DNA of 64,000 nucleotides from Allorhodopirellula heiligendammensis. GTDB taxonomy: Bacteria > Planctomycetota > Planctomycetia > Pirellulales > Pirellulaceae. Shown in pieces: positions 1 to 64,000 of the stretch (position 1 is the first letter of the stretch; each line of letters starts with the position of its first letter). Under the pieces are notes generated by a model. The model was not told the origin of the DNA, did no database searches, and was given only the letters and a program-made list of their open reading frames with translations. Where the stretch lies: assembly GCF_007860105.1 (NCBI RefSeq), contig NZ_SJPU01000002.1, forward strand, positions 2,571,882 to 2,635,881. Reading direction: 5' to 3'. The translations under genes were made by a program, and so were the position numbers.

Positions 1-1
1 T

Positions 2-106
2 TCCTTCGGCGGCTCCCTCGACCAAGCCGAAATTCGGCTGAAGTATTACAACGAGGTCTTGGAGCAAGCAATCGAGGCGGTTCGAGAGTCCCGTGAGGGA
101 CGATAG
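2..106 (+). CDS. C-terminal end of an unidentified protein (partial)
   Basis: An open frame runs in from the left edge of the window and stops at TAG 104-106, leaving 34 residues that end ESREGR. The tail is charged and looks helical (LDQAEIRLKYYNEVLEQAIE). It has no start in the window and is too short to identify. I call it coding because it is continuous to the edge and because the palindromic intergenic repeats begin directly after its stop. Function unknown. Confidence 0.5.
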   Translation, partial: SFGGSLDQAEIRLKYYNEVLEQAIEAVRESREGR

Positions 107-289
107 CTCAATGCCGGGGACGCAAGTCCCCGGTAGAAAATACACCTACCGATTCAGCCCCGAACGGGGCGACAGCGATTCGAGATGCCAGGTCTGGTTT
201 CGCTGTCGTCCCTCTCGGGACTTCGGTTTGAGGAACCGGTACATCCGGGGACTGACGTCCCCGGCAGAGAGGTGCCGTGCCTCCGGCAC
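107..289. repeat. Palindromic intergenic repeat cluster
   Basis: This gap consists of hairpins. The same perfect 8-bp hairpin, CCGGGGAC-N4-GTCCCCGG, occurs twice, at 114-133 and 245-264. Between them lie GCCCC/GGGGC and CGACAG/CTGTCG arms, and after the second copy a GTGCC/GGCAC pair. No coding frame of substance is present. It separates two converging genes and may act as a bidirectional terminator, but there is no clear T-tract; an interspersed palindromic repeat family is the better description. Confidence 0.6.
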
Positions 290-1381
290 TCACTGATTCC
301 GGCTCTCTAGCATCCGCCGAACTCGCTCTTCGATGATGGCTTTCTTAACGCTTTCAGATTCTCGTTTCTGAATATCTTGGCGTATTTTGTCCAGTTTGGA
401 CTCGAGCGCACGGAATTCTAGTTTTTGTATCTCAGTGTGGGTGTGATAGTCGGCTGCTACATACATCGAGATTATTTTCCGAATCTGTTCAGCTGATGCC
501 TCCGATTTGATCGACGCTTTCGCCTTTTGCCGTAGTTGCTCGATGAGACGTTTGCTGCGATCGATCTGCATTTTGATCTGATCATCCGTGAGCTTGGGGG
601 GACTGCCTGCGCCAAATGGATCAAACTCGTCGGTGGTCGGGGCAGGAGCGTCAAATGGATCCGAAGATTGCTTGGGATCGCCACCACCAAACGGGTCACC
701 GCCGCCACTTCCGAATGGATCGGCACCTCCGCCGCCGAAAGGATCGTCACTTGGGTCATAAGGTATCTCATAGATATCGAGGCGCGGTTGATGAGAAAAC
801 CCATCGTCGAGGGCATTGGAGAGTGCGACCGCGACGTTACCATAGTTGCCAGCCTCAGCACTCATATCCTCGCTATTCCAAAACGGGACCCGTAGCCAAA
901 TAGTTTCCGGGTAACTGATCTCCTCAGCGTCGGGTTTTTTTTCGATGGTCTCAACGTGGTTGATCCCAAACCGCAGAGCGATTAGCTGAACTTTTCTCTT
1001 GAACTTTTTCTGGTCAGTTTCATCCAAGTCCTGTGGCATCACCGCAACGACGATTTTATGACGGTCCGAAGGGATCGCAGTTTCAACGTCCACGTCGATG
1101 GTGTCGAATACGGGCGGCGAGAACTGCAAGGGATTGAGAGGGTCGAGATTGTCGAAGTAACTCAGCACATCGCTTGCATCAACAAACGGAGGCTGCGCGA
1201 AATCGTAGTCGTTGCCCAACATGATCACGACTTTGAGCGGCATCTGGCTAGTAGCAGGCTGCCCTCCCATACCTCCTGCCATGACTGACTGGGCAGATAC
1301 GATTGTTGCGGGCAAGGCCGCAAAGAGGAGTGCAGACAGACCACCTCTTGCCAGAAATTTCCAAACAGATCGATTCATCAT
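290..1381 (-). CDS. Secreted protein of unknown function with DPFG-rich linker
   Basis: A 363-residue protein with a signal peptide (hydrophobic core at about residues 14-27, likely cut after VSAQ or nearby). A globular region follows (about 45-215). Then comes a low-complexity Gly/Asp/Pro/Phe linker with repeated DPFG units (about 218-265), and finally a highly charged, probably helical C-terminus rich in Lys, Glu and Arg (about 268-363). No known family recognised. It overlaps the stop of the upstream kinase gene by ATGA, so it is very probably co-translated with it and could be a target or output of that kinase pathway; this link is inference. Either of two adjacent Met codons (1381 or 1378) could be the start. 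Confidence 0.75.
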   Translation of the reverse strand: MMNRSVWKFLARGGLSALLFAALPATIVSAQSVMAGGMGGQPATSQMPLKVVIMLGNDYDFAQPPFVDASDVLSYFDNLDPLNPLQFSPPVFDTIDVDVETAIPSDRHKIVVAVMPQDLDETDQKKFKRKVQLIALRFGINHVETIEKKPDAEEISYPETIWLRVPFWNSEDMSAEAGNYGNVAVALSNALDDGFSHQPRLDIYEIPYDPSDDPFGGGGADPFGSGGGDPFGGGDPKQSSDPFDAPAPTTDEFDPFGAGSPPKLTDDQIKMQIDRSKRLIEQLRQKAKASIKSEASAEQIRKIISMYVAADYHTHTEIQKLEFRALESKLDKIRQDIQKRESESVKKAIIEERVRRMLESRNQ

Positions 1382-2823
1382 CGCGATTCTCCTTCAACTT
1401 CAGGAACAGAAAAGGGAACTTCCGCACTCGGCGAAGACACCCGCTGCGACAAAGCATCGATCTCATCACTCAGTGATCGCAAGTCTTCGTCAATCGGGTC
1501 GACCGGTGCTGTCCAAATTGGGTTGGATGGTACAGGCCGTTCAGCATCACTGATCGCGTCGGGAGGTGGCGCATACCTGAGTTGTGAATACGCCACCCAA
1601 ACGATCACCGGCAAGCAGAGCACTGCCAACAAAAAACCGCACACAATCACGAGTCGGCGTTTTCGTTTTCTAGGCTTCAATTCGGGCGGTAAATCGGCAC
1701 CGGGTTGTTGAACATGCACGAGACAGGACTCCAATAACGATTGCACTTGATTGGCACTGGCGAACCGATCAACTGCGTCTTTACATAGCAATCTGTCAAC
1801 GAGCGTTTCATACCACCCTGGGATCGATGGCGCGGTCATGTGAAGTGGCCGGTGTGAATGATCGGTGATTTTGCGCAGAATCCCGTAGCTCGTTTCGCCC
1901 CGAAACGGTGCGACGCCGCTCGCCATGGCATAGAGCACACTACCGAGCGAAAACAGATCGCTACGAGCGTCGATCGGTTCGCCCCGCGCCTGTTCGGGTG
2001 ACATGTAGCCCGGCGTCCCCGCGATCACACCCGAGCGCGTGACGGAGGCATCGTCGGCGGCGCGGGCGAGCCCGAAGTCGGTTAGCATCGCCCGTTCGAT
2101 GCCTCGTTCGAGCAAGATATTGGCCGGTTTGACGTCGCGATGAACGAGCCCTTGTTTGTGTGCCGCAGAGAGTCCCGCACTGACTTGCACTCCGATCCGC
2201 AAGCATTCCTCCATCGGCAGCGGCCCGTCGGCAGCCAACCGCTGCTGGAGCGAGTGGCAGGCGACAAAGGGCATCACCAGAAATGGCAATCGCGCCGAAG
2301 ATTCGCTGACCGATAGAATCGGCATCACATTGGGATGCACGATCGCAGCGGTCGCAAGCGCCTCCCTCATGAACCGCTGCCTCGCGATCGCCAGGGTCGC
2401 CAAGTGCGGCGACATGACCTTTAACGCAACCGGGCGATTGAGCTCTACTTGAAACCCCTTCAGCACAATCCCCATGCCGCCTTGGCCAATCACCGACAAG
2501 ACTTCGTAGTCTCCCAAGCGACCGATCGCGTCGGGGTGATCCGACGGCTGCAAGAATGTCACGGCAAAATCAGCGAGGTTCCCGGTGCCATGATCGGCGA
2601 AATCCGTCGACCGCGCTGCCAGACACTCCCGGCTGAGCGACTGAGTAATCCGCTCGCACGACGTTGGATCGGCCGCTAGGTGCTGCAACCGATCACAGCA
2701 TGCTGGGCATTGATCCAGATGCGAAATCAGGACGGACTCGAGAACGTCATCAACGTCACCGTGGATCGATGCGGCCAACACCTCGTCATCTGGATGATCG
2801 TGTTTCAATGATTGCCTGGTCAC
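1378..2823 (-). CDS. Membrane-anchored Ser/Thr protein kinase with N-terminal HxxxCxxC motif
   Basis: A 481-residue Hanks-type kinase. Residues 35-42 (HLDQCPAC) form an HxxxCxxC motif like the zinc-binding anti-sigma domain. The kinase domain follows: glycine loop GQGGMG (113-118), Lys135 in VALKVM, catalytic HRDVKPAN (228-235), DFG (249-251) and GTPGYMSPEQ (269-278). All catalytic residues are present. A Lys/Arg-rich stretch precedes one membrane helix (about 389-411), and a short acidic tail lies outside. Start is GTG; its GTGA overlaps the stop of the upstream sigma remnant, and its own stop overlaps the next gene (ATGA), so three frames are coupled. In planctomycetes such kinases sit beside ECF sigma factors and are thought to control them; here the partner sigma gene is broken. 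Confidence 0.9.
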   Translation of the reverse strand: MTRQSLKHDHPDDEVLAASIHGDVDDVLESVLISHLDQCPACCDRLQHLAADPTSCERITQSLSRECLAARSTDFADHGTGNLADFAVTFLQPSDHPDAIGRLGDYEVLSVIGQGGMGIVLKGFQVELNRPVALKVMSPHLATLAIARQRFMREALATAAIVHPNVMPILSVSESSARLPFLVMPFVACHSLQQRLAADGPLPMEECLRIGVQVSAGLSAAHKQGLVHRDVKPANILLERGIERAMLTDFGLARAADDASVTRSGVIAGTPGYMSPEQARGEPIDARSDLFSLGSVLYAMASGVAPFRGETSYGILRKITDHSHRPLHMTAPSIPGWYETLVDRLLCKDAVDRFASANQVQSLLESCLVHVQQPGADLPPELKPRKRKRRLVIVCGFLLAVLCLPVIVWVAYSQLRYAPPPDAISDAERPVPSNPIWTAPVDPIDEDLRSLSDEIDALSQRVSSPSAEVPFSVPEVEGESR

Positions 2824-3065
2824 TTCATCACCTCATCGATCAGATGGCGGATGCGGGCGATGAGCATTCGAATTGCGTCCGAGCCGCCGAGCGGGGCAGG
2901 ATGGCGACGGACGCCCGCCATGAACTTGATCACGATATGACGTGCAATGGTGTGGACCCAACGGCGAAATGATGCTTCGCGTCCGTCGGCTGACCATTGG
3001 TCGACCGAGCTAGCGATTGCGAGCAGGATCTGCTGGGTAACGTCGGCCACATGGCCGATGCCAGC
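2820..3065 (-). pseudogene. ECF sigma factor remnant (region 2 only)
   Basis: The frame reads AGIGHVADVTQQILLAIASS..., with SFRRWVHTIARHIVIKFMAG matching the region-2 pattern of planctomycete ECF factors (DDVxQEVLxxVxxS...SFRxWLxxIARNxxINF). It is cut at both ends. Upstream it runs straight into the in-frame TAA of the ankyrin gene with no N-terminal sigma sequence. Downstream it ends after about 22 further residues, without region 4. The only start is an internal GTG (3050), giving at most 76 residues. Its stop overlaps the kinase GTG start (GTGA). I read it as the fossil of a sigma-kinase pair, left by a deletion whose edge is near 3065. A short functional protein is less likely. Confidence 0.65.
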
Positions 3066-3794
3066 TTATTTCGAGAGTGCGCGGACGACTTCGGAGTGCC
3101 CGTTCTTTTCAGCAAAACTCTTGGCGGTGTCGCCGTCGATGTCGCGGCGTCCTTTGTCGGCTTTGTGCTCGAGTAGCAAATTCACCACCTCGAGCTGGCC
3201 CTCGGAGGCGGCGTGCATGAGCGCTGTAAACCCCTCGCCGGTGTCGGTTGCGTTGACGTCAGCCCCCGCATCGAGCAGCGATTTGCAGGTCGCTGCGTTG
3301 TCGCCAGTCGCGGCGAACATCAATGCTGTACGGCCCATGGAATCGCGGTCACCGACGTTCGCACCCTGTTCGAGCAATAGCTTGACCGTCGCGGTATGTC
3401 CGTTGAAACCAGCGAGCATCAAGGCGGTTCGCTGTTCCTCGTCACGCACATTGATATCGGCTCCGGCATCAATGGCTTGCTCAATCGCCTCGGTGCGTCC
3501 CTCAAGAGCGTCTTCCATGAACTTGGCGACATCCACGGTCGGCTTGGCAGGTGGTTCCACTTGGGCAGGCGTCGCTTTCGCAGCGGACTTCTGCTTGTCA
3601 GAGGCTTCGGTGGTCCCTGGGTCCGACTTGGAGCCAGCCTCGGTTGCCGGCTGCGATTTTTCGTCGGATTGGGTGAGCGTCGAATCACCGGAAGAGCTGG
3701 GCGTTTTAGCGCAGCCGACGAGCACCAGCATGGCGACGCAAAGAAGACACCGTGACAAGTTGACAGCCATTTTTCGGAGGAGCGTTTTATTCAT
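3066..3794 (-). CDS. Ankyrin-repeat lipoprotein
   Basis: A 242-residue protein with a lipoprotein signal (hydrophobic core then LVGC, Cys28). A Ser/Glu/Lys/Pro-rich linker (about 30-85) follows, then four to five ankyrin repeats (about 88-240). Typical repeat signatures are visible: GADINVRDEEQRTALMLAGF, GANVGDRDSMGRTALMFAAT, GADVNATDTGEGFTALMHAA and KGRRDIDGDTAKSFAEKNGH. Ankyrin repeats mediate protein binding, and the lipobox places the protein on the outer or cytoplasmic membrane facing the periplasm. The stop codon is in frame with, and directly abuts, the sigma remnant downstream. It is divergent from trhO across 145 bp, which must hold both promoters. Partner unknown. Confidence 0.88.
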   Translation of the reverse strand: MNKTLLRKMAVNLSRCLLCVAMLVLVGCAKTPSSSGDSTLTQSDEKSQPATEAGSKSDPGTTEASDKQKSAAKATPAQVEPPAKPTVDVAKFMEDALEGRTEAIEQAIDAGADINVRDEEQRTALMLAGFNGHTATVKLLLEQGANVGDRDSMGRTALMFAATGDNAATCKSLLDAGADVNATDTGEGFTALMHAASEGQLEVVNLLLEHKADKGRRDIDGDTAKSFAEKNGHSEVVRALSK

Positions 3795-3939
3795 GCACGC
3801 ATCATAACATGGACGACTCGATGTTGCGCGGAGTGACTGCGTTGAACCATCTTGATTTGCCGATTCGGGCGGTCGCCGGTAGACTCTTGCAATTCATCTA
3901 CTCCATTCCATTTCTCGTCTCGTTTGCGGTGGAATTGTC

Positions 3940-4956
3940 TTGACCGACCACGCCGTTAATTCTAGCTTTTCGCCAACCGAGCCAGCCCCTGTCTTGGTGG
4001 CGGCTCTGTATCGCTTTACCCCGCTGACCGATCACGCATCGCTCCAAGCTCCGCTACTCGATCGAATGCAGCAGGAGAGCATTTTTGGCACGCTGTTACT
4101 CGCCCACGAAGGCATCAACGGCACAATCGCGGGTGAGCCTGCAGCACTGCGAGCGTTCGTGAATTGGCTGCGAAACCTTGACTATGATGCTCACAAGCCA
4201 TTTGCGTCGACGGACGTGAAGTGGTCAACGTGCGAGCAGATCCCATTTCGACGTGCCCGCGTGCGGCTGAAAAAAGAAATCGTCACTTTGGGTGTCGACG
4301 GTATCGATCCGCTCCACAGTGTCGGAACGTACGTCGATCCTGAGGACTGGAACGCGCTCGTGGACGATCCGGACGTGATCTTGATTGACACCCGCAACGA
4401 TTACGAAATCGAGATTGGAACTTTCACTGGAGCGGTGAACCCGAACACGGATTCCTTCCGCGAGTTTCCCAAGTACGTCGCTGAACACCTCGACCCTGAG
4501 CGGCATCCGAAAGTCGCGATGTTCTGCACCGGCGGGATTCGCTGCGAAAAATCAACAGCCTACCTGAAGGAATGCGGTTTTTCGGAAGTCTACCACCTGC
4601 GAGGCGGTATCCTCAATTACTTGGAAAAAGTGTCGCCAGACCATTCTCGCTGGCAGGGCGAGTGCTTTGTTTTCGATAGCCGCGTGTCAGTGGACCACCA
4701 ACTGCAAACGGGCCAGCATGTTCTGTGTCACGGATGTGGGTGGCCGGTGACACCCGAGATGAAAGACGATTCTCGATATGAACATGGCGTGGCCTGCCCG
4801 CGCTGCGCCGCCCAAGTGACCGACGAGCAGCGTCGCCGTCGCCGGGAGCGACAAGCACAAATCGATCGGCTGCAAGCCGAGACACCAGCCAAAGGCCTTC
4901 AAGCAAACTCTTCATCGATCCCGAGCCATCCGATATCAGCGACGCCCAGTCAATGA
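3940..4956 (+). CDS. trhO: tRNA uridine(34) hydroxylase, rhodanese family
   Basis: A 338-residue protein matching the TrhO/YceA family, which with O2 hydroxylates U34 of certain tRNAs to ho5U. The N-terminal domain carries the family signature [13 protein letters not shown] (about 53-65). A rhodanese domain follows (about 130-235) with the catalytic loop [10 protein letters not shown], Cys196 being the predicted active cysteine, and the RGGILNYLE segment. The C-terminus has two CxxC pairs (CHGC 263-266, CPRC 286-289) that look like a zinc ribbon, then an Arg-rich helix. The start is TTG at 3940; no ATG precedes the conserved N-terminus. The stop overlaps the next ORF (ATGA). Confidence 0.92.
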
Positions 4957-7250
4957 TCAATGATGATTCACAACAGGGTGAATCCAGGATGAACGACTCC
5001 GATCATGACACCCCTCCTGACGCTGCATCTCAAGTCACGCCACCCATTCGTCGACATCTGGGGCTTATTGGCGCAACCGGAGTCGGCGTGGGCGGGATCG
5101 TCGGCGGCGGAATACTCGCCTTAGCGGGCGTGGCGTTTGCCGTGACGGGACCGGGGGCGATCGTCGCGTTTGCTCTCAATGGATTGATCGCCCTGCTGAC
5201 GGCGTTAAGCTTTGCGGAGATGTCGTCCAAGTTCCCTGAATCGGGCGGCACCTATCTCTTCAGCCGCAAAGTGCTGTCGGTCGAAGCGGCCTTCACAGTC
5301 GGTTGGGTGGTGTGGTTCGCATCGATCGTCGCGGCAGTGCTCTACGCGATTGGCTTTGGTAGTTTCGCCGCCCTCATGTTGAGTGAAGTGCTTGCCCAGC
5401 GGGGCAGTGCACCGGCCTGGGTTGGCGACGAGCGTCTTGTTCCCTCGATCGCCTTAGCGACCACCCTGCTGCTGGGTCTGGTCATGATGCTTCGCAGCGG
5501 CGGGGGCGGTCCGTGGGTCAATGCCGCGAAACTTCTCGTATTCTCGGTCTTGATCGCGGGCGGCATGTGGGCGGTAGCCAGCCAAAGCCCATCCCAGACG
5601 CGGCATGCGCTGCACCCGTTTCTGATTGCCGGGACGGGAGGGCTGATCCAGGCGATGGGCTACAGTTTCATTGCTTTGCAAGGCTTTGATTTGATCGCCG
5701 CGGTAGGCGGTGAGGTTCGCAATCCAGCCAAAAATATTCCGCGGGCGATGATCCTATCATTGATCATTGCGCTGCTGATCTATCTGCCGCTGCTGTTTGT
5801 GCTCACCGTCGTCGGTACACCGCCAGGCATGTCGATCGCAGAACTCGCCGCCGAAGATCCAGAGGTCGTTGTAGCGGTGGCGGCTGAACAATTTCTGGGG
5901 ACGACGGGCTACTGGCTGGTAATCGCCGCCGCTTTGCTGTCAATGTTCACGGCTTTGCAGGCCAACTTATTTGCAGCGTCGCGGATCGCGTTGGCAATGT
6001 CGCGCGATCATACGCTGCCATCATGGATCTCGAGACTGAGCGGACACTCACAGACGCCCTGGGTCGCAGTACTCGTTACGATGCTGCTGATCGGCGGCTT
6101 GATCATCGCTTTACCGGACGTGGCGGCTGCGGGTGCGGCGTCGAGTCTCATTTTCCTGGTCACCTTTGCTATCGCCCACGGCCTGGCAGTGCTGATCCGT
6201 CGACGCAGCCTATCGCCCCCACCGTTCCGATCTCCGGCGTATCCACTGGTGCCTGTCTTAGGCGGGCTAGCCTGCCTCAGTTTGGCGACGTTCCAAGGAA
6301 TTGCCGTACCGACTGCAGGGTACATTGCTGTGGCATGGTTAACCCTGGGCGGGATCCTATTCCTGACCCTGTTTGCGCGGCGAGCGAGATTAACGGATGT
6401 TTCGAATATCGCCTCCGACCCTGAACTGGCGAGACTGCGAGGCAGCACGCCATTGATGTTAGTACCGATTGCCAACCCGCATAACGCTGGCCCCATGGTT
6501 GCCCTGGCGGAAACACTCGTCCCTTGGAACGTGGGTCGGGTTCTTGTGCAAACGGTCGTGGAGGCACCCGTGGACTGGGACCCTGTCGCTGACGTGAAAC
6601 CCTTGCAACGACTGGCCAGCGTACAGTCGCGGATTCTACAAGCATCCGTGCGATTGGGCATTCCCTGCGAGACGCTGACGACGGTATCCTCGAAGCCACT
6701 CGAAGAGATCGCCCGTGTGGCGAAACTGCACCGCTGCGAATCAGTGCTACTGGGCTTAAGCGAAATCACACAAGACAGCACTGACTCGCCGCTCGAGAGT
6801 CTGCTCAGTCAACTGGCATCGGACGTCGTGGTGCTGCGCGCCCCCAGGGATTGGCAGTTGGCACATGCCGATCGAATCCTCGTTCCAGTCGGCGGGCAGG
6901 GCGGCCACGACTACCTCCTCACACGCCTGCTCAGTAGCCTGTCTCGCAATCAAAAACGAAAGGTGCAGTTTTTACGGATCGTCCCTACTGGCATGTCCGC
7001 GTCCGATCGCAACCGCATTGCCAAAGACCTCAAGCGAACTGCTCAAGAGAACTCCAGTCACGGTGGGGATGTCGAGGTCATTGCCAGTGACGATGCGATT
7101 GGCACGATTGTCGATCGAGCCGGTGAACACGGATTGATCGTACTGGGAGTTCAGCGACTCGGCCCTCGGCAAAAACTTTTTGGCGACTTTACGCGACGAA
7201 TCGCACGGCAGACCCAATGCCCAATTATCATCATTAGTCGTCGTGGCTAG
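4953..7250 (+). CDS. APC-family permease with C-terminal universal-stress-like domain
   Basis: A 765-residue inner-membrane protein. The N-terminal ~470 residues hold about 12 membrane helices with APC-superfamily hallmarks: [16 protein letters not shown] near helix 1, [20 protein letters not shown] after helix 2, and a conserved [20 protein letters not shown] loop. The soluble C-terminus (about 500-765) looks like two tandem Usp-type folds, the second starting [14 protein letters not shown] and ending [14 protein letters not shown]. This architecture suggests an amino-acid/polyamine or cation-linked transporter gated by a nucleotide-binding domain; the substrate cannot be told. ATGA overlap with trhO at 4953 argues for that start, but Met13 (4989) is possible. 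Confidence 0.88.
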
Positions 7251-7484
7251 CTGTCCCTCACCCCACTCAGTGCGGCAAATTAATCGCTACAGTCATTTTG
7301 ACCGGAATCTGATGGGTGGCAACTCTTCTCAAGATTAAAATATTCGCTCAAGAACCATTGACCAACCCGAGGCTGCGACGTTCACTTGGACCGGAACCTC
7401 TCCCAGATCGGCGAATTTGGTGATGCTGCGCCCGTGTTTCACACGACTGATTTTTGCTTTAAACGCTAACCGTTGGAATGGCCC

Positions 7485-9389
7485 ATGCCTGCCCACTTAT
7501 CACGAATGACCCCTGCTCGTCGCACACTCTATGCGTTGGTTGCCTGCGTGACCTCCACGACCCCGGCATCGGCATGTTGCTTGACGGACTGGCTGTACGG
7601 TCGGCAACCGGCCTACGCGGTCGCCCCGGCCGTGCCGGTGACCCCCGGTTACGCGGCAGCCTGCCCAACGGCGCCCTACACGGCCGGATACACTCCCTAT
7701 AGGGCCGGATACACTCCCTATACCGCAGGATACACGCCTGTGGTGACCGCTGCGCCGAATTCGTCGGTGTTGCCACTGGCGGGCTCGAGTATCTACGCGC
7801 AACCCAGCTCGGTTCAGCAGCCCGCCTACGCGGCCGTCCCGCTCAATAACCCATCGGTATACTCCGATCTTCCGATCACTTCGGGATATCGTGGTGCGGT
7901 GCCTGCGGGTGGTGCGCCCTACGGGATCGGAAATGTCTATCCCAATAATTACGCCTCTGCTTCGCCCAGTGTCATCACAACACCGGCAACGACCTATCAA
8001 GCGAATTACGGCTCCTCGGTACAGCTGCCTGTCACCACAACCTACGCTGCCCCACCGAGAGGTGGCCTGGCGAGATTCTTTGATTCGCTATTGGGGACTG
8101 GATATCGAACATCGTATTACTCCGCTCCGGTCACCTACTACCGACCGGCAACCACAGTCGACCCGGTCACCGGAACGACGGTAACGATTCAGCAATCCTG
8201 TGCATCGACGGTCGAGCAAGTGCAGCGTACACCCTATACAACCTTCGAACCGGCAGCGTCTTACGCCCAAACGCCAGCTCCAGGTACGTCGTATGAAATG
8301 ACACCTTCGGGGATTGCCCCGTGCAATGCCACGTCCCCATGCGATTCCTCCGCAGGCACGCTCTACGGTACCTCCTCCATTCCATCGACTGTCCTACCGA
8401 ACGGCTACGGAAGTTCACTCGGAGGTACAACGGCCAACGGCGATTTGCAGCCACTAGATCCCCCCACGCTACCACCGCCGCCTATCACGTCGAATTTTTC
8501 TGGTCGACTGAGTTACCCGGATACCGATACGAGCGACGTGTACGCGAACCTGAGTCCATTGACGGGCAGCTCTTCGCCGAGCATTCCCAGTTACCAACGC
8601 GAAGTGCAAGCGGATCTCAAGCCGCTTTCCGCCCCCAGCCTGCAGTCAGCCAAGCCCGCGTACTCAGATCAGCGCGACAGCTCAGCGGCCGTTGACGACG
8701 CCTATCGACAAGGCTACGAAGCTGGCCGCACCGCCACTGAGAAAGAGTCTGCAGCGAAAACAGCACCGGCAATTCCGTCCTACGGTGCACCGGAGAATGC
8801 GAATAGCGATCCTTATGGCAGCAGTCGTAGCAGGGACAATTCTGAAGCCCCACGGCCTTCAACAGATTCGCATTATCAACTCAATCCTCCGGACAACAGC
8901 CGATCATCGGCGGATGATGCATCCCAGCGCACCCGTGCAGAGATCGAGCGTGATGAGCGAGACCTGCAAGGATTGACAACCGGAGGTCCGAGTGCTCAGG
9001 GAAATAATCGATTGGTTTACGAATCATCTGATTCGGCCCCCCGAGTTCGCCCGATCCCCGCACCGGACGACTATCACAATCCGTTTGATTCATCCGAGAA
9101 GCTAACAGCCCCTGACTTGCTGCCGGCGCTGCCGCCACCCTCGGCTTCGTACTACCGCGGCGCGCCGCGAACGTCGGGACACTCCAATCAGCCGCAACGC
9201 CTCAGCGTCCCGGTTCGCGAAGCGTCGATCCAAGGCACCAGTGACCGCATGCCCGCCTATTCGCCACGCGAGGCAGCGACCGGCCGTGCCACCGAACCAG
9301 CACCGGCTCGGCCGACGCAAGCCAATTCGTGGCAATCCAAAGTGCGTCAACAGTCACACGACAGTGGCTGGTATACGAAAGGTCGTTGA
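7485..9389 (+). CDS. Secreted Tyr/Pro/Ser-rich protein with GYTPY repeats
   Basis: A 634-residue exported protein. The signal peptide (about 1-30) ends PASA, and a Cys-Cys pair follows (CCLTDWLYGRQP). Near residues 55-80 the unit AGYTPY is repeated; the rest is low-complexity, rich in Tyr, Pro, Ser, Thr and Asn, with a central folded-looking piece (RGGLARFFDSLLGTGYRTSY, about 190-209). A charged region (about 400-435, DAYRQGYEAGRTATEKESA) may be helical. ATG 7485 is chosen over an upstream in-frame TTG (7473). No catalytic motif is recognised; a cell-surface or envelope structural protein is the best guess. The 234 bp upstream hold no other gene. Confidence 0.75.
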   Translation: MPAHLSRMTPARRTLYALVACVTSTTPASACCLTDWLYGRQPAYAVAPAVPVTPGYAAACPTAPYTAGYTPYRAGYTPYTAGYTPVVTAAPNSSVLPLAGSSIYAQPSSVQQPAYAAVPLNNPSVYSDLPITSGYRGAVPAGGAPYGIGNVYPNNYASASPSVITTPATTYQANYGSSVQLPVTTTYAAPPRGGLARFFDSLLGTGYRTSYYSAPVTYYRPATTVDPVTGTTVTIQQSCASTVEQVQRTPYTTFEPAASYAQTPAPGTSYEMTPSGIAPCNATSPCDSSAGTLYGTSSIPSTVLPNGYGSSLGGTTANGDLQPLDPPTLPPPPITSNFSGRLSYPDTDTSDVYANLSPLTGSSSPSIPSYQREVQADLKPLSAPSLQSAKPAYSDQRDSSAAVDDAYRQGYEAGRTATEKESAAKTAPAIPSYGAPENANSDPYGSSRSRDNSEAPRPSTDSHYQLNPPDNSRSSADDASQRTRAEIERDERDLQGLTTGGPSAQGNNRLVYESSDSAPRVRPIPAPDDYHNPFDSSEKLTAPDLLPALPPPSASYYRGAPRTSGHSNQPQRLSVPVREASIQGTSDRMPAYSPREAATGRATEPAPARPTQANSWQSKVRQQSHDSGWYTKGR

Positions 9390-9434
9390 GCAGCTTCTTA
9401 ATCTTTGCAGCCAGATATTTGCAGCTGGGGTTGC

Positions 9435-10862
9435 TCACCCGAGCAACCGAAATGGCTGAGCGGCTTCCAATTGCAACGCCAGCTCCAACAGCAGCCGTTC
9501 CTGCTGGAGATTGGCACTGAACATCATTCCAATCGAGAGGTTTTTCTCGATATCGAAACCGAGCGGGAGACTGATGGCGGGTACTCCTGTGGCATTCGCC
9601 AAAGGAGTGAAGCACGCTAATTTGCGCATTCGCTGCAGGAGCACCTCCATCGGCAATTCCATCGCAAGGTGGCCGATCAGCGGTGGTCGCTCCCCCATCG
9701 TGGGACCGACCAAGACGTCGTATTGAGAATACAATCGACCACTACGTTGAGACGATTTACGCAGTCGCATCACCGCGCCGGGCAGTTTATGTAGACAGCG
9801 TGGCATCTGGCCGGCCAACTCCTTCACAAATCCCGTCACTCGGCTTCGGTCGAAACTCGAATCGATTAGCCGTCTCGAAGTCGACATTGCCGTCCAGGCT
9901 AACAGACACCAAAAATTTCGGAAGTCCTCGGCAAACTGCTCCGTATTGGGCAGCTCGACGGGAGTGACGCGATGCCCCAGGGATTCGAGCAATTTCAAGG
10001 TCGCCGCAAACTCTCGCTTCACCACCGGATCGACCGACCTATCTACCAAGTCACCCGCTACCGCAGCAATTCGCAAAGAGCGGTCCAGCGGCCGCAGGAC
10101 ATGTCCGATGGGCATGAACCCTCGGCGTGGGCTCAGCCGTTCCGCTTCCGCCATGAACATCGCGGTATCGCGAACAGAACGTGTGAGTACCCCGTCAGTC
10201 ACGATACCCACGAAAGGCTCGCGGCCCTGAGAAGGAAGCAGCCGACCACGCGTGGGCTTCAATCCCACCAGCCCACAACAGGAGGCGGGGATACGAATCG
10301 AACCACCTCCATCACTGCCATGGGCGATGGGCACCACTCCGGCAGCGACCAGTGCGGCCGAGCCGCCCGACGAACCACCGGGTGTGTGCTCAAGGTTCCA
10401 TGGGTTTCGTGTGGGAGGACGATCGGGGAACTCTGTCGACGCGGTGAACCCGAATTCTGGCATCGTGCTCTTACCCAAACAGACCATCCCCATATCCAAC
10501 AACTGCTGAGCGATCGGGTGGGTGCGGTGGACAGGCAGCGAGTTCTCTAAAGCTGCCGTACCGTATTTCGTTGGCATGCCCGCCACGTCAGTCAGGTCCT
10601 TGATCAACATGGGAACACCCGCAAATGGCCCATCGAGCGGCTTCCGAGCACGCTGCCGAGCTGCGTCAAAGCAGTCCGTGACGATCGCTCCCAGAAGCGG
10701 ATCAACCTGGTTTGCCCGCTCGATGGCCGCCGCAATCACCTCCGCCACGCTCACCTCTCGATCACGTATTAAGCGTGCAATCGCAACCCCGTCATGGCGG
10801 GCCAGCACGTCATCGGTGAACGCGGATGCGGTGGACGGTTTCATAGGCAGAGGAGAGTTCAA
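9435..10862 (-). CDS. Amidase (amidase-signature family)
   Basis: A 475-residue enzyme, the usual length for the family, that hydrolyses C-N amide bonds by a Ser-cisSer-Lys triad. All three residues are visible: Lys88 in VPMLIKDLTD, cis-Ser164 in PGGSSGGSAAL, and nucleophile Ser188 in HGSDGGGSIRIP, followed by the conserved CGLVGLKPTRGR. No signal peptide, so cytoplasmic. The substrate is not evident. It lacks the GatB/GatC neighbours expected for a tRNA amidotransferase subunit, so a small-molecule or cyclic-amide hydrolase is more likely. Met7 (10844) is an alternative start. Transcribed in the same direction as the Tat oxidoreductase, 194 bp downstream of it. Confidence 0.9.
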   Translation of the reverse strand: MNSPLPMKPSTASAFTDDVLARHDGVAIARLIRDREVSVAEVIAAAIERANQVDPLLGAIVTDCFDAARQRARKPLDGPFAGVPMLIKDLTDVAGMPTKYGTAALENSLPVHRTHPIAQQLLDMGMVCLGKSTMPEFGFTASTEFPDRPPTRNPWNLEHTPGGSSGGSAALVAAGVVPIAHGSDGGGSIRIPASCCGLVGLKPTRGRLLPSQGREPFVGIVTDGVLTRSVRDTAMFMAEAERLSPRRGFMPIGHVLRPLDRSLRIAAVAGDLVDRSVDPVVKREFAATLKLLESLGHRVTPVELPNTEQFAEDFRNFWCLLAWTAMSTSRRLIDSSFDRSRVTGFVKELAGQMPRCLHKLPGAVMRLRKSSQRSGRLYSQYDVLVGPTMGERPPLIGHLAMELPMEVLLQRMRKLACFTPLANATGVPAISLPLGFDIEKNLSIGMMFSANLQQERLLLELALQLEAAQPFRLLG

Positions 10863-11056
10863 TCACCTGGCGTTGAGTTCGGAGCCTCAGCTGCGACGCC
10901 GGACGGCACAGTCACATGGACTCGGCAAGGATGGCAGCCGGAGCGAGACGCCAGCACCCGAAATGGTTCCAATGCAGGCACAATAGATCAGATCTGCTGC
11001 GTTGCAAGGCTCGAGCCGGTGCGACATTTTTCCGCAGTTATCAATGCCCGAGCAGT

Positions 11057-12409
11057 TCAGGAAATTTCTCGCGACTTCCGGCTGAGCAACGCATTGGCCT
11101 GCTCGTCGTCGACGAACTGTTCGGCTTTCGGATCCCATTTCAGTTCACGGCCTAACATGAGTGAGATGTTGCACAAGTGACAGGTCGTCATGGTGCGATG
11201 GTGTGACCATACGTCGGAGATCGGCACTCCACCATCCTCAATGCACTCAAAGAAGTTTGCCATGTGATTTCCAGGCTTCTTGCCCTTGCACAGCTGGATG
11301 ATCAGCTCGTCGAGCTGCTGGCGATCGGCATCCGTCAACGCGTCAACGGGACGGCCTTCGAGCTTGCCACGATTGACGAAAATACGGCCCTTGCTGCCTT
11401 CGAACAGGATGCCATTGGGAAAATCGACGTTGTCGTTTTCCCGCTTGTAGTGATCGTTGACGCTGAGTGTCGATCCGTTTTCATACTCCAAGTCAATATG
11501 GAACTTGGTTGCCGTGTTGTAGCCGTTGGGCAACGACGCTTCCCCGTTGAGGAATGAGTTCCAGTTGAAGTCAGCGGGCACCCGTTGCGGGAACGTGCCT
11601 TTACCTAAAACGCGGACAGGTCCGGTTTCACCTGGCGCGAGCGCCCACTGGGCAATATCAATGTGGTGAGCCCCCCAATCCGTCATCTTTCCACCCGAGT
11701 ACTCGAAGAACCAGCGGAAAAACCGGCGGCGTTCATCGCAATACTTGACCTCAGGTGCGGGTCCTACCCACAGGTTCCAATCGATGTCTTCGGGAGCGGC
11801 GGTGTTCTCGAATGGGCCGCCATCGGGAGCGCCCCCAATCGCCACATAGGCGTTGACGTTGTCGCCGAGGCGTCCACTCTGCACCATCGCGATCGCGGTT
11901 AGAAAGCGAGATATGTCGCTCCGCTGCTGCGTCCCCACTTGAAATACCTTGCCGGTCTCTTCAACCACCTTGCGAATCTGTTTACCCTCGTCGATCGTGA
12001 GCGTCAGCGGCTTCTCACAGTACACGTGGGCACCACTGCGGAGGGCGGCGATAGCAATGGGCACGTGCCAGTGATCAGGGGTACCGATGGTGACGACCTC
12101 TGGCTTTTCCTTCTCCAGCAGCTCCCGGTAATCGCGGTATGTCTTCAGTTTCCCGCCAAAGTCTTGATTGAATTCCGCAGCATGTACATCATCGACATCG
12201 CAGACCGCGATCATGTTAGCGAATTTCGCAGCCCCCCGAGCGATGCTCCCGCCGCGGTTGTAGCGACCACGGCTACCACCCACACCAATCGCGGCGAGGC
12301 GACGTTTCTGCGAATCGGCTCCCTCAGCGGCCGGTACAGAGCCTGCGATTGACAGGGCAGATCCAGCAGCGGCGGTCGTGCGGAGAAAATCACGTCGGTT
12401 AGCACTCAT
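11057..12409 (-). CDS. Tat-exported Gfo/Idh/MocA-family oxidoreductase
   Basis: A 450-residue protein with a twin-arginine signal (NRRDFLRTTAAAGSALSIAG) and an AxA-type cleavage region near residue 28. The Rossmann domain (about 34-165) begins RLAAIGVGGSRGRYNRGG, with YCEKPLTLT (about 131-139), the EKP motif that marks the family. The C-terminal alpha/beta domain includes GAHHIDIAQWAL, typical of the sugar-type substrate pocket. Such exported NAD(P)-dependent oxidoreductases are common in planctomycetes and are usually tied to sugar or sugar-acid breakdown. The exact substrate cannot be inferred. Confidence 0.93.
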   Translation of the reverse strand: MSANRRDFLRTTAAAGSALSIAGSVPAAEGADSQKRRLAAIGVGGSRGRYNRGGSIARGAAKFANMIAVCDVDDVHAAEFNQDFGGKLKTYRDYRELLEKEKPEVVTIGTPDHWHVPIAIAALRSGAHVYCEKPLTLTIDEGKQIRKVVEETGKVFQVGTQQRSDISRFLTAIAMVQSGRLGDNVNAYVAIGGAPDGGPFENTAAPEDIDWNLWVGPAPEVKYCDERRRFFRWFFEYSGGKMTDWGAHHIDIAQWALAPGETGPVRVLGKGTFPQRVPADFNWNSFLNGEASLPNGYNTATKFHIDLEYENGSTLSVNDHYKRENDNVDFPNGILFEGSKGRIFVNRGKLEGRPVDALTDADRQQLDELIIQLCKGKKPGNHMANFFECIEDGGVPISDVWSHHRTMTTCHLCNISLMLGRELKWDPKAEQFVDDEQANALLSRKSREIS

Positions 12410-12462
12410 TTAAATATCCATGGAAGAAAGGAAGCAATAATCAGATACTAACAGTCTAGCAG

Positions 12463-12527
12463 GTAGGGCCGGTTCCTACCCTAAGCGTCGCTCATCCAAC
12501 GCATGTGGCCGGTGGAACCGGCCCTAC
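12463..12527. repeat. Interspersed element with 12-bp terminal inverted repeats, copy 1
   Basis: The 65-bp element starts GTAGGGCCGGTT (12463-12474) and ends AACCGGCCCTAC (12516-12527), a perfect inverted repeat. It lies one base beyond the stop codon of the giant gene. A second copy is at 29166-29250: the right halves match at about 33 of 37 positions (TCATCCAACGC...CCGGTGGAACCGG.CCTACTT). It may serve as a transcription end signal for the giant gene. It is too short to encode anything. Confidence 0.7.
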
Positions 12528-12528
12528 T

Positions 12529-15500
12529 TCACAATACGCGAATATCGGCAAACGCTTCTTTCGCGAACAGTTCATCGACCGCATGCAAGTCTTTATCGGC
12601 CAACGAATTTTCGTCTGCGGAGAAAGATCGCCGATCCGCTGGGGCTCGTTGACGCATCACGAGATCCGTGCTCATCACACTGGGGTTGTCCGAGCGCGGG
12701 CTCACTCGCAATTCTTCGCGTGTGGGCACCGACTCGCCGTTGGATGTGCGAATATGCCGTGCCACCGCGAGAGGGGTCACCTTGGCGGCGAGTGACCATC
12801 CCTGGCTGGCGTTTTCAATGGGTTCCCCTCCTGCGGGCTGTGTGTTGAGCTCGTTGATGACCCGTAGGGCATCCAAAGCCGTCACTAATCCATCACCGTT
12901 GGTGTCATAGTAGGACCTAGGATTCTCTGTCAGCGAAGCGCGATCGAATAATCGTCCGTCGGAGTCCGAGAATTTCGGTTCGTTCAGTTCGTTGATGACG
13001 CGTAGAGCATCCAGAGCCGTCACAAATCCATCAACATTGACATCGTTCAATCGGATAAAGTTCTGCCATGGCTGTGCCGCACTGACGATGATCGCCGCGT
13101 CGCCACTCTGTGTAGCAGCCGTCAGCTGAAACGTGCTGCCCATCCCGACCGGATCAGTCATCCGCCATTCTTCAGCATGGGTGAACAACAAGTGATCATT
13201 CGCACCGATCATCACTTGCATGGGCAACGTATCCGATGACCATTTCTGCGCCAGGCCAGCATCAATGGTCGCTGAGCTGGTGTCGCCATGGGTCAGGTCC
13301 AGCGTAACGCGGCCCTGGGCGGCCTGCGTCGCGACGTTGGTCAGATCGATCGAGCCACCGGCGCCGCTAAGGTTAACACTGGAGCCATCTGCGAAAGCGC
13401 GAAATTGGATTTGATCGGCGGTCACCGCGTAGTCGGCTGACAAAACCACATTGATCGCCTCGGGCGTGGTCAGAGGTTGGTAATCAATCGTGCCGACTTG
13501 ATCGTTCGGTGCTTCAAATTGGGTCAGTGTTCCCGAAATCAACCTAACGAAATCGGGTCCCAGACTCAGCATGTTGTCCGAAGTAACCGATCGGAGAGTA
13601 ACAGTGGGAGAGGCCGTGCCGCTGAGCAGATCAACTTGAGAATCTTCGACTTCACCGTCCTCCGCCGGGCCCGTCGGCAGATCACTGCCGAGGGTGGACA
13701 GGCGGAAGCGGGCATAGGAACTGCCCGCTAAAGCTCCTGCAGGGACCGGATAGCTGATCAAGGTGTCGCCCGCATTGACGATAGCACCGCTGATGATCTT
13801 CTCACCAAGATCATTCCAATCACCATCGCGATTAAAATCGAGCCATGCATCCACAATTCCAGTACCCGAACTATGCACGCGGACGCTGGAGGTCGTCGAT
13901 GTGCCAACGACGGGATTCGTTAAGAAAAAGATGCCATCGTCATCGGTGTCACCCGCAGCATCCTGGCTCGCTGTGCCATCGATTTCAGCTTCGACGGCTG
14001 CACCTAAGAACAGACTCCCCACAACGTGGCTGGCCCCATCCTGATTCTTGGTCACCGGATAGTTCGAGTCGAATCCAGACTGCGTTTGCGACGGCGCGTC
14101 GCCAAAATCCAGAGACAGAGCGAGCACATTGATTGTGACCGATGTCGTGACCGTGTTGTAATTGGACGTGTCGGTCGGTGTGAACGTAGTTGAGAGTGAT
14201 TGGCTGGTTCCGGCGGTCAACACCGTTCCGCTGGCCGGGAGATAGACAAAGCTGCCGGGAATGTTCGCGGTAGCATTGAGTTCATCGGTTCCTAATGCGA
14301 CGCCCGCGAAGATCGCCGTTGGATCGGTCCACGCGACCACAGGATCAGCTTTCAACACGTTGATCGACGTGGTCTTGGTAATCGTGTTGAATCGTGTCGT
14401 GTCATCGGGAGTGAAGGTGACCGACAACGTCTGGCCGTTGCCCGCATTCAAGGCGGTGTCCAGTGCTGGTGTATAGACGAACGTGCCGAGCGCTGTGGAG
14501 GTCGCATTAAGCTGAGCCATGCTGAGCGCACTCCCAAAGACAATGTCGGCGGGCATCGGCCATGCGATATCGGGATCTTTCTGGTTCAATACATTCAGTG
14601 TTACTGATGCCGTTACGGATTCGTACGTGACCGTATCGGTCGGCGTGAACGTGACGCTCAACGAACGACTGGCACCTGCGCTGAGTATCGCTCCAATAGC
14701 AGGGGTATAAACAAAGTTGCCGGGAACGTTGGCGGATGCGTTGAGCTGGCTAGCCCCGAGCGCAGTTCCAGCGACGATATCCCCTGGATTGGCCCACGTT
14801 ACGACGGGCGTTTCCTTAGCGGTGCTGACCGTCGCGGTCGCAGTGCTGACGTTGCCAGATCGATCGGTTGCCGTGAATACGATCGTTGTCATCCCGTTGG
14901 GCAATACAGCAGGTGCGTCGTTGACGATCGTGGGGAATTCATCAACCAGGTCGGTTGCTTGCGGATTGATCATCGCCAAGGCATTGCTGAGCGATTGGCC
15001 AGCATCCAATACGACGGTGTCTCTCTCCAACAGAAGTGACGGCGCCGTGGTGTCCACGACGGAAATCTCTTGCTCGGCGAATCTGACATTGCCGAAGTAG
15101 TCGATCGCTTGAAATAAGACGCGAGTCTTGCCCAACGGCAAGGTATGGTCGGGGAATAAGAACGACGCCCCCGCTGCGATGGCGGTTACGATCGGGTTGG
15201 GATCTGAATCATCGGTCGCGGAAGCGGTTAACGCCGAAACGCTGATCCCACTCGGACCGGTCGCTTCATAGGTTGCCGGAATCGAAGTGAACGTTGGTAG
15301 ATTGGATTCGTCGACTTTGTAGCCGGTATCACGCAGGATCGCCTTTTCAACTTTGCTGTGCTCAAGCGGGCGCAAGCCAGTGAGCAAGCCCGCAGTCATC
15401 AACGAGTCAGTATCGGAGAGAGCGAGATGCCGACCGCTTTCGCCTTCCACCCATATCGGCGGTGAATAGATCGGAATCGGACCATTGTAACCGCCCAGGC

Positions 15501-18500
15501 TGGACGGTCCCGAGGCGATTGCGCCGTGGAAATACAGTCCTCCATCGGGCGTTCCGCCACCATTGGCATCTCGACCGCCGGTGCTGATCCTGTCCCACAT
15601 CGCCTGATTCAGTTCAAACGACACGGGATCGATCAGCAGATGTCCATCCTTGTCACCTAGGTGGCGGTCAAACTCCGTCCAGACGCGACCACGTCCATCG
15701 TCGCTCTCGCTGCTGACCCGACTGGTGCCATCTTGCTGAATATTGGAATCAAAACCAAACAGATGCGTGAGTTCGTGCAACAGGAACGACACCGTATCAA
15801 TCGCGGTATCCGGATTTGACTGCAATTCATCAACACTCCATTCGAACGTGAACGGGCTGGCCGAGGATGGGAAGGTGACATCCAATGTCACGTCGATGGC
15901 GCTGCCGTTGAGATCGTTACCCGACGCCAACTTTTCGGATGCGACACTACGAATGAAGCCAGGTCCACTGATCTCGTATTCAGAATCAATCTCAACTTTA
16001 GGTATCATGCCTTCGAGCGATCGCACCAGGACATCAACTTTTACACCCGCGGGCAAGAAGTTGAACAATAACCGCTGAACATACGCTGCCGCTGTTTCAA
16101 GGTCTTGTTTATATCCATCACCTTCCACCGGATCATTGAATCCAACGGAGTTTGTCGAGTCGTAGATGAAATGAAACGGATTGTTCTGAAAATCGAGTTG
16201 AGCGCCCAGGCTGACTGAATCCGAGATCGTAGAGCCACCAGAATCGGTGACGATGACTTGATAGTCACCGGTTTCGTTCTCCAGCAACTGCGGAAAGGTA
16301 AGCGTCCGCTTGTCCGCGCCCAACAGGTAACCATCGACAGCTTTATCTTCATGAATGATCCACTGATACTGCAATGGATCGTTGCCGGTGGCCGTGACTG
16401 TCAAGCTACCTTCGTGATTGAAAACGCCGACCGCATTCTCGGGTTGGACTGTAATATTCGGTGGATCGATCAGCGTAATCCCGTAGGCGATGGGTACCGA
16501 CGTGTCGGTACCGCCATTGGCGGTTCCCCCATCGTCCTGGGCACTGACCGTGAATCGGGCGCGACCTACGACGTTGGGTTTCGGGGTGTAGGTCAAGTTG
16601 CCAGCAACATCCACTGCTGGTAAGACATCAAACATGTCTGTATCAACGGTCGAGACGACGTAGGCTCGAATCGACTGAGACGCTTCATCGGCAGGACCGG
16701 GAACAAAGTTACTGGCCCAACCCACGACGGTTTGTTGACCATTGTCACTATCGACGACAGGTGGATCGATAGCCGTGAACGACGGCGCGTCGTTTCGTGG
16801 AGTGACATGGATCGTGAACGTTTGCGGTGCGGATGTTCCTGAACCTGAACCCAAACCACCGGCATCGTCCAACGCCACCACCACAAACGAACTGGCGCCC
16901 GATGCGTTAGGTGCCGGTGTGTAAGTCAATAGTCCATTCGCGTCGATCATCGGTGGTACAGCGAACAAAGAACGGCGACTGAGTTGGGAAACGGAGAAAC
17001 CCTTGATCGATTGCCCCAATTCGATGGCATCGGAGGTCGTGACCAATTCAAAACTCTGCGGTCCGGAATCTTCATGCACCGCCGGTGGCGCTACCGCTGT
17101 GAACGTCGGTGGCAGATTCCCCTCCAGCGTGACGCGAACGGAATGATCGGCATCGAGAAGAAAACCATTGGACGAGACACCCGTCACACGAATATCGCTC
17201 ACGCCGCTGACGTCTAACCCTTGGAACTCAATAGTAGCCAATTTTTCGGGTGTCGTTGAATCGGCTGGCCAAGCTCCTAAAAAGCTGTTCCATGACAAGA
17301 TGATCGTGGTGTCGGTTCTCAAATCATTGTCCGACACGACTTCGAACTCGGCATTGTTCGCGTTCGCACCGTTGACTAAACCCGCACCCAGCAAGAACGG
17401 AACTCCGCTAAAGGCGACTCGCGTGGAATCGTAATGAATTTCCAGCAAGAGAGCAGGCGGCACCGTGGTACTCGCATCAATATTGTATTGCACGTCGATG
17501 GTGAATTTTTCACCGAGCGTCAAATCTGTATCCGATGGCGGGATCATTACCACCTGCCCCGGTGCCTGAATCGGGTTGTCGACTGCTTTCGTCAGCGTCG
17601 ATGCAGGAAATGGAAAGTCGGGAACTGCCGGTGGCGCGGGCGCCGCGGGTGTATTCCCGGCGACAGAGACCCAGAGCACGACCGGGTAAGAGAGCACCGG
17701 ATCCGAACCCTGCTCGAAACTATTCTCAAACACGTCAAACATTAACCCCGAGACGGGATCGGTGACTTGCGTCGGTAGCTTGGTCCAACTTGCAGCTTCG
17801 CTAAGCGTGACGGTGTCGTCAGCGCCTGCGATTACAATCAAAGGTTTGCCTTCGCTCGCGTTGTCATACAGAGACTTGGGCGTGACGGTCAGCGAGTTGG
17901 CACCTGAGCCACGCATGTCGATGCGTTGTACGCCGTGGATGGCGGAACTTCGCAAGTCAACGACGACACCCTGCCCCTGGACGTCGATTCCATCGCTCCA
18001 TCCACTTGCCGGGGCAAGTTGGCCTGGCTCGGCATCGAAACGAAACGATTGGTACAACGGCCCACCGCGTCCATCCAAGGTCAAGGTGTCCGATGTATTG
18101 GGAATGCCCGTGATCACCAATGCTGGCGTACGACTTGGGTCATCGGCAACCGCGTAGCGACTCGAATCAAGCGAGGCATACGTGTAGGCGTGAGTCCCCG
18201 TCGTTTGCGATGGGTGATCTTGAGTTGAAAGGATCGCTGGCACGCCGTTGGTGCTGACCGAAAGATACGCACCATCGCGAGCGATGCGGGTTTGGTACGG
18301 CGCCGTCTGGTCGGCACCGATGAGTATCTCATCGAGGTTCACCGTCGACTGTTGATCCGCAAGTATCTTCACGGTCAGATTGGGAACTGGTGTCGCCGGG
18401 CCGCTCAGCACCAGACCCACGTTCAAATCCAGATCAGGCTTGGTTTGGTTGACTGGATCCAACGCCTGCAGGGACACCAACGGACGCGGGTACAGTTCAA

Positions 18501-21500
18501 ACTGGGTAGTACCTGCAGGCAGCGTGAACGGCGTGCTCATCGAGATCTCGAACCACTGCGAAGTGGCTGGAATGAACAGATCGAAATCGATATCAGTCCC
18601 GGAGTTGGCGACCGTGTGATCCAACAACGCGTTACCTCCAGCACCGGCATCGAATTGCAACTGTGTCACGGCAAGTCCAGTCGGAACGTTGAACTCGTAG
18701 CCGGCCGCTGCGGGAATACGAACGAATATCGGTTCTTCGACGCCCAGCGATTGAGTTCGGGTCACGCGTTGGATTCGCTCGGTCAGAACATCAATTTCTG
18801 GCGACAGCGGATCGCTTAAAAACCTCTGTAACTCCGTCGGCACATCGATCCTGCGACCAGGAGTTCCAGCGGCGCTGGATCGAACAAGTGTACGCACATT
18901 GGCATCGTCTTCGTCAACGAGATAAAGGTCTTCGAATGGCACAAGGTCCCCAAATGTGGCCAAATCATAGACGCCGATCGCGCGATCGAAAGCGGCCTGC
19001 AAAGGTGCGTAAGGCGACGAACCAATCACCGCGTCACTGGCGACTGGAAATTGCGGTAAGTCTGGCCGGTCCGAGAACGACAACACATCGTCGGCGTAGG
19101 TTTGGTTGAGCGCTGGACTGGTGCCCCCATCGATGAAAGCACGAATATCCGCAGGCAAGGTTCGCTGGCTCGATGGCGAAAACACTAAACCCGCCGTCAA
19201 TGCCGCTTGGGTCGTCGACGTGGCACCGATGCCCGAAAAATGTCGCAAGATCAACACGCCATCCACGCTGGCTTCGACCGCGTCGTTGTCGTCAACATCC
19301 AAACGACCTTTCGATTCCAGGCCCTGTAGATACGCAAGGATTTCAGACGCGGTGGTCCGCGTCGCAGTACTCGACACCACATCGGTGGACGTGATTCCGT
19401 CAATCAATGCTGAATCGGTTTTGCCCGCCATGTACCGCGCGATCAAGGTGCCATCGGTCGTCGGCAATAGCTTTCCATCGCCATCGATATCGAGCGTGAA
19501 ATCGTTGTCACGAACGAACAGGTTGGCCTTCGCTTCGAACTCTGCTTGCTTCGCCGCAGTTAACAATTGCGAGACGTGATCGCCTTTTTGAGTCAGCGGC
19601 GCACCACCTTCGGCGGTGACGGTCACGTGCCGCTCCGCACCATTGGAAAACTTGACTCCGAAGGTCGCTTCGCTGCCGAGCAAGTCCTCGAAACCTCGCA
19701 ACCGCCATGACTGGGGACCGTTGCCAGGCTGAAAAGTGCTGCCCCCCACATCGACGACATAAGCGCTTTGCACATTACCGTTGCCATCGAGCAACTCCAA
19801 GGTCAAGCCAGCGTACGGCGGACGAATTAATACCGTGTCGTTTCCTTGTGTCTGGAACTTGACGTCGGTGTGGACGACACCGTCAGGACCAATCAACGGC
19901 ACCGTGAAATACGTCGTCTGATTGTCGACTGGATCAATCTGGGTGGGCGTACCGGAGGTCAACAAGAACGCACCGCCCGGCGTCTTGCCATCTCGCTCCG
20001 AACCAGGATCCGGGGAATCGAGATCGAAGCCAGCGAGCTCCGTTCTCGTGGACGGTAGATCGAAGGTAGAAGCAAAGATGGAGCCGATGTCGAAATTGTC
20101 GAGCAGCGTTTGCGATTCCCGGTACAACGGCCCCAGATCGATCAAATCGGTGCCGAACGCGGATAGCTTTAGCTTCAGGATCTCCAGCAACCCTTGCACA
20201 TCCAAGTCCAAGCCGATGTCGTTGGAGAAACGGTTGCCGAGATTTACCGAAGGCGTCACGTGAACATTGGTTTTCCCATTGGAGTTCACTCGAATTTCGG
20301 TGCCAGGCATGAAGCTGATCGAACCCCCAGATGCGATCGCTTGCGGTGACCCGTTCGCGCCAGCATACACATCGATCGTACCGCCGCCGTCAAACGTGAA
20401 ATCGAATGCCGCTTGGTGCGTCGCATCGAAGTAAGGTTCCACCGAAACGCTTTGTTTGACAGCCAAACGGGGCGTGATGACGTAGGAGACGGTCGTCGCG
20501 GAAACGTCGATGGGCCCCGCCGACAAATTGTAAGTCCCCAAGGGCCCGATCGCACCAACGTCGACAGAGAGTGAGGCGATATTACGTTTGGCGTCTAAGT
20601 CCGAGCCTCGTGCAAAGTCATCCGTGGTTGCCGATAAACGATGTTGTGCGTTGTCAAACTCGTGATCGGTCAGTTGAACATCAGGGACGGTGAGCGACAG
20701 ACTACCGAGTGGTTTTTCGACGCCCACTTTAACACCGCCCACCTTGACACTGCCGCCGACACTGACATCGGCTTTGACACCCAGCAGGTCTTCGGCTTGG
20801 CCAAACGAAACACTCAGCCCCGCGCCACCACCGGTTTCGTCGCCAGATTTCTTTTGGGTCGCCTTTTTCTCGTCATCGATCGCTTTTCGAATCTCCGCAT
20901 CGTGGTCACCGGGCTTGCCTTGCGCTTTGGCGATTTCGGCTTTACGCTTGGCCTCACGCGCCTTAGCCACCTCGTCCGTTTGACTCTCATCGTCATCAAA
21001 ATCATAGGCTAGGAGAGAGCTGAGGTTCAGTCCCGCGATCACGATGTTGCCATCGAACGCCGCTGGGTTCTTGCCTCCTTCACTGTCAGTCGTCAGTCCG
21101 CCGTCTGGTTTGCTGAACTGTTTGTTGCCGTTGGCATCTTCGAGTTGACGGTTGATTGAAAACAACGGTATCTTCTCGTTGACACCGATCGGCAACGTGC
21201 CGCTGGCACAGGCCACGACGCACCCGGTACCGCTCAGGGTCGCGTTGAAGCTAAACACCAAGTCGGCATAGGCGCTGATCCGAGGCGAAACGGTGTACAA
21301 GCTGCCGCCGGTCAGTTCGGTGCCCGTGCCGATGACATATTCGGTGTCCGATGTTTTATTGATCGAGTAGGCAAAAACACCGTCATAGAACGTGTCGACG
21401 GAACCGGAGTTGACGTAGTAGCCGTACTCGATACCGATGCGTCCATCCACATCGGCCTTCGCATCGGCACCCCATTTCGTACCAAACAACGGATCGGTGG

Positions 21501-24500
21501 CAATTCCTGGTCCGACACTGAATGTTTTGTCAAATTCAATTCCGAGGAAACCGGGAGCCTTGGGGATGTTGCTGTTGGGGCGGCCATCGTCAAAGCCTTG
21601 GCCAAACACCAGGGCATCCCCTGTCCCAAATTGGCTGGCATCGCGAATCTCGCTGGTGAACTTGGCCGTCCGAATCTGGCTGGACTCATAGGCACCGATA
21701 TCGCCAAACTCGTTGTCAGCGCCTGCGGCATCAAATATGGACGCCGCTTGATCAGTGACTGGGAATCCGCGTTGATCCAGCAGTCCCTGGCGAATTCCGT
21801 TATCGATCGCATTGCTGTTCGCTCCGACCGCGATGGTTTGCGTGCGTCCACCATTGTCCCTCAACTGCGGTGAGAGGTTTGGATCGTCATTCAGAACGAG
21901 AGTGGTATTCACACCCGAAGAGGCGCCCGCGATGCCTGATTGTGAACCGTTAAAACTTGGAATAATGCTGGCTTCGGTCAAACGCAGTTCGCCCTGATAA
22001 CCATCATTGATAGATGACAGGAACGGGGCGTTGTTTGTGATCTGCAGCGATGGTTCGGGGGCGGCATAGATGTAAACCTGTTCGCCGACGCTGATCGTGG
22101 CGTTTGACGATGCCGCTGACGTGTTGGCGGCAACGATGGTATTTCCCATGCTTGCGGGGCCATCCAGGAAAATTCCTGGTCCGTGGTGCAGCAATCCTTC
22201 CAAGTGGTTCAGAGCGATCGTCGAATCGCGAATCACTGGCACGCCGCCGCCGAATACAAACACACCACCGCCCAATGCATTCGCCCCACCCTTGGCTGTG
22301 TTTTCCGCAATCGTGCTGCTAAGGATTGTGAATGACTCTCCGGGTTTTGCGAATCCACGTACCGAGCGAAGTAGGTCAATCGCGATGCCGCCACCCAGTG
22401 ATTTCACGCTGTCCACGATGTTGTCAGAAACCGTGGAACGCTCAATCAAAACGGAGTTCGCGTCCTGGGCCGTCGCGTAAATACCGCCGCCAATGGCCGT
22501 ATCACCCTGTTCGTTCACCGCTGCGTTGGTGACAACAGAGGTATCAAAAACACTCAACTCCGCCAACGAGCGGATCGCGCCACCGCCACCACCGTTAGAT
22601 GTATTCAAGGTGAACGTGCTTCGCTGAACGGTCAGGCTGGAGGAAAAACCCGTTTGATTGGGACCGCTGTACGCGCCTCCGCCTTCGCCGCGCGCAACAT
22701 TACCTTGCACCGTAGAATCAATGATTGTCAGCGGCGTTTCGCTATAGATACCGCCGCCGCGATGCTCGCCACCGCCCGCGTTGCCAGCGAGACTACCAGC
22801 GTTGTTGTTTTTAATCTCGACGTTGGGACCGATTTGTAATGAACTATTTCGTAGACGGCCGGTCTCGGGAAGCACATTGGCAATGCCGCCGCCATCGGTG
22901 TCCGACTGGTTGTTTGAAACCACACTGTTACTAATCGACATCGTGCCGGTGTTTAAAATAGCGCCGCCACCAGAGCTCAGAAACAGAACGGAGTTCACCA
23001 AATTAACTCCATCGTCGACGGATCGGTTGTCATGGAAATTGACATCGCTCAGCGTCGCATCCCCGGCGTTGTACAGTGCTCCTCCACCTGCCGTCATGGA
23101 AATGGTGTCAAACAGGGACGTGCTGCGAGCGCCGTAGCCGTCGACCAGCGACAGGCCGGATATTGTCACCGTCGCGAGGGGACCAATTTCCAGCATTCGC
23201 GTTTGATCGTTGCCGCTGATCTGCATTAAGTCACTGCCCGGCCCGCTGAGTGTCAAATCAAAATTGATCTGCAGCGGGGACGTCAGTACGATCGTCGACG
23301 TAACGCCTGATTCCGTTTCGATCAGGGAAGGAGCGAAGCGGATGCCGTTCCGATCGGGCGAGCGATTCGCAATGCTGATCGCCTCACGCAATGATAGGTT
23401 GCCGTAGGAATAGTCGCCATCTTCATCGTCACCCAACGTAGAAACGACCAGTTCATTGGAGGTAAAAATCGGGCGTAATTGGCTTTCATAGGCACCAATG
23501 TCCACTGGTCGTTCAAATTGTCCTGCATCCCTGACGGATTCATCGACACGCAAGAACGGCAACCCGCGCTGATCGGACTGCAAGGCGTCAGGGTAAGGTG
23601 CACCAAACAAAAATATCGGTGTGCCCGATGGATCAAAGTGAATTCCCTCGGTAGCTGATGGCAGGAACGGCGTCCCGGCATCCAGTGCTGGACTGTTTAT
23701 CTTTAAGGCATGGACAGCAGGTCGCTGGATTTGGCGACCAGTGCCGAATAGTGGTGCCTGAGGTTGGCCTCCCAAGTTATCCGCTAGATCACGAAACAGA
23801 ATTCGATCGATGTCCAACGGGTTTCCTATCGCATCGCCAACATGATTGTTTAACTCCGGTGCAACACCCACTACGCCAACGTCGATCAATCCACCGGCCG
23901 TGTTGGGATCGCTGATCAGGTTGTAGCGACTCTCATTGACTCGAATCGGCTGGGATGACAACAATCCCAGATCGCTCGGTGCAACCAATTGCACAGCATC
24001 AATATCACGGATCGTGTTGCCCGCGACGATGGTATTGATCAGCCTCGTGGCCGGTGAGCCGACAACTTCATTGACCGCCAAGCCGCCGCCAGATCCCACG
24101 AAGTCAGCGTTCGCATCCGCTTGATTCAACACAATCGTGTCGTTAATCAGCCTCAGATAGCTATTCAGTCCCGCCAGACTCGATTTCAGCCTATCGTTTG
24201 AACGCAATTCATTTTTCTGATTGTCGGAGTATCGAGGATCGTCGTCGACGCCAATCGTGATGGGATCGTAAAAGATGCCGCCACCCGAGTCCGCGGCCAG
24301 ATTGCCGGAGATCGTCGTATTGCTTAGCACCGTCCTGGGGCCATTCGTACCGAAAACGCCCTCGATGGTCCGTCGAGCCGCGATCGCCCCACCGTCCTTC
24401 GTCGCCTCGTTATCATTGAAGGTGCTCTCGGTGACACTGACGGTGCCGCCGAGGTTATCAATCCCGCCACCGATCGGTGCAACGTTCGACGATACCGTGC

Positions 24501-25704
24501 TACCGCTAAGTGTGAAGCGACTGTCTTGACCGAGTAAGACCATGTCCGTCGAGAATGGATCGCGAAACAAGCCAGACTGCTCCAGGACCGCCACTCCGCC
24601 ACCTGACTTCAGCGCCCTGTTACTGTCGATCAAACTCTCGCGGACGATCACACTGCTGTTGGCAACAAAGATTCCGCCACCAATATCCGCAGTGTTGTTG
24701 GCGATCACCGATCCATCGATCGAAACTGCCACAGAGGCCGGCTGATGATCGAATGAACCAAGATAGATGCCACCGCCGCTCGAATCGTTTGTGGGGCTGG
24801 CCACGGCGATGTTATCTTCGATCGTACTGCGGGAGATCACCAGTTGACCACCGTTATTGGCGATCCCACCACCCTGGAATGCTTGATTGCCGCGGATAAC
24901 GGAGTCTTCGATGATAACGGACGGCACATTGCGGCCGCCCGTAATCGCGATATCGATTCCGCCACCGCTGGCTTGCTGCACCGTTTCGCCAACGAAGCCG
25001 TTGTCGGCGATGATACTGTTGCGAACCGTCAACACACCTTGAGTATGAACGATGCCACCGCCGCGGTTGCCGTCGATCCTCACGTCGTCGATCGTCGTGT
25101 TGACGGACTCGTAGACCGTCCCTGAATAATTCGAAGGGGGCGCCACCCTCGCTCGAATCGCACGTTGCTGACTGCCAGTCAGTCGAATGCCTGAGATGTT
25201 GACGACATCTTCCGTGATGAAGATGTTATCGGCACCACCCGCGTCAATCGTCAACAGATCGGGCCCTGGACCAACGATCGAGACACTGCCGCCGTCGGCG
25301 ATGAAGGGGTCCGCGTTGTCAAAGCTACCGTCGACAAATAACGCTCCCGCCGGGACCCGCGACGAGATCAGATCCAAGTGCTGCTCGGGCTTCAGCGTGA
25401 TCGTTTTAGCACCGTCGGTGAATAAGGAATCAGCGAAGCGGATGATGTCCACCTCTTCGCCCGACGGTAGACGTGAAGGCCGCGAATTGTCGAATGACGC
25501 GGCGAGGAGTGCCTGCCGCAACGTCACTCGACCATTTAAGTCGGCGGCATCATTGACGTCATCGGACAGGCTATTGACAACGTACGTGGCGAGCAAGTTG
25601 CGTTTTTCGAGTTGCTCAAGCCGAAACGGACGACGCCGCCTGCTTGCGATCCGTCGGGCTGGTTTGCGGCGCAGGAAACGGTCACTGAAGGTTGGTCTGG
25701 CCAT
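12529..25704 (-). CDS. Giant multidomain surface protein with dockerin-like C-terminus (~4,391 aa)
   Basis: The N-terminus (RRKPARRIASRRRRPFRLEQLEKRNLLAT) is the basic export leader seen on large planctomycete proteins. Modules in order, residues approximate: CSLREA-type segment (37-70); parallel beta-helix with many GGGI/SGGGI rungs (130-1300), interrupted by a second CSLREA segment (LSLREAISIAN, 755-785); a Lys/Ala/Glu coiled coil (1575-1620); EF-hand-like DxDGD pairs (about 2050-2200); a cohesin-like beta domain (2717-2860); cadherin/Ig-like repeats (2860-3075); a metalloprotease-like domain with HELTHLFGF, His3310 (3170-3465); an HYR-type domain (3465-3590); three tandem MBG-like repeats (3631-3860); GEVED domain (DFGDAPSQ..., 3868-4020); paired dockerin type I motifs (4215-4291); basic tail. 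Start ATG 25704 (MARPTFSDRF) fits the leader; the frame is open to 25791. Likely adhesin or surface scaffold, possibly calcium-dependent. Function is inferred from domains only. Confidence 0.9.
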   Translation of the reverse strand: MARPTFSDRFLRRKPARRIASRRRRPFRLEQLEKRNLLATYVVNSLSDDVNDAADLNGRVTLRQALLAASFDNSRPSRLPSGEEVDIIRFADSLFTDGAKTITLKPEQHLDLISSRVPAGALFVDGSFDNADPFIADGGSVSIVGPGPDLLTIDAGGADNIFITEDVVNISGIRLTGSQQRAIRARVAPPSNYSGTVYESVNTTIDDVRIDGNRGGGIVHTQGVLTVRNSIIADNGFVGETVQQASGGGIDIAITGGRNVPSVIIEDSVIRGNQAFQGGGIANNGGQLVISRSTIEDNIAVASPTNDSSGGGIYLGSFDHQPASVAVSIDGSVIANNTADIGGGIFVANSSVIVRESLIDSNRALKSGGGVAVLEQSGLFRDPFSTDMVLLGQDSRFTLSGSTVSSNVAPIGGGIDNLGGTVSVTESTFNDNEATKDGGAIAARRTIEGVFGTNGPRTVLSNTTISGNLAADSGGGIFYDPITIGVDDDPRYSDNQKNELRSNDRLKSSLAGLNSYLRLINDTIVLNQADANADFVGSGGGLAVNEVVGSPATRLINTIVAGNTIRDIDAVQLVAPSDLGLLSSQPIRVNESRYNLISDPNTAGGLIDVGVVGVAPELNNHVGDAIGNPLDIDRILFRDLADNLGGQPQAPLFGTGRQIQRPAVHALKINSPALDAGTPFLPSATEGIHFDPSGTPIFLFGAPYPDALQSDQRGLPFLRVDESVRDAGQFERPVDIGAYESQLRPIFTSNELVVSTLGDDEDGDYSYGNLSLREAISIANRSPDRNGIRFAPSLIETESGVTSTIVLTSPLQINFDLTLSGPGSDLMQISGNDQTRMLEIGPLATVTISGLSLVDGYGARSTSLFDTISMTAGGGALYNAGDATLSDVNFHDNRSVDDGVNLVNSVLFLSSGGGAILNTGTMSISNSVVSNNQSDTDGGGIANVLPETGRLRNSSLQIGPNVEIKNNNAGSLAGNAGGGEHRGGGIYSETPLTIIDSTVQGNVARGEGGGAYSGPNQTGFSSSLTVQRSTFTLNTSNGGGGGAIRSLAELSVFDTSVVTNAAVNEQGDTAIGGGIYATAQDANSVLIERSTVSDNIVDSVKSLGGGIAIDLLRSVRGFAKPGESFTILSSTIAENTAKGGANALGGGVFVFGGGVPVIRDSTIALNHLEGLLHHGPGIFLDGPASMGNTIVAANTSAASSNATISVGEQVYIYAAPEPSLQITNNAPFLSSINDGYQGELRLTEASIIPSFNGSQSGIAGASSGVNTTLVLNDDPNLSPQLRDNGGRTQTIAVGANSNAIDNGIRQGLLDQRGFPVTDQAASIFDAAGADNEFGDIGAYESSQIRTAKFTSEIRDASQFGTGDALVFGQGFDDGRPNSNIPKAPGFLGIEFDKTFSVGPGIATDPLFGTKWGADAKADVDGRIGIEYGYYVNSGSVDTFYDGVFAYSINKTSDTEYVIGTGTELTGGSLYTVSPRISAYADLVFSFNATLSGTGCVVACASGTLPIGVNEKIPLFSINRQLEDANGNKQFSKPDGGLTTDSEGGKNPAAFDGNIVIAGLNLSSLLAYDFDDDESQTDEVAKAREAKRKAEIAKAQGKPGDHDAEIRKAIDDEKKATQKKSGDETGGGAGLSVSFGQAEDLLGVKADVSVGGSVKVGGVKVGVEKPLGSLSLTVPDVQLTDHEFDNAQHRLSATTDDFARGSDLDAKRNIASLSVDVGAIGPLGTYNLSAGPIDVSATTVSYVITPRLAVKQSVSVEPYFDATHQAAFDFTFDGGGTIDVYAGANGSPQAIASGGSISFMPGTEIRVNSNGKTNVHVTPSVNLGNRFSNDIGLDLDVQGLLEILKLKLSAFGTDLIDLGPLYRESQTLLDNFDIGSIFASTFDLPSTRTELAGFDLDSPDPGSERDGKTPGGAFLLTSGTPTQIDPVDNQTTYFTVPLIGPDGVVHTDVKFQTQGNDTVLIRPPYAGLTLELLDGNGNVQSAYVVDVGGSTFQPGNGPQSWRLRGFEDLLGSEATFGVKFSNGAERHVTVTAEGGAPLTQKGDHVSQLLTAAKQAEFEAKANLFVRDNDFTLDIDGDGKLLPTTDGTLIARYMAGKTDSALIDGITSTDVVSSTATRTTASEILAYLQGLESKGRLDVDDNDAVEASVDGVLILRHFSGIGATSTTQAALTAGLVFSPSSQRTLPADIRAFIDGGTSPALNQTYADDVLSFSDRPDLPQFPVASDAVIGSSPYAPLQAAFDRAIGVYDLATFGDLVPFEDLYLVDEDDANVRTLVRSSAAGTPGRRIDVPTELQRFLSDPLSPEIDVLTERIQRVTRTQSLGVEEPIFVRIPAAAGYEFNVPTGLAVTQLQFDAGAGGNALLDHTVANSGTDIDFDLFIPATSQWFEISMSTPFTLPAGTTQFELYPRPLVSLQALDPVNQTKPDLDLNVGLVLSGPATPVPNLTVKILADQQSTVNLDEILIGADQTAPYQTRIARDGAYLSVSTNGVPAILSTQDHPSQTTGTHAYTYASLDSSRYAVADDPSRTPALVITGIPNTSDTLTLDGRGGPLYQSFRFDAEPGQLAPASGWSDGIDVQGQGVVVDLRSSAIHGVQRIDMRGSGANSLTVTPKSLYDNASEGKPLIVIAGADDTVTLSEAASWTKLPTQVTDPVSGLMFDVFENSFEQGSDPVLSYPVVLWVSVAGNTPAAPAPPAVPDFPFPASTLTKAVDNPIQAPGQVVMIPPSDTDLTLGEKFTIDVQYNIDASTTVPPALLLEIHYDSTRVAFSGVPFLLGAGLVNGANANNAEFEVVSDNDLRTDTTIILSWNSFLGAWPADSTTPEKLATIEFQGLDVSGVSDIRVTGVSSNGFLLDADHSVRVTLEGNLPPTFTAVAPPAVHEDSGPQSFELVTTSDAIELGQSIKGFSVSQLSRRSLFAVPPMIDANGLLTYTPAPNASGASSFVVVALDDAGGLGSGSGTSAPQTFTIHVTPRNDAPSFTAIDPPVVDSDNGQQTVVGWASNFVPGPADEASQSIRAYVVSTVDTDMFDVLPAVDVAGNLTYTPKPNVVGRARFTVSAQDDGGTANGGTDTSVPIAYGITLIDPPNITVQPENAVGVFNHEGSLTVTATGNDPLQYQWIIHEDKAVDGYLLGADKRTLTFPQLLENETGDYQVIVTDSGGSTISDSVSLGAQLDFQNNPFHFIYDSTNSVGFNDPVEGDGYKQDLETAAAYVQRLLFNFLPAGVKVDVLVRSLEGMIPKVEIDSEYEISGPGFIRSVASEKLASGNDLNGSAIDVTLDVTFPSSASPFTFEWSVDELQSNPDTAIDTVSFLLHELTHLFGFDSNIQQDGTSRVSSESDDGRGRVWTEFDRHLGDKDGHLLIDPVSFELNQAMWDRISTGGRDANGGGTPDGGLYFHGAIASGPSSLGGYNGPIPIYSPPIWVEGESGRHLALSDTDSLMTAGLLTGLRPLEHSKVEKAILRDTGYKVDESNLPTFTSIPATYEATGPSGISVSALTASATDDSDPNPIVTAIAAGASFLFPDHTLPLGKTRVLFQAIDYFGNVRFAEQEISVVDTTAPSLLLERDTVVLDAGQSLSNALAMINPQATDLVDEFPTIVNDAPAVLPNGMTTIVFTATDRSGNVSTATATVSTAKETPVVTWANPGDIVAGTALGASQLNASANVPGNFVYTPAIGAILSAGASRSLSVTFTPTDTVTYESVTASVTLNVLNQKDPDIAWPMPADIVFGSALSMAQLNATSTALGTFVYTPALDTALNAGNGQTLSVTFTPDDTTRFNTITKTTSINVLKADPVVAWTDPTAIFAGVALGTDELNATANIPGSFVYLPASGTVLTAGTSQSLSTTFTPTDTSNYNTVTTSVTINVLALSLDFGDAPSQTQSGFDSNYPVTKNQDGASHVVGSLFLGAAVEAEIDGTASQDAAGDTDDDGIFFLTNPVVGTSTTSSVRVHSSGTGIVDAWLDFNRDGDWNDLGEKIISGAIVNAGDTLISYPVPAGALAGSSYARFRLSTLGSDLPTGPAEDGEVEDSQVDLLSGTASPTVTLRSVTSDNMLSLGPDFVRLISGTLTQFEAPNDQVGTIDYQPLTTPEAINVVLSADYAVTADQIQFRAFADGSSVNLSGAGGSIDLTNVATQAAQGRVTLDLTHGDTSSATIDAGLAQKWSSDTLPMQVMIGANDHLLFTHAEEWRMTDPVGMGSTFQLTAATQSGDAAIIVSAAQPWQNFIRLNDVNVDGFVTALDALRVINELNEPKFSDSDGRLFDRASLTENPRSYYDTNGDGLVTALDALRVINELNTQPAGGEPIENASQGWSLAAKVTPLAVARHIRTSNGESVPTREELRVSPRSDNPSVMSTDLVMRQRAPADRRSFSADENSLADKDLHAVDELFAKEAFADIRVL
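12829..13062 (-). other. Dockerin type I-like repeat pair (within giant protein)
   Basis: Two near-identical EF-hand-like motifs, DVNVDGFVTALDALRVINEL and DTNGDGLVTALDALRVINEL, about 45 residues apart. The underlying DNA is a direct repeat (about 12841-12905 and 12988-13050). This is the duplicated F-helix calcium-loop pattern of dockerin type I. In planctomycetes such motifs close many large exported proteins even though no cellulosome is known. Confidence 0.8.
14122..14813 (-). other. Three tandem ~77-residue Ig/MBG-like repeats (within giant protein)
   Basis: Each unit follows the pattern W.xP.xIxxGxxLxxxxLNAxxxxxGxFVYxPA...LxAGxxxxLSxTFTPxDTxxYxxxTxxxxxNVL. The three copies are roughly 230 bp each and clearly arose by duplication, but have diverged at the DNA level. 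Likely beta-sandwich spacers that extend the protein from the surface. Confidence 0.8.
15305..16200 (-). other. Embedded metalloprotease-like domain (within giant protein)
   Basis: The segment contains HELTHLFGFDS (codon for the first His at 15775-15777), preceded by a helix-like stretch and followed about 125 residues later by SLMTAGLLTG and AILRDTGYKV. This resembles the HExxHxxGF.S motif, Met-turn and closing helix of secreted HExxH peptidase-like proteins of bacteria. The third metzincin ligand position (His/Asp at +10) is Ser, with Asp one position earlier, so activity is uncertain. Confidence 0.6.
17125..17555 (-). other. Cohesin-like beta-sandwich (within giant protein)
   Basis: A ~145-residue stretch beginning DTDLTLGEKFTIDVQYN, with LLLEIHYDSTRVAFSG, ILSWNSFLG and KLATIEFQGLDVSGVSDIRV, follows the strand pattern of cohesin/CBM-like domains (conserved LxYDxxxLxF strand followed by LxxIxFxxL). 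Assignment is by eye and needs a profile search. Confidence 0.45.
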
Positions 25705-25810
25705 GGTGTATTTCGCTTCATTTCCTGGATGTCGTGGATGTGCAAAGAGTGCCAAAAAAATCAGTACTTCCGCGCACCGACCATTCACCACCTAAGAAGT
25801 ACTTCGAAGA

Positions 25811-25829
25811 AGCGCCACACAAAAATTTT
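25811..25829 (-). promoter_or_regulatory. Conserved CCACACAAAAATT motif upstream of the giant gene
   Basis: AGCGCCACACAAAAATT (25811-25827, + strand reading) recurs with one mismatch at 28395-28411 upstream of the kinase gene, and in part at 29475-29489 upstream of the ECF sigma gene, all in the same orientation relative to minus-strand genes. Here it is about 107 bp before the giant gene start. It could be a promoter or regulator site shared by the three genes; it could also be the edge of a repeat element. Confidence 0.4.
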
Positions 25830-25904
25830 GCTATTGGGTCAGATAAAACTCCGGCATCATTCGCAAAACAGCCAATCGAATCGACAATCGCCCGTCGGCT
25901 ATTC

Positions 25905-28316
25905 TTATTCGCGCGGTTCGATGAATTCAGATGTCGACAATCTGATGCGGCATCCCGGCACGGCGTCCGCGAATTGTTGAATCGCGTCGGGGCTGTGACT
26001 TCCGGCCGCACGGAGGTCGAGCAACTTCAACCCCTTGCTCTGTTCAAGTCCCTTCAACGCCGTATCGGAGATGTGCGCACGGTAGCAACTGAGGCTGGTA
26101 ATCGTCGGGTGTCCCGCGGCCGCGGCTGCCCATTCATTGACGTCCGCGTAAGGAAGGTGTAGATACTCAAGGGCCAGATTTGCAAGCACCTTCTCACCAC
26201 GCGATCCCTCTGGCAAACCCCCAAGATCGAGAGTCCGCAACTTCGAAAGTCGCCCCAGTTCAAGGATACCTTGAGCACTCCCAATGAACGTAGGGGAATA
26301 TTTAGTCGTACCGCGAAAAGCAAGGGACTCCAGCTCGGCGAAGGAGCCCACACGTCGCAGATCGGCATCGGTCGCCGGATTGATACTCGAAAAGATGAGC
26401 CCAACAATTGCCCCCGGATTTTCCGGGAGCGGCTGATCGGGACCGACGGTTGACTCAGAGCCTGTATCGTCACGCAACGTAATGACCGCTTTCAAATCTT
26501 CGTGAGCCCATCGAATATCGTCCTCGGGAGTTGGGCTGGCGCTGGAGACTTGAGCGATATCGCTCGCTGGCGGCGTCGGAGCTGACTTCGGTAATGGCTT
26601 GAGATTTGGCGAAGGAACCCGAATTTGTTTCTCACCAAGCATCGACCCGTCTGACGATGCAACTTGCAGCACGCCGTCCATCAGTTCGACTTTGACGGTC
26701 GTCGTCTCACCTTTCTTCAACGTGAATTGTTTCGTGTCAAAGCTGAACTCTCCGCGCGTGATTGTCAGTGCATGTTCGCCCGCAGCCAGTGTGATCGGGT
26801 CTTTGTCGTCGCTGTGCAAGACAACGCTATCGCCTTGGACGCGGACTTCGATATCGGGATCGTTGATTTCGACTCGCAAGATTCCCTGGGGCGTCTGTAA
26901 GAAAAACACACTAGCCACAATCAACAACATCGCGGCACCGCCCAGCCCAGTGATGAGCGGCCAAATGCGGCGGCCACCGTTCATGGACGAACTGGCCTGC
27001 AACGGGGAATCTGCCACCGTTTCGCTAGCATTCGTTTCGGTCGCCACCGAAACTGAATCAATGGTCGGTGCTTCCACGTTGGCAGCGCGTGCGTTGGTCG
27101 TAGATGTGTCAGCAGCAGGCATTTCGGCCAACAAAGCCAACAGATCGTGACCCACAGTCAGCGGAATCAACGCGGCGGCTAGTTCATTGGGGGTTTGAAA
27201 ACGTTCATCGGGACTTTTGGCAAGCATTTTGTCGACGATCGCGATCACTTCATCGGGCAAGTCCGCACGCCGCTGAGCAAGTGGTGGCGGTGTAGCATCC
27301 ACATGCGCCATCGCTTTGTAGATGACATTGCGGTACTTGGCATCTTGAAAGGGCGCGCGATCACACAGCAGCCGATACAACGTACACCCCAGCGAATAGA
27401 TATCCGCTCGAATATCCACTGCGTGACTGTCGGTTACTTGCTCTGGAGCAATGTAGTCGAGAGTCCCCATGACTTGCCCCGTCGACGTCAGGCCTTCGGC
27501 GGCATCCAGTGGCGCGTCCAGCAGCGCCAGACCCATGTCTAAAATTTTGACCTGCCCCGATTCTGTCAGCATCAGATTGGACGGTTTGATATCCCGATGC
27601 ACCAAGCCTTTGTCGTTGGCATGAGCAAGACCCACGGCGGCTTGCCGGATGATTTCACAAGCTTCGGCGACGCCCAGCGGCCCCCGACGACTGGCAATCA
27701 CCGCCAGATCGTCACCGTTGACTAGCTCCATCACGAGGTAGTGAGTCCCCTCGAATTCACCTGCGTCGCTGGCTCGGACAATGTTGGGATGGTCGAGCTG
27801 TCCAACGGCATGCATTTCACGATCGAACCGGGCAACCGCCGATGCATCCTGCAGCAGACTCGGAGGCAGGACTTTCAGTGCCACAATTCGCCTGAGCCGA
27901 GTATGTTTCGCTTTGTAAACGGTCCCCATTCCACCTTGGCCGAGCTTTTCGAGCAGCTCATATTGGCCCAACATACCCTTGACATCGGTGTCGTCGACTC
28001 GATCAAGCTCGCCCGGCACGACCGCGTTGTCTGTCGAAAACGTAGCCTCGCTGTTGCTGGGAGGCTCCATACCGATCGATTTGACCAGTTCAATGGCCCG
28101 CTCATATCCCGCTTCTTGTGAATACGAGTTCTGCGGCTCGGGAAGCCGTAGTTTCCCGATCAGCGTGTCTGCGGTCGCCTCTAAATTGATGACGGTTTCT
28201 TCACAATTTGGGCACGCCTCGACGTGATCGGAGATATACAGTGCCACGCCTTCGCTGAGTGACCCAGCAACGAAATCAATCAGCTTTTCGGAGGCTGGGC
28301 AATCATCGGGATTCAT
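25905..28316 (-). CDS. Membrane-anchored Ser/Thr protein kinase with C-terminal LRR-like domain
   Basis: About 803 residues from Met at 28316; Met at 28343 and an open frame to 28406 are alternatives. Residues 31-38 (HVEACPNC) form an HxxxCxxC motif like that of anti-sigma domains. The kinase domain has GQGGMG (126-131), Lys148 in VALKVL, HRDIKPSN (240-247) and DMG in place of DFG (260-262); the metal-binding Asp is kept, so activity is expected. A single membrane helix (about 452-473) is followed by a PEGA-like beta domain (RVEINDPDIEVRVQGDSVVL...), a Pro/Ser linker and a C-terminal leucine-rich-repeat-like region (LRTLDLGGLP, TSLSCYRAHISDTALKGL). The ECF sigma gene lies 123 bp upstream in the same direction: a classical planctomycete sigma-kinase pair. 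Confidence 0.92.
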   Translation of the reverse strand: MNPDDCPASEKLIDFVAGSLSEGVALYISDHVEACPNCEETVINLEATADTLIGKLRLPEPQNSYSQEAGYERAIELVKSIGMEPPSNSEATFSTDNAVVPGELDRVDDTDVKGMLGQYELLEKLGQGGMGTVYKAKHTRLRRIVALKVLPPSLLQDASAVARFDREMHAVGQLDHPNIVRASDAGEFEGTHYLVMELVNGDDLAVIASRRGPLGVAEACEIIRQAAVGLAHANDKGLVHRDIKPSNLMLTESGQVKILDMGLALLDAPLDAAEGLTSTGQVMGTLDYIAPEQVTDSHAVDIRADIYSLGCTLYRLLCDRAPFQDAKYRNVIYKAMAHVDATPPPLAQRRADLPDEVIAIVDKMLAKSPDERFQTPNELAAALIPLTVGHDLLALLAEMPAADTSTTNARAANVEAPTIDSVSVATETNASETVADSPLQASSSMNGGRRIWPLITGLGGAAMLLIVASVFFLQTPQGILRVEINDPDIEVRVQGDSVVLHSDDKDPITLAAGEHALTITRGEFSFDTKQFTLKKGETTTVKVELMDGVLQVASSDGSMLGEKQIRVPSPNLKPLPKSAPTPPASDIAQVSSASPTPEDDIRWAHEDLKAVITLRDDTGSESTVGPDQPLPENPGAIVGLIFSSINPATDADLRRVGSFAELESLAFRGTTKYSPTFIGSAQGILELGRLSKLRTLDLGGLPEGSRGEKVLANLALEYLHLPYADVNEWAAAAAGHPTITSLSCYRAHISDTALKGLEQSKGLKLLDLRAAGSHSPDAIQQFADAVPGCRIRLSTSEFIEPRE

Positions 28317-28394
28317 GATTTCATCTCGGGTGGCTCGATTCATCGATCTTCGTGATTTTGCGGCGTCGGGAAGTCTCTGCCAGCTATTCGTCTG

Positions 28395-28411
28395 AGCGCC
28401 ACACAAAAGTT
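28395..28411 (-). promoter_or_regulatory. Candidate ECF-type promoter element upstream of the kinase gene
   Basis: On the minus strand the site reads GGAACTTTTGTGTGGCGCT, then CAGACGAAT. A GGAAC box and a CGAA-like box about 16 bp apart resemble ECF sigma promoters. It shares 16 of 17 bases with the site at 25811-25827. Distance to the kinase start is about 80 bp. The promoter reading is inference. Confidence 0.4.
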
Positions 28412-28439
28412 CCGAAATGACGGGAGTGTCTACTTTTGC

Positions 28440-29039
28440 TTAGGGGAATGAAACTTGGTCCTGTAGTTCCGACCGCAGTTGCCGCAGCACGCGATACTTG
28501 GCTTGGCGAACGGCTTGTTTACTCATACCAAGCTCGTTGGCGACATCGCTGGCGGAGCGATCCTCGACAGCCATTTTCCAGAACGCATGCCAAGTTCGTT
28601 CTTCAAAATCGGACTTCATCAGACCGAGGATGCGATGAACGATCCAAGCGTCGGCATCGAATGACGGATCAATGCTCGACTCGTCTGAAGCCGAATCGAG
28701 CACCTGCTGCATTCTCTCGTTGGCACTGGTCCCCCCTTCGGCTTGGGGGACTGCGGCAATACGTCGGAAGTGATCCATCAACTTGTAGCGAGTGATGCCC
28801 CACAGCCAACGGCGGAAACTTCCCACATCAGCATTCTCACGATAGGAATCGATACTCGTCGAAACGCTCCGGAACACCTCCTGAACCACGTCGTCTGCAT
28901 CCACCTGCTGCAATCGCGATTGACGCGCCCAGCGATAGACTAAGGGGCAATAAATCAGCGAAAATCGTGACCACGCATCCGCGTCGCGACTGCGCAGACG
29001 AACAATCAGGCTGTGGGATGTAACGTGGTGAGTTGACAT
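28440..29039 (-). CDS. ECF-family RNA polymerase sigma factor
   Basis: A 199-residue sigma factor, normal length for the family. Region 2 spans about 25-95 (RFSLIYCPLVYRWARQ, DADDVVQEVFRSVSTSI, SFRRWLWGITRYKLMDHFRR). Region 4 (about 140-190) has ERTWHAFWKMAVEDRSASDV and the helix-turn-helix LGMSKQAVRQAKYRVLRQLR. Start ATG 29039 (MSTHHVTSHSL) is preferred over an upstream Met at 29078 because planctomycete members begin just before the SLIVRLR motif. It lies directly upstream of the Zn-motif kinase (25905-28316), which probably regulates it or responds with it. The intact counterpart of the remnant at 2820-3065. Confidence 0.92.
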   Translation of the reverse strand: MSTHHVTSHSLIVRLRSRDADAWSRFSLIYCPLVYRWARQSRLQQVDADDVVQEVFRSVSTSIDSYRENADVGSFRRWLWGITRYKLMDHFRRIAAVPQAEGGTSANERMQQVLDSASDESSIDPSFDADAWIVHRILGLMKSDFEERTWHAFWKMAVEDRSASDVANELGMSKQAVRQAKYRVLRQLRSELQDQVSFP

Positions 29040-29130
29040 GAAATGCGATAGGGGAACGAACTGGCTTGCATGAATCACAACGCCTCAGCTTAGCCTAATC
29101 GGGGGCCCCGCGTGCAGGCCTGCAGTGCGA

Positions 29131-29163
29131 TCAGCTCCGTCCGACGGAGCCGTCTGGCTACAA
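29131..29163. repeat. Palindromic repeat ending CTGGCTACAA, copy 1
   Basis: GCTCCGTC/GACGGAGC (29134-29141 and 29143-29150) is a perfect palindrome around one base, followed by CGTCTGGCTACAA. A related copy at 29551-29580 keeps GCGGAGCCATCTGGCTACAA. Intergenic and noncoding. Confidence 0.6.
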
Positions 29164-29165
29164 AG

Positions 29166-29250
29166 GTAGGGCCGGTTCTACCGGCCCTACCCTGTGATTC
29201 GCTCATCGCGTCGGTCATCCAACGCGTGCGACCGGTGGAACCGGGCCTAC
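29166..29250. repeat. Interspersed element with terminal inverted repeats, copy 2
   Basis: Begins GTAGGGCCGGTT and ends AACCGGGCCTAC (one mismatch in the inverted repeat). Its left end also forms a perfect local hairpin, GTAGGGCCGGT-TCT-ACCGGCCCTAC (29166-29190). The right half matches the element at 12463-12527. It sits between the sigma gene and the antiporter gene. Confidence 0.7.
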
Positions 29251-29315
29251 TTGCTTGCAGTCGCGCGCTCAGTTGTCTCGAAACGCGATACTCGTCATCC
29301 TCGGCGTTGGTGGCC

Positions 29316-29498
29316 AAATTTTTTCGCGACACTTCTCGCTATCAGCGGCCACCAGCAATTCGATATGTGCGTGAAAGCAAGTGGTCTCGCCCGCCACGTT
29401 GCCCTACGCCTTACGGCAATCCACTCACCATTGAAGTGCTTCTGCTGCAATGCTCGCTAGCCCGCGATATCACACCAGACAAAAATTTTTTGGTGCAT
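29316..29498. repeat. Noncoding element flanked by A/T-tract motifs
   Basis: About 180 bp with no credible coding frame, bounded by CCAAATTTTTTCGCGACAC at the left and CACCAGACAAAAATTTTTTGG at the right; read inward from each end these look like degenerate inverted repeats with an AAATTTTT core. The right-end sequence CCAGACAAAAATTTT also matches 14 of 15 bases of the motif at 25815-25829. It may be a small interspersed element that carries a promoter-like end toward the sigma gene. Not identified. Confidence 0.4.
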
Positions 29499-29550
29499 GA
29501 CCACAAACGCCTTCGATCAGCAATGCGATCTGAGCTACCATTTGCTGATA

Positions 29551-29580
29551 GCTCAGACGGGCGGAGCCATCTGGCTACAA
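29551..29580. repeat. Palindromic repeat ending CTGGCTACAA, copy 2
   Basis: GCTCAGACGGGCGGAGCC followed by ATCTGGCTACAA resembles 29134-29163 and is oriented the same way. It lies 44 bp before the antiporter start. Together with the two preceding elements it fills nearly the whole 584-bp gap between sigma gene and antiporter. Confidence 0.5.
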
Positions 29581-29623
29581 TGTTACCAGCCCTTCCAATT
29601 CCCTGTTAACCTGATCCCGCGCC

Positions 29624-31537
29624 ATGGACTTTCTGCTTTACTTGGCCCTGGTGCCCGCTCTGGGTGTGACGGCTCAGTGGTTGGCATGGCGAACCGGATT
29701 TCCCAGCATTCTGGTGCTTCTGCTGTTCGGCGTCTGTTTGGGATGGTTTGTACAACCCGACGCTTTCTTAGCTGACTTAACCGACGGCGACCATTCCGCT
29801 GGCCCGAATCTACTGTTCCCCTTGGTCGCCCTGTCGGTGGGCGTGATTATGTTTGAGGGGGGCCTGACACTCAAACTCGGTGAACTACGCGAATCTGGAT
29901 CGGCGTCGCTGCGGTTGGTGACGATCGGGGCGTTGCTCTCGTTTGTGGGTAACACGATCGCGGCGCACTACTTACTGCACTGGGGCTGGCAACTCAGCGC
30001 TCTCTTGGGCGCGATCCTGGTGGTTACCGGCCCGACCGTCATCGGTCCGCTGCTGCGCCAGGTGCGGCCAAGTCGCCGAGTTGCCTCGACGTTGAAATGG
30101 GAAGGCATTGTCATCGACCCCATCGGCGCGGTACTCGCCGTGTTGGTCTACGAAGAAGTACTGCTGCAGCATGCATCACCGGAATGGACGAGTGTACTGA
30201 AGTCGCTAACGTGGACCCTCACGGTTGGCCTCGTCCTCGGCTGCGTCGGTGGCGCCGTGCTGACCCAGGCGCTGCGACGCTTCTGGGTCCCCGATCACTT
30301 GCACGGCGTGGCTGCCCTCACACTCTCTCTGTTACTGTTCGCGATCAGCAATGAACTGGCACATGAGTCGGGGTTGATCACCGTGACCGTGTTAGGAATT
30401 TGGTTGACCAACCAGAAGCACTTCAATATTGAACATATCGTTGAGCTGAAGGAGAACTTGCGGACATTGCTGATCGGCTGTCTGTTCATTGTGCTCGGAT
30501 CGCGGGTGGATTTGGCGGATATAGGCGCCATTGGATTGCCCGGACTCGCTCTGCTCCTGGCGTTGGTCTTAGTCGTCCGCCCACTTTCAGTCTACCTGTC
30601 GCTACTGGGCAGCCCGCTGAACTATCGTGAACGAACATTTATTGCAGGGCTCGCCCCTCGTGGGATTGTCGCTGCGGCCGTCAGCAGTGTGTTCGCTCTG
30701 GGCATGGAGAGCCGCAGCGATTTGGTTATTCCTGGCTCAAGCCAACTCGCGACAGTCACTTTCCTGGTCATCATTGGCACAGTGACGGTCTACGGCATCG
30801 CCGCGGGGCCGCTGGCAAGATTTCTGAAACTTGCCGAGGAGGCATCTCACGGAATCCTGATTGTTGGCGCCGACCCATGGGTCCGCGAATTCGCCGGGGA
30901 GCTGCATAATGCCAAGATTCCGCTGCTGTTAGTGGACACGAATTACAACAAGGTCAGCCAAGCAAGAATGGCAGGAATTCGAGCTGAATGTGCCAATATT
31001 CTCAATGAACATGTCCGCGACGAGCTCGACCTAACAGGGATCAGTCGATTCATGGCCCTCACCCCCAACGACGAAGTCAACTCGCTCGCACTGCGCGAGT
31101 GCCGCCACCGATTTGATTCCTCGCGGCTGTATCAACTCACCTTCAAAACCAAAGTCACTCCCGGCCGGCGCGAGCTGACCAAAAGTCTGGTCGGACGAGA
31201 ACTGTTTGGTAAAGGTGTCACCTACTCAAGACTGCGTGATATGCACGATGCTGGTGCCGTCATGAAGTCGACTAAATTATCGGCCGAATTCACCTATGAG
31301 AAATTCACCGCGAAGTATGGCGAGCAAGCGATCGTGATGTGTTCGATCGACGGCGAAGGACTGTTGAAAATCAATACGATCGACGACCCACTCGTTCCTG
31401 TTGCGGGACAAACGATCCTCGCGTTTGTTACGGTCAGCCCGATCCCATCGCAGCATGCGTCGCAGGAAAATGACTCCTCTCACGAGGCGGCGGACCATGA
31501 CTTATCAGAAACAGACGAGACCGATACTCATGTTTGA
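29624..31537 (+). CDS. Monovalent cation:proton antiporter with TrkA-N domain (CPA family)
   Basis: A 637-residue inner-membrane protein. About 12 helices in residues 1-400 show the antiporter fold: GFPSILVLLLFGVCLGW, MFEGGLTLKLGELRESG, GAILVVTGPTVIGPLLRQVR, and LAPRGIVAAAVSSVFAL. The soluble tail starts with a Rossmann TrkA-N-like domain (GILIVGADPWVREFAGELHN, about 413-432), followed by a TrkA-C-like segment to about 610. Such proteins exchange Na+ or K+ for H+ and are gated by NAD(H) or nucleotides. Its last codons overlap the start of the next gene, so it leads a three-gene operon. Confidence 0.92.
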   Translation: MDFLLYLALVPALGVTAQWLAWRTGFPSILVLLLFGVCLGWFVQPDAFLADLTDGDHSAGPNLLFPLVALSVGVIMFEGGLTLKLGELRESGSASLRLVTIGALLSFVGNTIAAHYLLHWGWQLSALLGAILVVTGPTVIGPLLRQVRPSRRVASTLKWEGIVIDPIGAVLAVLVYEEVLLQHASPEWTSVLKSLTWTLTVGLVLGCVGGAVLTQALRRFWVPDHLHGVAALTLSLLLFAISNELAHESGLITVTVLGIWLTNQKHFNIEHIVELKENLRTLLIGCLFIVLGSRVDLADIGAIGLPGLALLLALVLVVRPLSVYLSLLGSPLNYRERTFIAGLAPRGIVAAAVSSVFALGMESRSDLVIPGSSQLATVTFLVIIGTVTVYGIAAGPLARFLKLAEEASHGILIVGADPWVREFAGELHNAKIPLLLVDTNYNKVSQARMAGIRAECANILNEHVRDELDLTGISRFMALTPNDEVNSLALRECRHRFDSSRLYQLTFKTKVTPGRRELTKSLVGRELFGKGVTYSRLRDMHDAGAVMKSTKLSAEFTYEKFTAKYGEQAIVMCSIDGEGLLKINTIDDPLVPVAGQTILAFVTVSPIPSQHASQENDSSHEAADHDLSETDETDTHV

Positions 31538-32189
31538 TCCTTTTGCCGCAACGCTCGCGTTTTCGCCACTGATTGTTTACGTGCTCTGTTTATCAATCAT
31601 TCGCATCGGTGGTTTTGTATGGGTGACAACGGGCGCCCGTGACACAGCCGCCGTCTTAGTTGCGATATCAGGTTTGATCGTGATCGGACCAATGGAATTG
31701 TTCTTCCCCAACGCGACGGCGTCGCTGCTCGGCGCATGGGTCTGGATCCCCTTGATGCTGCTCTATTTTCTATTCGCTTGCTTGGTCGTCATTAACAGTC
31801 GACCGAAACTCGTCATCTATGGCCGCACGCTCGAAGAGGTCTACCCCGCGATGGTCCGGGCCGCCCGAGCAATGGATTCCAATGCCATTGAACACGAAGA
31901 GCAACTGCAGATACACCTGCCTGCATTGACCACCCACATACGGCTCGACCCCGTCCGGGGGAACGACTGCAGCAGTGTGGTCGCGTTTGAACCGACCCTT
32001 CCGCTCGCCTTTTGGAACCAGCTCGCCAATCATCTCCGCACTGAACTACGTCCCACTCCGCCTCCCTATCCTCGCCGGGGCTGGGCGATGTTAATCATGG
32101 CGACGATGACCGCATTCTTCTTAGTTCGATATATCGCAGCCCAACCCGCACTACTCGTCGAAGGATTTCACGAGTGGTTCATTCGGTAA
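31530..32189 (+). CDS. Small membrane protein of unknown function
   Basis: A 219-residue protein starting at ATG 31530, which overlaps the antiporter stop by 8 bp in another frame. Two or three N-terminal membrane helices (about 5-90), a soluble middle domain (about 95-190, RPKLVIYGRTLEEVYPAMVR) and a last helix (about 192-207, AMLIMATMTAFFLVRYIAAQ). No known family recognised. The overlaps on both sides suggest it works with the antiporter or the flippase-like protein. An upstream in-frame start (31401) would lie inside the antiporter gene and is unlikely. Confidence 0.7.
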   Translation: MFDPFAATLAFSPLIVYVLCLSIIRIGGFVWVTTGARDTAAVLVAISGLIVIGPMELFFPNATASLLGAWVWIPLMLLYFLFACLVVINSRPKLVIYGRTLEEVYPAMVRAARAMDSNAIEHEEQLQIHLPALTTHIRLDPVRGNDCSSVVAFEPTLPLAFWNQLANHLRTELRPTPPPYPRRGWAMLIMATMTAFFLVRYIAAQPALLVEGFHEWFIR

Positions 32190-33271
32190 ATGATGCAGAC
32201 GCTCCGCCGCGACGAACATCCACAGCGATCGGTATCGGGTTCAAGATTGGAAAATTCGTCGCGCCAGTCCTAATTATCGGGTACTTGCTGTGGCGGATGC
32301 CAGCGTCGAACTGGCAACAACTCTCCGAGCGTCCGATCAACTATCCCGTGTTGGCGGCAGCGTTGGGCGTGGCCATGGTCGCACTCTTCGTGTCATTTCT
32401 GCGTTGGTGGATGCTGGTGCGATGCCAAGGCATCCCGTTGAGCTTGCTCGAGTCGCTACGGCTTAGCTCGATTTGCTTTCTACTGAGTTTTGTGTCCGCA
32501 GGCAGCGTGGGTGGAGATCTATTCAAAGCTGTGTTCCTCGCTCGGCGGAGTCCGGGGAAGCGGGTGGCGGCAGTCGCATCGGTGTTCGTCGATCGGGGCT
32601 CGGGCATGTACGGATTGCTGCTGCTCGTTTCGGTCGGCCTGATCATGCGTGAGTCAACCGATCCGTTCGAGTTCAACGGTCTCAGCATTGAGAACATCAA
32701 ATGGATTGTGGGCGGACTGTTGGGTACCGGTACCGCCGTCCTGCTGTTACTCGTCCTGGGCGGCAAGATCGTCGATCGTGTGATTCAACAACTCTCGGGT
32801 GCCGCCATGGTGGGCCCGTTGATCGAGAAAATCGGCCCGCCCCTGCGAGCCTTTCATCATCATCCGTGGGCGTTTGGACTATCACTGCTAATGAGCGTAT
32901 GCGTCCAAGGATGCTTCGTGGTCAGCATGTACCTGATCGCCACATCGATGTACGCGGCACCGCCGACGCTCGCTGAGCATTTTGTGATCGTCCCGATTGG
33001 TATGCTCGCCTCAGCCCTGCCCATCACGCCCGCAGGAATTGGCGTGCTCGAAGTCACAATTGAGACGCTCTACCACCTCGTACCAGCCCGAGCAACGGAC
33101 GCATCCGGTACGCTGGTCGCACTCGTTTTTGAGCTGGTGAAGCTCGTGATTGCGGGTATCGGCACGGTTTTCTATTGGACCGCTGGCAAAGATGTTCAAG
33201 AGAGCTTGGAGTACGCCGAAGAGCACCCCGAAGGTATGGCGGCCGATTCGATCAGCGACGCCACCGCCTGA
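32174..33271 (+). CDS. Lysylphosphatidylglycerol synthase TM-region-like flippase (UPF0104 type)
   Basis: A 365-residue protein with about eight membrane helices. Family features: SFLRWWMLVRCQGIPLSLLE, the FVSAGSVGGDLFKAVFLARR loop (family pattern SxGGDxxKxxxLxR), and VFVDRGSGMYGLLLL (family pattern DRxxGL). A TPAGIGVLEVTI motif (P-x-G-x-G-x-x-E) lies near residue 280. This is the membrane half of MprF-type proteins, often alone and implicated in lipid translocation; the aminoacyl-transferase domain is absent. It overlaps the previous gene by 16 bp. Lipid substrate unknown. Confidence 0.85.
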   Translation: MVHSVNDADAPPRRTSTAIGIGFKIGKFVAPVLIIGYLLWRMPASNWQQLSERPINYPVLAAALGVAMVALFVSFLRWWMLVRCQGIPLSLLESLRLSSICFLLSFVSAGSVGGDLFKAVFLARRSPGKRVAAVASVFVDRGSGMYGLLLLVSVGLIMRESTDPFEFNGLSIENIKWIVGGLLGTGTAVLLLLVLGGKIVDRVIQQLSGAAMVGPLIEKIGPPLRAFHHHPWAFGLSLLMSVCVQGCFVVSMYLIATSMYAAPPTLAEHFVIVPIGMLASALPITPAGIGVLEVTIETLYHLVPARATDASGTLVALVFELVKLVIAGIGTVFYWTAGKDVQESLEYAEEHPEGMAADSISDATA

Positions 33272-33283
33272 GCCTGCGTCGCT

Positions 33284-33325
33284 GCGGGAGCGGGAGCGGG
33301 AGCGGGAGCGGGAGCGGGAGCGGGA
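33284..33325. repeat. Seven-copy GCGGGA tandem repeat
   Basis: Seven exact 6-bp units begin 13 bases after the stop of the flippase-like gene. The array is noncoding as placed, and its copy number is likely variable. The rest of the gap to 33463 shows nothing else recognisable. Confidence 0.9.
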
Positions 33326-33463
33326 GGCCCCGCCCCTAGTCAAGGAAAGGCTTTGGCTGGGTAAATCGCCCCATCCCAGGACGGACTTCTCCCGCCGTGA
33401 TTTTCCCGCGGAATTCATTCGCTGGCGTCAGCTCGCAGCGCCCCCGTTTGCGATCTCCTCGCT

Positions 33464-34456
33464 TCACGCCAGTGCCCGCTGCAACGCCTCACGCACGACC
33501 GGCAAGACTCGCTCTTGAACGTCAGCGAGTGTTCCTTCTTGGAATGCGCCCGCGGCCGCCTTATGGCCACCGCCACCGAACTGACGAGCGATCTCGTTGC
33601 AATCAAACGCACAACGACTGCGAAAAGACAGCTTGAAACCACCGCGAAGCTGTTCGACAAAGATCACAGCGGCCTGCGTGCCCCGGATCGACAGTGTCAG
33701 ATTGATGGCATCTTCGGTGTCACTGGCCTCGGCTCCGCAGTCGGCAAAATCCCCTTTGCTGACATGCGTGTAAACGAGCGCACCATCCATCTCGGTGGTG
33801 GTTCGGGAGAGAATTAAACCACGCAGTTTCAGACGCCCGATCGTGTCTCGCTCATATAAATCTCCGTACACTTCGCTCGGAACGACGCCGACCTCCATCA
33901 GCCTCGCAATCACACGGTACGTTTCCGGCGTCACCGAAGGAAACCGAAACCATCCTGTGTCAGTCGCGATTGCCGCAAACACGGGCACCGCCATCGCGCG
34001 GGTGAGCGGAACATGGAACGCATCGGCGGCCTGAACCACCAACTGTCCGGTCGCTTCAGCCTGGTAGTCCTTGTACATCGTGGCGCCGAGATCGTCTTCG
34101 CCCACATGGTGATCGAGCACCATTTTGTCTGCCCGAGACGCACGAATGACGTCGCCCATGTCGCCCAGCTGTGCCCAGGCGCTGGTGTCGAGAATCATGA
34201 TGCAGTCGGCCTTCACATCCTCGGCTTCGACGCTATCGCCGAGCACATCGATATTCCCTGCCGGGTCCAGGAACGAAAGCGCCGGCGGCGTGCGGTGAGC
34301 GTTGATGATCCGGACGTCCTTGCCGATCGCCCGGAGGACCTCAGCCATGCCCAGTTCACTGCCCAAGGCATCACAGTCAGGGCGAATATGACTGACCAAA
34401 ACAAACGATTGATAATGGCTGATTTGATCGACGAAGGCTTTCCAATTGACTCCCAC
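33464..34456 (-). CDS. nrnA: DHH/DHHA1 phosphoesterase, NrnA-like (oligoribonuclease / pAp phosphatase)
   Basis: A 330-residue protein of the RecJ-like DHH family. Metal-binding motifs: LVSHIRPDCDALGSE (His23, Asp27, Asp29), LDTSAW (Asp near 90), DHHVGEDD (about 116-123). The C-terminal DHHA1 motif GGGGHKAAAG is the substrate-binding loop. NrnA enzymes degrade 2-5-nt RNAs, dephosphorylate pAp, and some members cleave pGpG. Start is GTG 34456. The gap to the upstream GGDEF-RibF gene is only 33 bp, same strand, so they are probably one transcript. ribF and nrnA are neighbours in many bacteria, which fits. Confidence 0.9.
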   Translation of the reverse strand: MGVNWKAFVDQISHYQSFVLVSHIRPDCDALGSELGMAEVLRAIGKDVRIINAHRTPPALSFLDPAGNIDVLGDSVEAEDVKADCIMILDTSAWAQLGDMGDVIRASRADKMVLDHHVGEDDLGATMYKDYQAEATGQLVVQAADAFHVPLTRAMAVPVFAAIATDTGWFRFPSVTPETYRVIARLMEVGVVPSEVYGDLYERDTIGRLKLRGLILSRTTTEMDGALVYTHVSKGDFADCGAEASDTEDAINLTLSIRGTQAAVIFVEQLRGGFKLSFRSRCAFDCNEIARQFGGGGHKAAAGAFQEGTLADVQERVLPVVREALQRALA

Positions 34457-34489
34457 GGAGACACTTTCTTTCTAAAGATGAAACGGTTG

Positions 34490-36241
34490 TTAACGAGATT
34501 GTATTTGGGAAGCGAGGCTGCGCACGGTCGCGATATCCCGCTGGATCTGTACCGCGAGCGTTTCAGCACTCTTGAATTTTTCGACTCCACGGAGTTGATC
34601 GAGCCAGTGAACCGTCACTGTTTGACCATACAGGTCGCCATCGTAATCTAAACAATGAACCTCGACCTTAGTCCGCTGTTCATCGTCAAAGGTGGGGTTG
34701 GGCCCGACGTGCACTGCAGCGAGCAGCGGGCCAACGGCAGGTCCTTGCGCGGGTGAACCTTGCCGGGCCAGCACCTCCCCAGACAAACCCGCTCTAGGCA
34801 ATCCCGCTCTAGGCAATCCCTGGCCGGTGACGTAGGCGGCGTAGACGCCATGGCCCGGAATGAGCGTGGCGACCTCCACTAAGTTGGCGGTCGGGAACCC
34901 CAACGAACGCCCGCGTCCGGCACCCGCAGCCACCCGTCCACTGATCTGATAAGTCGACTGCAGCATGGTGTTGGCTGACCGTATCTGGCCCGCCGAGATA
35001 GCCTCGCGGATCCGCGAACTGCTGACCATGCGTTCCTCCTCCATGCGAGGCTCGACGATCTCCAGAGATTTTCCTGACTGCTCGCACAAAACTCGCAATC
35101 GATTGATGTCACCGCCGCGATCTCGACCAAAGAAAAAATTAGGCCCCTCGACGACGCTCTCCGCCTGCAGGCGATTGGCGATCAACAACTCAAAGAATTC
35201 GTCAGCCGTGTGATTGAGGAATTCCAGCGAGGCTGGGCAAACAACCAGGGCGTCGATCCCGAGTTCACCCATCAACTCGGCGCGTCTGGGAATCGTCGTC
35301 AAACGGGCGGGAGCACTATGCGGTCGCAAGACGGTTGCGGGGTGCGGGTCGAGAACCACCACCACGGCGGGCCCCCCCACTCGATCGGCTGCCGCGCGAA
35401 CGCGCGCGAGCAACTCTCGATGGCCCGCGTGCACGCCGTCAAAATTGCCGATACTGACAGCTCCCCGTTTGACTCGATCCTGCACCTCCGGAACGCTCTC
35501 CAGCTCGTCCAAATGGCAGGTCAGAATGGGAGCAGGGCAGGGCGGTTTCATTTCCAGACGGGTATCGTTCTCGAACTTGGGACGGAGAATGTTGCCAGTA
35601 TGCCCGATCGGTGCGGATTCCGTTAGGGCGGCGTCGAAACAGACTTGGTTACGGCCTCGCTTTTTTGCCAGGTAGAGAGCTTTATCGGCCTGTCGCACCA
35701 CCGCCTCCACCGACAACTCGGTGTTACATCGGCTCAGCCCCACGCTGATCGTGACCTCAATCGCAGCATGCCCAACCTCGATGGGCCGCTCGGAAATCCG
35801 CTTGCACAATTGGTTGAATCGGGCAGCAGCAACCTCGACGGGCGCAACGATCAGAATCGCGAATTCGTCGCCACCATGCCGTGCGACCATACTCGCGTTG
35901 CCACATCCACCCTCCAACGTCGAGGCAATTCGCTGCAAGACGATGTCGCCGACAGGGTGCCCGTACGAATCGTTGATCGCTTTGAAATGATCGACGTCGA
36001 CTAACGCCAATACAAACGAATTGCCCTCCTCGTGGCATGCTTGAAACAATGCATCGAGACATTTATCGAAGGCGCGGCGGTTGGACAACCCTGTCAACGC
36101 GTCGGTGTGCGCCTCGGTAAGGTAGTTTTCGCTGCGCCGCGTCCGCCGGCCCAGCAACAACCCCATGGCGAAACTGCCCCCTGAGAGCAGGCAGGCAACG
36201 ATCACGCCAACGACGAGCAAAATGGCGTTCTCATTCAACAT
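34490..36241 (-). CDS. ribF: GGDEF domain fused to bifunctional riboflavin kinase/FAD synthetase
   Basis: One uninterrupted 583-residue frame. A membrane helix (about 6-30) leads to a GGDEF domain (about 42-205): THTDALTGLSNRRAFD-type start, VDVDHFKAINDSYGHPVGD, and the active-site GGDEF at 123-127. The upstream RxxD inhibitory site is absent (Gly114 and Ser117 occupy its positions). After a short linker comes complete RibF (about 235-583): the FAD synthetase motif GNFDGVHAGH (265-274), the flavokinase motif GRGRSLGFPTANL (442-454) and Glu527 in KVEVHCLDYDGDLYG. RibF makes FMN and FAD; GGDEF makes cyclic di-GMP. A Met at 231 could allow separate RibF translation. A 15-bp duplicated stretch (GLPRAGLPRAGL, about 475-486) sits in the flavokinase domain. 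Confidence 0.9.
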   Translation of the reverse strand: MLNENAILLVVGVIVACLLSGGSFAMGLLLGRRTRRSENYLTEAHTDALTGLSNRRAFDKCLDALFQACHEEGNSFVLALVDVDHFKAINDSYGHPVGDIVLQRIASTLEGGCGNASMVARHGGDEFAILIVAPVEVAAARFNQLCKRISERPIEVGHAAIEVTISVGLSRCNTELSVEAVVRQADKALYLAKKRGRNQVCFDAALTESAPIGHTGNILRPKFENDTRLEMKPPCPAPILTCHLDELESVPEVQDRVKRGAVSIGNFDGVHAGHRELLARVRAAADRVGGPAVVVVLDPHPATVLRPHSAPARLTTIPRRAELMGELGIDALVVCPASLEFLNHTADEFFELLIANRLQAESVVEGPNFFFGRDRGGDINRLRVLCEQSGKSLEIVEPRMEEERMVSSSRIREAISAGQIRSANTMLQSTYQISGRVAAGAGRGRSLGFPTANLVEVATLIPGHGVYAAYVTGQGLPRAGLPRAGLSGEVLARQGSPAQGPAVGPLLAAVHVGPNPTFDDEQRTKVEVHCLDYDGDLYGQTVTVHWLDQLRGVEKFKSAETLAVQIQRDIATVRSLASQIQSR

Positions 36242-36270
36242 GGCTGCGAACTGTGAGTCTCTCCGACCGG

Positions 36271-37527
36271 TCAGACGAACGTCGAAACCGCATCTTGGGT
36301 GCGAATCAACTCGCCGCGCGCAATTACCACCAAGCCGCTGTCGGTCACCGTCAAACCACGCTCGGCATCCGCGACCGGATCATAACCAATCTCCATTTCT
36401 GGTGGGATTCGCACGCCCTTGTCGATAATGGCTCGTCGAATCCGGCTATGCCGTCCCACCTCAACGTCGTCGAACAAAATACTATCCTCGATCTGAGCGT
36501 AGCTATTGACCCGACAGCCTGCCCCGATGACCGACCGCATCACGCTGCCGCCGCTGATGATGGCGCCTTGGCAAATGATCGAATCCATGGCCACTCCCTG
36601 GCGCGTCGAACGACCATCACTGCCGAATACGAATTTCGGGGGTGGCAACTGGGGCCGGAACGAGCGAACGGGCCACTGCGAATCATACAGATTGAGCTGG
36701 GGATCCACGTTGACCAGATCCATGTTGGCCTCGTAGTACGCTTCAATCGTGCCGACATCTCTCCAGTATGCATCGGATTTGCGATTCTCATCGGTGAACG
36801 GAAATGCCAATACGTTGCTGTCAGCAATCGCCCCCGGAATGATGTTCTTTCCGAAGTCATGGCTGCTGTTGAGATCCGTTGCGTCGTCGCACAAACGCTC
36901 AAACAGGAACCGCGTGTTGAACACATAGATCCCCATCGATGCCAAACACACCTCGGGGTTGTCCAGCGTGGCCTGCGGGTGCTCGGGTTTCTCTTGGAAC
37001 TCCAGTAGCCGGTCGTCCGCATCAACTTGCATCACGCCAAACTGATGAGCTTCCTGGCGATTAACCCGGAGGGCTCCCACTGTGACATCGGCACCCTTAC
37101 GACGGTGAAAATCGACCATCGTTCGATAGTTCATCTTGTACAAATGATCGCCCGCGAGGATCACAACGTACTCAGGTAATTCCCGCTCGATCGCATAGAT
37201 ATTTTGGTAAACAGCGTCAGCAGTACCCTGGTACCAATTATCGTCGATTCGCTGCTGGGGCGGCACGACATCAATGAACTCGCCGAGCTCTCGACAAAAA
37301 TAATTCGTCCACGCTAGCTGGATGTGCCGGTCGAGCGACTGGGCTTTGTACTGCGTCAACATCAAGACGCGTCGCATGCCGCTGTTGAGACAATTGCTCA
37401 ACACAAAGTCAATGATCCGGTAGCAGCCGCCAATCGGTACCGCCGGCTTGGCACGATCTCGCGTCAAGGGTTCCAGCCGCGAACCACGGCCTCCCGCCAA
37501 GATGACCGTCAGGGTTTGTTGCATCAT
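36271..37527 (-). CDS. glgC: Glucose-1-phosphate adenylyltransferase
   Basis: About 418 residues. The N-terminal nucleotidyltransferase motif LAGGRGSRLEPLTRDRAKPAVP, then YRIIDFVLSNCLNSG, the LTQYKAQSLDRHI segment, and VILAGDHLYKMNY are diagnostic of GlgC, which makes ADP-glucose for glycogen synthesis. The C-terminal left-handed beta-helix (about 290-400) is seen in SIICQGAIISGGSVMRSVIG. The start is placed at Met 37527 just before the conserved motif; in-frame Mets at 37539 and 37572 are possible. It lies 29 bp upstream of the GGDEF-RibF gene, same direction. Allosteric control is expected from the family. Confidence 0.93.
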   Translation of the reverse strand: MMQQTLTVILAGGRGSRLEPLTRDRAKPAVPIGGCYRIIDFVLSNCLNSGMRRVLMLTQYKAQSLDRHIQLAWTNYFCRELGEFIDVVPPQQRIDDNWYQGTADAVYQNIYAIERELPEYVVILAGDHLYKMNYRTMVDFHRRKGADVTVGALRVNRQEAHQFGVMQVDADDRLLEFQEKPEHPQATLDNPEVCLASMGIYVFNTRFLFERLCDDATDLNSSHDFGKNIIPGAIADSNVLAFPFTDENRKSDAYWRDVGTIEAYYEANMDLVNVDPQLNLYDSQWPVRSFRPQLPPPKFVFGSDGRSTRQGVAMDSIICQGAIISGGSVMRSVIGAGCRVNSYAQIEDSILFDDVEVGRHSRIRRAIIDKGVRIPPEMEIGYDPVADAERGLTVTDSGLVVIARGELIRTQDAVSTFV

Positions 37528-38138
37528 TTCGAGATCCATCCGTTGCCAAACTGCATCGCGAATCAGTTTCATCGCACTGCATTATTGGGCAACAGACACC
37601 CCATCGTGCAGGCAATAGGGTCTTGATCGGCACCGCATTGCCGAAACCCTCGAACCAACTTAGCAAATAGGTACGTAGTCTGCTTGGGTAATTTTGTCGC
37701 AGCCACCGAATCTGCGTGAGTTGACGCTCACGGCCCCCAGGCGAATGATCAACCAAAACAGTTTTTGCCACGTAACAGTTCACATCAGTGCGCTTTCCCC
37801 CATCCGAGCCAAACAACGGTTCCGGACCTGGGTGTGTTACATCGCGTGTGCTTCACTGCGTGCGTCCCTACGAGACTTTGGCCGCCAGGGTGGTGGCTCG
37901 TTTCGGGCACGTGACCCAGTGACTGCACTGCAAATCACTGTGCCCTATTTCACTGTGCCCTATTTCACTGTGCCCTGTTCCACTGTGCCCTGTTTCAATG
38001 TGCCCTGCTAACTCTGACCAAACTCGCTGTGAGCCAAGGCATCGTCGAAAATCCTCGTGTCGCCACGATCAGCTCGGCGGGTTCAGGAATCGCGTTCTTG
38101 TTCCCCCTCCCCACTTTCCTCCACGGAGAACCCAAATC
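37528..38138. other. 611-bp intergenic region between glgC and the HtrA gene
   Basis: Divergent genes flank this region, so it should hold both promoters; no confident -35/-10 pair was found. It carries the 15-bp tandem array at 37936-38010 and ends with a good ribosome binding site (GGAG, 38125-38128). A possible 105-residue frame at 37694-38011 mostly encodes the repeat and is not convincing. Confidence 0.5.
37936..38010. repeat. Five-copy 15-bp tandem repeat
   Basis: Units CACTGTGCCCTATTT start at 37936, 37951, 37966, 37981 and 37996. The first two are identical and the later ones differ by a few bases. It lies about 130 bp upstream of the HtrA start, where copy-number change could alter promoter or leader spacing. 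Confidence 0.9.
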
Positions 38139-39635
38139 ATGCAACTGCACTGGAAGCGAATCAGCTTAGTCTTGGCGTCCGCCTGGGTTGCCACCCTCCT
38201 GTTTGGCCTGATGATGAGCCTGCCTCGCGCGGTCAACTCAGAAGCTCATGCCGATCAGCAACTTCGCGACCGAGCGGCGACTCAGAATCTGAACACCGCC
38301 CAGGACATCTCATCGGCATTTCGAAATGTCGCCGAGGTCATGCGACCGAGCGTCGTAAGCATTAGCACGCAAACAGATGTCAGCTCCCGTGCTCGCCAAT
38401 TGTCACCTAATCTCCGGCAACAACTGCCCCCGGGTTTTGAACAATTCTTCGGTAACGGCGGCCGGCGGGGACGCAGCATGGAACCACAACCACAGCAGCA
38501 GGGACAAGGCAGCGGGGTTATCGTTCGCCAGGATGGGTACATTTTGACGAATAACCATGTCGTCGAAGGCGCCGATATTGTCACGGTGGAACTCAGCACC
38601 GGTGCTAAGGTCGAAGCGGAAGTCGTGGGAACTGACCCTGAAACCGATCTGGCGGTCGTCAAGATTGATCGGACTGGTTTGCAGCCGGTGCCCTTCGGCG
38701 ACAGCGAAGCGATTCGCGTTGGTGATTGGGTGCTCGCCATTGGCAGCCCATTTGGGCTCGACCAAACCGTTACCGCAGGCATCATCAGCGGCAAAAATCG
38801 CGTCCAAGGCATTGTCGATGACGGGCACGGTTTCGAAGACTTCCTACAAACCGATGCCGCTATCAATCCGGGGAACTCCGGCGGGCCATTGGTCAACCTG
38901 CACGGCGAGCTGGTCGGTATCAATACCGCGATCCTGTCCCGCTCGGGAACCAGTGCGGGCATCGGATTTGCAATTCCGGTTGCGCTCGCTCGTCCAGTGT
39001 TCGAGTCGATTATCGAGAACGGCGAAGTCCGTCGCGGTTTCCTAGGAGCTCAGGTTGCCGATGTTACCCCCGAGGTGGTTACTGAGTTTGGACTCAAAGT
39101 GAGTAAGGGTGCGCTGATCCGCGGTGTGCTCGAAGGCCAGCCCGCTGCCAATGCTGAATTGCAGCCGGGCGACGTGATTCTCGAGACGGACGGACGCCCC
39201 GTCACAACCAGCTCGCGATTGGTGAACTACATCGCCAGCCGCGCTCCAGGCCAAAGTGTCCAAATGAAGATCAATCGCCATGGCGAGGAACTGAACGTCA
39301 CGGTCAACCTGCAGCTGCGCACCGAGAAAGCAATGGCCATGTTCAGCCCCCGCTCACCGTGGGGCGCCGAACTCGAGCCCGTCACGCCACAGTCGGCCAA
39401 AGAGTACGGCTACGCCGATCTCCAGGGAGGCCTCATCGTCACCAGCGTCAGCGATCAAGGCATCGCCGCAGAAGCGGGACTACAAGCTGGTGATGTGATC
39501 GAGACTGCAGCTGGACGTGCAGTAGAATCGGTGGAACAACTGACCAAAATTCTTGCCGTCGCCAAGCAGCAACAGGTACCGTTGCAAGTCGTTGTCCGCC
39601 GTGGCAATACGAAAATGCTGCTCGTCATTCGCTAA
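38139..39635 (+). CDS. HtrA/Deg-family periplasmic serine protease
   Basis: A 498-residue protease. An N-terminal hydrophobic helix (about 8-28) acts as signal or anchor. The trypsin-like domain carries the full triad: His140 (ILTNNHVVEG), Asp170 (TDPETDLAVV) and Ser247 (AINPGNSGGP). Two PDZ domains follow (about 285-385 and 400-495), each with a GLxxGDVI-like or LQPGDVI segment. It degrades or refolds misfolded envelope proteins. A Gln/Pro-rich loop (about 112-124) precedes the catalytic domain. ATG 38139 has a good Shine-Dalgarno (CGGAGA) and replaces a longer frame opening inside the 15-bp repeat. Confidence 0.94.
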   Translation: MQLHWKRISLVLASAWVATLLFGLMMSLPRAVNSEAHADQQLRDRAATQNLNTAQDISSAFRNVAEVMRPSVVSISTQTDVSSRARQLSPNLRQQLPPGFEQFFGNGGRRGRSMEPQPQQQGQGSGVIVRQDGYILTNNHVVEGADIVTVELSTGAKVEAEVVGTDPETDLAVVKIDRTGLQPVPFGDSEAIRVGDWVLAIGSPFGLDQTVTAGIISGKNRVQGIVDDGHGFEDFLQTDAAINPGNSGGPLVNLHGELVGINTAILSRSGTSAGIGFAIPVALARPVFESIIENGEVRRGFLGAQVADVTPEVVTEFGLKVSKGALIRGVLEGQPAANAELQPGDVILETDGRPVTTSSRLVNYIASRAPGQSVQMKINRHGEELNVTVNLQLRTEKAMAMFSPRSPWGAELEPVTPQSAKEYGYADLQGGLIVTSVSDQGIAAEAGLQAGDVIETAAGRAVESVEQLTKILAVAKQQQVPLQVVVRRGNTKMLLVIR

Positions 39636-39728
39636 GCATTTGCAGCCAGTGTGCGCGGGAAAGCCCCCAGCCCATTTCTCGAGGCAGGGGCACCCCGTGG
39701 CAGGCACCGCCACGCCGGCCGTTACGCC

Positions 39729-39818
39729 TCTGGGCTGATCGTGTCTGGGCTGATCGTGTCTGGGCTGATCGTGTCTGGGCTGATCGCGTCTGGGCTGATC
39801 GCGTCTGGGCTGATCGCG
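39729..39818. repeat. Six-copy 15-bp tandem repeat
   Basis: Units TCTGGGCTGATCGTG (copies 1-3) and TCTGGGCTGATCGCG (copies 4-6), starting at 39729, 39744, 39759, 39774, 39789 and 39804. The array lies between convergent genes, 27 bp from the stop of the small secreted protein gene. The two internal variants are grouped in blocks, as expected for slippage. Confidence 0.92.
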
Positions 39819-39844
39819 TTTTCACGCCTCACAATCGATCAGTT

Positions 39845-40375
39845 TCAATCAAGCAACATCACGCCGTCGTCGATCCGCATGATCGCGACGGCTCGCTTGC
39901 CATCATCAGCATAGATCGGCTGGCCAGTTTGCGAGTCCGCCCCACCCACCAAGAACCAACGTCCCTTGGGAACTCGCGCCGTGGTCTCAACACTCATCGG
40001 CGACCGGTCTCGCGTCTGTACAGTGACCTTAACCTCAAATTGTTCACGATCGCTCGTGTTCAGCAGCGACACAGTCATGTTCATCTGACCATAGCGTGAT
40101 GAACCCGACACGGAACTTCGCTGACCAACCGCCACCATCGCCGTCGCCGATCCCGCCACTACCAACCGACCGTAACCCGCCGACGACAATCCCTCGTTCG
40201 CAGGCCCCTGATAGGCCAAGCGGTTTTCGTCGTCGGACTCAATCAACCACAGCAGTCGGTAAGTGACATCCTTGTTCGGTCCCTTGAACTCATCAGCATT
40301 ATTTTCAGGCTTTTGAGCCATCAAATTGCTGACGACTAGCATGCATAAAATGACGGGTACCGCGTATCGCTTCAT
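39845..40375 (-). CDS. Small secreted protein of unknown function
   Basis: A 176-residue protein with a clear signal peptide (VPVILCMLVVSNLMAQ, cut near residue 20). The mature part (about 25-176) looks all-beta: YRLLWLIESDDENRL, GRLVVAGSATAMVAVGQRSS, MNMTVSLLNTSDREQFEVKV and KGRWFLVGGAD. The pattern resembles the secretin/pilus-assembly-like domains that measure signal fidelity, but I do not assign a family. A run of eight G on the + strand (40390-40397) lies about 15-22 bp before the start. Function unknown. Confidence 0.75.
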   Translation of the reverse strand: MKRYAVPVILCMLVVSNLMAQKPENNADEFKGPNKDVTYRLLWLIESDDENRLAYQGPANEGLSSAGYGRLVVAGSATAMVAVGQRSSVSGSSRYGQMNMTVSLLNTSDREQFEVKVTVQTRDRSPMSVETTARVPKGRWFLVGGADSQTGQPIYADDGKRAVAIMRIDDGVMLLD

Positions 40376-40704
40376 CGGTCAATCCTGCAGGGGGGGGTAA
40401 GGCTATCTATTGAAATCGTTCGAGCCTGTGAATCATCGTATCCAAACTCCGTCGCGGAACTCGTCAACGGGCTGTTGATTTAATGGACTTTTGCGACGAC
40501 AGGGTGAATCGAGAGCCGTCGGACACCTGGCAGCGTCGTGAGCCCGGCCGCGGACGCGTCTCGGCTCTCTAATTCAACAGCCCGCCAAAAGCCCATTCTT
40601 CTGACTCCCACACCCCCAGTTTAGTTCCATTGCTGCCCCGCAGCACAGCACCGTTGACCATTCTGCGATCAATTGGCTCGTGCAGTGAACCGCACCGGTG
40701 CGAC
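40376..40704. other. 329-bp intergenic region
   Basis: It holds the G8 tract at 40390-40397 near the start of the small secreted protein gene and an inverted-repeat element at 40468-40584. The rest, up to the recG stop, shows nothing recognisable. Confidence 0.5.
40468..40584. repeat. MITE-like inverted-repeat element
   Basis: The ends are CGGGCTGTTGATT (40468-40480) and AATTCAACAGCCCG (40571-40584), inverted copies with about one mismatch. Nested arms GAGAGCCG (40511-40518) and CGGCTCTC (40562-40569) lie inside. The 117-bp length, the terminal repeats and the lack of coding capacity fit a small non-autonomous mobile or palindromic interspersed element. No target duplication was established. 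Confidence 0.55.
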
Positions 40705-43161
40705 TCATGCCCCGTCGCCCAGATCAAGTCGTTCACCGTATCGACGCAGCACTTGGTCGCGCAGATTAGCGAGTTCTGGATCGTCCATGTCTGGATCTTC
40801 ATCAATCAGTTCCTGCGCCATCGCTCGAGCGACCTGTAGGATCTCGACATCGCGGTTCAAGTCCGCAATCCGCAAAGGTGCCAATCCGCTCTGCTTCTTC
40901 CCCAACAGATCACCGGGACCACGCAGCCGAAAATCCGCTTCAGCAAGCTCGAAACCATCCGAAGTCTGCTCAAACACTCGCAATCGTTCACTCTCCTCGG
41001 GCGAGCGTTCTCCATCGGTGAAAACGCACACGTACGCCGCGTGCGTACCTCGCGAGATCCGTCCGCGGAGCTGATGCAATTGAGCCAAACCAAATCGATT
41101 GCCACCGAGAATCGTCATCACAGTTGCGTTGGCGACGTCCACGCCGACCTCAATCACCGTTGTGCTGACGAGCACATCAATTTCACCTTCGGCGAACCGC
41201 TGCATCACCTCCTGCTTCACCTCCGGCTTCATCCGTCCATGCAACAACTCGATGCGGTGTTCGGGGAACACCTGATCGCGAAGCCGCTCGAACGTACGGC
41301 TGACCGAGGTAACATCCTCCTCGCTCTCAGCGACGTCCTCGTTGGCGTCCTCGTTGGCGTCCTCGTTGGCGTCCTCGTTGGCGTCCTCGTTGGCGTCTCC
41401 CGATCGCGCGGCATCGGCAACCTCGGCGCCGCTGGCATCGGCATCGGTGGCCTCGGCATTGCTGGCGTCCGCACCAGGCATCTCGTCAACAGACGTCTCG
41501 TCACCAACACGCGGTGCCACCACGTACGCCTGGCGACCCTCAGCGATGCGTTGACGCACGAAATCCCACCAGCGTTCTCGCCACTTATCATTGGCAAGAT
41601 AGGTATGAACATCCCCGCGCCCTGCCGGCTTTTCACGTAGCGTGCTGAGGTCCACATCCCCGAACTGGGTCATCGCCACGCTGCGCGGAATCGGTGTGGC
41701 CGACATGACGAGGTAATGCGGATCAATGCCTCCCGATCGCAGTTGCACCCGCTGGCGTACCCCGAACTTGTGCTGTTCATCGATGACGCACAGACCGAGC
41801 GAGTGAAAATCAATGTCGTACACGAGTGCTTGCGTGCCCACGATCAGATCTAATTCGCCCGCTGCGATCTGGGCGAGCGTTTGTCGTCGCTCAGCGGCGG
41901 TCAACGACCCGCACAGCAACCCGATCCGCACGCGGCTGTCGGCGAGTATCTTGGTGAGCGTTTGGTAGTGCTGCCGCGCCAGCACCTCAGTGGGAGCCAT
42001 CAGCGTCGCTTGATGCCCATTGGCGACCGCCAGCATCATCGCAAAGATTGCCACGACGGTCTTGCCGCTGCCCACGTCGCCTTGCAGCAGTCGATTCATG
42101 GGGAACTGCCGCCCCATCTCACGCGCGATCTCGCTGATCACGCGATCTTGATCCGCCGTCAACTCAAACGGGAAACGCCGCAGAATACGCTGCCGAATTT
42201 GCGGCGTGCACGGCATCTCGGGAGCCTGCAGCCGTCCCGTCAGCGATCGCCGGCGCATCGCCAATGCGAGCTGCATGACGAAGAGTTCTTGAAAAATCAG
42301 CCGTGTCCGGGCCGCCGTCAACGCATCTGCAGAAGGGGGTCCATGGATATCAAGCAACGTCGTGGCAATGTCCGGTAAATCACCGCCGGGTAAGTCATTG
42401 CCGATTCGACCTCCCGCCTCCCGCAATCGCTCCGCTGCCGCCGCCCGCAGCGACAACGGCATGACCTCCGTAACGTGGTTAGCAAGTACGCCGGCCACCC
42501 GACGTGTCAAACGCCGCAGCTCGTAATCCTTGATACCCTCGGTCAGCGGATAAACAGGCAAAATGTCGCCTTCCTGCTGAACAGTTTTCTCTCGCGACTC
42601 GCCGTGCACCTCATCGTCGGCGAGTTCGCCCTCGTCCAAAAGATCATACTTCGGATGCGAGAACGCCCACCGTAACCCCTCGAGTTTAGGGGTGCCACTG
42701 ATGCGAACCCAACGATCGAACGTCAACTGCTCGGCACGAAAGGGTTGGTTGAAAAAGACGATCCGCACCGCCCCCGAGTCGTTCTCGACAATGGCGGCGA
42801 ACAAGGACTTACCCGGGGTCCGGGAGACCAATTCCGCATCGGTGATCTTACCCACGAACGTCGCCGGAACGCCCTCGCGGAGGTCATCCACGCGGGTCGG
42901 CGGCGGCGGGAACTGATGCTCGCGGGGAAAAAAGAACAACACATCCTGAGCCTTGCGAAGCCCCAATTTCCGCAGCCGATCCGCCCGCGCGAGCCCCATC
43001 CCCGGGAGATACTGCAGCAGCGTGGAGAGCTCAAACTCAGCAGCGGGGACGCTTGCAGGCGGTTCGCTCGGTATGGCCGTCGGCGGCGGCGGATTCGCTG
43101 GATCGGTCACAACAGCAGGTTTTGGGAATGAGCGGCACGGACAAACGGCATTTCGCCTCAC
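40705..43161 (-). CDS. recG: ATP-dependent DNA helicase RecG
   Basis: An 818-residue protein, longer than the usual ~690. The N-terminal helix-hairpin-helix/OB wedge domain (about 45-300) includes LPGMGLARADRLRKLGL. Helicase motifs: LLQGDVGSGKTVVAIF (Walker A), DEQHKFGVRQR (DEQH box), MSATPIPRSVAMT, and in the second lobe ELLHGRMKPEVKQEVM and QLRGRISRGTHAAYV. RecG remodels stalled forks and Holliday junctions. The excess length comes from a Pro-rich N-terminal extension (about 12-40) and an acidic Ala/Asp/Glu insert in helicase lobe 2 that includes five ANED repeats. It stands alone; the downstream gap has repeats. Confidence 0.95.
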   Translation of the reverse strand: MRRNAVCPCRSFPKPAVVTDPANPPPPTAIPSEPPASVPAAEFELSTLLQYLPGMGLARADRLRKLGLRKAQDVLFFFPREHQFPPPPTRVDDLREGVPATFVGKITDAELVSRTPGKSLFAAIVENDSGAVRIVFFNQPFRAEQLTFDRWVRISGTPKLEGLRWAFSHPKYDLLDEGELADDEVHGESREKTVQQEGDILPVYPLTEGIKDYELRRLTRRVAGVLANHVTEVMPLSLRAAAAERLREAGGRIGNDLPGGDLPDIATTLLDIHGPPSADALTAARTRLIFQELFVMQLALAMRRRSLTGRLQAPEMPCTPQIRQRILRRFPFELTADQDRVISEIAREMGRQFPMNRLLQGDVGSGKTVVAIFAMMLAVANGHQATLMAPTEVLARQHYQTLTKILADSRVRIGLLCGSLTAAERRQTLAQIAAGELDLIVGTQALVYDIDFHSLGLCVIDEQHKFGVRQRVQLRSGGIDPHYLVMSATPIPRSVAMTQFGDVDLSTLREKPAGRGDVHTYLANDKWRERWWDFVRQRIAEGRQAYVVAPRVGDETSVDEMPGADASNAEATDADASGAEVADAARSGDANEDANEDANEDANEDANEDVAESEEDVTSVSRTFERLRDQVFPEHRIELLHGRMKPEVKQEVMQRFAEGEIDVLVSTTVIEVGVDVANATVMTILGGNRFGLAQLHQLRGRISRGTHAAYVCVFTDGERSPEESERLRVFEQTSDGFELAEADFRLRGPGDLLGKKQSGLAPLRIADLNRDVEILQVARAMAQELIDEDPDMDDPELANLRDQVLRRYGERLDLGDGA
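41335..41394 (-). repeat. Five-copy 12-bp coding repeat in recG
   Basis: Five units of GTCCTCGTTGGC (+ strand), encoding consecutive ANED repeats inside an acidic insert between helicase motifs of the second lobe. Being a multiple of three, copy-number changes keep the frame. Confidence 0.9.
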
Positions 43162-43190
43162 TCATCCTAACGCTCCACGCTGGCCAGCGG

Positions 43191-43242
43191 CCAGTGCGCG
43201 TAGCTTGAGACCCCAGTGCGCGTAGCTTGGGACAATTGTCCC
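43191..43242. repeat. Direct repeat plus 14-bp palindrome upstream of tRNA-Leu
   Basis: CCAGTGCGCGTAGCTTGAGAC (43191-43211) is repeated as 43213-43233 with one change. The second copy runs into the perfect palindrome GGGACAATTGTCCC (43229-43242). Noncoding, upstream of recG on its side and before the tRNA on the other. The remainder of the 43162-43482 gap shows nothing recognisable. Confidence 0.6.
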
Positions 43243-43482
43243 GAGCGATAAATTTCCTGTCCCCCCGTCATTTTTGTCATTTCCTTGGATTCCAGAGCGT
43301 CTGGAAAGACAGCCACCCCCTCAAAAGGAACGTGACCGAGAGTTCCTCCTAGCTGATCAGATCCGCTGCCCTCAACGGATGATTTTCGAGTTCTCGGCAA
43401 CCAACTGGGGCGAGGGTCAAAGAGCATCCTGGCGCGACACTTGCCGAAATTCGAGCGAGCGGATATTCTGTGCCGCTCACAT

Positions 43483-43567
43483 GCGGATGTGGCGGAATTG
43501 GCAGACGCGCTAGACTCAGGATCTAGTGTCCGATAAGGACGTGGAGGTTCGAATCCTCTCATCCGTA
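43483..43567 (+). tRNA. tRNA-Leu (anticodon CAG)
   Basis: An 85-base tRNA with a long variable arm, as in class II Leu tRNAs. The acceptor stem GCGGATG pairs with CATCCGT (one G-T), with discriminator A at 43567. The D arm contains TGGCGGAATTGGCAGACGC, typical of bacterial tRNA-Leu. The anticodon stem CTAGA/TCTAG encloses CTCAGGA, giving anticodon CAG, which reads CUG. The T arm is GGAGGTTCGAATCCTCT. The 3' CCA is not encoded. Confidence 0.95.
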
Positions 43568-43619
43568 CTATTGCAGACGTGGCGGCAAACATCTCTCATC
43601 GCGGACGAATTGCCGTCAT

Positions 43620-44423
43620 TTGCAAGCGGAGCGGCGACCCTTGCTGTGGCGATGGCGTCTGCTCATCGATCCAATTGGCCTCTCTCCGAGTATTCGTCAA
43701 CATCGTGCATTCTGCCGACTACGAAATCTTGCCCGCCAAATCGTGATCACGGGACGGCGTTTACGACTGTCCCGGGCAGTGGCAATCGGGCTGCAAGGCC
43801 TGATTGTTGCCTCGTTGCTCGCTTTTGCCCTGGAAACGCTGCCCCATCTGACAGAACGCCAAGTCCGCTGGCTGCAATGGTTCGAGGTGTTCACCGTTGC
43901 AGTGTTCACAGTGGAATACTTAGTTCGGATCGCGACGGCTGAAAAACCGCTGCGATTCGCCTGCAGTTTCTTCGGTATTGTCGATCTGTTAGCGGTGCTA
44001 CCGTTCTATCTGCAACTAGGCTTTGACCTGCGGTCGTTGCGAGCGTTCCGCTTGCTTCGATTGTTTCGCATTCTGAAGCTGGGGCGCTACAATAAGGCTA
44101 TCCAGCGTTTCCACCGCGCTGCCGTGATTGCGCGTGAGGAATTGGTCCTGTTTTTAAGCGCTGCTGGCATCGTTCTCTATCTGGCGGCCGTGGGGATTTA
44201 CCAATTTGAAAACAAAGCGCAGCCGGAGGCATTCGCATCCGTCTTCCACAGCTTTTGGTGGGCTGTCTGCACGCTCACCACGGTGGGATACGGGGACGTC
44301 TATCCGATCACCACTGGCGGCAAGTGCTTCACGTTCGTGATCCTACTTGTCGGTCTGGGAATTGTTGCGGTTCCCGCCGGATTGGTCGCCTCTGCCCTCT
44401 CGGAAGCACGTGAACTGGATTAG
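43620..44423 (+). CDS. Voltage-gated-type potassium channel (six-helix ion transporter)
   Basis: A 267-residue inner-membrane protein with the Kv plan: helices S1-S3, an S4-like Arg-rich helix (SLRAFRLLRLFRILKLGRY, about 139-157) and S5-pore-S6. The selectivity filter is TTVGYGD, in TLTTVGYGDVYPITTGGK. S6 is FVILLVGLGIVAVPAGLVAS. No cytoplasmic RCK or cyclic-nucleotide domain follows. The start given is TTG 43620; no ATG lies near in frame, so the true start could differ. It starts 52 bp after the tRNA and is followed by a bestrophin gene in the same direction. Confidence 0.88.
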   Translation: MQAERRPLLWRWRLLIDPIGLSPSIRQHRAFCRLRNLARQIVITGRRLRLSRAVAIGLQGLIVASLLAFALETLPHLTERQVRWLQWFEVFTVAVFTVEYLVRIATAEKPLRFACSFFGIVDLLAVLPFYLQLGFDLRSLRAFRLLRLFRILKLGRYNKAIQRFHRAAVIAREELVLFLSAAGIVLYLAAVGIYQFENKAQPEAFASVFHSFWWAVCTLTTVGYGDVYPITTGGKCFTFVILLVGLGIVAVPAGLVASALSEARELD

Positions 44424-44470
44424 CAAGCCAGCTTCATGGATGATCGATCCAACCACCACTACCGCACTCG

Positions 44471-45550
44471 ATGTGCGCCACCTGGAACTTCAAAACTTTG
44501 AAAAAAACTGACCCCATCCCGGCGTCGTCGAAACCGCTCTCCTACTCCTACTGGCTGGGGACCTTTGTTCTCCAAGGAACGGTGGCGCCGCGGGTCATGC
44601 TTGACGTGGTGGGGTTCGGACTCTTGGCAACGGGCATCGTGTACCTCAGCGAATTCGCGATGATACGTTTTGACGTCAGCTTGGCCGTCCCCGGCGGACC
44701 ATTTGAAGTGGCGGGAGCAGTGTTGGGGTTGCTGTTGGTGCTGCGTCTCAATGCCGGGTACGACCGCTGGTGGGAAGCCCGCAAACTATGGGGGGGCATC
44801 GTCAATGAGTCGCGCAACCTCGCCATCGCCGGACTGGCGTACGGCCCGCCCGACCATCACTGGAGGGTCCAATTCATCAAATGGATCGCTTCGTTTCCAC
44901 ACGTCACCCGGCGTTCCCTGCGTGGCGAGCGCCAGGTCCCTGAATTATCGCGGCTGCTGACCGAGCAGCAGATAGAGGCTCTGCTGACCAATAGCCACCT
45001 GCCCGATGCCGTGTCGCGCCAGATCGCCTCACTGCTCGCCGAGGGACGCGGCAGCGGCATGGACGCGCTCGCGTTCTACTCTGCGGAAAAACAACGTTGC
45101 CTGCTGATTGACTATCTAGGCGGTTGCGAACGGATCCTGAAAACGCCACTGGCACGTTCCAGCGCCATCCAAGTTCGCCAATTCATCTTCATTTTGTTGG
45201 CCAGCTTACCGTTCTCGCTCCTGGACGATTTTCATGGCACGCTGCCAGCGATTTTTGGCACGGAAGTCGGGCGGAGCGTATGGTTGATTCCATTATTCAT
45301 TATGGTGATCGCATTCATGCTGCTGTCTCTTGATCGAATCGGCATGGAGCTGCAGAACCCTTTTGATACGCGGCGAGTCGACTTCTTGCCGCTGGACAAC
45401 ATCTGTATCACGATCGAGCAGAATCTGCTGGAACTGTTGCATGACGATGCCCTGCACGACTACGCCGCCCCGACGGCAGCCGACGTCGAGTTGCCACCGG
45501 ACGCGTCGACGCACGCGACTGATGACAACATTGGCGCGGACATTTCTTGA
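44471..45550 (+). CDS. Bestrophin-family anion channel (UPF0187)
   Basis: A 359-residue membrane protein with the bestrophin signature LRLNAGYDRWWEARKLWGGIVNESRNLA (in parts, about 96-123) and the second conserved part MELQNPFDTRRVDFLPLD (about 293-310), which contains the NPF motif. About four hydrophobic segments are seen (35-60, 72-95, 235-255, 268-290). Bacterial homologues form pentameric ion channels. The gene is 47 bp downstream of the K+ channel gene, same strand, so the two channels may be co-expressed in volume or potential control (inference). Confidence 0.9.
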   Translation: MCATWNFKTLKKTDPIPASSKPLSYSYWLGTFVLQGTVAPRVMLDVVGFGLLATGIVYLSEFAMIRFDVSLAVPGGPFEVAGAVLGLLLVLRLNAGYDRWWEARKLWGGIVNESRNLAIAGLAYGPPDHHWRVQFIKWIASFPHVTRRSLRGERQVPELSRLLTEQQIEALLTNSHLPDAVSRQIASLLAEGRGSGMDALAFYSAEKQRCLLIDYLGGCERILKTPLARSSAIQVRQFIFILLASLPFSLLDDFHGTLPAIFGTEVGRSVWLIPLFIMVIAFMLLSLDRIGMELQNPFDTRRVDFLPLDNICITIEQNLLELLHDDALHDYAAPTAADVELPPDASTHATDDNIGADIS

Positions 45551-45798
45551 TGATCCATCCTTCCTTTAACGATCCATCCGGGTTGATCGTGGGTTTCGCA
45601 GAGGCAAGCCAGAAGTGCATATCATTTCGTCGCAACCGAGCGGTACACTTACCTGGCAACGGATAAAACCAGTTCAGCAGCAAGATGCCACCGTGCGGCT
45701 CTCGATAACCGTGAGCTAGCGATAGACGACTGATTGGTGCTACGAAATAGAAGATACTTCTGGGTCAGGATGCTCACCTTGGATCCCATTTTAATGAG

Positions 45799-47574
45799 TT
45801 AACCTGTCACCGACGAATCCGCAGCAACGATGCGACGCAAACCCGACAAACCTGTTGGCGGCTCGCTTTGCCACGGCACCAGGGCCACACGATTTGCCAA
45901 GGTCGATCGAACTTCGTCAATGTACGGCAACTCGTTGTGCTGACGCTGACGCAATGCAGGGTCGGTTACGCTCAGCGGTACCAGACTTTGATTAATAACC
46001 CATGCGAACGGTTCGATTTCCGCTCGTCTCAGGTCCTGCTGCAGTCGTGCCGCTTCATGAACCGGAGTCGCTTCGGGTAAGGTCACGACGAGAACGCGAG
46101 TGAAATCTGGGTCGCGTAAACGGGGCAACAATTGCTCCACAGACTCCGGCATTTGGCTGGATTGCCGCGTCACTTCGCGGTGGTAAGCCAATGCCGAGTC
46201 GAGCAACAAAATCGTGTGGCCGGTCGGTGCGGTATCCAATACAACAAATCGGTCGGCCCCCTCGGAAACGGCTTTCGCAAACGCGCGAAACACCGCGATC
46301 TCCTCAGTACACGGCGAACGCAGGTCTTCCTCGAGCAACGCCTTTCCCTCTGCATCCAAATCTTTCCCAGCCGTCTGCAGCACCTCGGCAGTATAGTCCG
46401 CGGTCTCTTGAGCAGGATCAATGCGCCCGACAGTCAAGCCCGCGAGTTCATCTGCGGCGATCGTCGCCGACACGTGTGCAGCCGGGTCCGTCGTCGAAAG
46501 ATGCACTTCCAAACCGCGCTCCGCTAACGCCACCGCCACGGCGGCGGCAACGGTCGTCTTGCCGACCCCGCCCTTGCCCATCGCCAGAATCACCCCGTGA
46601 CCTACTGTGGCGAGCTCGTCGATCAATGAGCCGAGGCCATCGGGAGAGTTTGAGAGAACGGGCGCCGGGAGGGTAGAAGTGGGCTGTTCTGTGTCTGATT
46701 GGCCAACCCGACGCAAAGCCTCGACGCCCATCACGCCACCGCTCGCCAGGGGAACGGTCGAGCGGTTGAGCGTAGCGAGCACCCCGGGCATGGCGGCAAT
46801 CGCTTCATCACCACGACGCTGCATCGCCACGGCGATCTCGTCGGTGGGCGTCTGGCTTGTGAATACACCGTTGACGATCATGTGCTGATTGCGGACGCCT
46901 AACTCCTGCAGCTCACTGCTGGTCCGAGACGCTTCGCGAAACGCCGACGGTTCGGGGCGCGTGACCAGGACTAACGTCGTGCAGGCACCATCGGCCAACG
47001 CCTCGACGGTTTGCTTGTAGATCAATGTCTGCGACTGTAGGCCAGCGAGCGGCCCCAAACACGATGTGCCAGTCGTATTGTTATCAATGTATCCCGACCA
47101 TGCCGATGGCAACGTCAACAAACGCAAGGTATGACCCGTCGGCGCTGTATCAAAAACAACGTGATCGAACTGCGATGTCGCCTCACGATCACCCAACAGT
47201 TTTGCGAACTCGTCGAATGCGGCAATCTCAAGCGTACACGAACCCGAAAACTGCTCTTCCATGCTCGCAACCGCTGCGTCAGGCAACACGCCTCGATACG
47301 GGCCAACCATCCGCTCGCGATATTCACTAGCTGCCGCCTCGGGGTCAAGATTCATCGCAAAAAGGTTTGGCACCGACCCCACCGGCGTCGGCTCACTAGC
47401 TAACTCCGTGCCCAACACTTCGTCGAGATTGGACGCTGGATCGGTCGAAACGAGCAATACACGCAATCCCCGATCGGCCAACTGAACCGCACTCGCGCAC
47501 GCCATGGACGTTTTACCCACACCGCCTTTACCCGTAAAAAACAAATTGCGAGTAGGGTGATTGAGAAATTGCAT
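45799..47574 (-). CDS. arsA: Arsenical pump-driving ATPase
   Basis: A 591-residue ATPase made of two homologous halves, as in classical ArsA. Walker A (deviant P-loop) GKGGVGKT occurs at 15-22 and again near residue 337. Each half has the signature STDPA (LLVSTDPASNLDEVLG, LSTTDPAAHVSAT) and the switch motif DTAPTGHTLRLL or DTAPTGHTILLL. ArsA energises arsenite export by binding a membrane carrier. It is the last gene of an arsR-acr3-arsA operon, 92 bp after acr3. No ArsD chaperone gene is present. The usual Cys triad that binds As(III) is not obvious. Confidence 0.95.
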   Translation of the reverse strand: MQFLNHPTRNLFFTGKGGVGKTSMACASAVQLADRGLRVLLVSTDPASNLDEVLGTELASEPTPVGSVPNLFAMNLDPEAAASEYRERMVGPYRGVLPDAAVASMEEQFSGSCTLEIAAFDEFAKLLGDREATSQFDHVVFDTAPTGHTLRLLTLPSAWSGYIDNNTTGTSCLGPLAGLQSQTLIYKQTVEALADGACTTLVLVTRPEPSAFREASRTSSELQELGVRNQHMIVNGVFTSQTPTDEIAVAMQRRGDEAIAAMPGVLATLNRSTVPLASGGVMGVEALRRVGQSDTEQPTSTLPAPVLSNSPDGLGSLIDELATVGHGVILAMGKGGVGKTTVAAAVAVALAERGLEVHLSTTDPAAHVSATIAADELAGLTVGRIDPAQETADYTAEVLQTAGKDLDAEGKALLEEDLRSPCTEEIAVFRAFAKAVSEGADRFVVLDTAPTGHTILLLDSALAYHREVTRQSSQMPESVEQLLPRLRDPDFTRVLVVTLPEATPVHEAARLQQDLRRAEIEPFAWVINQSLVPLSVTDPALRQRQHNELPYIDEVRSTLANRVALVPWQSEPPTGLSGLRRIVAADSSVTG

Positions 47575-47666
47575 TTCGATTCTCCTTGTAAGAAAAACTC
47601 AGTCGACGAGCACTACACGTTCCGGACAGCGGGTCCCACAGAACGCTTGACATAAACTAAATCCAT

Positions 47667-48875
47667 TCACCCGCTAGGCCTGTCCGCAGGTTGAGCAGGA
47701 AACCAACCCTGCGTCTTGAGGCAAAACCTCACCAACCCCAGCATTAACGGAACTTCAATCAAGACGCCGACCACAGTTGCAAGCGCCGCCCCCGACGACA
47801 AACCATACAACATCGTCGCCGTCGCGATTGCCACTTCAAAGTGATTCGACGCACCAATCATCGCTGTCGGTGCCGCCGTTTCGTAGCTGAATCCCACCGC
47901 TTTACTGGCCCCATAGCCCAGTGCAAAAATCACGAGAGTTTGAATCGTCAAAGGGATCGCAATCCATAAGATGGTGAGCGGGTTGCTGACGATGGTTTCC
48001 CCTTTGAAGGAAAACAATAGCACTAACGTCGCCAGCAATGCTGTAATCGTCACCGGCGTCAGAAAATGCAGAAACTTATCGCGAAACCACGCTTCGCCCT
48101 TAGCCGCAATCAGCCATCGGCGCGATAGATAGCCAGCTACCAATGGCAGTGCGACGTATACACCGATCGATAGCAGCAACGCTTGCCACGGAACGGGCAG
48201 TTGGCCGACTCCGAGCAGGAACCCGCCAAGCACCCCGTAGAGGACCAACATCGTCAGTGAATTGACGGCGACCATCACGAGCGTGTGTCCATCGTTGCCC
48301 TTTGCCAACGATCCCCACACCAAGACCATCGCCGTGCAAGGAGCGATGCCGAGCAAGATACAACCGGCGAGGTAACTCCGCCACAGTGGAACCTGCAGCA
48401 TCTTGACGCCTTCAACTAACACCACCTCGCCAGAACCGTAGGTCGTTCCCACCTCGAGATCGCTACCCAGCGGAGCCTTCACATAGTCGACTGCATCCGG
48501 GCCAATGAACCCGAGAAAGACTGTCCCCAGAAAGAAACTAGCGATCGCATACATGGTGAATGGCTTGATCGCCCAATTGATGAACAGGGTTAAACCCACT
48601 GGCCGCACTGACTTGCCCGCCTTCACGACCTCACTGAAGTCAATTTTGACCATGATCGGGTACATCATGAAAAATAGGCAGATCGCAATCGGGATCGAGA
48701 TCACCGGGGCATCATTGACATAGATCGCCATCCCGTCGAGCGACTTGGCGACTCCGGGAGCAACTTTGCCTAGTGCAATCCCCGCGACGATGCAGATCCC
48801 TACCCACACGGTGAGGTACCGCTCAAAGAATCCAATGCCCTTTCCGTCTACCGGGCAAGTTTGTCGTTGAGTCAC
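47667..48875 (-). CDS. acr3: Arsenite efflux transporter, ACR3 family
   Basis: A 402-residue inner-membrane protein with about ten helices. The start [22 protein letters not shown] is typical of ACR3. The conserved Cys in [18 protein letters not shown] matches the residue essential in ACR3 carriers, and the [18 protein letters not shown] segment lies near the C-terminus. It exports As(III), and with ArsA may run as an ATP-driven pump. It lies 67 bp after arsR. An extra hydrophilic loop (about 135-165, [20 protein letters not shown]) sits between helices. Confidence 0.95.
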
Positions 48876-48942
48876 TTTCCAATTCCTTTTCTATTCGCAT
48901 CGTCCATCGTCGATGAACGCTGGTTCGACTTAAAAAAACTCG

Positions 48943-49269
48943 TCACAATCCCGCGACGAGCGACTTGAGTTCTTCAAGTTTGGTTGGGTTGATGCAGTAA
49001 CAGACCTTCGGCCCGTCGACTTCCCCCTGGATTAATCCAGACTCTTTCAGAATCTTGAGGTGCTGGGAAACCGTCGACTGCGCCAACGGTAGACAATCAA
49101 CAATTTCCCCGCAAACGCAGGCTTCACGACCGATTAATAATCGCACAATCTGCACGCGCGCCGGATGAGCAATCGCCCAAGCCAGTTTCGCAAATACCTC
49201 AGCGGTCGGATCAGCATGCAGCTTCACCGGCGTCGAATCACAGGATTTCTTAGTAGATGGTTTCGCCAT
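48943..49269 (-). CDS. arsR: ArsR-family transcriptional repressor
   Basis: About 108 residues from ATG 49269, chosen because AAGGAAG sits 5 bp upstream; an upstream ATG (49290) has no such site. Winged helix: [16 protein letters not shown], then [20 protein letters not shown] with the metal-sensing CVC pair at the start of helix 3, and recognition helix [17 protein letters not shown] third Cys (CYCINPT) lies in the wing. It should release DNA on binding As(III) or Sb(III), turning on the operon it heads. The inverted repeat at 49281-49298 lies just before its start. Confidence 0.95.
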
Positions 49270-49280
49270 TGAACTTCCTT

Positions 49281-49298
49281 TATCGTTCATTCACGATA
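49281..49298. promoter_or_regulatory. Candidate ArsR operator
   Basis: TATCGT-TCATTC-ACGATA is a perfect inverted repeat with 6-bp arms, 12 bp upstream of the chosen arsR start. A third ACGATA-like half site follows directly (ACGATATACGATA). Position and symmetry fit autorepression by ArsR. Confidence 0.6.
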
Positions 49299-49680
49299 TA
49301 CGATATCGGCACCCCGGGCAACCTTCCACCAACAAAATTCCAGCAATCCCTGAGGTTTCTAGCACCGACCGATACCCGCGGACCGTGGCGATGGGCTCCC
49401 CTGAAGCGTCTGAAAAAGACGCTTCATTCCTGCTCCCGCCCAGGCGAGTCTTGCTAAAGTACGTGCAGCTAGCCCGCGTCTGAGAACTGAAAAGCCGATC
49501 GAGCCGGTCCGAAATCGCGACAGGGCAGTGTCCAGCAACACGATGCGTCAATAGGCGCGTCCCGAGGAGGGCTGCTCCCCACCAGCAGGAACCCCTGGCG
49601 ATCAACAATCGATGCGCCCGCGCACCCCAGAGAAACCGCTGCTCGAAATCCCCACACCAGAAAGTAAAGGAACCGCAACA
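49299..49680. other. 382-bp divergent region between arsR and sulfatase
   Basis: Promoters for both genes should lie here, but none is convincing by eye. It contains a strong hairpin, GAAGCGTCT-gaaaa-AGACGCTTC (49403-49425), without a following T-tract. A long ORF across the region (49291-49608, - strand) has no family features. Confidence 0.5.
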
Positions 49681-51159
49681 GTGAAATCATGCATTCTGAT
49701 TCTTACGGGTCTATTTCCCATGCTCGCCTTCACAGGCTTCGCAAATGCCGCAACACTCCAAGGCAGCCGCCCAAATATTATCTTGGTGATGACCGATGAC
49801 CAAGGGATGGGTGATCTGTCCTGCATGGGCAATGAAGTCGTGAAGACTCCGCATCTCGATCGCTTTTACGCGAGATCGACACGTTTCACCGACTTCCACG
49901 TCAGCCCCACCTGCGCACCGACCCGCTCGGCAATCATGAGTGGCCGTGCGCCTTTCAAGAACGGAGTGACGCATACGATTCTTCAACGCGAACGAATGGC
50001 GTTGGACACCTTCACAATGCCGCAAGCTCTCCAGAACGCTGGCTACAAGACAGGTATCTTCGGTAAATGGCACCTTGGTGATGAAGAGGCCTATCTGCCC
50101 GGCAGCCGCGGCTTCGATGAAGTCCTCATCCATGGCGCCGGGGGAATCGGTCAAGTCTCGCTCGGTGATTTCCCCCCCAATGACGAGAACCTCTACTTTG
50201 ACAACGTGCTGCTACACAACGACACCATCGTCCAGACCAAGGGATTTTGCACGGATCTTTTTTTCCAGTCCGGCTTGGCATGGATCAAAAAACAGCACGC
50301 ATTGGGCAATCCATACTTTGCCTACATCTCCTTGAACGCTCCCCACGCACCACTGGTCGCTCCCAAGGAGTATACGCAGCGGTTTCTGGATCTCGGCTAT
50401 GACCAGGGAACCGCGGGTCGCTACGGGATGATCGAAAACATTGACGACAATTTTGGGTTGCTGATAGAAAAACTCGATCAATGGAACGCGTCCGAGAACA
50501 CCCTTGTGATTTTCATGACCGACAATGGTGCCACTCATTTAAACGGCCAACTGCACGGCAAGAGGGTGAAACACTTCAACGCCAATCTGAAAGGCGGCAA
50601 GAATTCACCCAACGAGGGCGGATCCCACGTCCCCGCCTTCTGGTACTGGCAGGGGCGACTCGGAGAGGATATCGACATCGACGCCCTCACGGCACACGTC
50701 GATCTCTACAAGACATTTTGCGACCTCGCAGGAGTACGACTGCCGGCCAACATGCAAGCCTTGGATGGTCGCTCACTGCTGCCTTTGCTGCAAGACCCCA
50801 AAGCAGAATGGCCGGATCGCGAATTATTCATTCATTGTGGTCGCTGGCCTGATGGCAAGATGCAGGAGTTCAAATTCACTAAGACGGCTGTCCGAACGGA
50901 TCGATGGCGTTTTGTCAACAATTTGCAACTCTTCGACATCCCCTCCGACCCCGGTGAGACAATCGATGTCTCAGAATCGCATCCAGAAGTCGTCACGAAA
51001 TTGCGACAGTCGTTTGACCGTTGGTGGGCTTCGGTCAGTCCGTTGATGGTGAATGAAGGCCTTCAAAGAGTGGCTCCCGAGAATCAGCCTCTCGCGATTC
51101 GCTATCACAAGCAACTTGCAACAAGCGGCATTCCTGAATGGGCGCCCGACGAAATTTAA
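49681..51159 (+). CDS. Secreted arylsulfatase-type sulfatase
   Basis: A 492-residue enzyme with a signal peptide (LILTGLFPMLAFTGFANA, cut near 24). The alkaline-phosphatase-like fold begins RPNIILVMTDDQGMGDLSC, where Asp40 and Asp41 bind calcium. The sulfatase motif is CAPTRSAIMSG, with Cys79 predicted to become formylglycine (CxPxR kept, Thr in the fourth place). Further features: GKWHLGD and the MTDNG metal site. Such enzymes remove sulfate from algal polysaccharides and are abundant in marine planctomycetes. GTG 49681 is preferred because AAAGGAA lies 8 bp before it. The gene is followed by a secreted esterase, 207 bp later. Confidence 0.93.
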   Translation: MKSCILILTGLFPMLAFTGFANAATLQGSRPNIILVMTDDQGMGDLSCMGNEVVKTPHLDRFYARSTRFTDFHVSPTCAPTRSAIMSGRAPFKNGVTHTILQRERMALDTFTMPQALQNAGYKTGIFGKWHLGDEEAYLPGSRGFDEVLIHGAGGIGQVSLGDFPPNDENLYFDNVLLHNDTIVQTKGFCTDLFFQSGLAWIKKQHALGNPYFAYISLNAPHAPLVAPKEYTQRFLDLGYDQGTAGRYGMIENIDDNFGLLIEKLDQWNASENTLVIFMTDNGATHLNGQLHGKRVKHFNANLKGGKNSPNEGGSHVPAFWYWQGRLGEDIDIDALTAHVDLYKTFCDLAGVRLPANMQALDGRSLLPLLQDPKAEWPDRELFIHCGRWPDGKMQEFKFTKTAVRTDRWRFVNNLQLFDIPSDPGETIDVSESHPEVVTKLRQSFDRWWASVSPLMVNEGLQRVAPENQPLAIRYHKQLATSGIPEWAPDEI

Positions 51160-51366
51160 TTGCGTTGATTGATCGCCTATATTGAACGTGGAATGGGACC
51201 AATGTCCCGTCCCGAACCTTTCGTCTGCAAGCCGAGAACAATGGTCTCAAACCACTTATCCCGCCAACGCTACGTAAAAATCGTTCACCTCGCTCAACTT
51301 CTGCCAGGCAACGGCGGCGCTGTTGATGTGGTTTCCCTGCCTAGGAATTCATCAAGAGATTAACCA

Positions 51367-52296
51367 ATGAAACAATTCTTAACTTTGACGCTAGCCTTAG
51401 TTTGCGTACATACGTGCACCGCCCAAACACCCAAGTGGGACGGACAGACTTTTCGCGATGTTCCGTACAAGCAAGTCGCTGGTCGTCCACTGCTGATGGA
51501 CATCTACCTACCTGAGGAACGAAGATCCGACAAATCACCTGTCATCTACTACGTCCATGGTGGTGGATGGGCTGCGGGGAATAAAGAGAAATTCGGAAGC
51601 GCGCTCGTGCTCCCCGTCTTTCGACAATTGGCAGAGCACGGATTCGTCTGCGTGTCGGTCAGCTACCGACTGTGCCGAAAAGGGCAGGGTGTTCGGATGC
51701 GTGACTGTGTCACGGATGTGATGGACGGGCTCCGTTTTTTGAAGGGGCACGCCGAGCGGTACGCAATTGATCCTAGCCGAGTGGTCGTCTTTGGCGATTC
51801 CGCGGGCGGCCAGCTCGCGCAGATGCTGGCGTATGCTGCGCCAGAAGACTTTGCCGGCGATCCGAATCTTGCCGCGACCACCATTCGACCCTGCGCGGGA
51901 ATATCGTGGTACGGCCCCTCGGATTTTACTGACGTCACTCTGTTCGAAACCGGTCTATCTGACAGAAAGCCTGATCGATTTGGAAACAGAATCACCGGCG
52001 ATGATGGCGGCTACCAAACCAACCCAAAGGCTTTCGAAGAAATGAGTCCGTATTACTGGATTCAGAAAGACAGTCCTCCGATGCTCCTCCTACAAGGCGA
52101 TACTGATGCGACAATCCCCCTGGCACACGCGATTCACTTGAAGGAGAAAGCCAACCGCATTGGCGCCAATGTGGAAATGATGATCGTCAAGAATGCAGGC
52201 CACAACTGGAGAAAAGCGGGAGGAGCACCGACTCCGAGCGTGCCCGAGATTCAGCGCATCACCTCCGAATACGCATTGCGGCAAGTCAGCCCATAG
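51367..52296 (+). CDS. Secreted alpha/beta-hydrolase esterase
   Basis: A 309-residue enzyme with a signal peptide (residues 1-19, ending TCTAQ). Oxyanion-hole motif HGGGW (64-68), nucleophile Ser145 in VFGDSAGGQLA, acid Asp in LLLQGDTDATIPL and His in KNAGHNW. This is the hormone-sensitive-lipase/BD-FAE type; planctomycete members near sulfatases often remove acetyl groups from polysaccharides, which fits here but is inference. All four catalytic elements are present, so it should be active in the periplasm or outside. Confidence 0.9.
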   Translation: MKQFLTLTLALVCVHTCTAQTPKWDGQTFRDVPYKQVAGRPLLMDIYLPEERRSDKSPVIYYVHGGGWAAGNKEKFGSALVLPVFRQLAEHGFVCVSVSYRLCRKGQGVRMRDCVTDVMDGLRFLKGHAERYAIDPSRVVVFGDSAGGQLAQMLAYAAPEDFAGDPNLAATTIRPCAGISWYGPSDFTDVTLFETGLSDRKPDRFGNRITGDDGGYQTNPKAFEEMSPYYWIQKDSPPMLLLQGDTDATIPLAHAIHLKEKANRIGANVEMMIVKNAGHNWRKAGGAPTPSVPEIQRITSEYALRQVSP

Positions 52297-52463
52297 TCCA
52301 CGTGCCCTTCGCTGCTTGGATGGCTGGATGTTGGCGTCCTCGCGGTGACGGTCTGAGATGAGCGATTCCGGCTGGGACGCGACGCTGCCGGCGGACCCAT
52401 CCGCCCACATCTTGAACATCCGCTACACCTCGCTTAATGCTGCGTCCTCGGTAACTTTAATTA

Positions 52464-52499
52464 ACAAAAAAACGTCGCAGCCAATCCGGTTGCGACGTT
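52464..52499 (-). terminator. Rho-independent terminator of the DUF4142 gene
   Basis: Minus-strand reading: AACGTCGCA, an 11-base loop, TGCGACGTT, then TTTTTGTTAA. The stem is a perfect 9 bp (52471-52479 with 52491-52499), followed by a T-run, 27 bp beyond the stop of the gene at 52527. Confidence 0.85.
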
Positions 52500-52526
52500 T
52501 CGATTAAGAGCTGTGTCATTCGGCGC

Positions 52527-53318
52527 CTACGAACGATCACTGTTCTTGTTTTTGCGATCGTCCTCCAGCTTCTTAGCGAGCTGCTTCGACTTTTCGAGGT
52601 GCTGCTCAACCTTTTGGCTGGCTTCTTGAGCCATCTGCTGCAACTCTTGCGGGCCGCTGCTTTCGATCGCCTTCAGCTCGGCCAGCATCATCGTATGCGC
52701 GACGCACTGTTGACCGAGAAACGCCATATTAAAATCCTGTCCCTTGTACTTGCTGAGCATGTCCTTCGTCATTTTTAACGAATTCTCACAAGCTTGCTCA
52801 GCGATTCGGCACAGTTCCTTTGGCACGGTGGGCGACTGATCGCTGGTCGACAATCGACCAGCCTGTTGGTTGCTGGTTGTGCGATCCTGTTGAGCGTGCT
52901 GACCTTGACCGCTGTTTTTGTCATGGCCAGTCATCTTTTGCAACTTCTCATTGCAGGCCTCGTGATCTTGCACGATTGTTTGCGCAAGCTTCTTGACATC
53001 TTCATTATCGGACTTCTGAATTGCTAATTTGGCCAGCTCGATCTCGGCCTCATTTGCTTTTTGCAGCTTCTGCAGGATTGCCTCTTTGACCGTGGGCCCC
53101 TGCTGCTTGCTATCCGTCACGACACGACGGGATTCGTAGCGGTCAGCTTGATCGACAATCGATCCGTTCTGTTGAGGGAGTGGCTGCTGAGCAGGAGCGA
53201 CCGGCTGGACAGGAGGCGGGGAGGTTTGAGCGGGCAGTACTTGCGTGGTTTGAGCATCCGCAAGTCCACAAAACGAGGTGACCGCGAGTGTGGCAATCGT
53301 GAAACGAATTTTCGACAT
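52527..53318 (-). CDS. Secreted DUF4142-family protein
   Basis: A 263-residue protein with a signal peptide (IATLAVTSFCGLADA, cut about 22), a Gln/Pro-rich linker (about 25-55), and a DUF4142 (ferritin-like helical) domain (about 85-240). Family-like segments: LQKANEAEIELAKLAIQKSD, VKKLAQTIVQDHEACNEKLQ, MAFLGQQCVAHTMMLAELKA. The C-terminus is a Lys-rich coil. The biochemical role of the family is unknown; it is often induced by stress. ATG 53318 has GGAGAAACACAG before it and starts the signal peptide; the frame is open further upstream but without homologous sequence. Confidence 0.88.
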   Translation of the reverse strand: MSKIRFTIATLAVTSFCGLADAQTTQVLPAQTSPPPVQPVAPAQQPLPQQNGSIVDQADRYESRRVVTDSKQQGPTVKEAILQKLQKANEAEIELAKLAIQKSDNEDVKKLAQTIVQDHEACNEKLQKMTGHDKNSGQGQHAQQDRTTSNQQAGRLSTSDQSPTVPKELCRIAEQACENSLKMTKDMLSKYKGQDFNMAFLGQQCVAHTMMLAELKAIESSGPQELQQMAQEASQKVEQHLEKSKQLAKKLEDDRKNKNSDRS

Positions 53319-53484
53319 CTGTGTTTCTCCATGGTCTCGGAAAATGAAATGGGTGTCGCAACAACCGCGTTGCAACGTGGGAACTTTTGCAGCATGTCGC
53401 GTTCCAAGCTCACAATCCTGATATGAAGAATTGTTGAATCTCGTGCCTTTGAGTTTCATGCTCACGCAAAACACACGCACCGCC

Positions 53485-53518
53485 AAAGTAGTTCCATGAA
53501 CAAAGTAGTTCCATGAAC
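53485..53518. repeat. Two-copy 17-bp direct repeat
   Basis: AAAGTAGTTCCATGAAC at 53485-53501 is exactly repeated at 53502-53518, then a third partial unit AAAGCAGT follows. It lies between divergent genes upstream of the DUF4142 gene. Confidence 0.8.
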
Positions 53519-53732
53519 AAAGCAGTGCTCGAGGAGCTCGTTCACGCGCTCGCTCCACGAGGCCGACATGTTGCGATAGTTTTGGTATGGAAGTCGCTTC
53601 AGAAATCCGACCTCGATGCAGTGCCAGCCAAACCGCTGGCTCCTCCCTTTCTGAAATTGATAGAGACCCTACTGCATCCGCACCACAACTCCCTTCGATG
53701 TGATAAGGGCTTCATCTTCCAAGGAAATCATC

Positions 53733-54029
53733 ATGCCCGCGTGGACCGATAAAGACCAGCGACAATACGAACACGTCAAAGAGAGTGAACTTGAGCGTGG
53801 CAAATCGGAAGATGCCGCTGAAGAAGTTGCAGCCCGGACAGTGAATAAGCACCGACGTGAGGACGGGCGTACACCCAATAAAAAAACGCAAGGCACCGGC
53901 AACCCGAACACTTCCCTGGACGATCGCACGGTCGATGAACTACGCAATCGAGCGGCAGAGCTGAACATCGCTGGACGTAGTAAAATGAAGAAAGCCGAGC
54001 TGATCCAAGCGATCCAAAACGCTCGATAG
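53733..54029 (+). CDS. Small Rho_N/SAP-like domain protein
   Basis: A 98-residue, highly charged protein. The first part (MPAWTDKDQRQYEHVKESEL...) matches a conserved small-protein family with a VNKHRREDGRTPNKKTQGTG core. The last ~40 residues (DDRTVDELRNRAAELNIAGR, SKMKKAELIQAIQ) form a Rho N-terminal/SAP-type helix-extended-loop-helix that binds nucleic acid. Such proteins are often stress-induced; the exact role is unknown. ATG 53733 has AAGGAAA 6 bp upstream, so the longer frame to 53700 is not used. Confidence 0.85.
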   Translation: MPAWTDKDQRQYEHVKESELERGKSEDAAEEVAARTVNKHRREDGRTPNKKTQGTGNPNTSLDDRTVDELRNRAAELNIAGRSKMKKAELIQAIQNAR

Positions 54030-54092
54030 CACCGTATCGACTGAGCAGCCACGTTACGTCACCAACCTCACCCTGCGAACAAGAGTAACCCG

Positions 54093-54914
54093 ATGACGAT
54101 GATACCAACACGCGATGGACACGATTTGTATGTTAAGAATTGGGGCGGCGGCCGTCCGGTAGTGCTGATCCACGGCTGGCCTTTATCGGCCGACAGTTGG
54201 GATGATCATGCGGTCCAGATCGCCGACGCCGGCTTTCGCGTGATCGCGTACGACCGTCGCGGCTTCGGTCGATCCGATCAACCGTTCGGAGAATATGATT
54301 ATGATTCGCTATCGGACGACCTAAGCGATGTGATGACGGCAATGGACCTGCAAGACGCGTCGATCATCGGTTTCTCAATGGGTGGAGGCGAAGTCGTCCG
54401 GTACATGTCCCGGCACGCAGGGCGACACGTCAAACAGTGTGGCTTAATCTCGTCGGTGGTGCCCTACATGCTCAAGACGGACGACAACCCTCACGGCGTC
54501 GATCAATCGATTTTCAATGAAATGACCCAGTCGATGCTCGCCGATCGCCCCCATTTCTTTGCTGGCTTCTTCAGAGACTTTTTCGGAGTTGGTGGGTTGT
54601 CTCATCCCGTCAGCGACGAGTATTTGCAGTGGACTCGCAGCGTCGCGATGCAGGCCAGTTTGAAAGCCACACTCGCCTGCGCCAATTCGTTCGCGACGAC
54701 CGACTTCCGCCCCGAATTGGATGCCGTGACCGTCCCCACTCTGATCATCCATGGAACCGCCGATGCGACAGTCCCCATCGACGCCAGCGGTCGCCCCGCG
54801 GCGAAAGCGATTCAGTCTTCCACGCTCAAGGAATACGAAGACGCGCCACACGGGCTCTTCGCCACCCACAGGGAACAGCTCACCAACGATCTCATTGAAT
54901 TTCTCCGCAGTTGA
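54093..54914 (+). CDS. Alpha/beta hydrolase, non-haem chloroperoxidase type
   Basis: A 273-residue cytoplasmic enzyme. Features: oxyanion region LIHGWPLSADSW (25-36), DRRGFGRSDQP, nucleophile Ser95 in IIGFSMGGGEV, Asp in IIHGTADATVPID and His in EDAPHGLFATH. Pattern and length match bacterial cofactor-free haloperoxidases/esterases of this fold; the real reaction may be an ester or perhydrolase reaction. The gap after the Rho_N gene is 63 bp, same strand. Confidence 0.9.
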   Translation: MTMIPTRDGHDLYVKNWGGGRPVVLIHGWPLSADSWDDHAVQIADAGFRVIAYDRRGFGRSDQPFGEYDYDSLSDDLSDVMTAMDLQDASIIGFSMGGGEVVRYMSRHAGRHVKQCGLISSVVPYMLKTDDNPHGVDQSIFNEMTQSMLADRPHFFAGFFRDFFGVGGLSHPVSDEYLQWTRSVAMQASLKATLACANSFATTDFRPELDAVTVPTLIIHGTADATVPIDASGRPAAKAIQSSTLKEYEDAPHGLFATHREQLTNDLIEFLRS

Positions 54915-55114
54915 GTGCCGCTCTCGCCGACCTGGGCTCAGCGATAGAGATGACTGTTAGTAAAACGCGACAGGGCGATCGGCCTCTTGAAATTCAGAAC
55001 GAGCCAGCGCACGTCTGTCTTGATACCGTCTCACACCTGCCCGTCGCTCTCAAGACGACACCTCTCATCGCTGGATAGGAACCCGAGTATCGAGTGCGGG
55101 GTGGAATCTCATCG

Positions 55115-56740
55115 TCAGCGGGTCTGCCGAAATGACTCGACCCAGCGCGCATTCGTCCCGAGAATGTCTCTCACAACCTGCTGTGTTTCCTCCGGTTCGG
55201 GAGGATCATGCTCGAGTTCGTGCTCGAGCAACTCCAACTTTTTACGGATCAAATAACCTTGCATGCGTTGGTACGGACGCACTACGCCGGTGCGCAAAAA
55301 CGTACCAACCTCTAAACGTCGGCTCCAATCTTCCCAAACCGGCAACCAATACAACGCGTGTTCGGTCTGGCCACTGTTGGCCGCCGTTAAGCATTCTGCG
55401 CGAGCAATGCTGATCTCTTCCAAACATTCTCGGGGCGACGGATAGTAGGCGTAGCACGCAACGATGCTCAGCGCAACCAACCCGGCCAATGCGGCCGCTC
55501 CGATCACACCTGGCGGCACGATAACATCGAGGCCGCGTCGCGGGAGCGCGTCCTCGGTTTGCATCGATGAAGCAAACGAACCCGGCTGGGCGCCGGCGAC
55601 CAAGGACGCTTCGTCGACCTTCAACACGCGAAGTACCAATCCTAGCACAGCGACAATCGCTAATACGATCAACGATGCGATCATACTGATGTCGGTCTCT
55701 TTGGCAACCAGATCGCCAATCGTCTCGAAGTTAATCGGTTGATGAGTGGACAGAGGGTTGGCGTAGATGTCAAAAGCGTGCGTGTGGCCGGCGGGCTCGA
55801 CTCCGGGCGGAACAAGCGGTTTGTTGATCGCATAGGACAACCCGAGCACGATCACCAACAACGATGCCATCCACGTCGACGCGGTTTTCCAACCGTAGTA
55901 ACGTGCGAACCATAACGGCGTGGCAAGGTTCATGCCTGCGCCGAGTGTCAACAACGTGAACGAAGCCCCCGGTGAATTGGCGTGTTGGAACATCATTCCC
56001 AATTGACTCATGGCCAACATCGGCGTGGCATAAACTGGAACCGCAACGAACAACATCTTCAACGGTGCCCACCAATCATCCTGCTCGACAGCGTTCTGCA
56101 TCGCGCCGTAGGGCAACACGGCAGCCAGAACAGCCAGTCCCGACAACGCCACCAACGTGAGCAGTATCGTGACCCCCGTCGTCTCGCGTGCAAAGTGTAC
56201 GATCGTGGCAAAAACGCGCCGCAGTCCAATCAGATGATCCGTCGAAGGATCCGCTTCTGAATGGCCGTCCAGCACATCGTCGCCCCTATGGCCTTCCATG
56301 CGAGGTGGAAACCGACGCCACGCAGTATCCCATAGCGCACCCAACGCAGTCACGACGATCAGCGATCCGAGTGCGAACAGAATAATGACTAACGGACGAC
56401 TGAGCGTCAAACCATATAACAGCGACAATGGGTTGAATAAAGGAGCCGACAAGGCGAACGCGGACATCGCGCCGGGTTTGACTTTCGCCCGGCGCATCTC
56501 AAACAAAATCGGCAATACACCAATCGAGCAAACCGGCAGCAGCATGCCGATCAGCCAGGACTGGGGAAGTGATCGCCAACGATTGCCACCAAACAAGCGA
56601 CGCGTGCCTTGGGTGCCGAGGTAATAGCGGAAGATCGACGCGATCAACAACCCGACCAGCAATGTCGGCGCCGCTTGCGCGAACCCTTGCATGACGCGAA
56701 TCAATCCGCCTACCAGCATCATCGAAATGGATTGATTCAC
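55115..56740 (-). CDS. DUF318/ArsP-type permease
   Basis: A 541-residue inner-membrane protein with about ten or more helices in two halves. The first half has APTLLVGLLIASIFRYYLG and LIGMLLPVCSIGVLPILFEM; the family pattern is P-x-CSCG-x-x-P, and here the second Cys is Ile. It continues with PGAMSAFALSAPLFNPLSLL. The second half repeats the motif style (GAMQNAVEQDD, YATPMLAMSQLGMMFQHANS). Relatives export organoarsenicals or other soft metals, but the substrate here is unknown. A soluble C-terminal tail (about 440-541) is extra. Its ATG overlaps the lipoprotein stop (ATGA); it ends the overlapping chain that starts with the DUF58 gene. Confidence 0.85.
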   Translation of the reverse strand: MNQSISMMLVGGLIRVMQGFAQAAPTLLVGLLIASIFRYYLGTQGTRRLFGGNRWRSLPQSWLIGMLLPVCSIGVLPILFEMRRAKVKPGAMSAFALSAPLFNPLSLLYGLTLSRPLVIILFALGSLIVVTALGALWDTAWRRFPPRMEGHRGDDVLDGHSEADPSTDHLIGLRRVFATIVHFARETTGVTILLTLVALSGLAVLAAVLPYGAMQNAVEQDDWWAPLKMLFVAVPVYATPMLAMSQLGMMFQHANSPGASFTLLTLGAGMNLATPLWFARYYGWKTASTWMASLLVIVLGLSYAINKPLVPPGVEPAGHTHAFDIYANPLSTHQPINFETIGDLVAKETDISMIASLIVLAIVAVLGLVLRVLKVDEASLVAGAQPGSFASSMQTEDALPRRGLDVIVPPGVIGAAALAGLVALSIVACYAYYPSPRECLEEISIARAECLTAANSGQTEHALYWLPVWEDWSRRLEVGTFLRTGVVRPYQRMQGYLIRKKLELLEHELEHDPPEPEETQQVVRDILGTNARWVESFRQTR

Positions 56741-57216
56741 GGTTGACCTTTCATGACGTTAGGAAGTCGTTCTGGGGTTTTCCCGACGGCTTGATCTACG
56801 AGCTCGCAAAGCGATTCGATTTGCTCGCAATTCTCGTCTGTCAACTCGCCGTGGGCCGCACGCAGGTTTGCCGCCAGCGATTCACTGGCGTGATAGAGCG
56901 GCAACCAATCCGCTTCGGCTAGATTGGTGTCGGCGGCAACCTCTGCCGTCCAACTGACCAACTCTTTGACCTCAAGCCGTGTTCGCTCACTCGAAACGTT
57001 TCCACCAATTCGCTCGCGCAGCTTCACCGCCACATCAGCCAAGTCATCGGGCCAATGTTCCGCAACCTCGTGATCGTGTTCAAACAGCGATGTCTTGGAC
57101 GCTGTGTCTGGTGTGCATCCCACAACGAAAATCAACGCGAGTGTCGTCGAAGTCCAGGCAATCGCCGCGGCCACCTGTTTGCTTGATCGCCAAATGGCCA
57201 GATTCGAAAATTTCAT
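56737..57216 (-). CDS. Small lipoprotein of unknown function
   Basis: A 159-residue protein with a lipoprotein signal: hydrophobic stretch AIAWTSTTLALIFVVGC, with Cys34 in VVGC as lipidation site. The mature part is helical and acidic (DLADVAVKLRERIGG, ELVSWTAEVAADTNLAEADW, LCELVDQAVGKT). No known domain. The start overlaps the MoxR stop (TAATG) and the end overlaps the permease start (ATGA), so translation of the three is coupled. It probably works in the periplasm with the permease or the transglutaminase-like protein. An early His-Asp-His (EHDHE) could bind metal; speculative. Confidence 0.75.
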   Translation of the reverse strand: MKFSNLAIWRSSKQVAAAIAWTSTTLALIFVVGCTPDTASKTSLFEHDHEVAEHWPDDLADVAVKLRERIGGNVSSERTRLEVKELVSWTAEVAADTNLAEADWLPLYHASESLAANLRAAHGELTDENCEQIESLCELVDQAVGKTPERLPNVMKGQP

Positions 57217-58169
57217 TACCGGTACTCCGGGGCGGCAACGGTTTCCAACAATCGATTGATCACTCCGTCAACGTCGTCCGTTGTTGTCAACAAACGAACT
57301 GACAACACCGGGTGGGCGACGTACGCGACATCACTCGGCGTGACAAAGTCGCGACCTTGCAACATCGCCCACGCTTGAGCGATGCGTTGCCAAAGCAACA
57401 TGCCTCGCGGACTGACACCCAACTGTATCGCTGCGTCCCCATGTGTCGCTTCGACCAACTCAACCAAATATTCACGCACTCGCGAATGCACCGTGATCGT
57501 TCGCACGGCTTCTTGAATGTCTGCGAGTTCACTAAGCGACAGCACACTTGAAATAGATTCCCTTGCGGAATCGGCACTCGCTGCCGCTTCCAGAATACCC
57601 ATCTGAGACGCCCGATCGGGATAGCCGATTTTTAGCTTAATCATGAAACGGTCCAACTGCGCTTCCGGTAGGGGATATGCCCCGTGCGAGTCGATTGGGT
57701 TCTGCGTCGCAATCACAAAAAACGTTTGCGGCAAAACATACGGCACCGCGTCGATCGTCACCTGCCGTTCCGCCATCGCCTCGAGCAGCGCACTTTGGGT
57801 GCGCGGCGTCGTCCGATTGAGTTCGTCCGCTAACAGGACGTCCGAGAAAACGGGGCCGGCATGGAATTCAAACTCACGCGTTTTCTGGTTGAACAAATTA
57901 AACCCGGTCACGTCCGATGGCAGCAAATCAGGCGTACATTGCACCCGTGCGAGCTTCCCACCCACACACGCCGCAATCGCCTTGGCGAGCGTCGTCTTGC
58001 CCGTCCCAGGCAGATCGTCCAGCAGTAGGTGCCCATGCGAGAGCAAGCACGCGATCACTAACTCAATCGCATCTCGCTTGCCCAACAGCACGCCGTTGAG
58101 CTGACGCCGCAGACCATCGAGCGTTTCGCTGAACGCTGCGTGATGATTGGTTCTTTCAAGCACCGTCAT
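57216..58169 (-). CDS. MoxR-family AAA+ ATPase
   Basis: A 317-residue AAA+ chaperone-type ATPase. Walker A DLPGTGKTTLAKAIA (about 57-71); Walker B LLADELNRTTPRTQSALLEA (about 112-131); sensor FFVIATQNPIDSHGAYPLPE; arginine-finger region EAQLDRFMIKL. The C-terminal lid begins LSLSELADIQEAV. MoxR proteins work with DUF58/vWA partners and membrane proteins, in metal insertion or envelope assembly. Here DUF58 and transglutaminase-like genes are upstream, with ATGA overlap to the latter. Confidence 0.95.
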   Translation of the reverse strand: MTVLERTNHHAAFSETLDGLRRQLNGVLLGKRDAIELVIACLLSHGHLLLDDLPGTGKTTLAKAIAACVGGKLARVQCTPDLLPSDVTGFNLFNQKTREFEFHAGPVFSDVLLADELNRTTPRTQSALLEAMAERQVTIDAVPYVLPQTFFVIATQNPIDSHGAYPLPEAQLDRFMIKLKIGYPDRASQMGILEAAASADSARESISSVLSLSELADIQEAVRTITVHSRVREYLVELVEATHGDAAIQLGVSPRGMLLWQRIAQAWAMLQGRDFVTPSDVAYVAHPVLSVRLLTTTDDVDGVINRLLETVAAPEYR

Positions 58170-60484
58170 GCGGAGGTTCCCGTGGCGAGTTGTCGAAGTA
58201 ATCGAATCTTTAAGTTCATCAGTAGCTCTTTAGAGAAGTTGTGATCTTGCCGCGTGTTTCCGGTGCCCGCAAATGCGGCCCGGTCGGCGGCGTCGCAAAA
58301 GCGAGTGGCGGTTTCGTGTAACGGGGCGTTCATGGCGGTGATCTCGAGCAACCAATCACGCTGCGGTCGGCCAATGTTTCGAGGGCAACCGGCAAACTTC
58401 GCTCGCGTTTGCAACACGCCCATCACAAGGGCTGTCCGGCGATGGGGCAAAACGATCGAACCAATCTGATACAGCAGGCTCAGGCCGAGTTCGATCCAAA
58501 TCAACCGAGTGAAAAACAGCCATCCTGCCAGCACGATCATGCCGATCGCATGCGGCCACTTCGCCGCCGCAAGCTGTTTTGCCACCAACCACGCCGAAGG
58601 GAGGTAATCCGGTTCCCTGTATCCAGGCGTCGGTTCAATCTCGAACCAGCGACCGTCGTCTAGTTGAACTTCAGCCCAAACGTGAACATCCTGCGGCGAG
58701 ATGTTCACATGCCTCGCGGCGGCATCGATCGCTGAGGGACGCACGTAGAATCCGGTAACCAACCGCGACTGCAGCCCAATCTCGCGAGCCATCAAGGTTG
58801 CGACCGTTGCGAACAAATGATCGCCACCGCGCTGGATCCGCAAGAACTCCGCGACGGAATCTTCAGTGGCGGATTCAACACTGCGGTCAAATTCAAACTC
58901 AGAGCGCAAGTGCGAGACGATCGACTGCAGTTTTTCATATGGGTGATTGAGATCGACAGTCCACTGCCTAGCTAGATCCTCTACGAGTATTGATGGATTC
59001 GGCCCCCTCCTCTCATGTGCGGAAGAGCCAAATGCCCGCGCGTCAGGGACGGCTCGCTTATGTTCAACACTCGTTCTCGCCGCGGTTCGCTCGATGCTCT
59101 CCGACGCGGAATGAATCGTCAGTCCCTCCCACAATTCATCTTCCATCACTTTGATCGACGCCACATTCACGACTGTCAATGGAGGGACCTTGTCGCGGCC
59201 CGGCATGAAGAACGAACCGTCCGTAGCGATTGCAAAGAAGTCCGGTCGATCGACATCTTTGATGTGCAGTGCTGACGTCATCATCGGTACCGGAAGCCGC
59301 GTCGAATCCAAACGTAGCACTTTCAATAAATTGACTTCGGGCGTGGATTCTTGCGAAATCGCAATTGCCGGATCGCAGTACCAAGCTGCTCCGTTATGTT
59401 CGCGCCGGCTTAGTGTTTCATTGAGATGTTCGGCTGCGTTCGTCCACTCAACCCCATCGAACGCGTCATAGCGATTCATCGCTAATCGAATCCCAGTCGG
59501 ACCGGCCCATTGCAGCACTGCACTTTCCGCTGCATCGTTGAAATGCAAGTGCTTCTTGGGGCGCGTTCGATCGGTCGAAAACGAACTGCCGCCCTTGTCA
59601 CTCCTAGCCGTCTTCTGATGGGCCTCCGGAACGCGATCCGCCGCTAAACCTTGACGTCGTTCCCACTTGTTCTTCTTCTTCGGCTCGCCGATGGAGTCGC
59701 TAAACATGTCAAACAGAGTCGACTCGGTTGATTCGAGAAACAGTTCAGACTCGACCGCGCCGAACGACTCAGCGTGATCCTTGGCCGCGATCGCTGCGTC
59801 ACCTGTCCCCACACCACTACGGGCCGCCGGGTCAGACCACTGCGATCCACCACTGGTCGGCATCACACCAAGCTCAAACCGCTGTGATTCACCCACGCGG
59901 CCTCGCACAACCAACCCGGTCGCCATGCACACAGCGATCGCCACGAATACGGAAATAGGACGAACACCCGATCCGCGGCGCACTTGATGAGCGGCGCACA
60001 GTTCCAGCCGTTCCCAGTGATTGGCGACCAAGTGCCAAACGCACACGGCCATCCAAGCAATCGCCAATAGCACAGAGTAGCTGCTGTCGGAAATCGCGAC
60101 CGCGAATAGGGTCAAAAAACCAGACGCGACCAGAGACATCGCTCGCGTCCGGGTCTTTCCTAACGCCATCGTTAGCGAACCGGCACCAAGCGTGGTCAGC
60201 GCTGTCATTTCGAAAGCGATCGGCGAACCCGCCACTCGTGCAATGAACGCAAAGAGAACGGGTGTCATTGGGATGGCGATCCGAAAGTAGCCCTCTCCCG
60301 AAGTCTTATGTCCCGAAGTCGTAACGACAGCAGCGACGAAGAGCGTGGCGATAACAATCATCTCGGCGATGAACAGCGTTTGCGATTCGAAATAGAACCG
60401 CAACGATCCCACCGCCGTGATGGAAACCAGCGCTAACACGATTGCTTCGGTCTTCCTGCGTTCAAGCTGCAACGTCGGCATCAC
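58166..60484 (-). CDS. TgpA-like membrane protein with degenerate transglutaminase domain
   Basis: A 772-residue inner-membrane protein. N-terminal helices (about 10-210) precede a large periplasmic domain (about 210-640) and a last membrane helix (about 645-670), then a cytoplasmic tail. The transglutaminase-like core is RGGDHLFATVATLMAREIGL, then RLVTGFYV, DVHVWAEVQLDDGRWFEIEP. The His is kept (His601), but the catalytic Cys position reads Asp555 (family pattern RGxCEHFA) and the acid is Glu617. It is therefore probably inactive as a transglutaminase, or uses another chemistry. It overlaps the DUF58 gene by 23 bp and moxR by ATGA, the classic DUF58-TgpA-MoxR arrangement. Confidence 0.88.
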   Translation of the reverse strand: MMPTLQLERRKTEAIVLALVSITAVGSLRFYFESQTLFIAEMIVIATLFVAAVVTTSGHKTSGEGYFRIAIPMTPVLFAFIARVAGSPIAFEMTALTTLGAGSLTMALGKTRTRAMSLVASGFLTLFAVAISDSSYSVLLAIAWMAVCVWHLVANHWERLELCAAHQVRRGSGVRPISVFVAIAVCMATGLVVRGRVGESQRFELGVMPTSGGSQWSDPAARSGVGTGDAAIAAKDHAESFGAVESELFLESTESTLFDMFSDSIGEPKKKNKWERRQGLAADRVPEAHQKTARSDKGGSSFSTDRTRPKKHLHFNDAAESAVLQWAGPTGIRLAMNRYDAFDGVEWTNAAEHLNETLSRREHNGAAWYCDPAIAISQESTPEVNLLKVLRLDSTRLPVPMMTSALHIKDVDRPDFFAIATDGSFFMPGRDKVPPLTVVNVASIKVMEDELWEGLTIHSASESIERTAARTSVEHKRAVPDARAFGSSAHERRGPNPSILVEDLARQWTVDLNHPYEKLQSIVSHLRSEFEFDRSVESATEDSVAEFLRIQRGGDHLFATVATLMAREIGLQSRLVTGFYVRPSAIDAAARHVNISPQDVHVWAEVQLDDGRWFEIEPTPGYREPDYLPSAWLVAKQLAAAKWPHAIGMIVLAGWLFFTRLIWIELGLSLLYQIGSIVLPHRRTALVMGVLQTRAKFAGCPRNIGRPQRDWLLEITAMNAPLHETATRFCDAADRAAFAGTGNTRQDHNFSKELLMNLKIRLLRQLATGTSA

Positions 60485-61709
60485 GCACCTCCTTCCACAG
60501 CACCGCGATGGCAGCAGCTAAGTCTGCATGGGGACCGATCGCGACCTCGCGAGTCGCTCCACCCGCTCGTCGTCCGCCCAGCGGGTTGGCAATGCAGACA
60601 AATACCGAACCGCATGACGCGCCGGAGATTGTCACGCTGGCACGCGATAAGACTCGTTGATTCAGCTCGCACGGTTCGCCATCGAGCGGAACGCTTGCCA
60701 ACGCATCGAGCATGTAACGTCGCCCACGGACATCATGTTGGTACGCCAATCGGCGATCGCCAATCCGAACTCGTGTTGCAATCCGTGATTGATGCAACGA
60801 CGACAGCACGCTCGCCGCGACCCGTATCCGTCTAGCCAATGACTCTCGCCCCAGAAATTCGTGAGTACCGGAGCTGCTGGTGTCAATAAAAACATCCAAC
60901 GCGACCGATTGCGGGGCACCTCGTTCAGTCACGATCAAGGAATCCGAGCGCGCCGACGCGATCCAATTGACATGCTTGGAGGAATCACCACGACGAAACG
61001 CACGCACCCCCACAAAATCACCATTGCGTCCGCCGCGACTCCCATCGCCTTGTTCAGCAACGGTATGACCCACGATCGGCAACACGCCATGAATTGGAAA
61101 CAGCTTGGGCCAGACCGTCAGTGATTTAATTTCTTTTAGCGACCGGCGTGCCGTCCAGATCCCGAACGGAAACGAACACGCAACTTGCGGTTCGCTGACC
61201 GGATAATGTCCACGCAGCGATGGTGTCACGTTGACTTTGTAATCGGCCGTGCAAAGAGGTGGGACACATGCGAGACCGACGGTTGGCCTCGCATCGCCAT
61301 TCGGCTCGCGGTCCAGATACCCTTCGATTGCTAATCCCCACACGGGTATCGGAACACGATTGCGAACGCTCAACACCATCTGGCACGGCACATCCTCATA
61401 AACCGCGTCGGCTTCGGGTCGTAACGCACACTGTGTCACATGGACCGCCACCCACGGCCAAGCCATCCCGGTGACCATAATTGCCGCAAGAGATGCGGCC
61501 AACGTCCAACCGATAGGACTGAAGTAAAGCCCGATCGCGGTACTGACGGCGGTTGCCAAGGCAAACCAGCCGACAGGTTCTTTAAGCCAATAAACGAAAC
61601 GGTTCGCCCAAGGACAGAAGTCTGTCGTCATTATTCGCGACAACCGACTAGAATCCACGGGCGCAGCATGGACAACGGCCATGGTGAGCGCACCTTCGGT
61701 ACAAGACAA
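60462..61709 (-). CDS. DUF58-domain membrane protein
   Basis: Up to 415 residues; Mets at 61682 and 61631 are alternative starts, and 61631 (MTTDFCPWANRFVYWL) would begin close to the membrane helices. Two hydrophobic helices (about 47-90) are followed by a soluble domain with the DUF58 signature RGDSSKHVNWIASARSDSLI (about 237-256). The vWA-like fold continues with VALDVFIDTSSSGTHEF, a MIDAS-like DxSxS variant. DUF58 proteins are partners of MoxR ATPases. It starts 33 bp after the His/Cys-rich gene and overlaps the next gene by 23 bp. Confidence 0.88.
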   Translation of the reverse strand: MSCTEGALTMAVVHAAPVDSSRLSRIMTTDFCPWANRFVYWLKEPVGWFALATAVSTAIGLYFSPIGWTLAASLAAIMVTGMAWPWVAVHVTQCALRPEADAVYEDVPCQMVLSVRNRVPIPVWGLAIEGYLDREPNGDARPTVGLACVPPLCTADYKVNVTPSLRGHYPVSEPQVACSFPFGIWTARRSLKEIKSLTVWPKLFPIHGVLPIVGHTVAEQGDGSRGGRNGDFVGVRAFRRGDSSKHVNWIASARSDSLIVTERGAPQSVALDVFIDTSSSGTHEFLGRESLARRIRVAASVLSSLHQSRIATRVRIGDRRLAYQHDVRGRRYMLDALASVPLDGEPCELNQRVLSRASVTISGASCGSVFVCIANPLGGRRAGGATREVAIGPHADLAAAIAVLWKEVRDADVAA

Positions 61710-61742
61710 GGACTTGAGAGACTACTCCACAACAGAAACGCA

Positions 61743-62138
61743 TTACGCGCTCGGTGGGCCTCGAACAGAAAGTCCGCCTAGAACGGAGTGCTTCGCGTGC
61801 CGGCTGCTCGACGTGATTGGCAATCGAGCCACCAACAGCGGCGTCCAATCCATCGCCACGCCGGCGGAAACGCTGGCGTTCCGAGACGCGAAGAAGCTTT
61901 GGCAAATGCTGCACGAACTGGAGTCATGCTCGTCATCCGACGGAGTTTCCCGATCCGTCGGCGCTGGCTCGCGATCGCAGTGGCCATGATGACAACAGCA
62001 CTGAGAGCCAGCGTTTGGTTGGCCAGAGGTTGCTTGATGGCTCACCGACGCACAACCAACGTGAACCCAACCGGCGACGTTGCTAAATAGCAACACCGCC
62101 AGAGCTAAGTACGTCGTGAAGGTGCGGAACGAAAACAA
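61743..62138 (-). CDS. Small secreted His/Cys-rich protein, paralogue 1
   Basis: A 131-residue protein with a signal peptide (YLALAVLLFSNVAGW, about 8-25). The mature part has QCCCHHGHC (about 47-55), an acidic His-containing linker, and HDSSSCSICQSFF (about 70-82), ending SVRGPPSA. The clustered Cys and His suggest metal binding; similar small proteins are found near heavy-metal genes. It is full-length paralogous to the product of 62484-62900 (WVHVGC/WLHVAS, CHHGHC/GCHHHH, CSICQSF/CSICQSL, RGPP end). It lies in the same direction just upstream of the DUF58-TgpA-MoxR chain. No family name assigned with confidence; DUF2946-like is possible. Confidence 0.8.
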   Translation of the reverse strand: MFSFRTFTTYLALAVLLFSNVAGWVHVGCASVSHQATSGQPNAGSQCCCHHGHCDREPAPTDRETPSDDEHDSSSCSICQSFFASRNASVSAGVAMDWTPLLVARLPITSSSRHAKHSVLGGLSVRGPPSA

Positions 62139-62483
62139 TGGCCGGTATCCAACGCTGAAAAAACGAGAGAAGCCTCATCACAACTAGGTGAAGGCAAAAT
62201 CAACGGTCCGACCAAGGAATCTCCTGATTGTTACTCGAGCCCTACGGCTTGTCAATCGAAAGGGTTCAACTCCAGAAGGGCAACTTGAGAGTTGAGTCTC
62301 CCCGCATGAAACGCACTCTCACTCGTGCAAAAGGATCGGGGCACTTGCCCCGAAAGACTGGCACCTGTTCGAAAATCCTGAACTGCCACTTGACGAAGTC
62401 ATCGTGAGGCTAGACCGTATCGGGTACATGCATGTCCTTGGTCGGACCACTTTCAAACCACATCCTCGTTGTGTCATTTGTCC
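62139..62483. other. 345-bp divergent region between two paralogous His/Cys-rich genes
   Basis: Shared promoter region for two divergent genes. One perfect hairpin, CGGGGC-ACTT-GCCCCG (62338-62353), is seen, without a T-tract. No other gene or certain promoter is visible. Confidence 0.5.
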
Positions 62484-62900
62484 GTGGCTCCTCGTTATCG
62501 ACCATCCATCTTTGGCGCACTCTGTTGCGTCGCCGCTCTTGGCCATGCCCCAGCGTGGCTGCACGTTGCATCGTGCCACGCGCCTAGCTGCGCCGACGAA
62601 GCGGTCGACGACCAAGCTGCCATTGCAGATCATTGCGGTCATGGTTGCCATCATCATCACGATGAAACAGCCGACTCCGGCAAAGCGCATCAGGAGGTCA
62701 CAAGGTCGATTCCTTATCACGACCACGGCGCCTGCTCAATTTGCCAATCACTGACGAGCTCCTGTGGCGCCACGTGGAAGCTTGATGCATTGCCCAGCGT
62801 TCCAGTGATCGAGATGTCGCAGGCGTCTCGTCGGCAACCAGCTCTCCTCGCGAGATCCCAGTGCGTCGCCGCCCCGCGCGGACCACCCGTGACCGCTTGA
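62484..62900 (+). CDS. Small secreted His/Cys-rich protein, paralogue 2
   Basis: About 138 residues from GTG 62484; a TTG at 62469 is also in frame. A signal-like stretch (IFGALCCVAALGHAPAWLH) is followed by CHAPSC, then DHCGHGCHHHHDETADSG (about 46-63), YHDHGACSICQSL (about 77-89) and an RGPP end. It is a clear paralogue of the product of 61743-62138, with even more His. It probably binds metal outside the cytoplasm (copper or zinc would fit, untested). It is transcribed away from its paralogue and toward a PQQ-type protein 226 bp downstream. Confidence 0.75.
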   Translation: MAPRYRPSIFGALCCVAALGHAPAWLHVASCHAPSCADEAVDDQAAIADHCGHGCHHHHDETADSGKAHQEVTRSIPYHDHGACSICQSLTSSCGATWKLDALPSVPVIEMSQASRRQPALLARSQCVAAPRGPPVTA

Positions 62901-63126
62901 ACGAACACGGCTCGCGTAGCTCTCACGCTAATGACGAGCAATATGAAACTTGCGTTGCGAATGGCGTCTCGTGCCACTGAGGCTGCGCGCAGTTCCGAAC
63001 CCAGCGGATCCAACGGCGCGATCTGAATTCAGTCAGGCTCGCAACCTCGCACGGAACAACACGAACTTAAACACTCTCGCGGCGCCATTGGTCCGCCCTA
63101 CTCCTCATCAAAAACTGAACATCCCT

Positions 63127-64000
63127 ATGAGTCAACTTAAATTTAGTAACGCAGCCACAGCTTCGATGGCATTGTTTTTCGTCATGGCTGGTTTTTCCTC
63201 CGGATCGGCCGATTGGACTTCCTTTCGCAATGGCGGAAACTCGCGGGCCAACGGATCGTTGCCCACGCAGTGGTCCGCCACCAGCGGCATTGCCTGGCAA
63301 ACTGAAACCCAAGGATACGGCCAATCTTCACCCGTCATTCACGATGATTTAATTTTCACGACCAGCGTCATCGGTCCCATGTGCGAGACGTGCCTGATCG
63401 AGTGCCATGTGCTGAAATCGGGAAAGCTGCGTTGGTCTTATCAGCACGACTCGACGCACGGACACCCGTCCAACTACATGAACGCCCGCGCCGCTCCCAC
63501 CCCTGTGGTCGACGAACGTGGCGTCTACGCATTCTTCGAGACGGGGGACTTCGTGGCCGTCGATCTGCAAGGAGAAAACCTGTGGACGAGAGACGAATCC
63601 CAGGCGAGCGGAAAGTTTGATAACCCGCACGGCGTTGGCTCGTCTTTAGCTCAAAATGAAACGCATGTGTTCTTGAACTTGGAGCACGGTGGCCCGTCGT
63701 TCTTGCACGCGATCGAGAAAGCGTCGGGCGAAACGACATGGACCGTCGATCGCCCATCCTCCAGTTCGTGGTCTTCGCCCATCGTCGCCAACGTGAACGG
63801 AAAATCGCAAGTCATCCTCAGCAGCGGCGGAACCGTGACAGGCTACGACACCGTCAGCGGTGAATCACTGTGGACCATGGATGGTCTTGAAGGAAATTCG
63901 GTTCCTTCACCGACCCTTGCTGGCAACTATCTCGTCGTGGGTGCGAGGTTGCCGGAGTTCGCCAAAGACGGTTCGATGCAATCGAATTGCTGTTTAGACT
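63127..64000 (+). CDS. PQQ-type beta-propeller protein (partial, runs off the window)
   Basis: An open frame from ATG 63127 to the window edge, 291 codons so far. A signal peptide (ASMALFFVMAGFSSGSAD, about 12-29) leads to repeated propeller blades: WTSFRNGGNSRANGS, GIAWQTETQGYGQSSPVIHD, LKSGKLRWSYQ, VAVDLQGENLWTRD, AIEKASGETTWTVD, GYDTVSGESLWTMD. This is the PQQ-like/outer-membrane BamB-type repeat; planctomycetes have many such exported proteins. A CETCLIEC motif (about 81-88) could bind metal or form disulfides. No quinoprotein dehydrogenase catalytic features are seen in the visible part. Confidence 0.85.
   Translation, partial: MSQLKFSNAATASMALFFVMAGFSSGSADWTSFRNGGNSRANGSLPTQWSATSGIAWQTETQGYGQSSPVIHDDLIFTTSVIGPMCETCLIECHVLKSGKLRWSYQHDSTHGHPSNYMNARAAPTPVVDERGVYAFFETGDFVAVDLQGENLWTRDESQASGKFDNPHGVGSSLAQNETHVFLNLEHGGPSFLHAIEKASGETTWTVDRPSSSSWSSPIVANVNGKSQVILSSGGTVTGYDTVSGESLWTMDGLEGNSVPSPTLAGNYLVVGARLPEFAKDGSMQSNCCLD

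Follow-up and report, generated by a model that had tools for sequence, protein, structure and literature searches.

A GGDEF domain joined in frame to RibF in Allorhodopirellula heiligendammensis and a second genome of its genus

The locus and the fused gene

The window analyzed here is a stretch of 64,000 nucleotides from the genome of A. heiligendammensis (contig NZ_SJPU01000002.1, positions 2,571,882 to 2,635,881), and all positions given below count from its first letter. On its minus strand lies a gene in which a GGDEF domain, of the kind found in diguanylate cyclases, is joined to RibF, the enzyme that carries FAD synthetase and riboflavin kinase activities. The features at the locus, in the direction of transcription, are:

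36271..37572, minus strand: glgC-like nucleotidyltransferase gene (Pfam), 29 nt upstream of the fusion and probably co-transcribed with it
34490..36241, minus strand: fused gene of 583 codons, with a hydrophobic N-terminal stretch, GGDEF and RibF (open reading frame and Pfam; same fusion in G006)
36149..36229, minus strand: N-terminal hydrophobic stretch, residues ~5-31, followed by RRTRR, which is expected on the cytoplasmic side (translation read by eye)
35645..36112, minus strand: GGDEF domain, residues 44-199 (Pfam), with the GGDEF motif at residues 123-127 (35861-35875)
35552..35638, minus strand: linker, residues 202-230, most of which aligns to the spacer between dgc and ribF in relatives (alignments, codon conservation)
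35597..35626, minus strand: promoter-like element of ribF, CTAACG-N18-CATACT, within the coding frame (pattern search)
35549..35551, minus strand: Met231, at the place of the ancestral start of RibF in alignments (start ATG of the separate ribF in G003, G008 and G012)
35012..35470, minus strand: FAD synthetase (FMN adenylyltransferase) domain, residues 258-410 (Pfam; PDB 5fo0 match)
34517..34960, minus strand: riboflavin kinase domain, residues 428-575 (Pfam)
33464..34456, minus strand: DHH/DHHA1 (NrnA-like) phosphoesterase gene (Pfam), 33 nt downstream of the fusion

A sequence-only reading of this DNA had described one open frame of 583 codons holding a membrane helix, an intact GGDEF motif with no RxxD inhibitory site and a complete RibF, and each of these elements is borne out. 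The frame starts with an ATG and runs over 583 codons at 34490-36241 of the minus strand, a strand that the earlier reading had left unnamed, and the plus strand at the same positions is interrupted by stops. Pfam assigns GGDEF to residues 44-199 (E 5e-40), FAD_syn to residues 258-410 (E 9e-39) and Flavokinase to residues 428-575 (E 2e-33). The GGDEF match is full-length (profile positions 1-161 of 161), with 137.3 bits against a curated cut-off of 23.8. The RibF part is also complete and in the usual order, covering positions 6-158 of the 158 in the FAD_syn profile and 2-122 of the 124 in Flavokinase, and it scores 200.9 on the NCBIfam ribF equivalog TIGR00083, above the cut-off of 184.35. 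The best PDB match is the RibF structure 5fo0 (E 1.3e-55, residues 257-579). As for the membrane helix, inspection by eye shows one hydrophobic stretch at residues ~5-31 followed by RRTRR. The GGDEF motif can be read from the translation at residues 123-127, and RxxD, an optional feature of such domains, is absent, with Gly114 at the R position and Ser117 at the D position.

The proposed check for another ribF was carried out by searching this genome, which is 97.63% complete, with the FAD_syn profile, and the fused gene was the sole match. Since it is the only copy of RibF found in the genome, both RibF activities are to be expected of it.

Short tandem repeats with units of 15, 12 and 6 bases are found in the window at 34784-34820, 37935-38007, 39729-39816, 41334-41397 and 33284-33326. 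Some of them lie within reading frames: one with 15-base units falls in the part of RibF that encodes the kinase, and one with 12-base units, encoding EDAN, in a putative RecG-like frame.

Distribution of the fusion

We compared the genome that is the source of the window (G000) with 12 other genomes of the genus (G001 to G012). Measured from stop to stop, the RibF frame spans 629 codons in G000 and 592 in G006, as against 319-359 in the other 11 (n = 13), and the 592 codons of G006 likewise contain GGDEF, FAD_syn and Flavokinase in one open frame. RibF is 74.9% identical between G000 and G006, and in an unrooted tree of NrnA and GlgC these two genomes form a pair that is set apart from the rest with a support of 100. 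The in-frame fusion of GGDEF to RibF is real.

At the level of the phylum, 392 genomes were searched, 362 of them with a match, and no further GGDEF-RibF fusion is seen among the matches listed. All ten listed frames of at least 442 aa contain FAD_syn and Flavokinase and none contains GGDEF (Pfam); DUF952 follows at the C-terminus in one of them, and in the remaining nine the only addition is an N-terminal stretch lacking a Pfam assignment. Frames below 442 aa were left aside because they were judged too short for a GGDEF domain (~160 aa) together with RibF (~310 aa). A separate search of 80 genomes (78 with a match) gave, besides the two fusions, frames of more than 450 aa in G055 and G047, where no GGDEF was detected by tblastn; the same holds for G048, and the searched stretch of G055 ended at the contig end. 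A scan of the contigs gave at least 80 loci; those listed match the query only up to residue 251, on the GGDEF side, and were left out of the comparison.

A different RibF fusion occurs in G421, a genome of the same class, where FAD_syn and Flavokinase are followed in frame by DUF952 (L170:894-2258, minus strand).

With regard to the domain-architecture check suggested for this protein, the fusion is present in G006 and no other is seen among the phylum matches listed. In the literature searched, which takes in few subscription papers and no domain-architecture database, no described case of a GGDEF domain or diguanylate cyclase fused to RibF or FAD synthetase was found, and within that scope the statement that none had been described holds. 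The combined architecture appears to be new with regard to these literature and genome searches.

Gene neighborhood and origin of the fusion

The gene glgC precedes the diguanylate cyclase gene (dgc) in 13/13 genomes of the genus, and nrnA follows ribF in all 13 as well. The two pairs are found apart in six of them (G002, G004, G005, G007, G009 and G011), where glgC-dgc is located at another locus than ribF-nrnA. Five genomes have the order glgC-dgc-ribF-nrnA, with dgc and ribF as distinct frames. The two genes share a 4-nt overlap in G001 and G010, and spacers of 84, 84 and 134 nt lie between them in G003, G008 and G012, respectively. G000 and G006 show this same order, but there dgc and ribF are a single frame. 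Alignment with the five split genes shows that a segment of ~100 residues, which in those genes separates the hydrophobic stretch from GGDEF, is missing from the fused pair. The pair is also without the last residues of the cyclase, its stop codon and part of the spacer, so that the frame enters the spacer of ribF.

Because five genomes carry a separate dgc directly upstream of ribF, the fusion looks like the product of a deletion. Because the other relatives in the 80-genome comparison lack it, we infer that the fused gene is the derived state. Within this one genus, several stages of such a fusion coexist: separate loci, neighbors with a spacer, overlapping neighbors and one frame.

The position of glgC beside the cyclase in every genome of the genus offers a lead towards a possible connection between c-di-GMP and glycogen. 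According to a report on Streptomyces, GlgX binds c-di-GMP, with binding residues that are conserved among streptomycetes and absent from the GlgX of E. coli (PMC9530166).

The linker and the RibF start

When the linker DNA is aligned to the DNA upstream of the separate ribF genes, a common block is seen. The pattern CT[AG]AC[ACG]-N18-CATACT lies upstream of ribF in 11/13 genomes of the genus and is absent in G001 and G010; in the 11 genomes it is located 45-53 nt before the farthest nearby in-frame ATG of ribF. The 64-kb window contains a single match, in the linker of the fused gene, and in the nine genomes that combine the pattern with separate genes it sits in the spacer ahead of ribF. In G003 the element is found at the start of the stop-to-stop frame of RibF, ahead of the first ATG. 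The stop codon of the upstream gene falls within the first hexamer in G002, G005 and G009, so part of the conservation of this hexamer may have another cause. Compared with the sigma-70 consensus, each hexamer agrees at 3-4 of 6 positions and a promoter scan did not flag the element, which could be a site of a different kind. No Shine-Dalgarno sequence was seen before Met231.

The 4-nt overlap of dgc and ribF in G001 and G010 goes together with the lack of the upstream element, as if ribF relies on the dgc transcript in these two genomes.

The possibility that the common block belongs to the last part of the coding region of a gene lying upstream was considered and mainly rejected: in G004 and G011 that gene, presumably of the NAD(P)H-hydrate dehydratase-like type, stops before the element, and in G007 no same-strand frame of at least 60 aa covers it.

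Where G000 and G006 have the same residue, the codon is identical at 16/20 sites of residues 202-230 and at 166/351 sites elsewhere (Fisher p 0.004); for residues 202-243 the counts are 24/29 and 158/342 (p 1e-4). The synonymous difference between the two genomes is 0.29 in the linker versus 0.62-0.69 in GGDEF, RibF, GlgC and NrnA. Third positions of the linker are identical at 21/29 codons, a value that is equalled by windows near residues 337-366. Its dN/dS of 0.54 over 30 codons indicates that there is no clear constraint on the linker at the protein level.

A stretch similar to CCCTGCCCTGCYCC (window 35528-35542, minus strand) closely follows the RibF start in G000, G003, G006 and G008 and closely precedes it in the six species whose dgc is at another locus; the stretch is similar as DNA in the coding and the non-coding setting alike.

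These data suggest that the own promoter of ribF may survive inside the fused frame. RibF alone is probably still made, as a soluble protein, since the element and the ancestral start at Met231 are kept in the linker. With a separate RibF probably available, flavin synthesis need not be entirely tethered to the membrane, and the earlier claim that it is so tethered is unsupported as it was stated, because the linker keeps the element and the start codon of a separate ribF. More generally, a fused frame is no proof of a fused-only product when a promoter may survive within it.

The c-di-GMP system in the fusion lineage

The genomes with the fusion differ strongly from the rest of the genus in their c-di-GMP proteins (completeness of G006 is 99%). 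G000 has two GGDEF matches and G006 one, against 7-14 in the other 11 genomes (7-13 when seven weak matches with E >1e-6 are left out). In profile searches, EAL was found in neither G000 nor G006, versus 1-5 matches in each of the 11 others; HD_5 (HD-GYP) gave none in either, versus 7-11 in the others, where some proteins are split in two pieces; and PilZ gave none in either, versus 1-3 in all of the 11 others. A strong FliG_C match (E ~1e-41) is present in each of these 11 and missing from G000 and G006, which retain only a weak one (E 4e-8 and 2e-6); weak matches of this sort are present in the others too.

MshEN domains are retained, with four in G000 and three in G006 versus 4-8 in the other genomes of the genus. 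However, by our own scoring against the published c-di-GMP-binding motif (PMC5013675), both halves of the motif are found in 0/4 domains of G000 and 0/3 of G006. The best domain has 10/11 and 6/11 positions of the two halves, and the same values were obtained for one of two domains tested in G004. As none of the four G000 and three G006 proteins carries both halves of the motif, MshEN is unsupported as a surviving receptor. Looking for a working c-di-GMP network in G000, we found neither a phosphodiesterase (EAL or HD-GYP) nor a receptor (PilZ, or MshEN with both halves of the motif). The other GGDEF protein of G000 is a PAS-GGEEF protein (L044:2467-3492, minus strand), encoded ~38 kb away from the fusion and beyond the limits of the window.

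GGDEF frames similar in length to the PAS-GGEEF protein are also present near ribF, on the same contig, in G003 and G012, and none is seen there in G006.

Taken together, this looks like a joint loss of flagella and c-di-GMP signaling in the fusion lineage, where the loss of flagella is deduced from FliG alone. As G000 has a single further GGDEF and gave no match to EAL, HD-GYP or PilZ, little known c-di-GMP machinery is left to couple to, and the claim that flavin synthesis is linked to c-di-GMP signaling goes further than these findings allow.

Selection on the fused GGDEF domain

Branch distances were taken on a species tree whose root was placed on the six genomes that carry dgc at a separate locus. 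The distance of GGDEF from the common ancestor is 0.80 in G000 and 1.06 in G006, versus 0.18-0.29 in the five sisters with split genes, meaning that the fused domain evolves ~3-6 times faster. For NrnA the distances are 0.08 (G000) and 0.10 (G006) versus 0.05-0.10 in the sisters, for GlgC 0.15 and 0.20 versus 0.11-0.15, and for RibF 0.93 and 0.83 versus 0.40-1.03. Since these three proteins are near or within the range of the sisters, the acceleration is mainly in GGDEF. Between G000 and G006 the dN/dS is 0.19 for GGDEF and 0.13 for RibF, and the GGDEF value is 0.05-0.09 in those split-gene pairs that allowed its calculation; all of these are rough values because dS is near saturation. Selection on GGDEF thus appears relaxed yet far from absent.

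A chosen set of 13 signature positions, covering GG(D/E)EF and the binding of metal, guanine and phosphate, was compared with the 11 unfused orthologues, all of which read GGEEF. Both fused genomes retain the residue at 12 of these positions, and the only change is from Glu to Asp within GG(D/E)EF. In the columns that are invariant in those 11 orthologues, 29/87 are changed in the fused genes. The chance of keeping the 12 signature residues is 0.005 if the Glu/Asp position is left out, and the chance of keeping at least 12 of 13 is ~0.03 by a hand calculation in which Glu/Asp is counted as a change. Synthesis of c-di-GMP needs two GGDEF domains together, and the segment before GGDEF that could dimerise in the relatives is missing in the fused protein. 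The fused GGDEF can probably still bind GTP or act as a cyclase to some extent.

Interpretation

The explanation we lean towards, with modest confidence, is a gene with two outputs that was born by deletion: a membrane-anchored cyclase-RibF protein and a soluble RibF, with a last surviving cyclase under selection that is relaxed but still acting. The deletion would have removed the end of the cyclase, its stop codon and part of the spacer, so that the cyclase frame ran into ribF. Transcripts coming from the glgC side would then give the membrane-anchored cyclase-RibF protein; full-length protein should be made from such a transcript when it is translated, because GGDEF is under selection at the protein level and no stop occurs before the end of RibF. 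The internal promoter and Met231 would give ordinary soluble RibF, which would cover the essential flavin supply, and the simplest reading is that the fusion was harmless because RibF kept its own start, in a lineage that was losing c-di-GMP signaling and FliG, the flagellar switch protein. The fused GGDEF would be the last (G006) or next-to-last (G000) cyclase in a lineage without detectable phosphodiesterases, PilZ or typical FliG, and this last surviving cyclase would ride on an essential gene. Coupling of flavin and c-di-GMP is possible but unproven in this scheme.

One alternative is that the GGDEF half has no function at all and is kept only as the in-frame upstream part of an essential gene. 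The loss of most other c-di-GMP genes, the faster evolution (0.80 and 1.06 versus 0.18-0.29 in five sisters) and the loss of the segment before GGDEF would fit such a relic. On the other hand, a dN/dS of 0.19 is far under 1, the signature residues were kept in both genomes, and losing a relic that lies upstream would do no damage if ribF has a promoter of its own. We therefore regard it as unlikely, although it deserves to be kept in mind.

A second option is functional coupling, in which the long protein is the working, membrane-anchored RibF and the syntheses of flavin and c-di-GMP regulate each other; RibF could, for example, act as a dimerisation or sensor part that replaces the lost segment. 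Such coupling would agree with the finding of a single ribF in the genome, with a frame that is open in both G000 and G006, with the signature residues kept in GGDEF and in both RibF domains, and with a GGDEF that lacks its preceding segment. Yet a promoter-like element and a start of ribF are retained, EAL, HD-GYP and PilZ were not found in G000, and the GGDEF part evolves faster than in the sisters while RibF does not, all of which makes this option a doubtful one. A variant of it, a flavin/c-di-GMP hub in which the remaining cyclase controls RibF or is controlled by it while free RibF is also supplied from the internal promoter, seems to us rather improbable too.

It is also conceivable that the GGDEF half acts without c-di-GMP, in a protein–protein or GTP-binding role, as has been proposed for GdpS (PMC9714401). 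This precedent, the lack of EAL, HD-GYP and PilZ matches in G000 and the 0/4 MshEN domains of G000 with both halves of the motif speak for it; the GTP-binding and catalytic signature residues, which are all kept or replaced like for like, speak against it, and we give this role only a slim chance. A spurious joining of two genes during assembly or sequencing, which the separate genes in 11/13 genomes of the genus might suggest, is ruled out for practical purposes by the well-diverged G006 (RibF 74.9% identical), where the junction is the same and the same segment is lacking.

The fused gene combines a second-messenger enzyme with an essential housekeeping enzyme in a lineage which lost most of the messenger system. 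This raises a testable question: what is the role of such a cyclase, and why is its active site kept, in genomes where no degrading enzyme of a known type and no PilZ receptor were found?

Comparison with known systems

The RibF part resembles the known RibF proteins (TIGR00083; PDB 5fo0 and 1mrz) in having both domains complete and in the usual order, and residues 257-579 align along 5fo0. The difference is that 5fo0 (338 residues) and 1mrz (293 residues) consist of RibF alone, whereas here ~230 residues, with the hydrophobic stretch and GGDEF, stand ahead of it. The GGDEF part has its closest counterpart in the glgC-dgc cyclase of the genus, which lies behind glgC in every one of the genomes and shares the hydrophobic start followed by GGDEF. 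Unlike the fused protein, the 11 unfused cyclases read GGEEF and either end before ribF or sit elsewhere, and the five aligned split genes have ~100 extra residues before GGDEF.

GdpS is the only GGDEF protein of staphylococci, for which a c-di-GMP-independent role was proposed, and the fused protein is similar to it in being the sole or near-sole GGDEF protein of its genome (PMC9714401). However, it scores 90.4 on NF047872, where the cut-off is 400, and is thus not a GdpS. We know of no GdpS that is fused to RibF.

Finally, residues 464-630 of PDB 8qpf and 8qj3, whose chains are named ammonium transporter, match the fused GGDEF. Judged by entry name and residue range, these chains too combine a GGDEF-like domain with a protein that is not part of signaling. 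In these proteins a transporter is the partner and lies ahead of GGDEF, whereas in the gene described here the partner is a cofactor-making enzyme that lies behind it.
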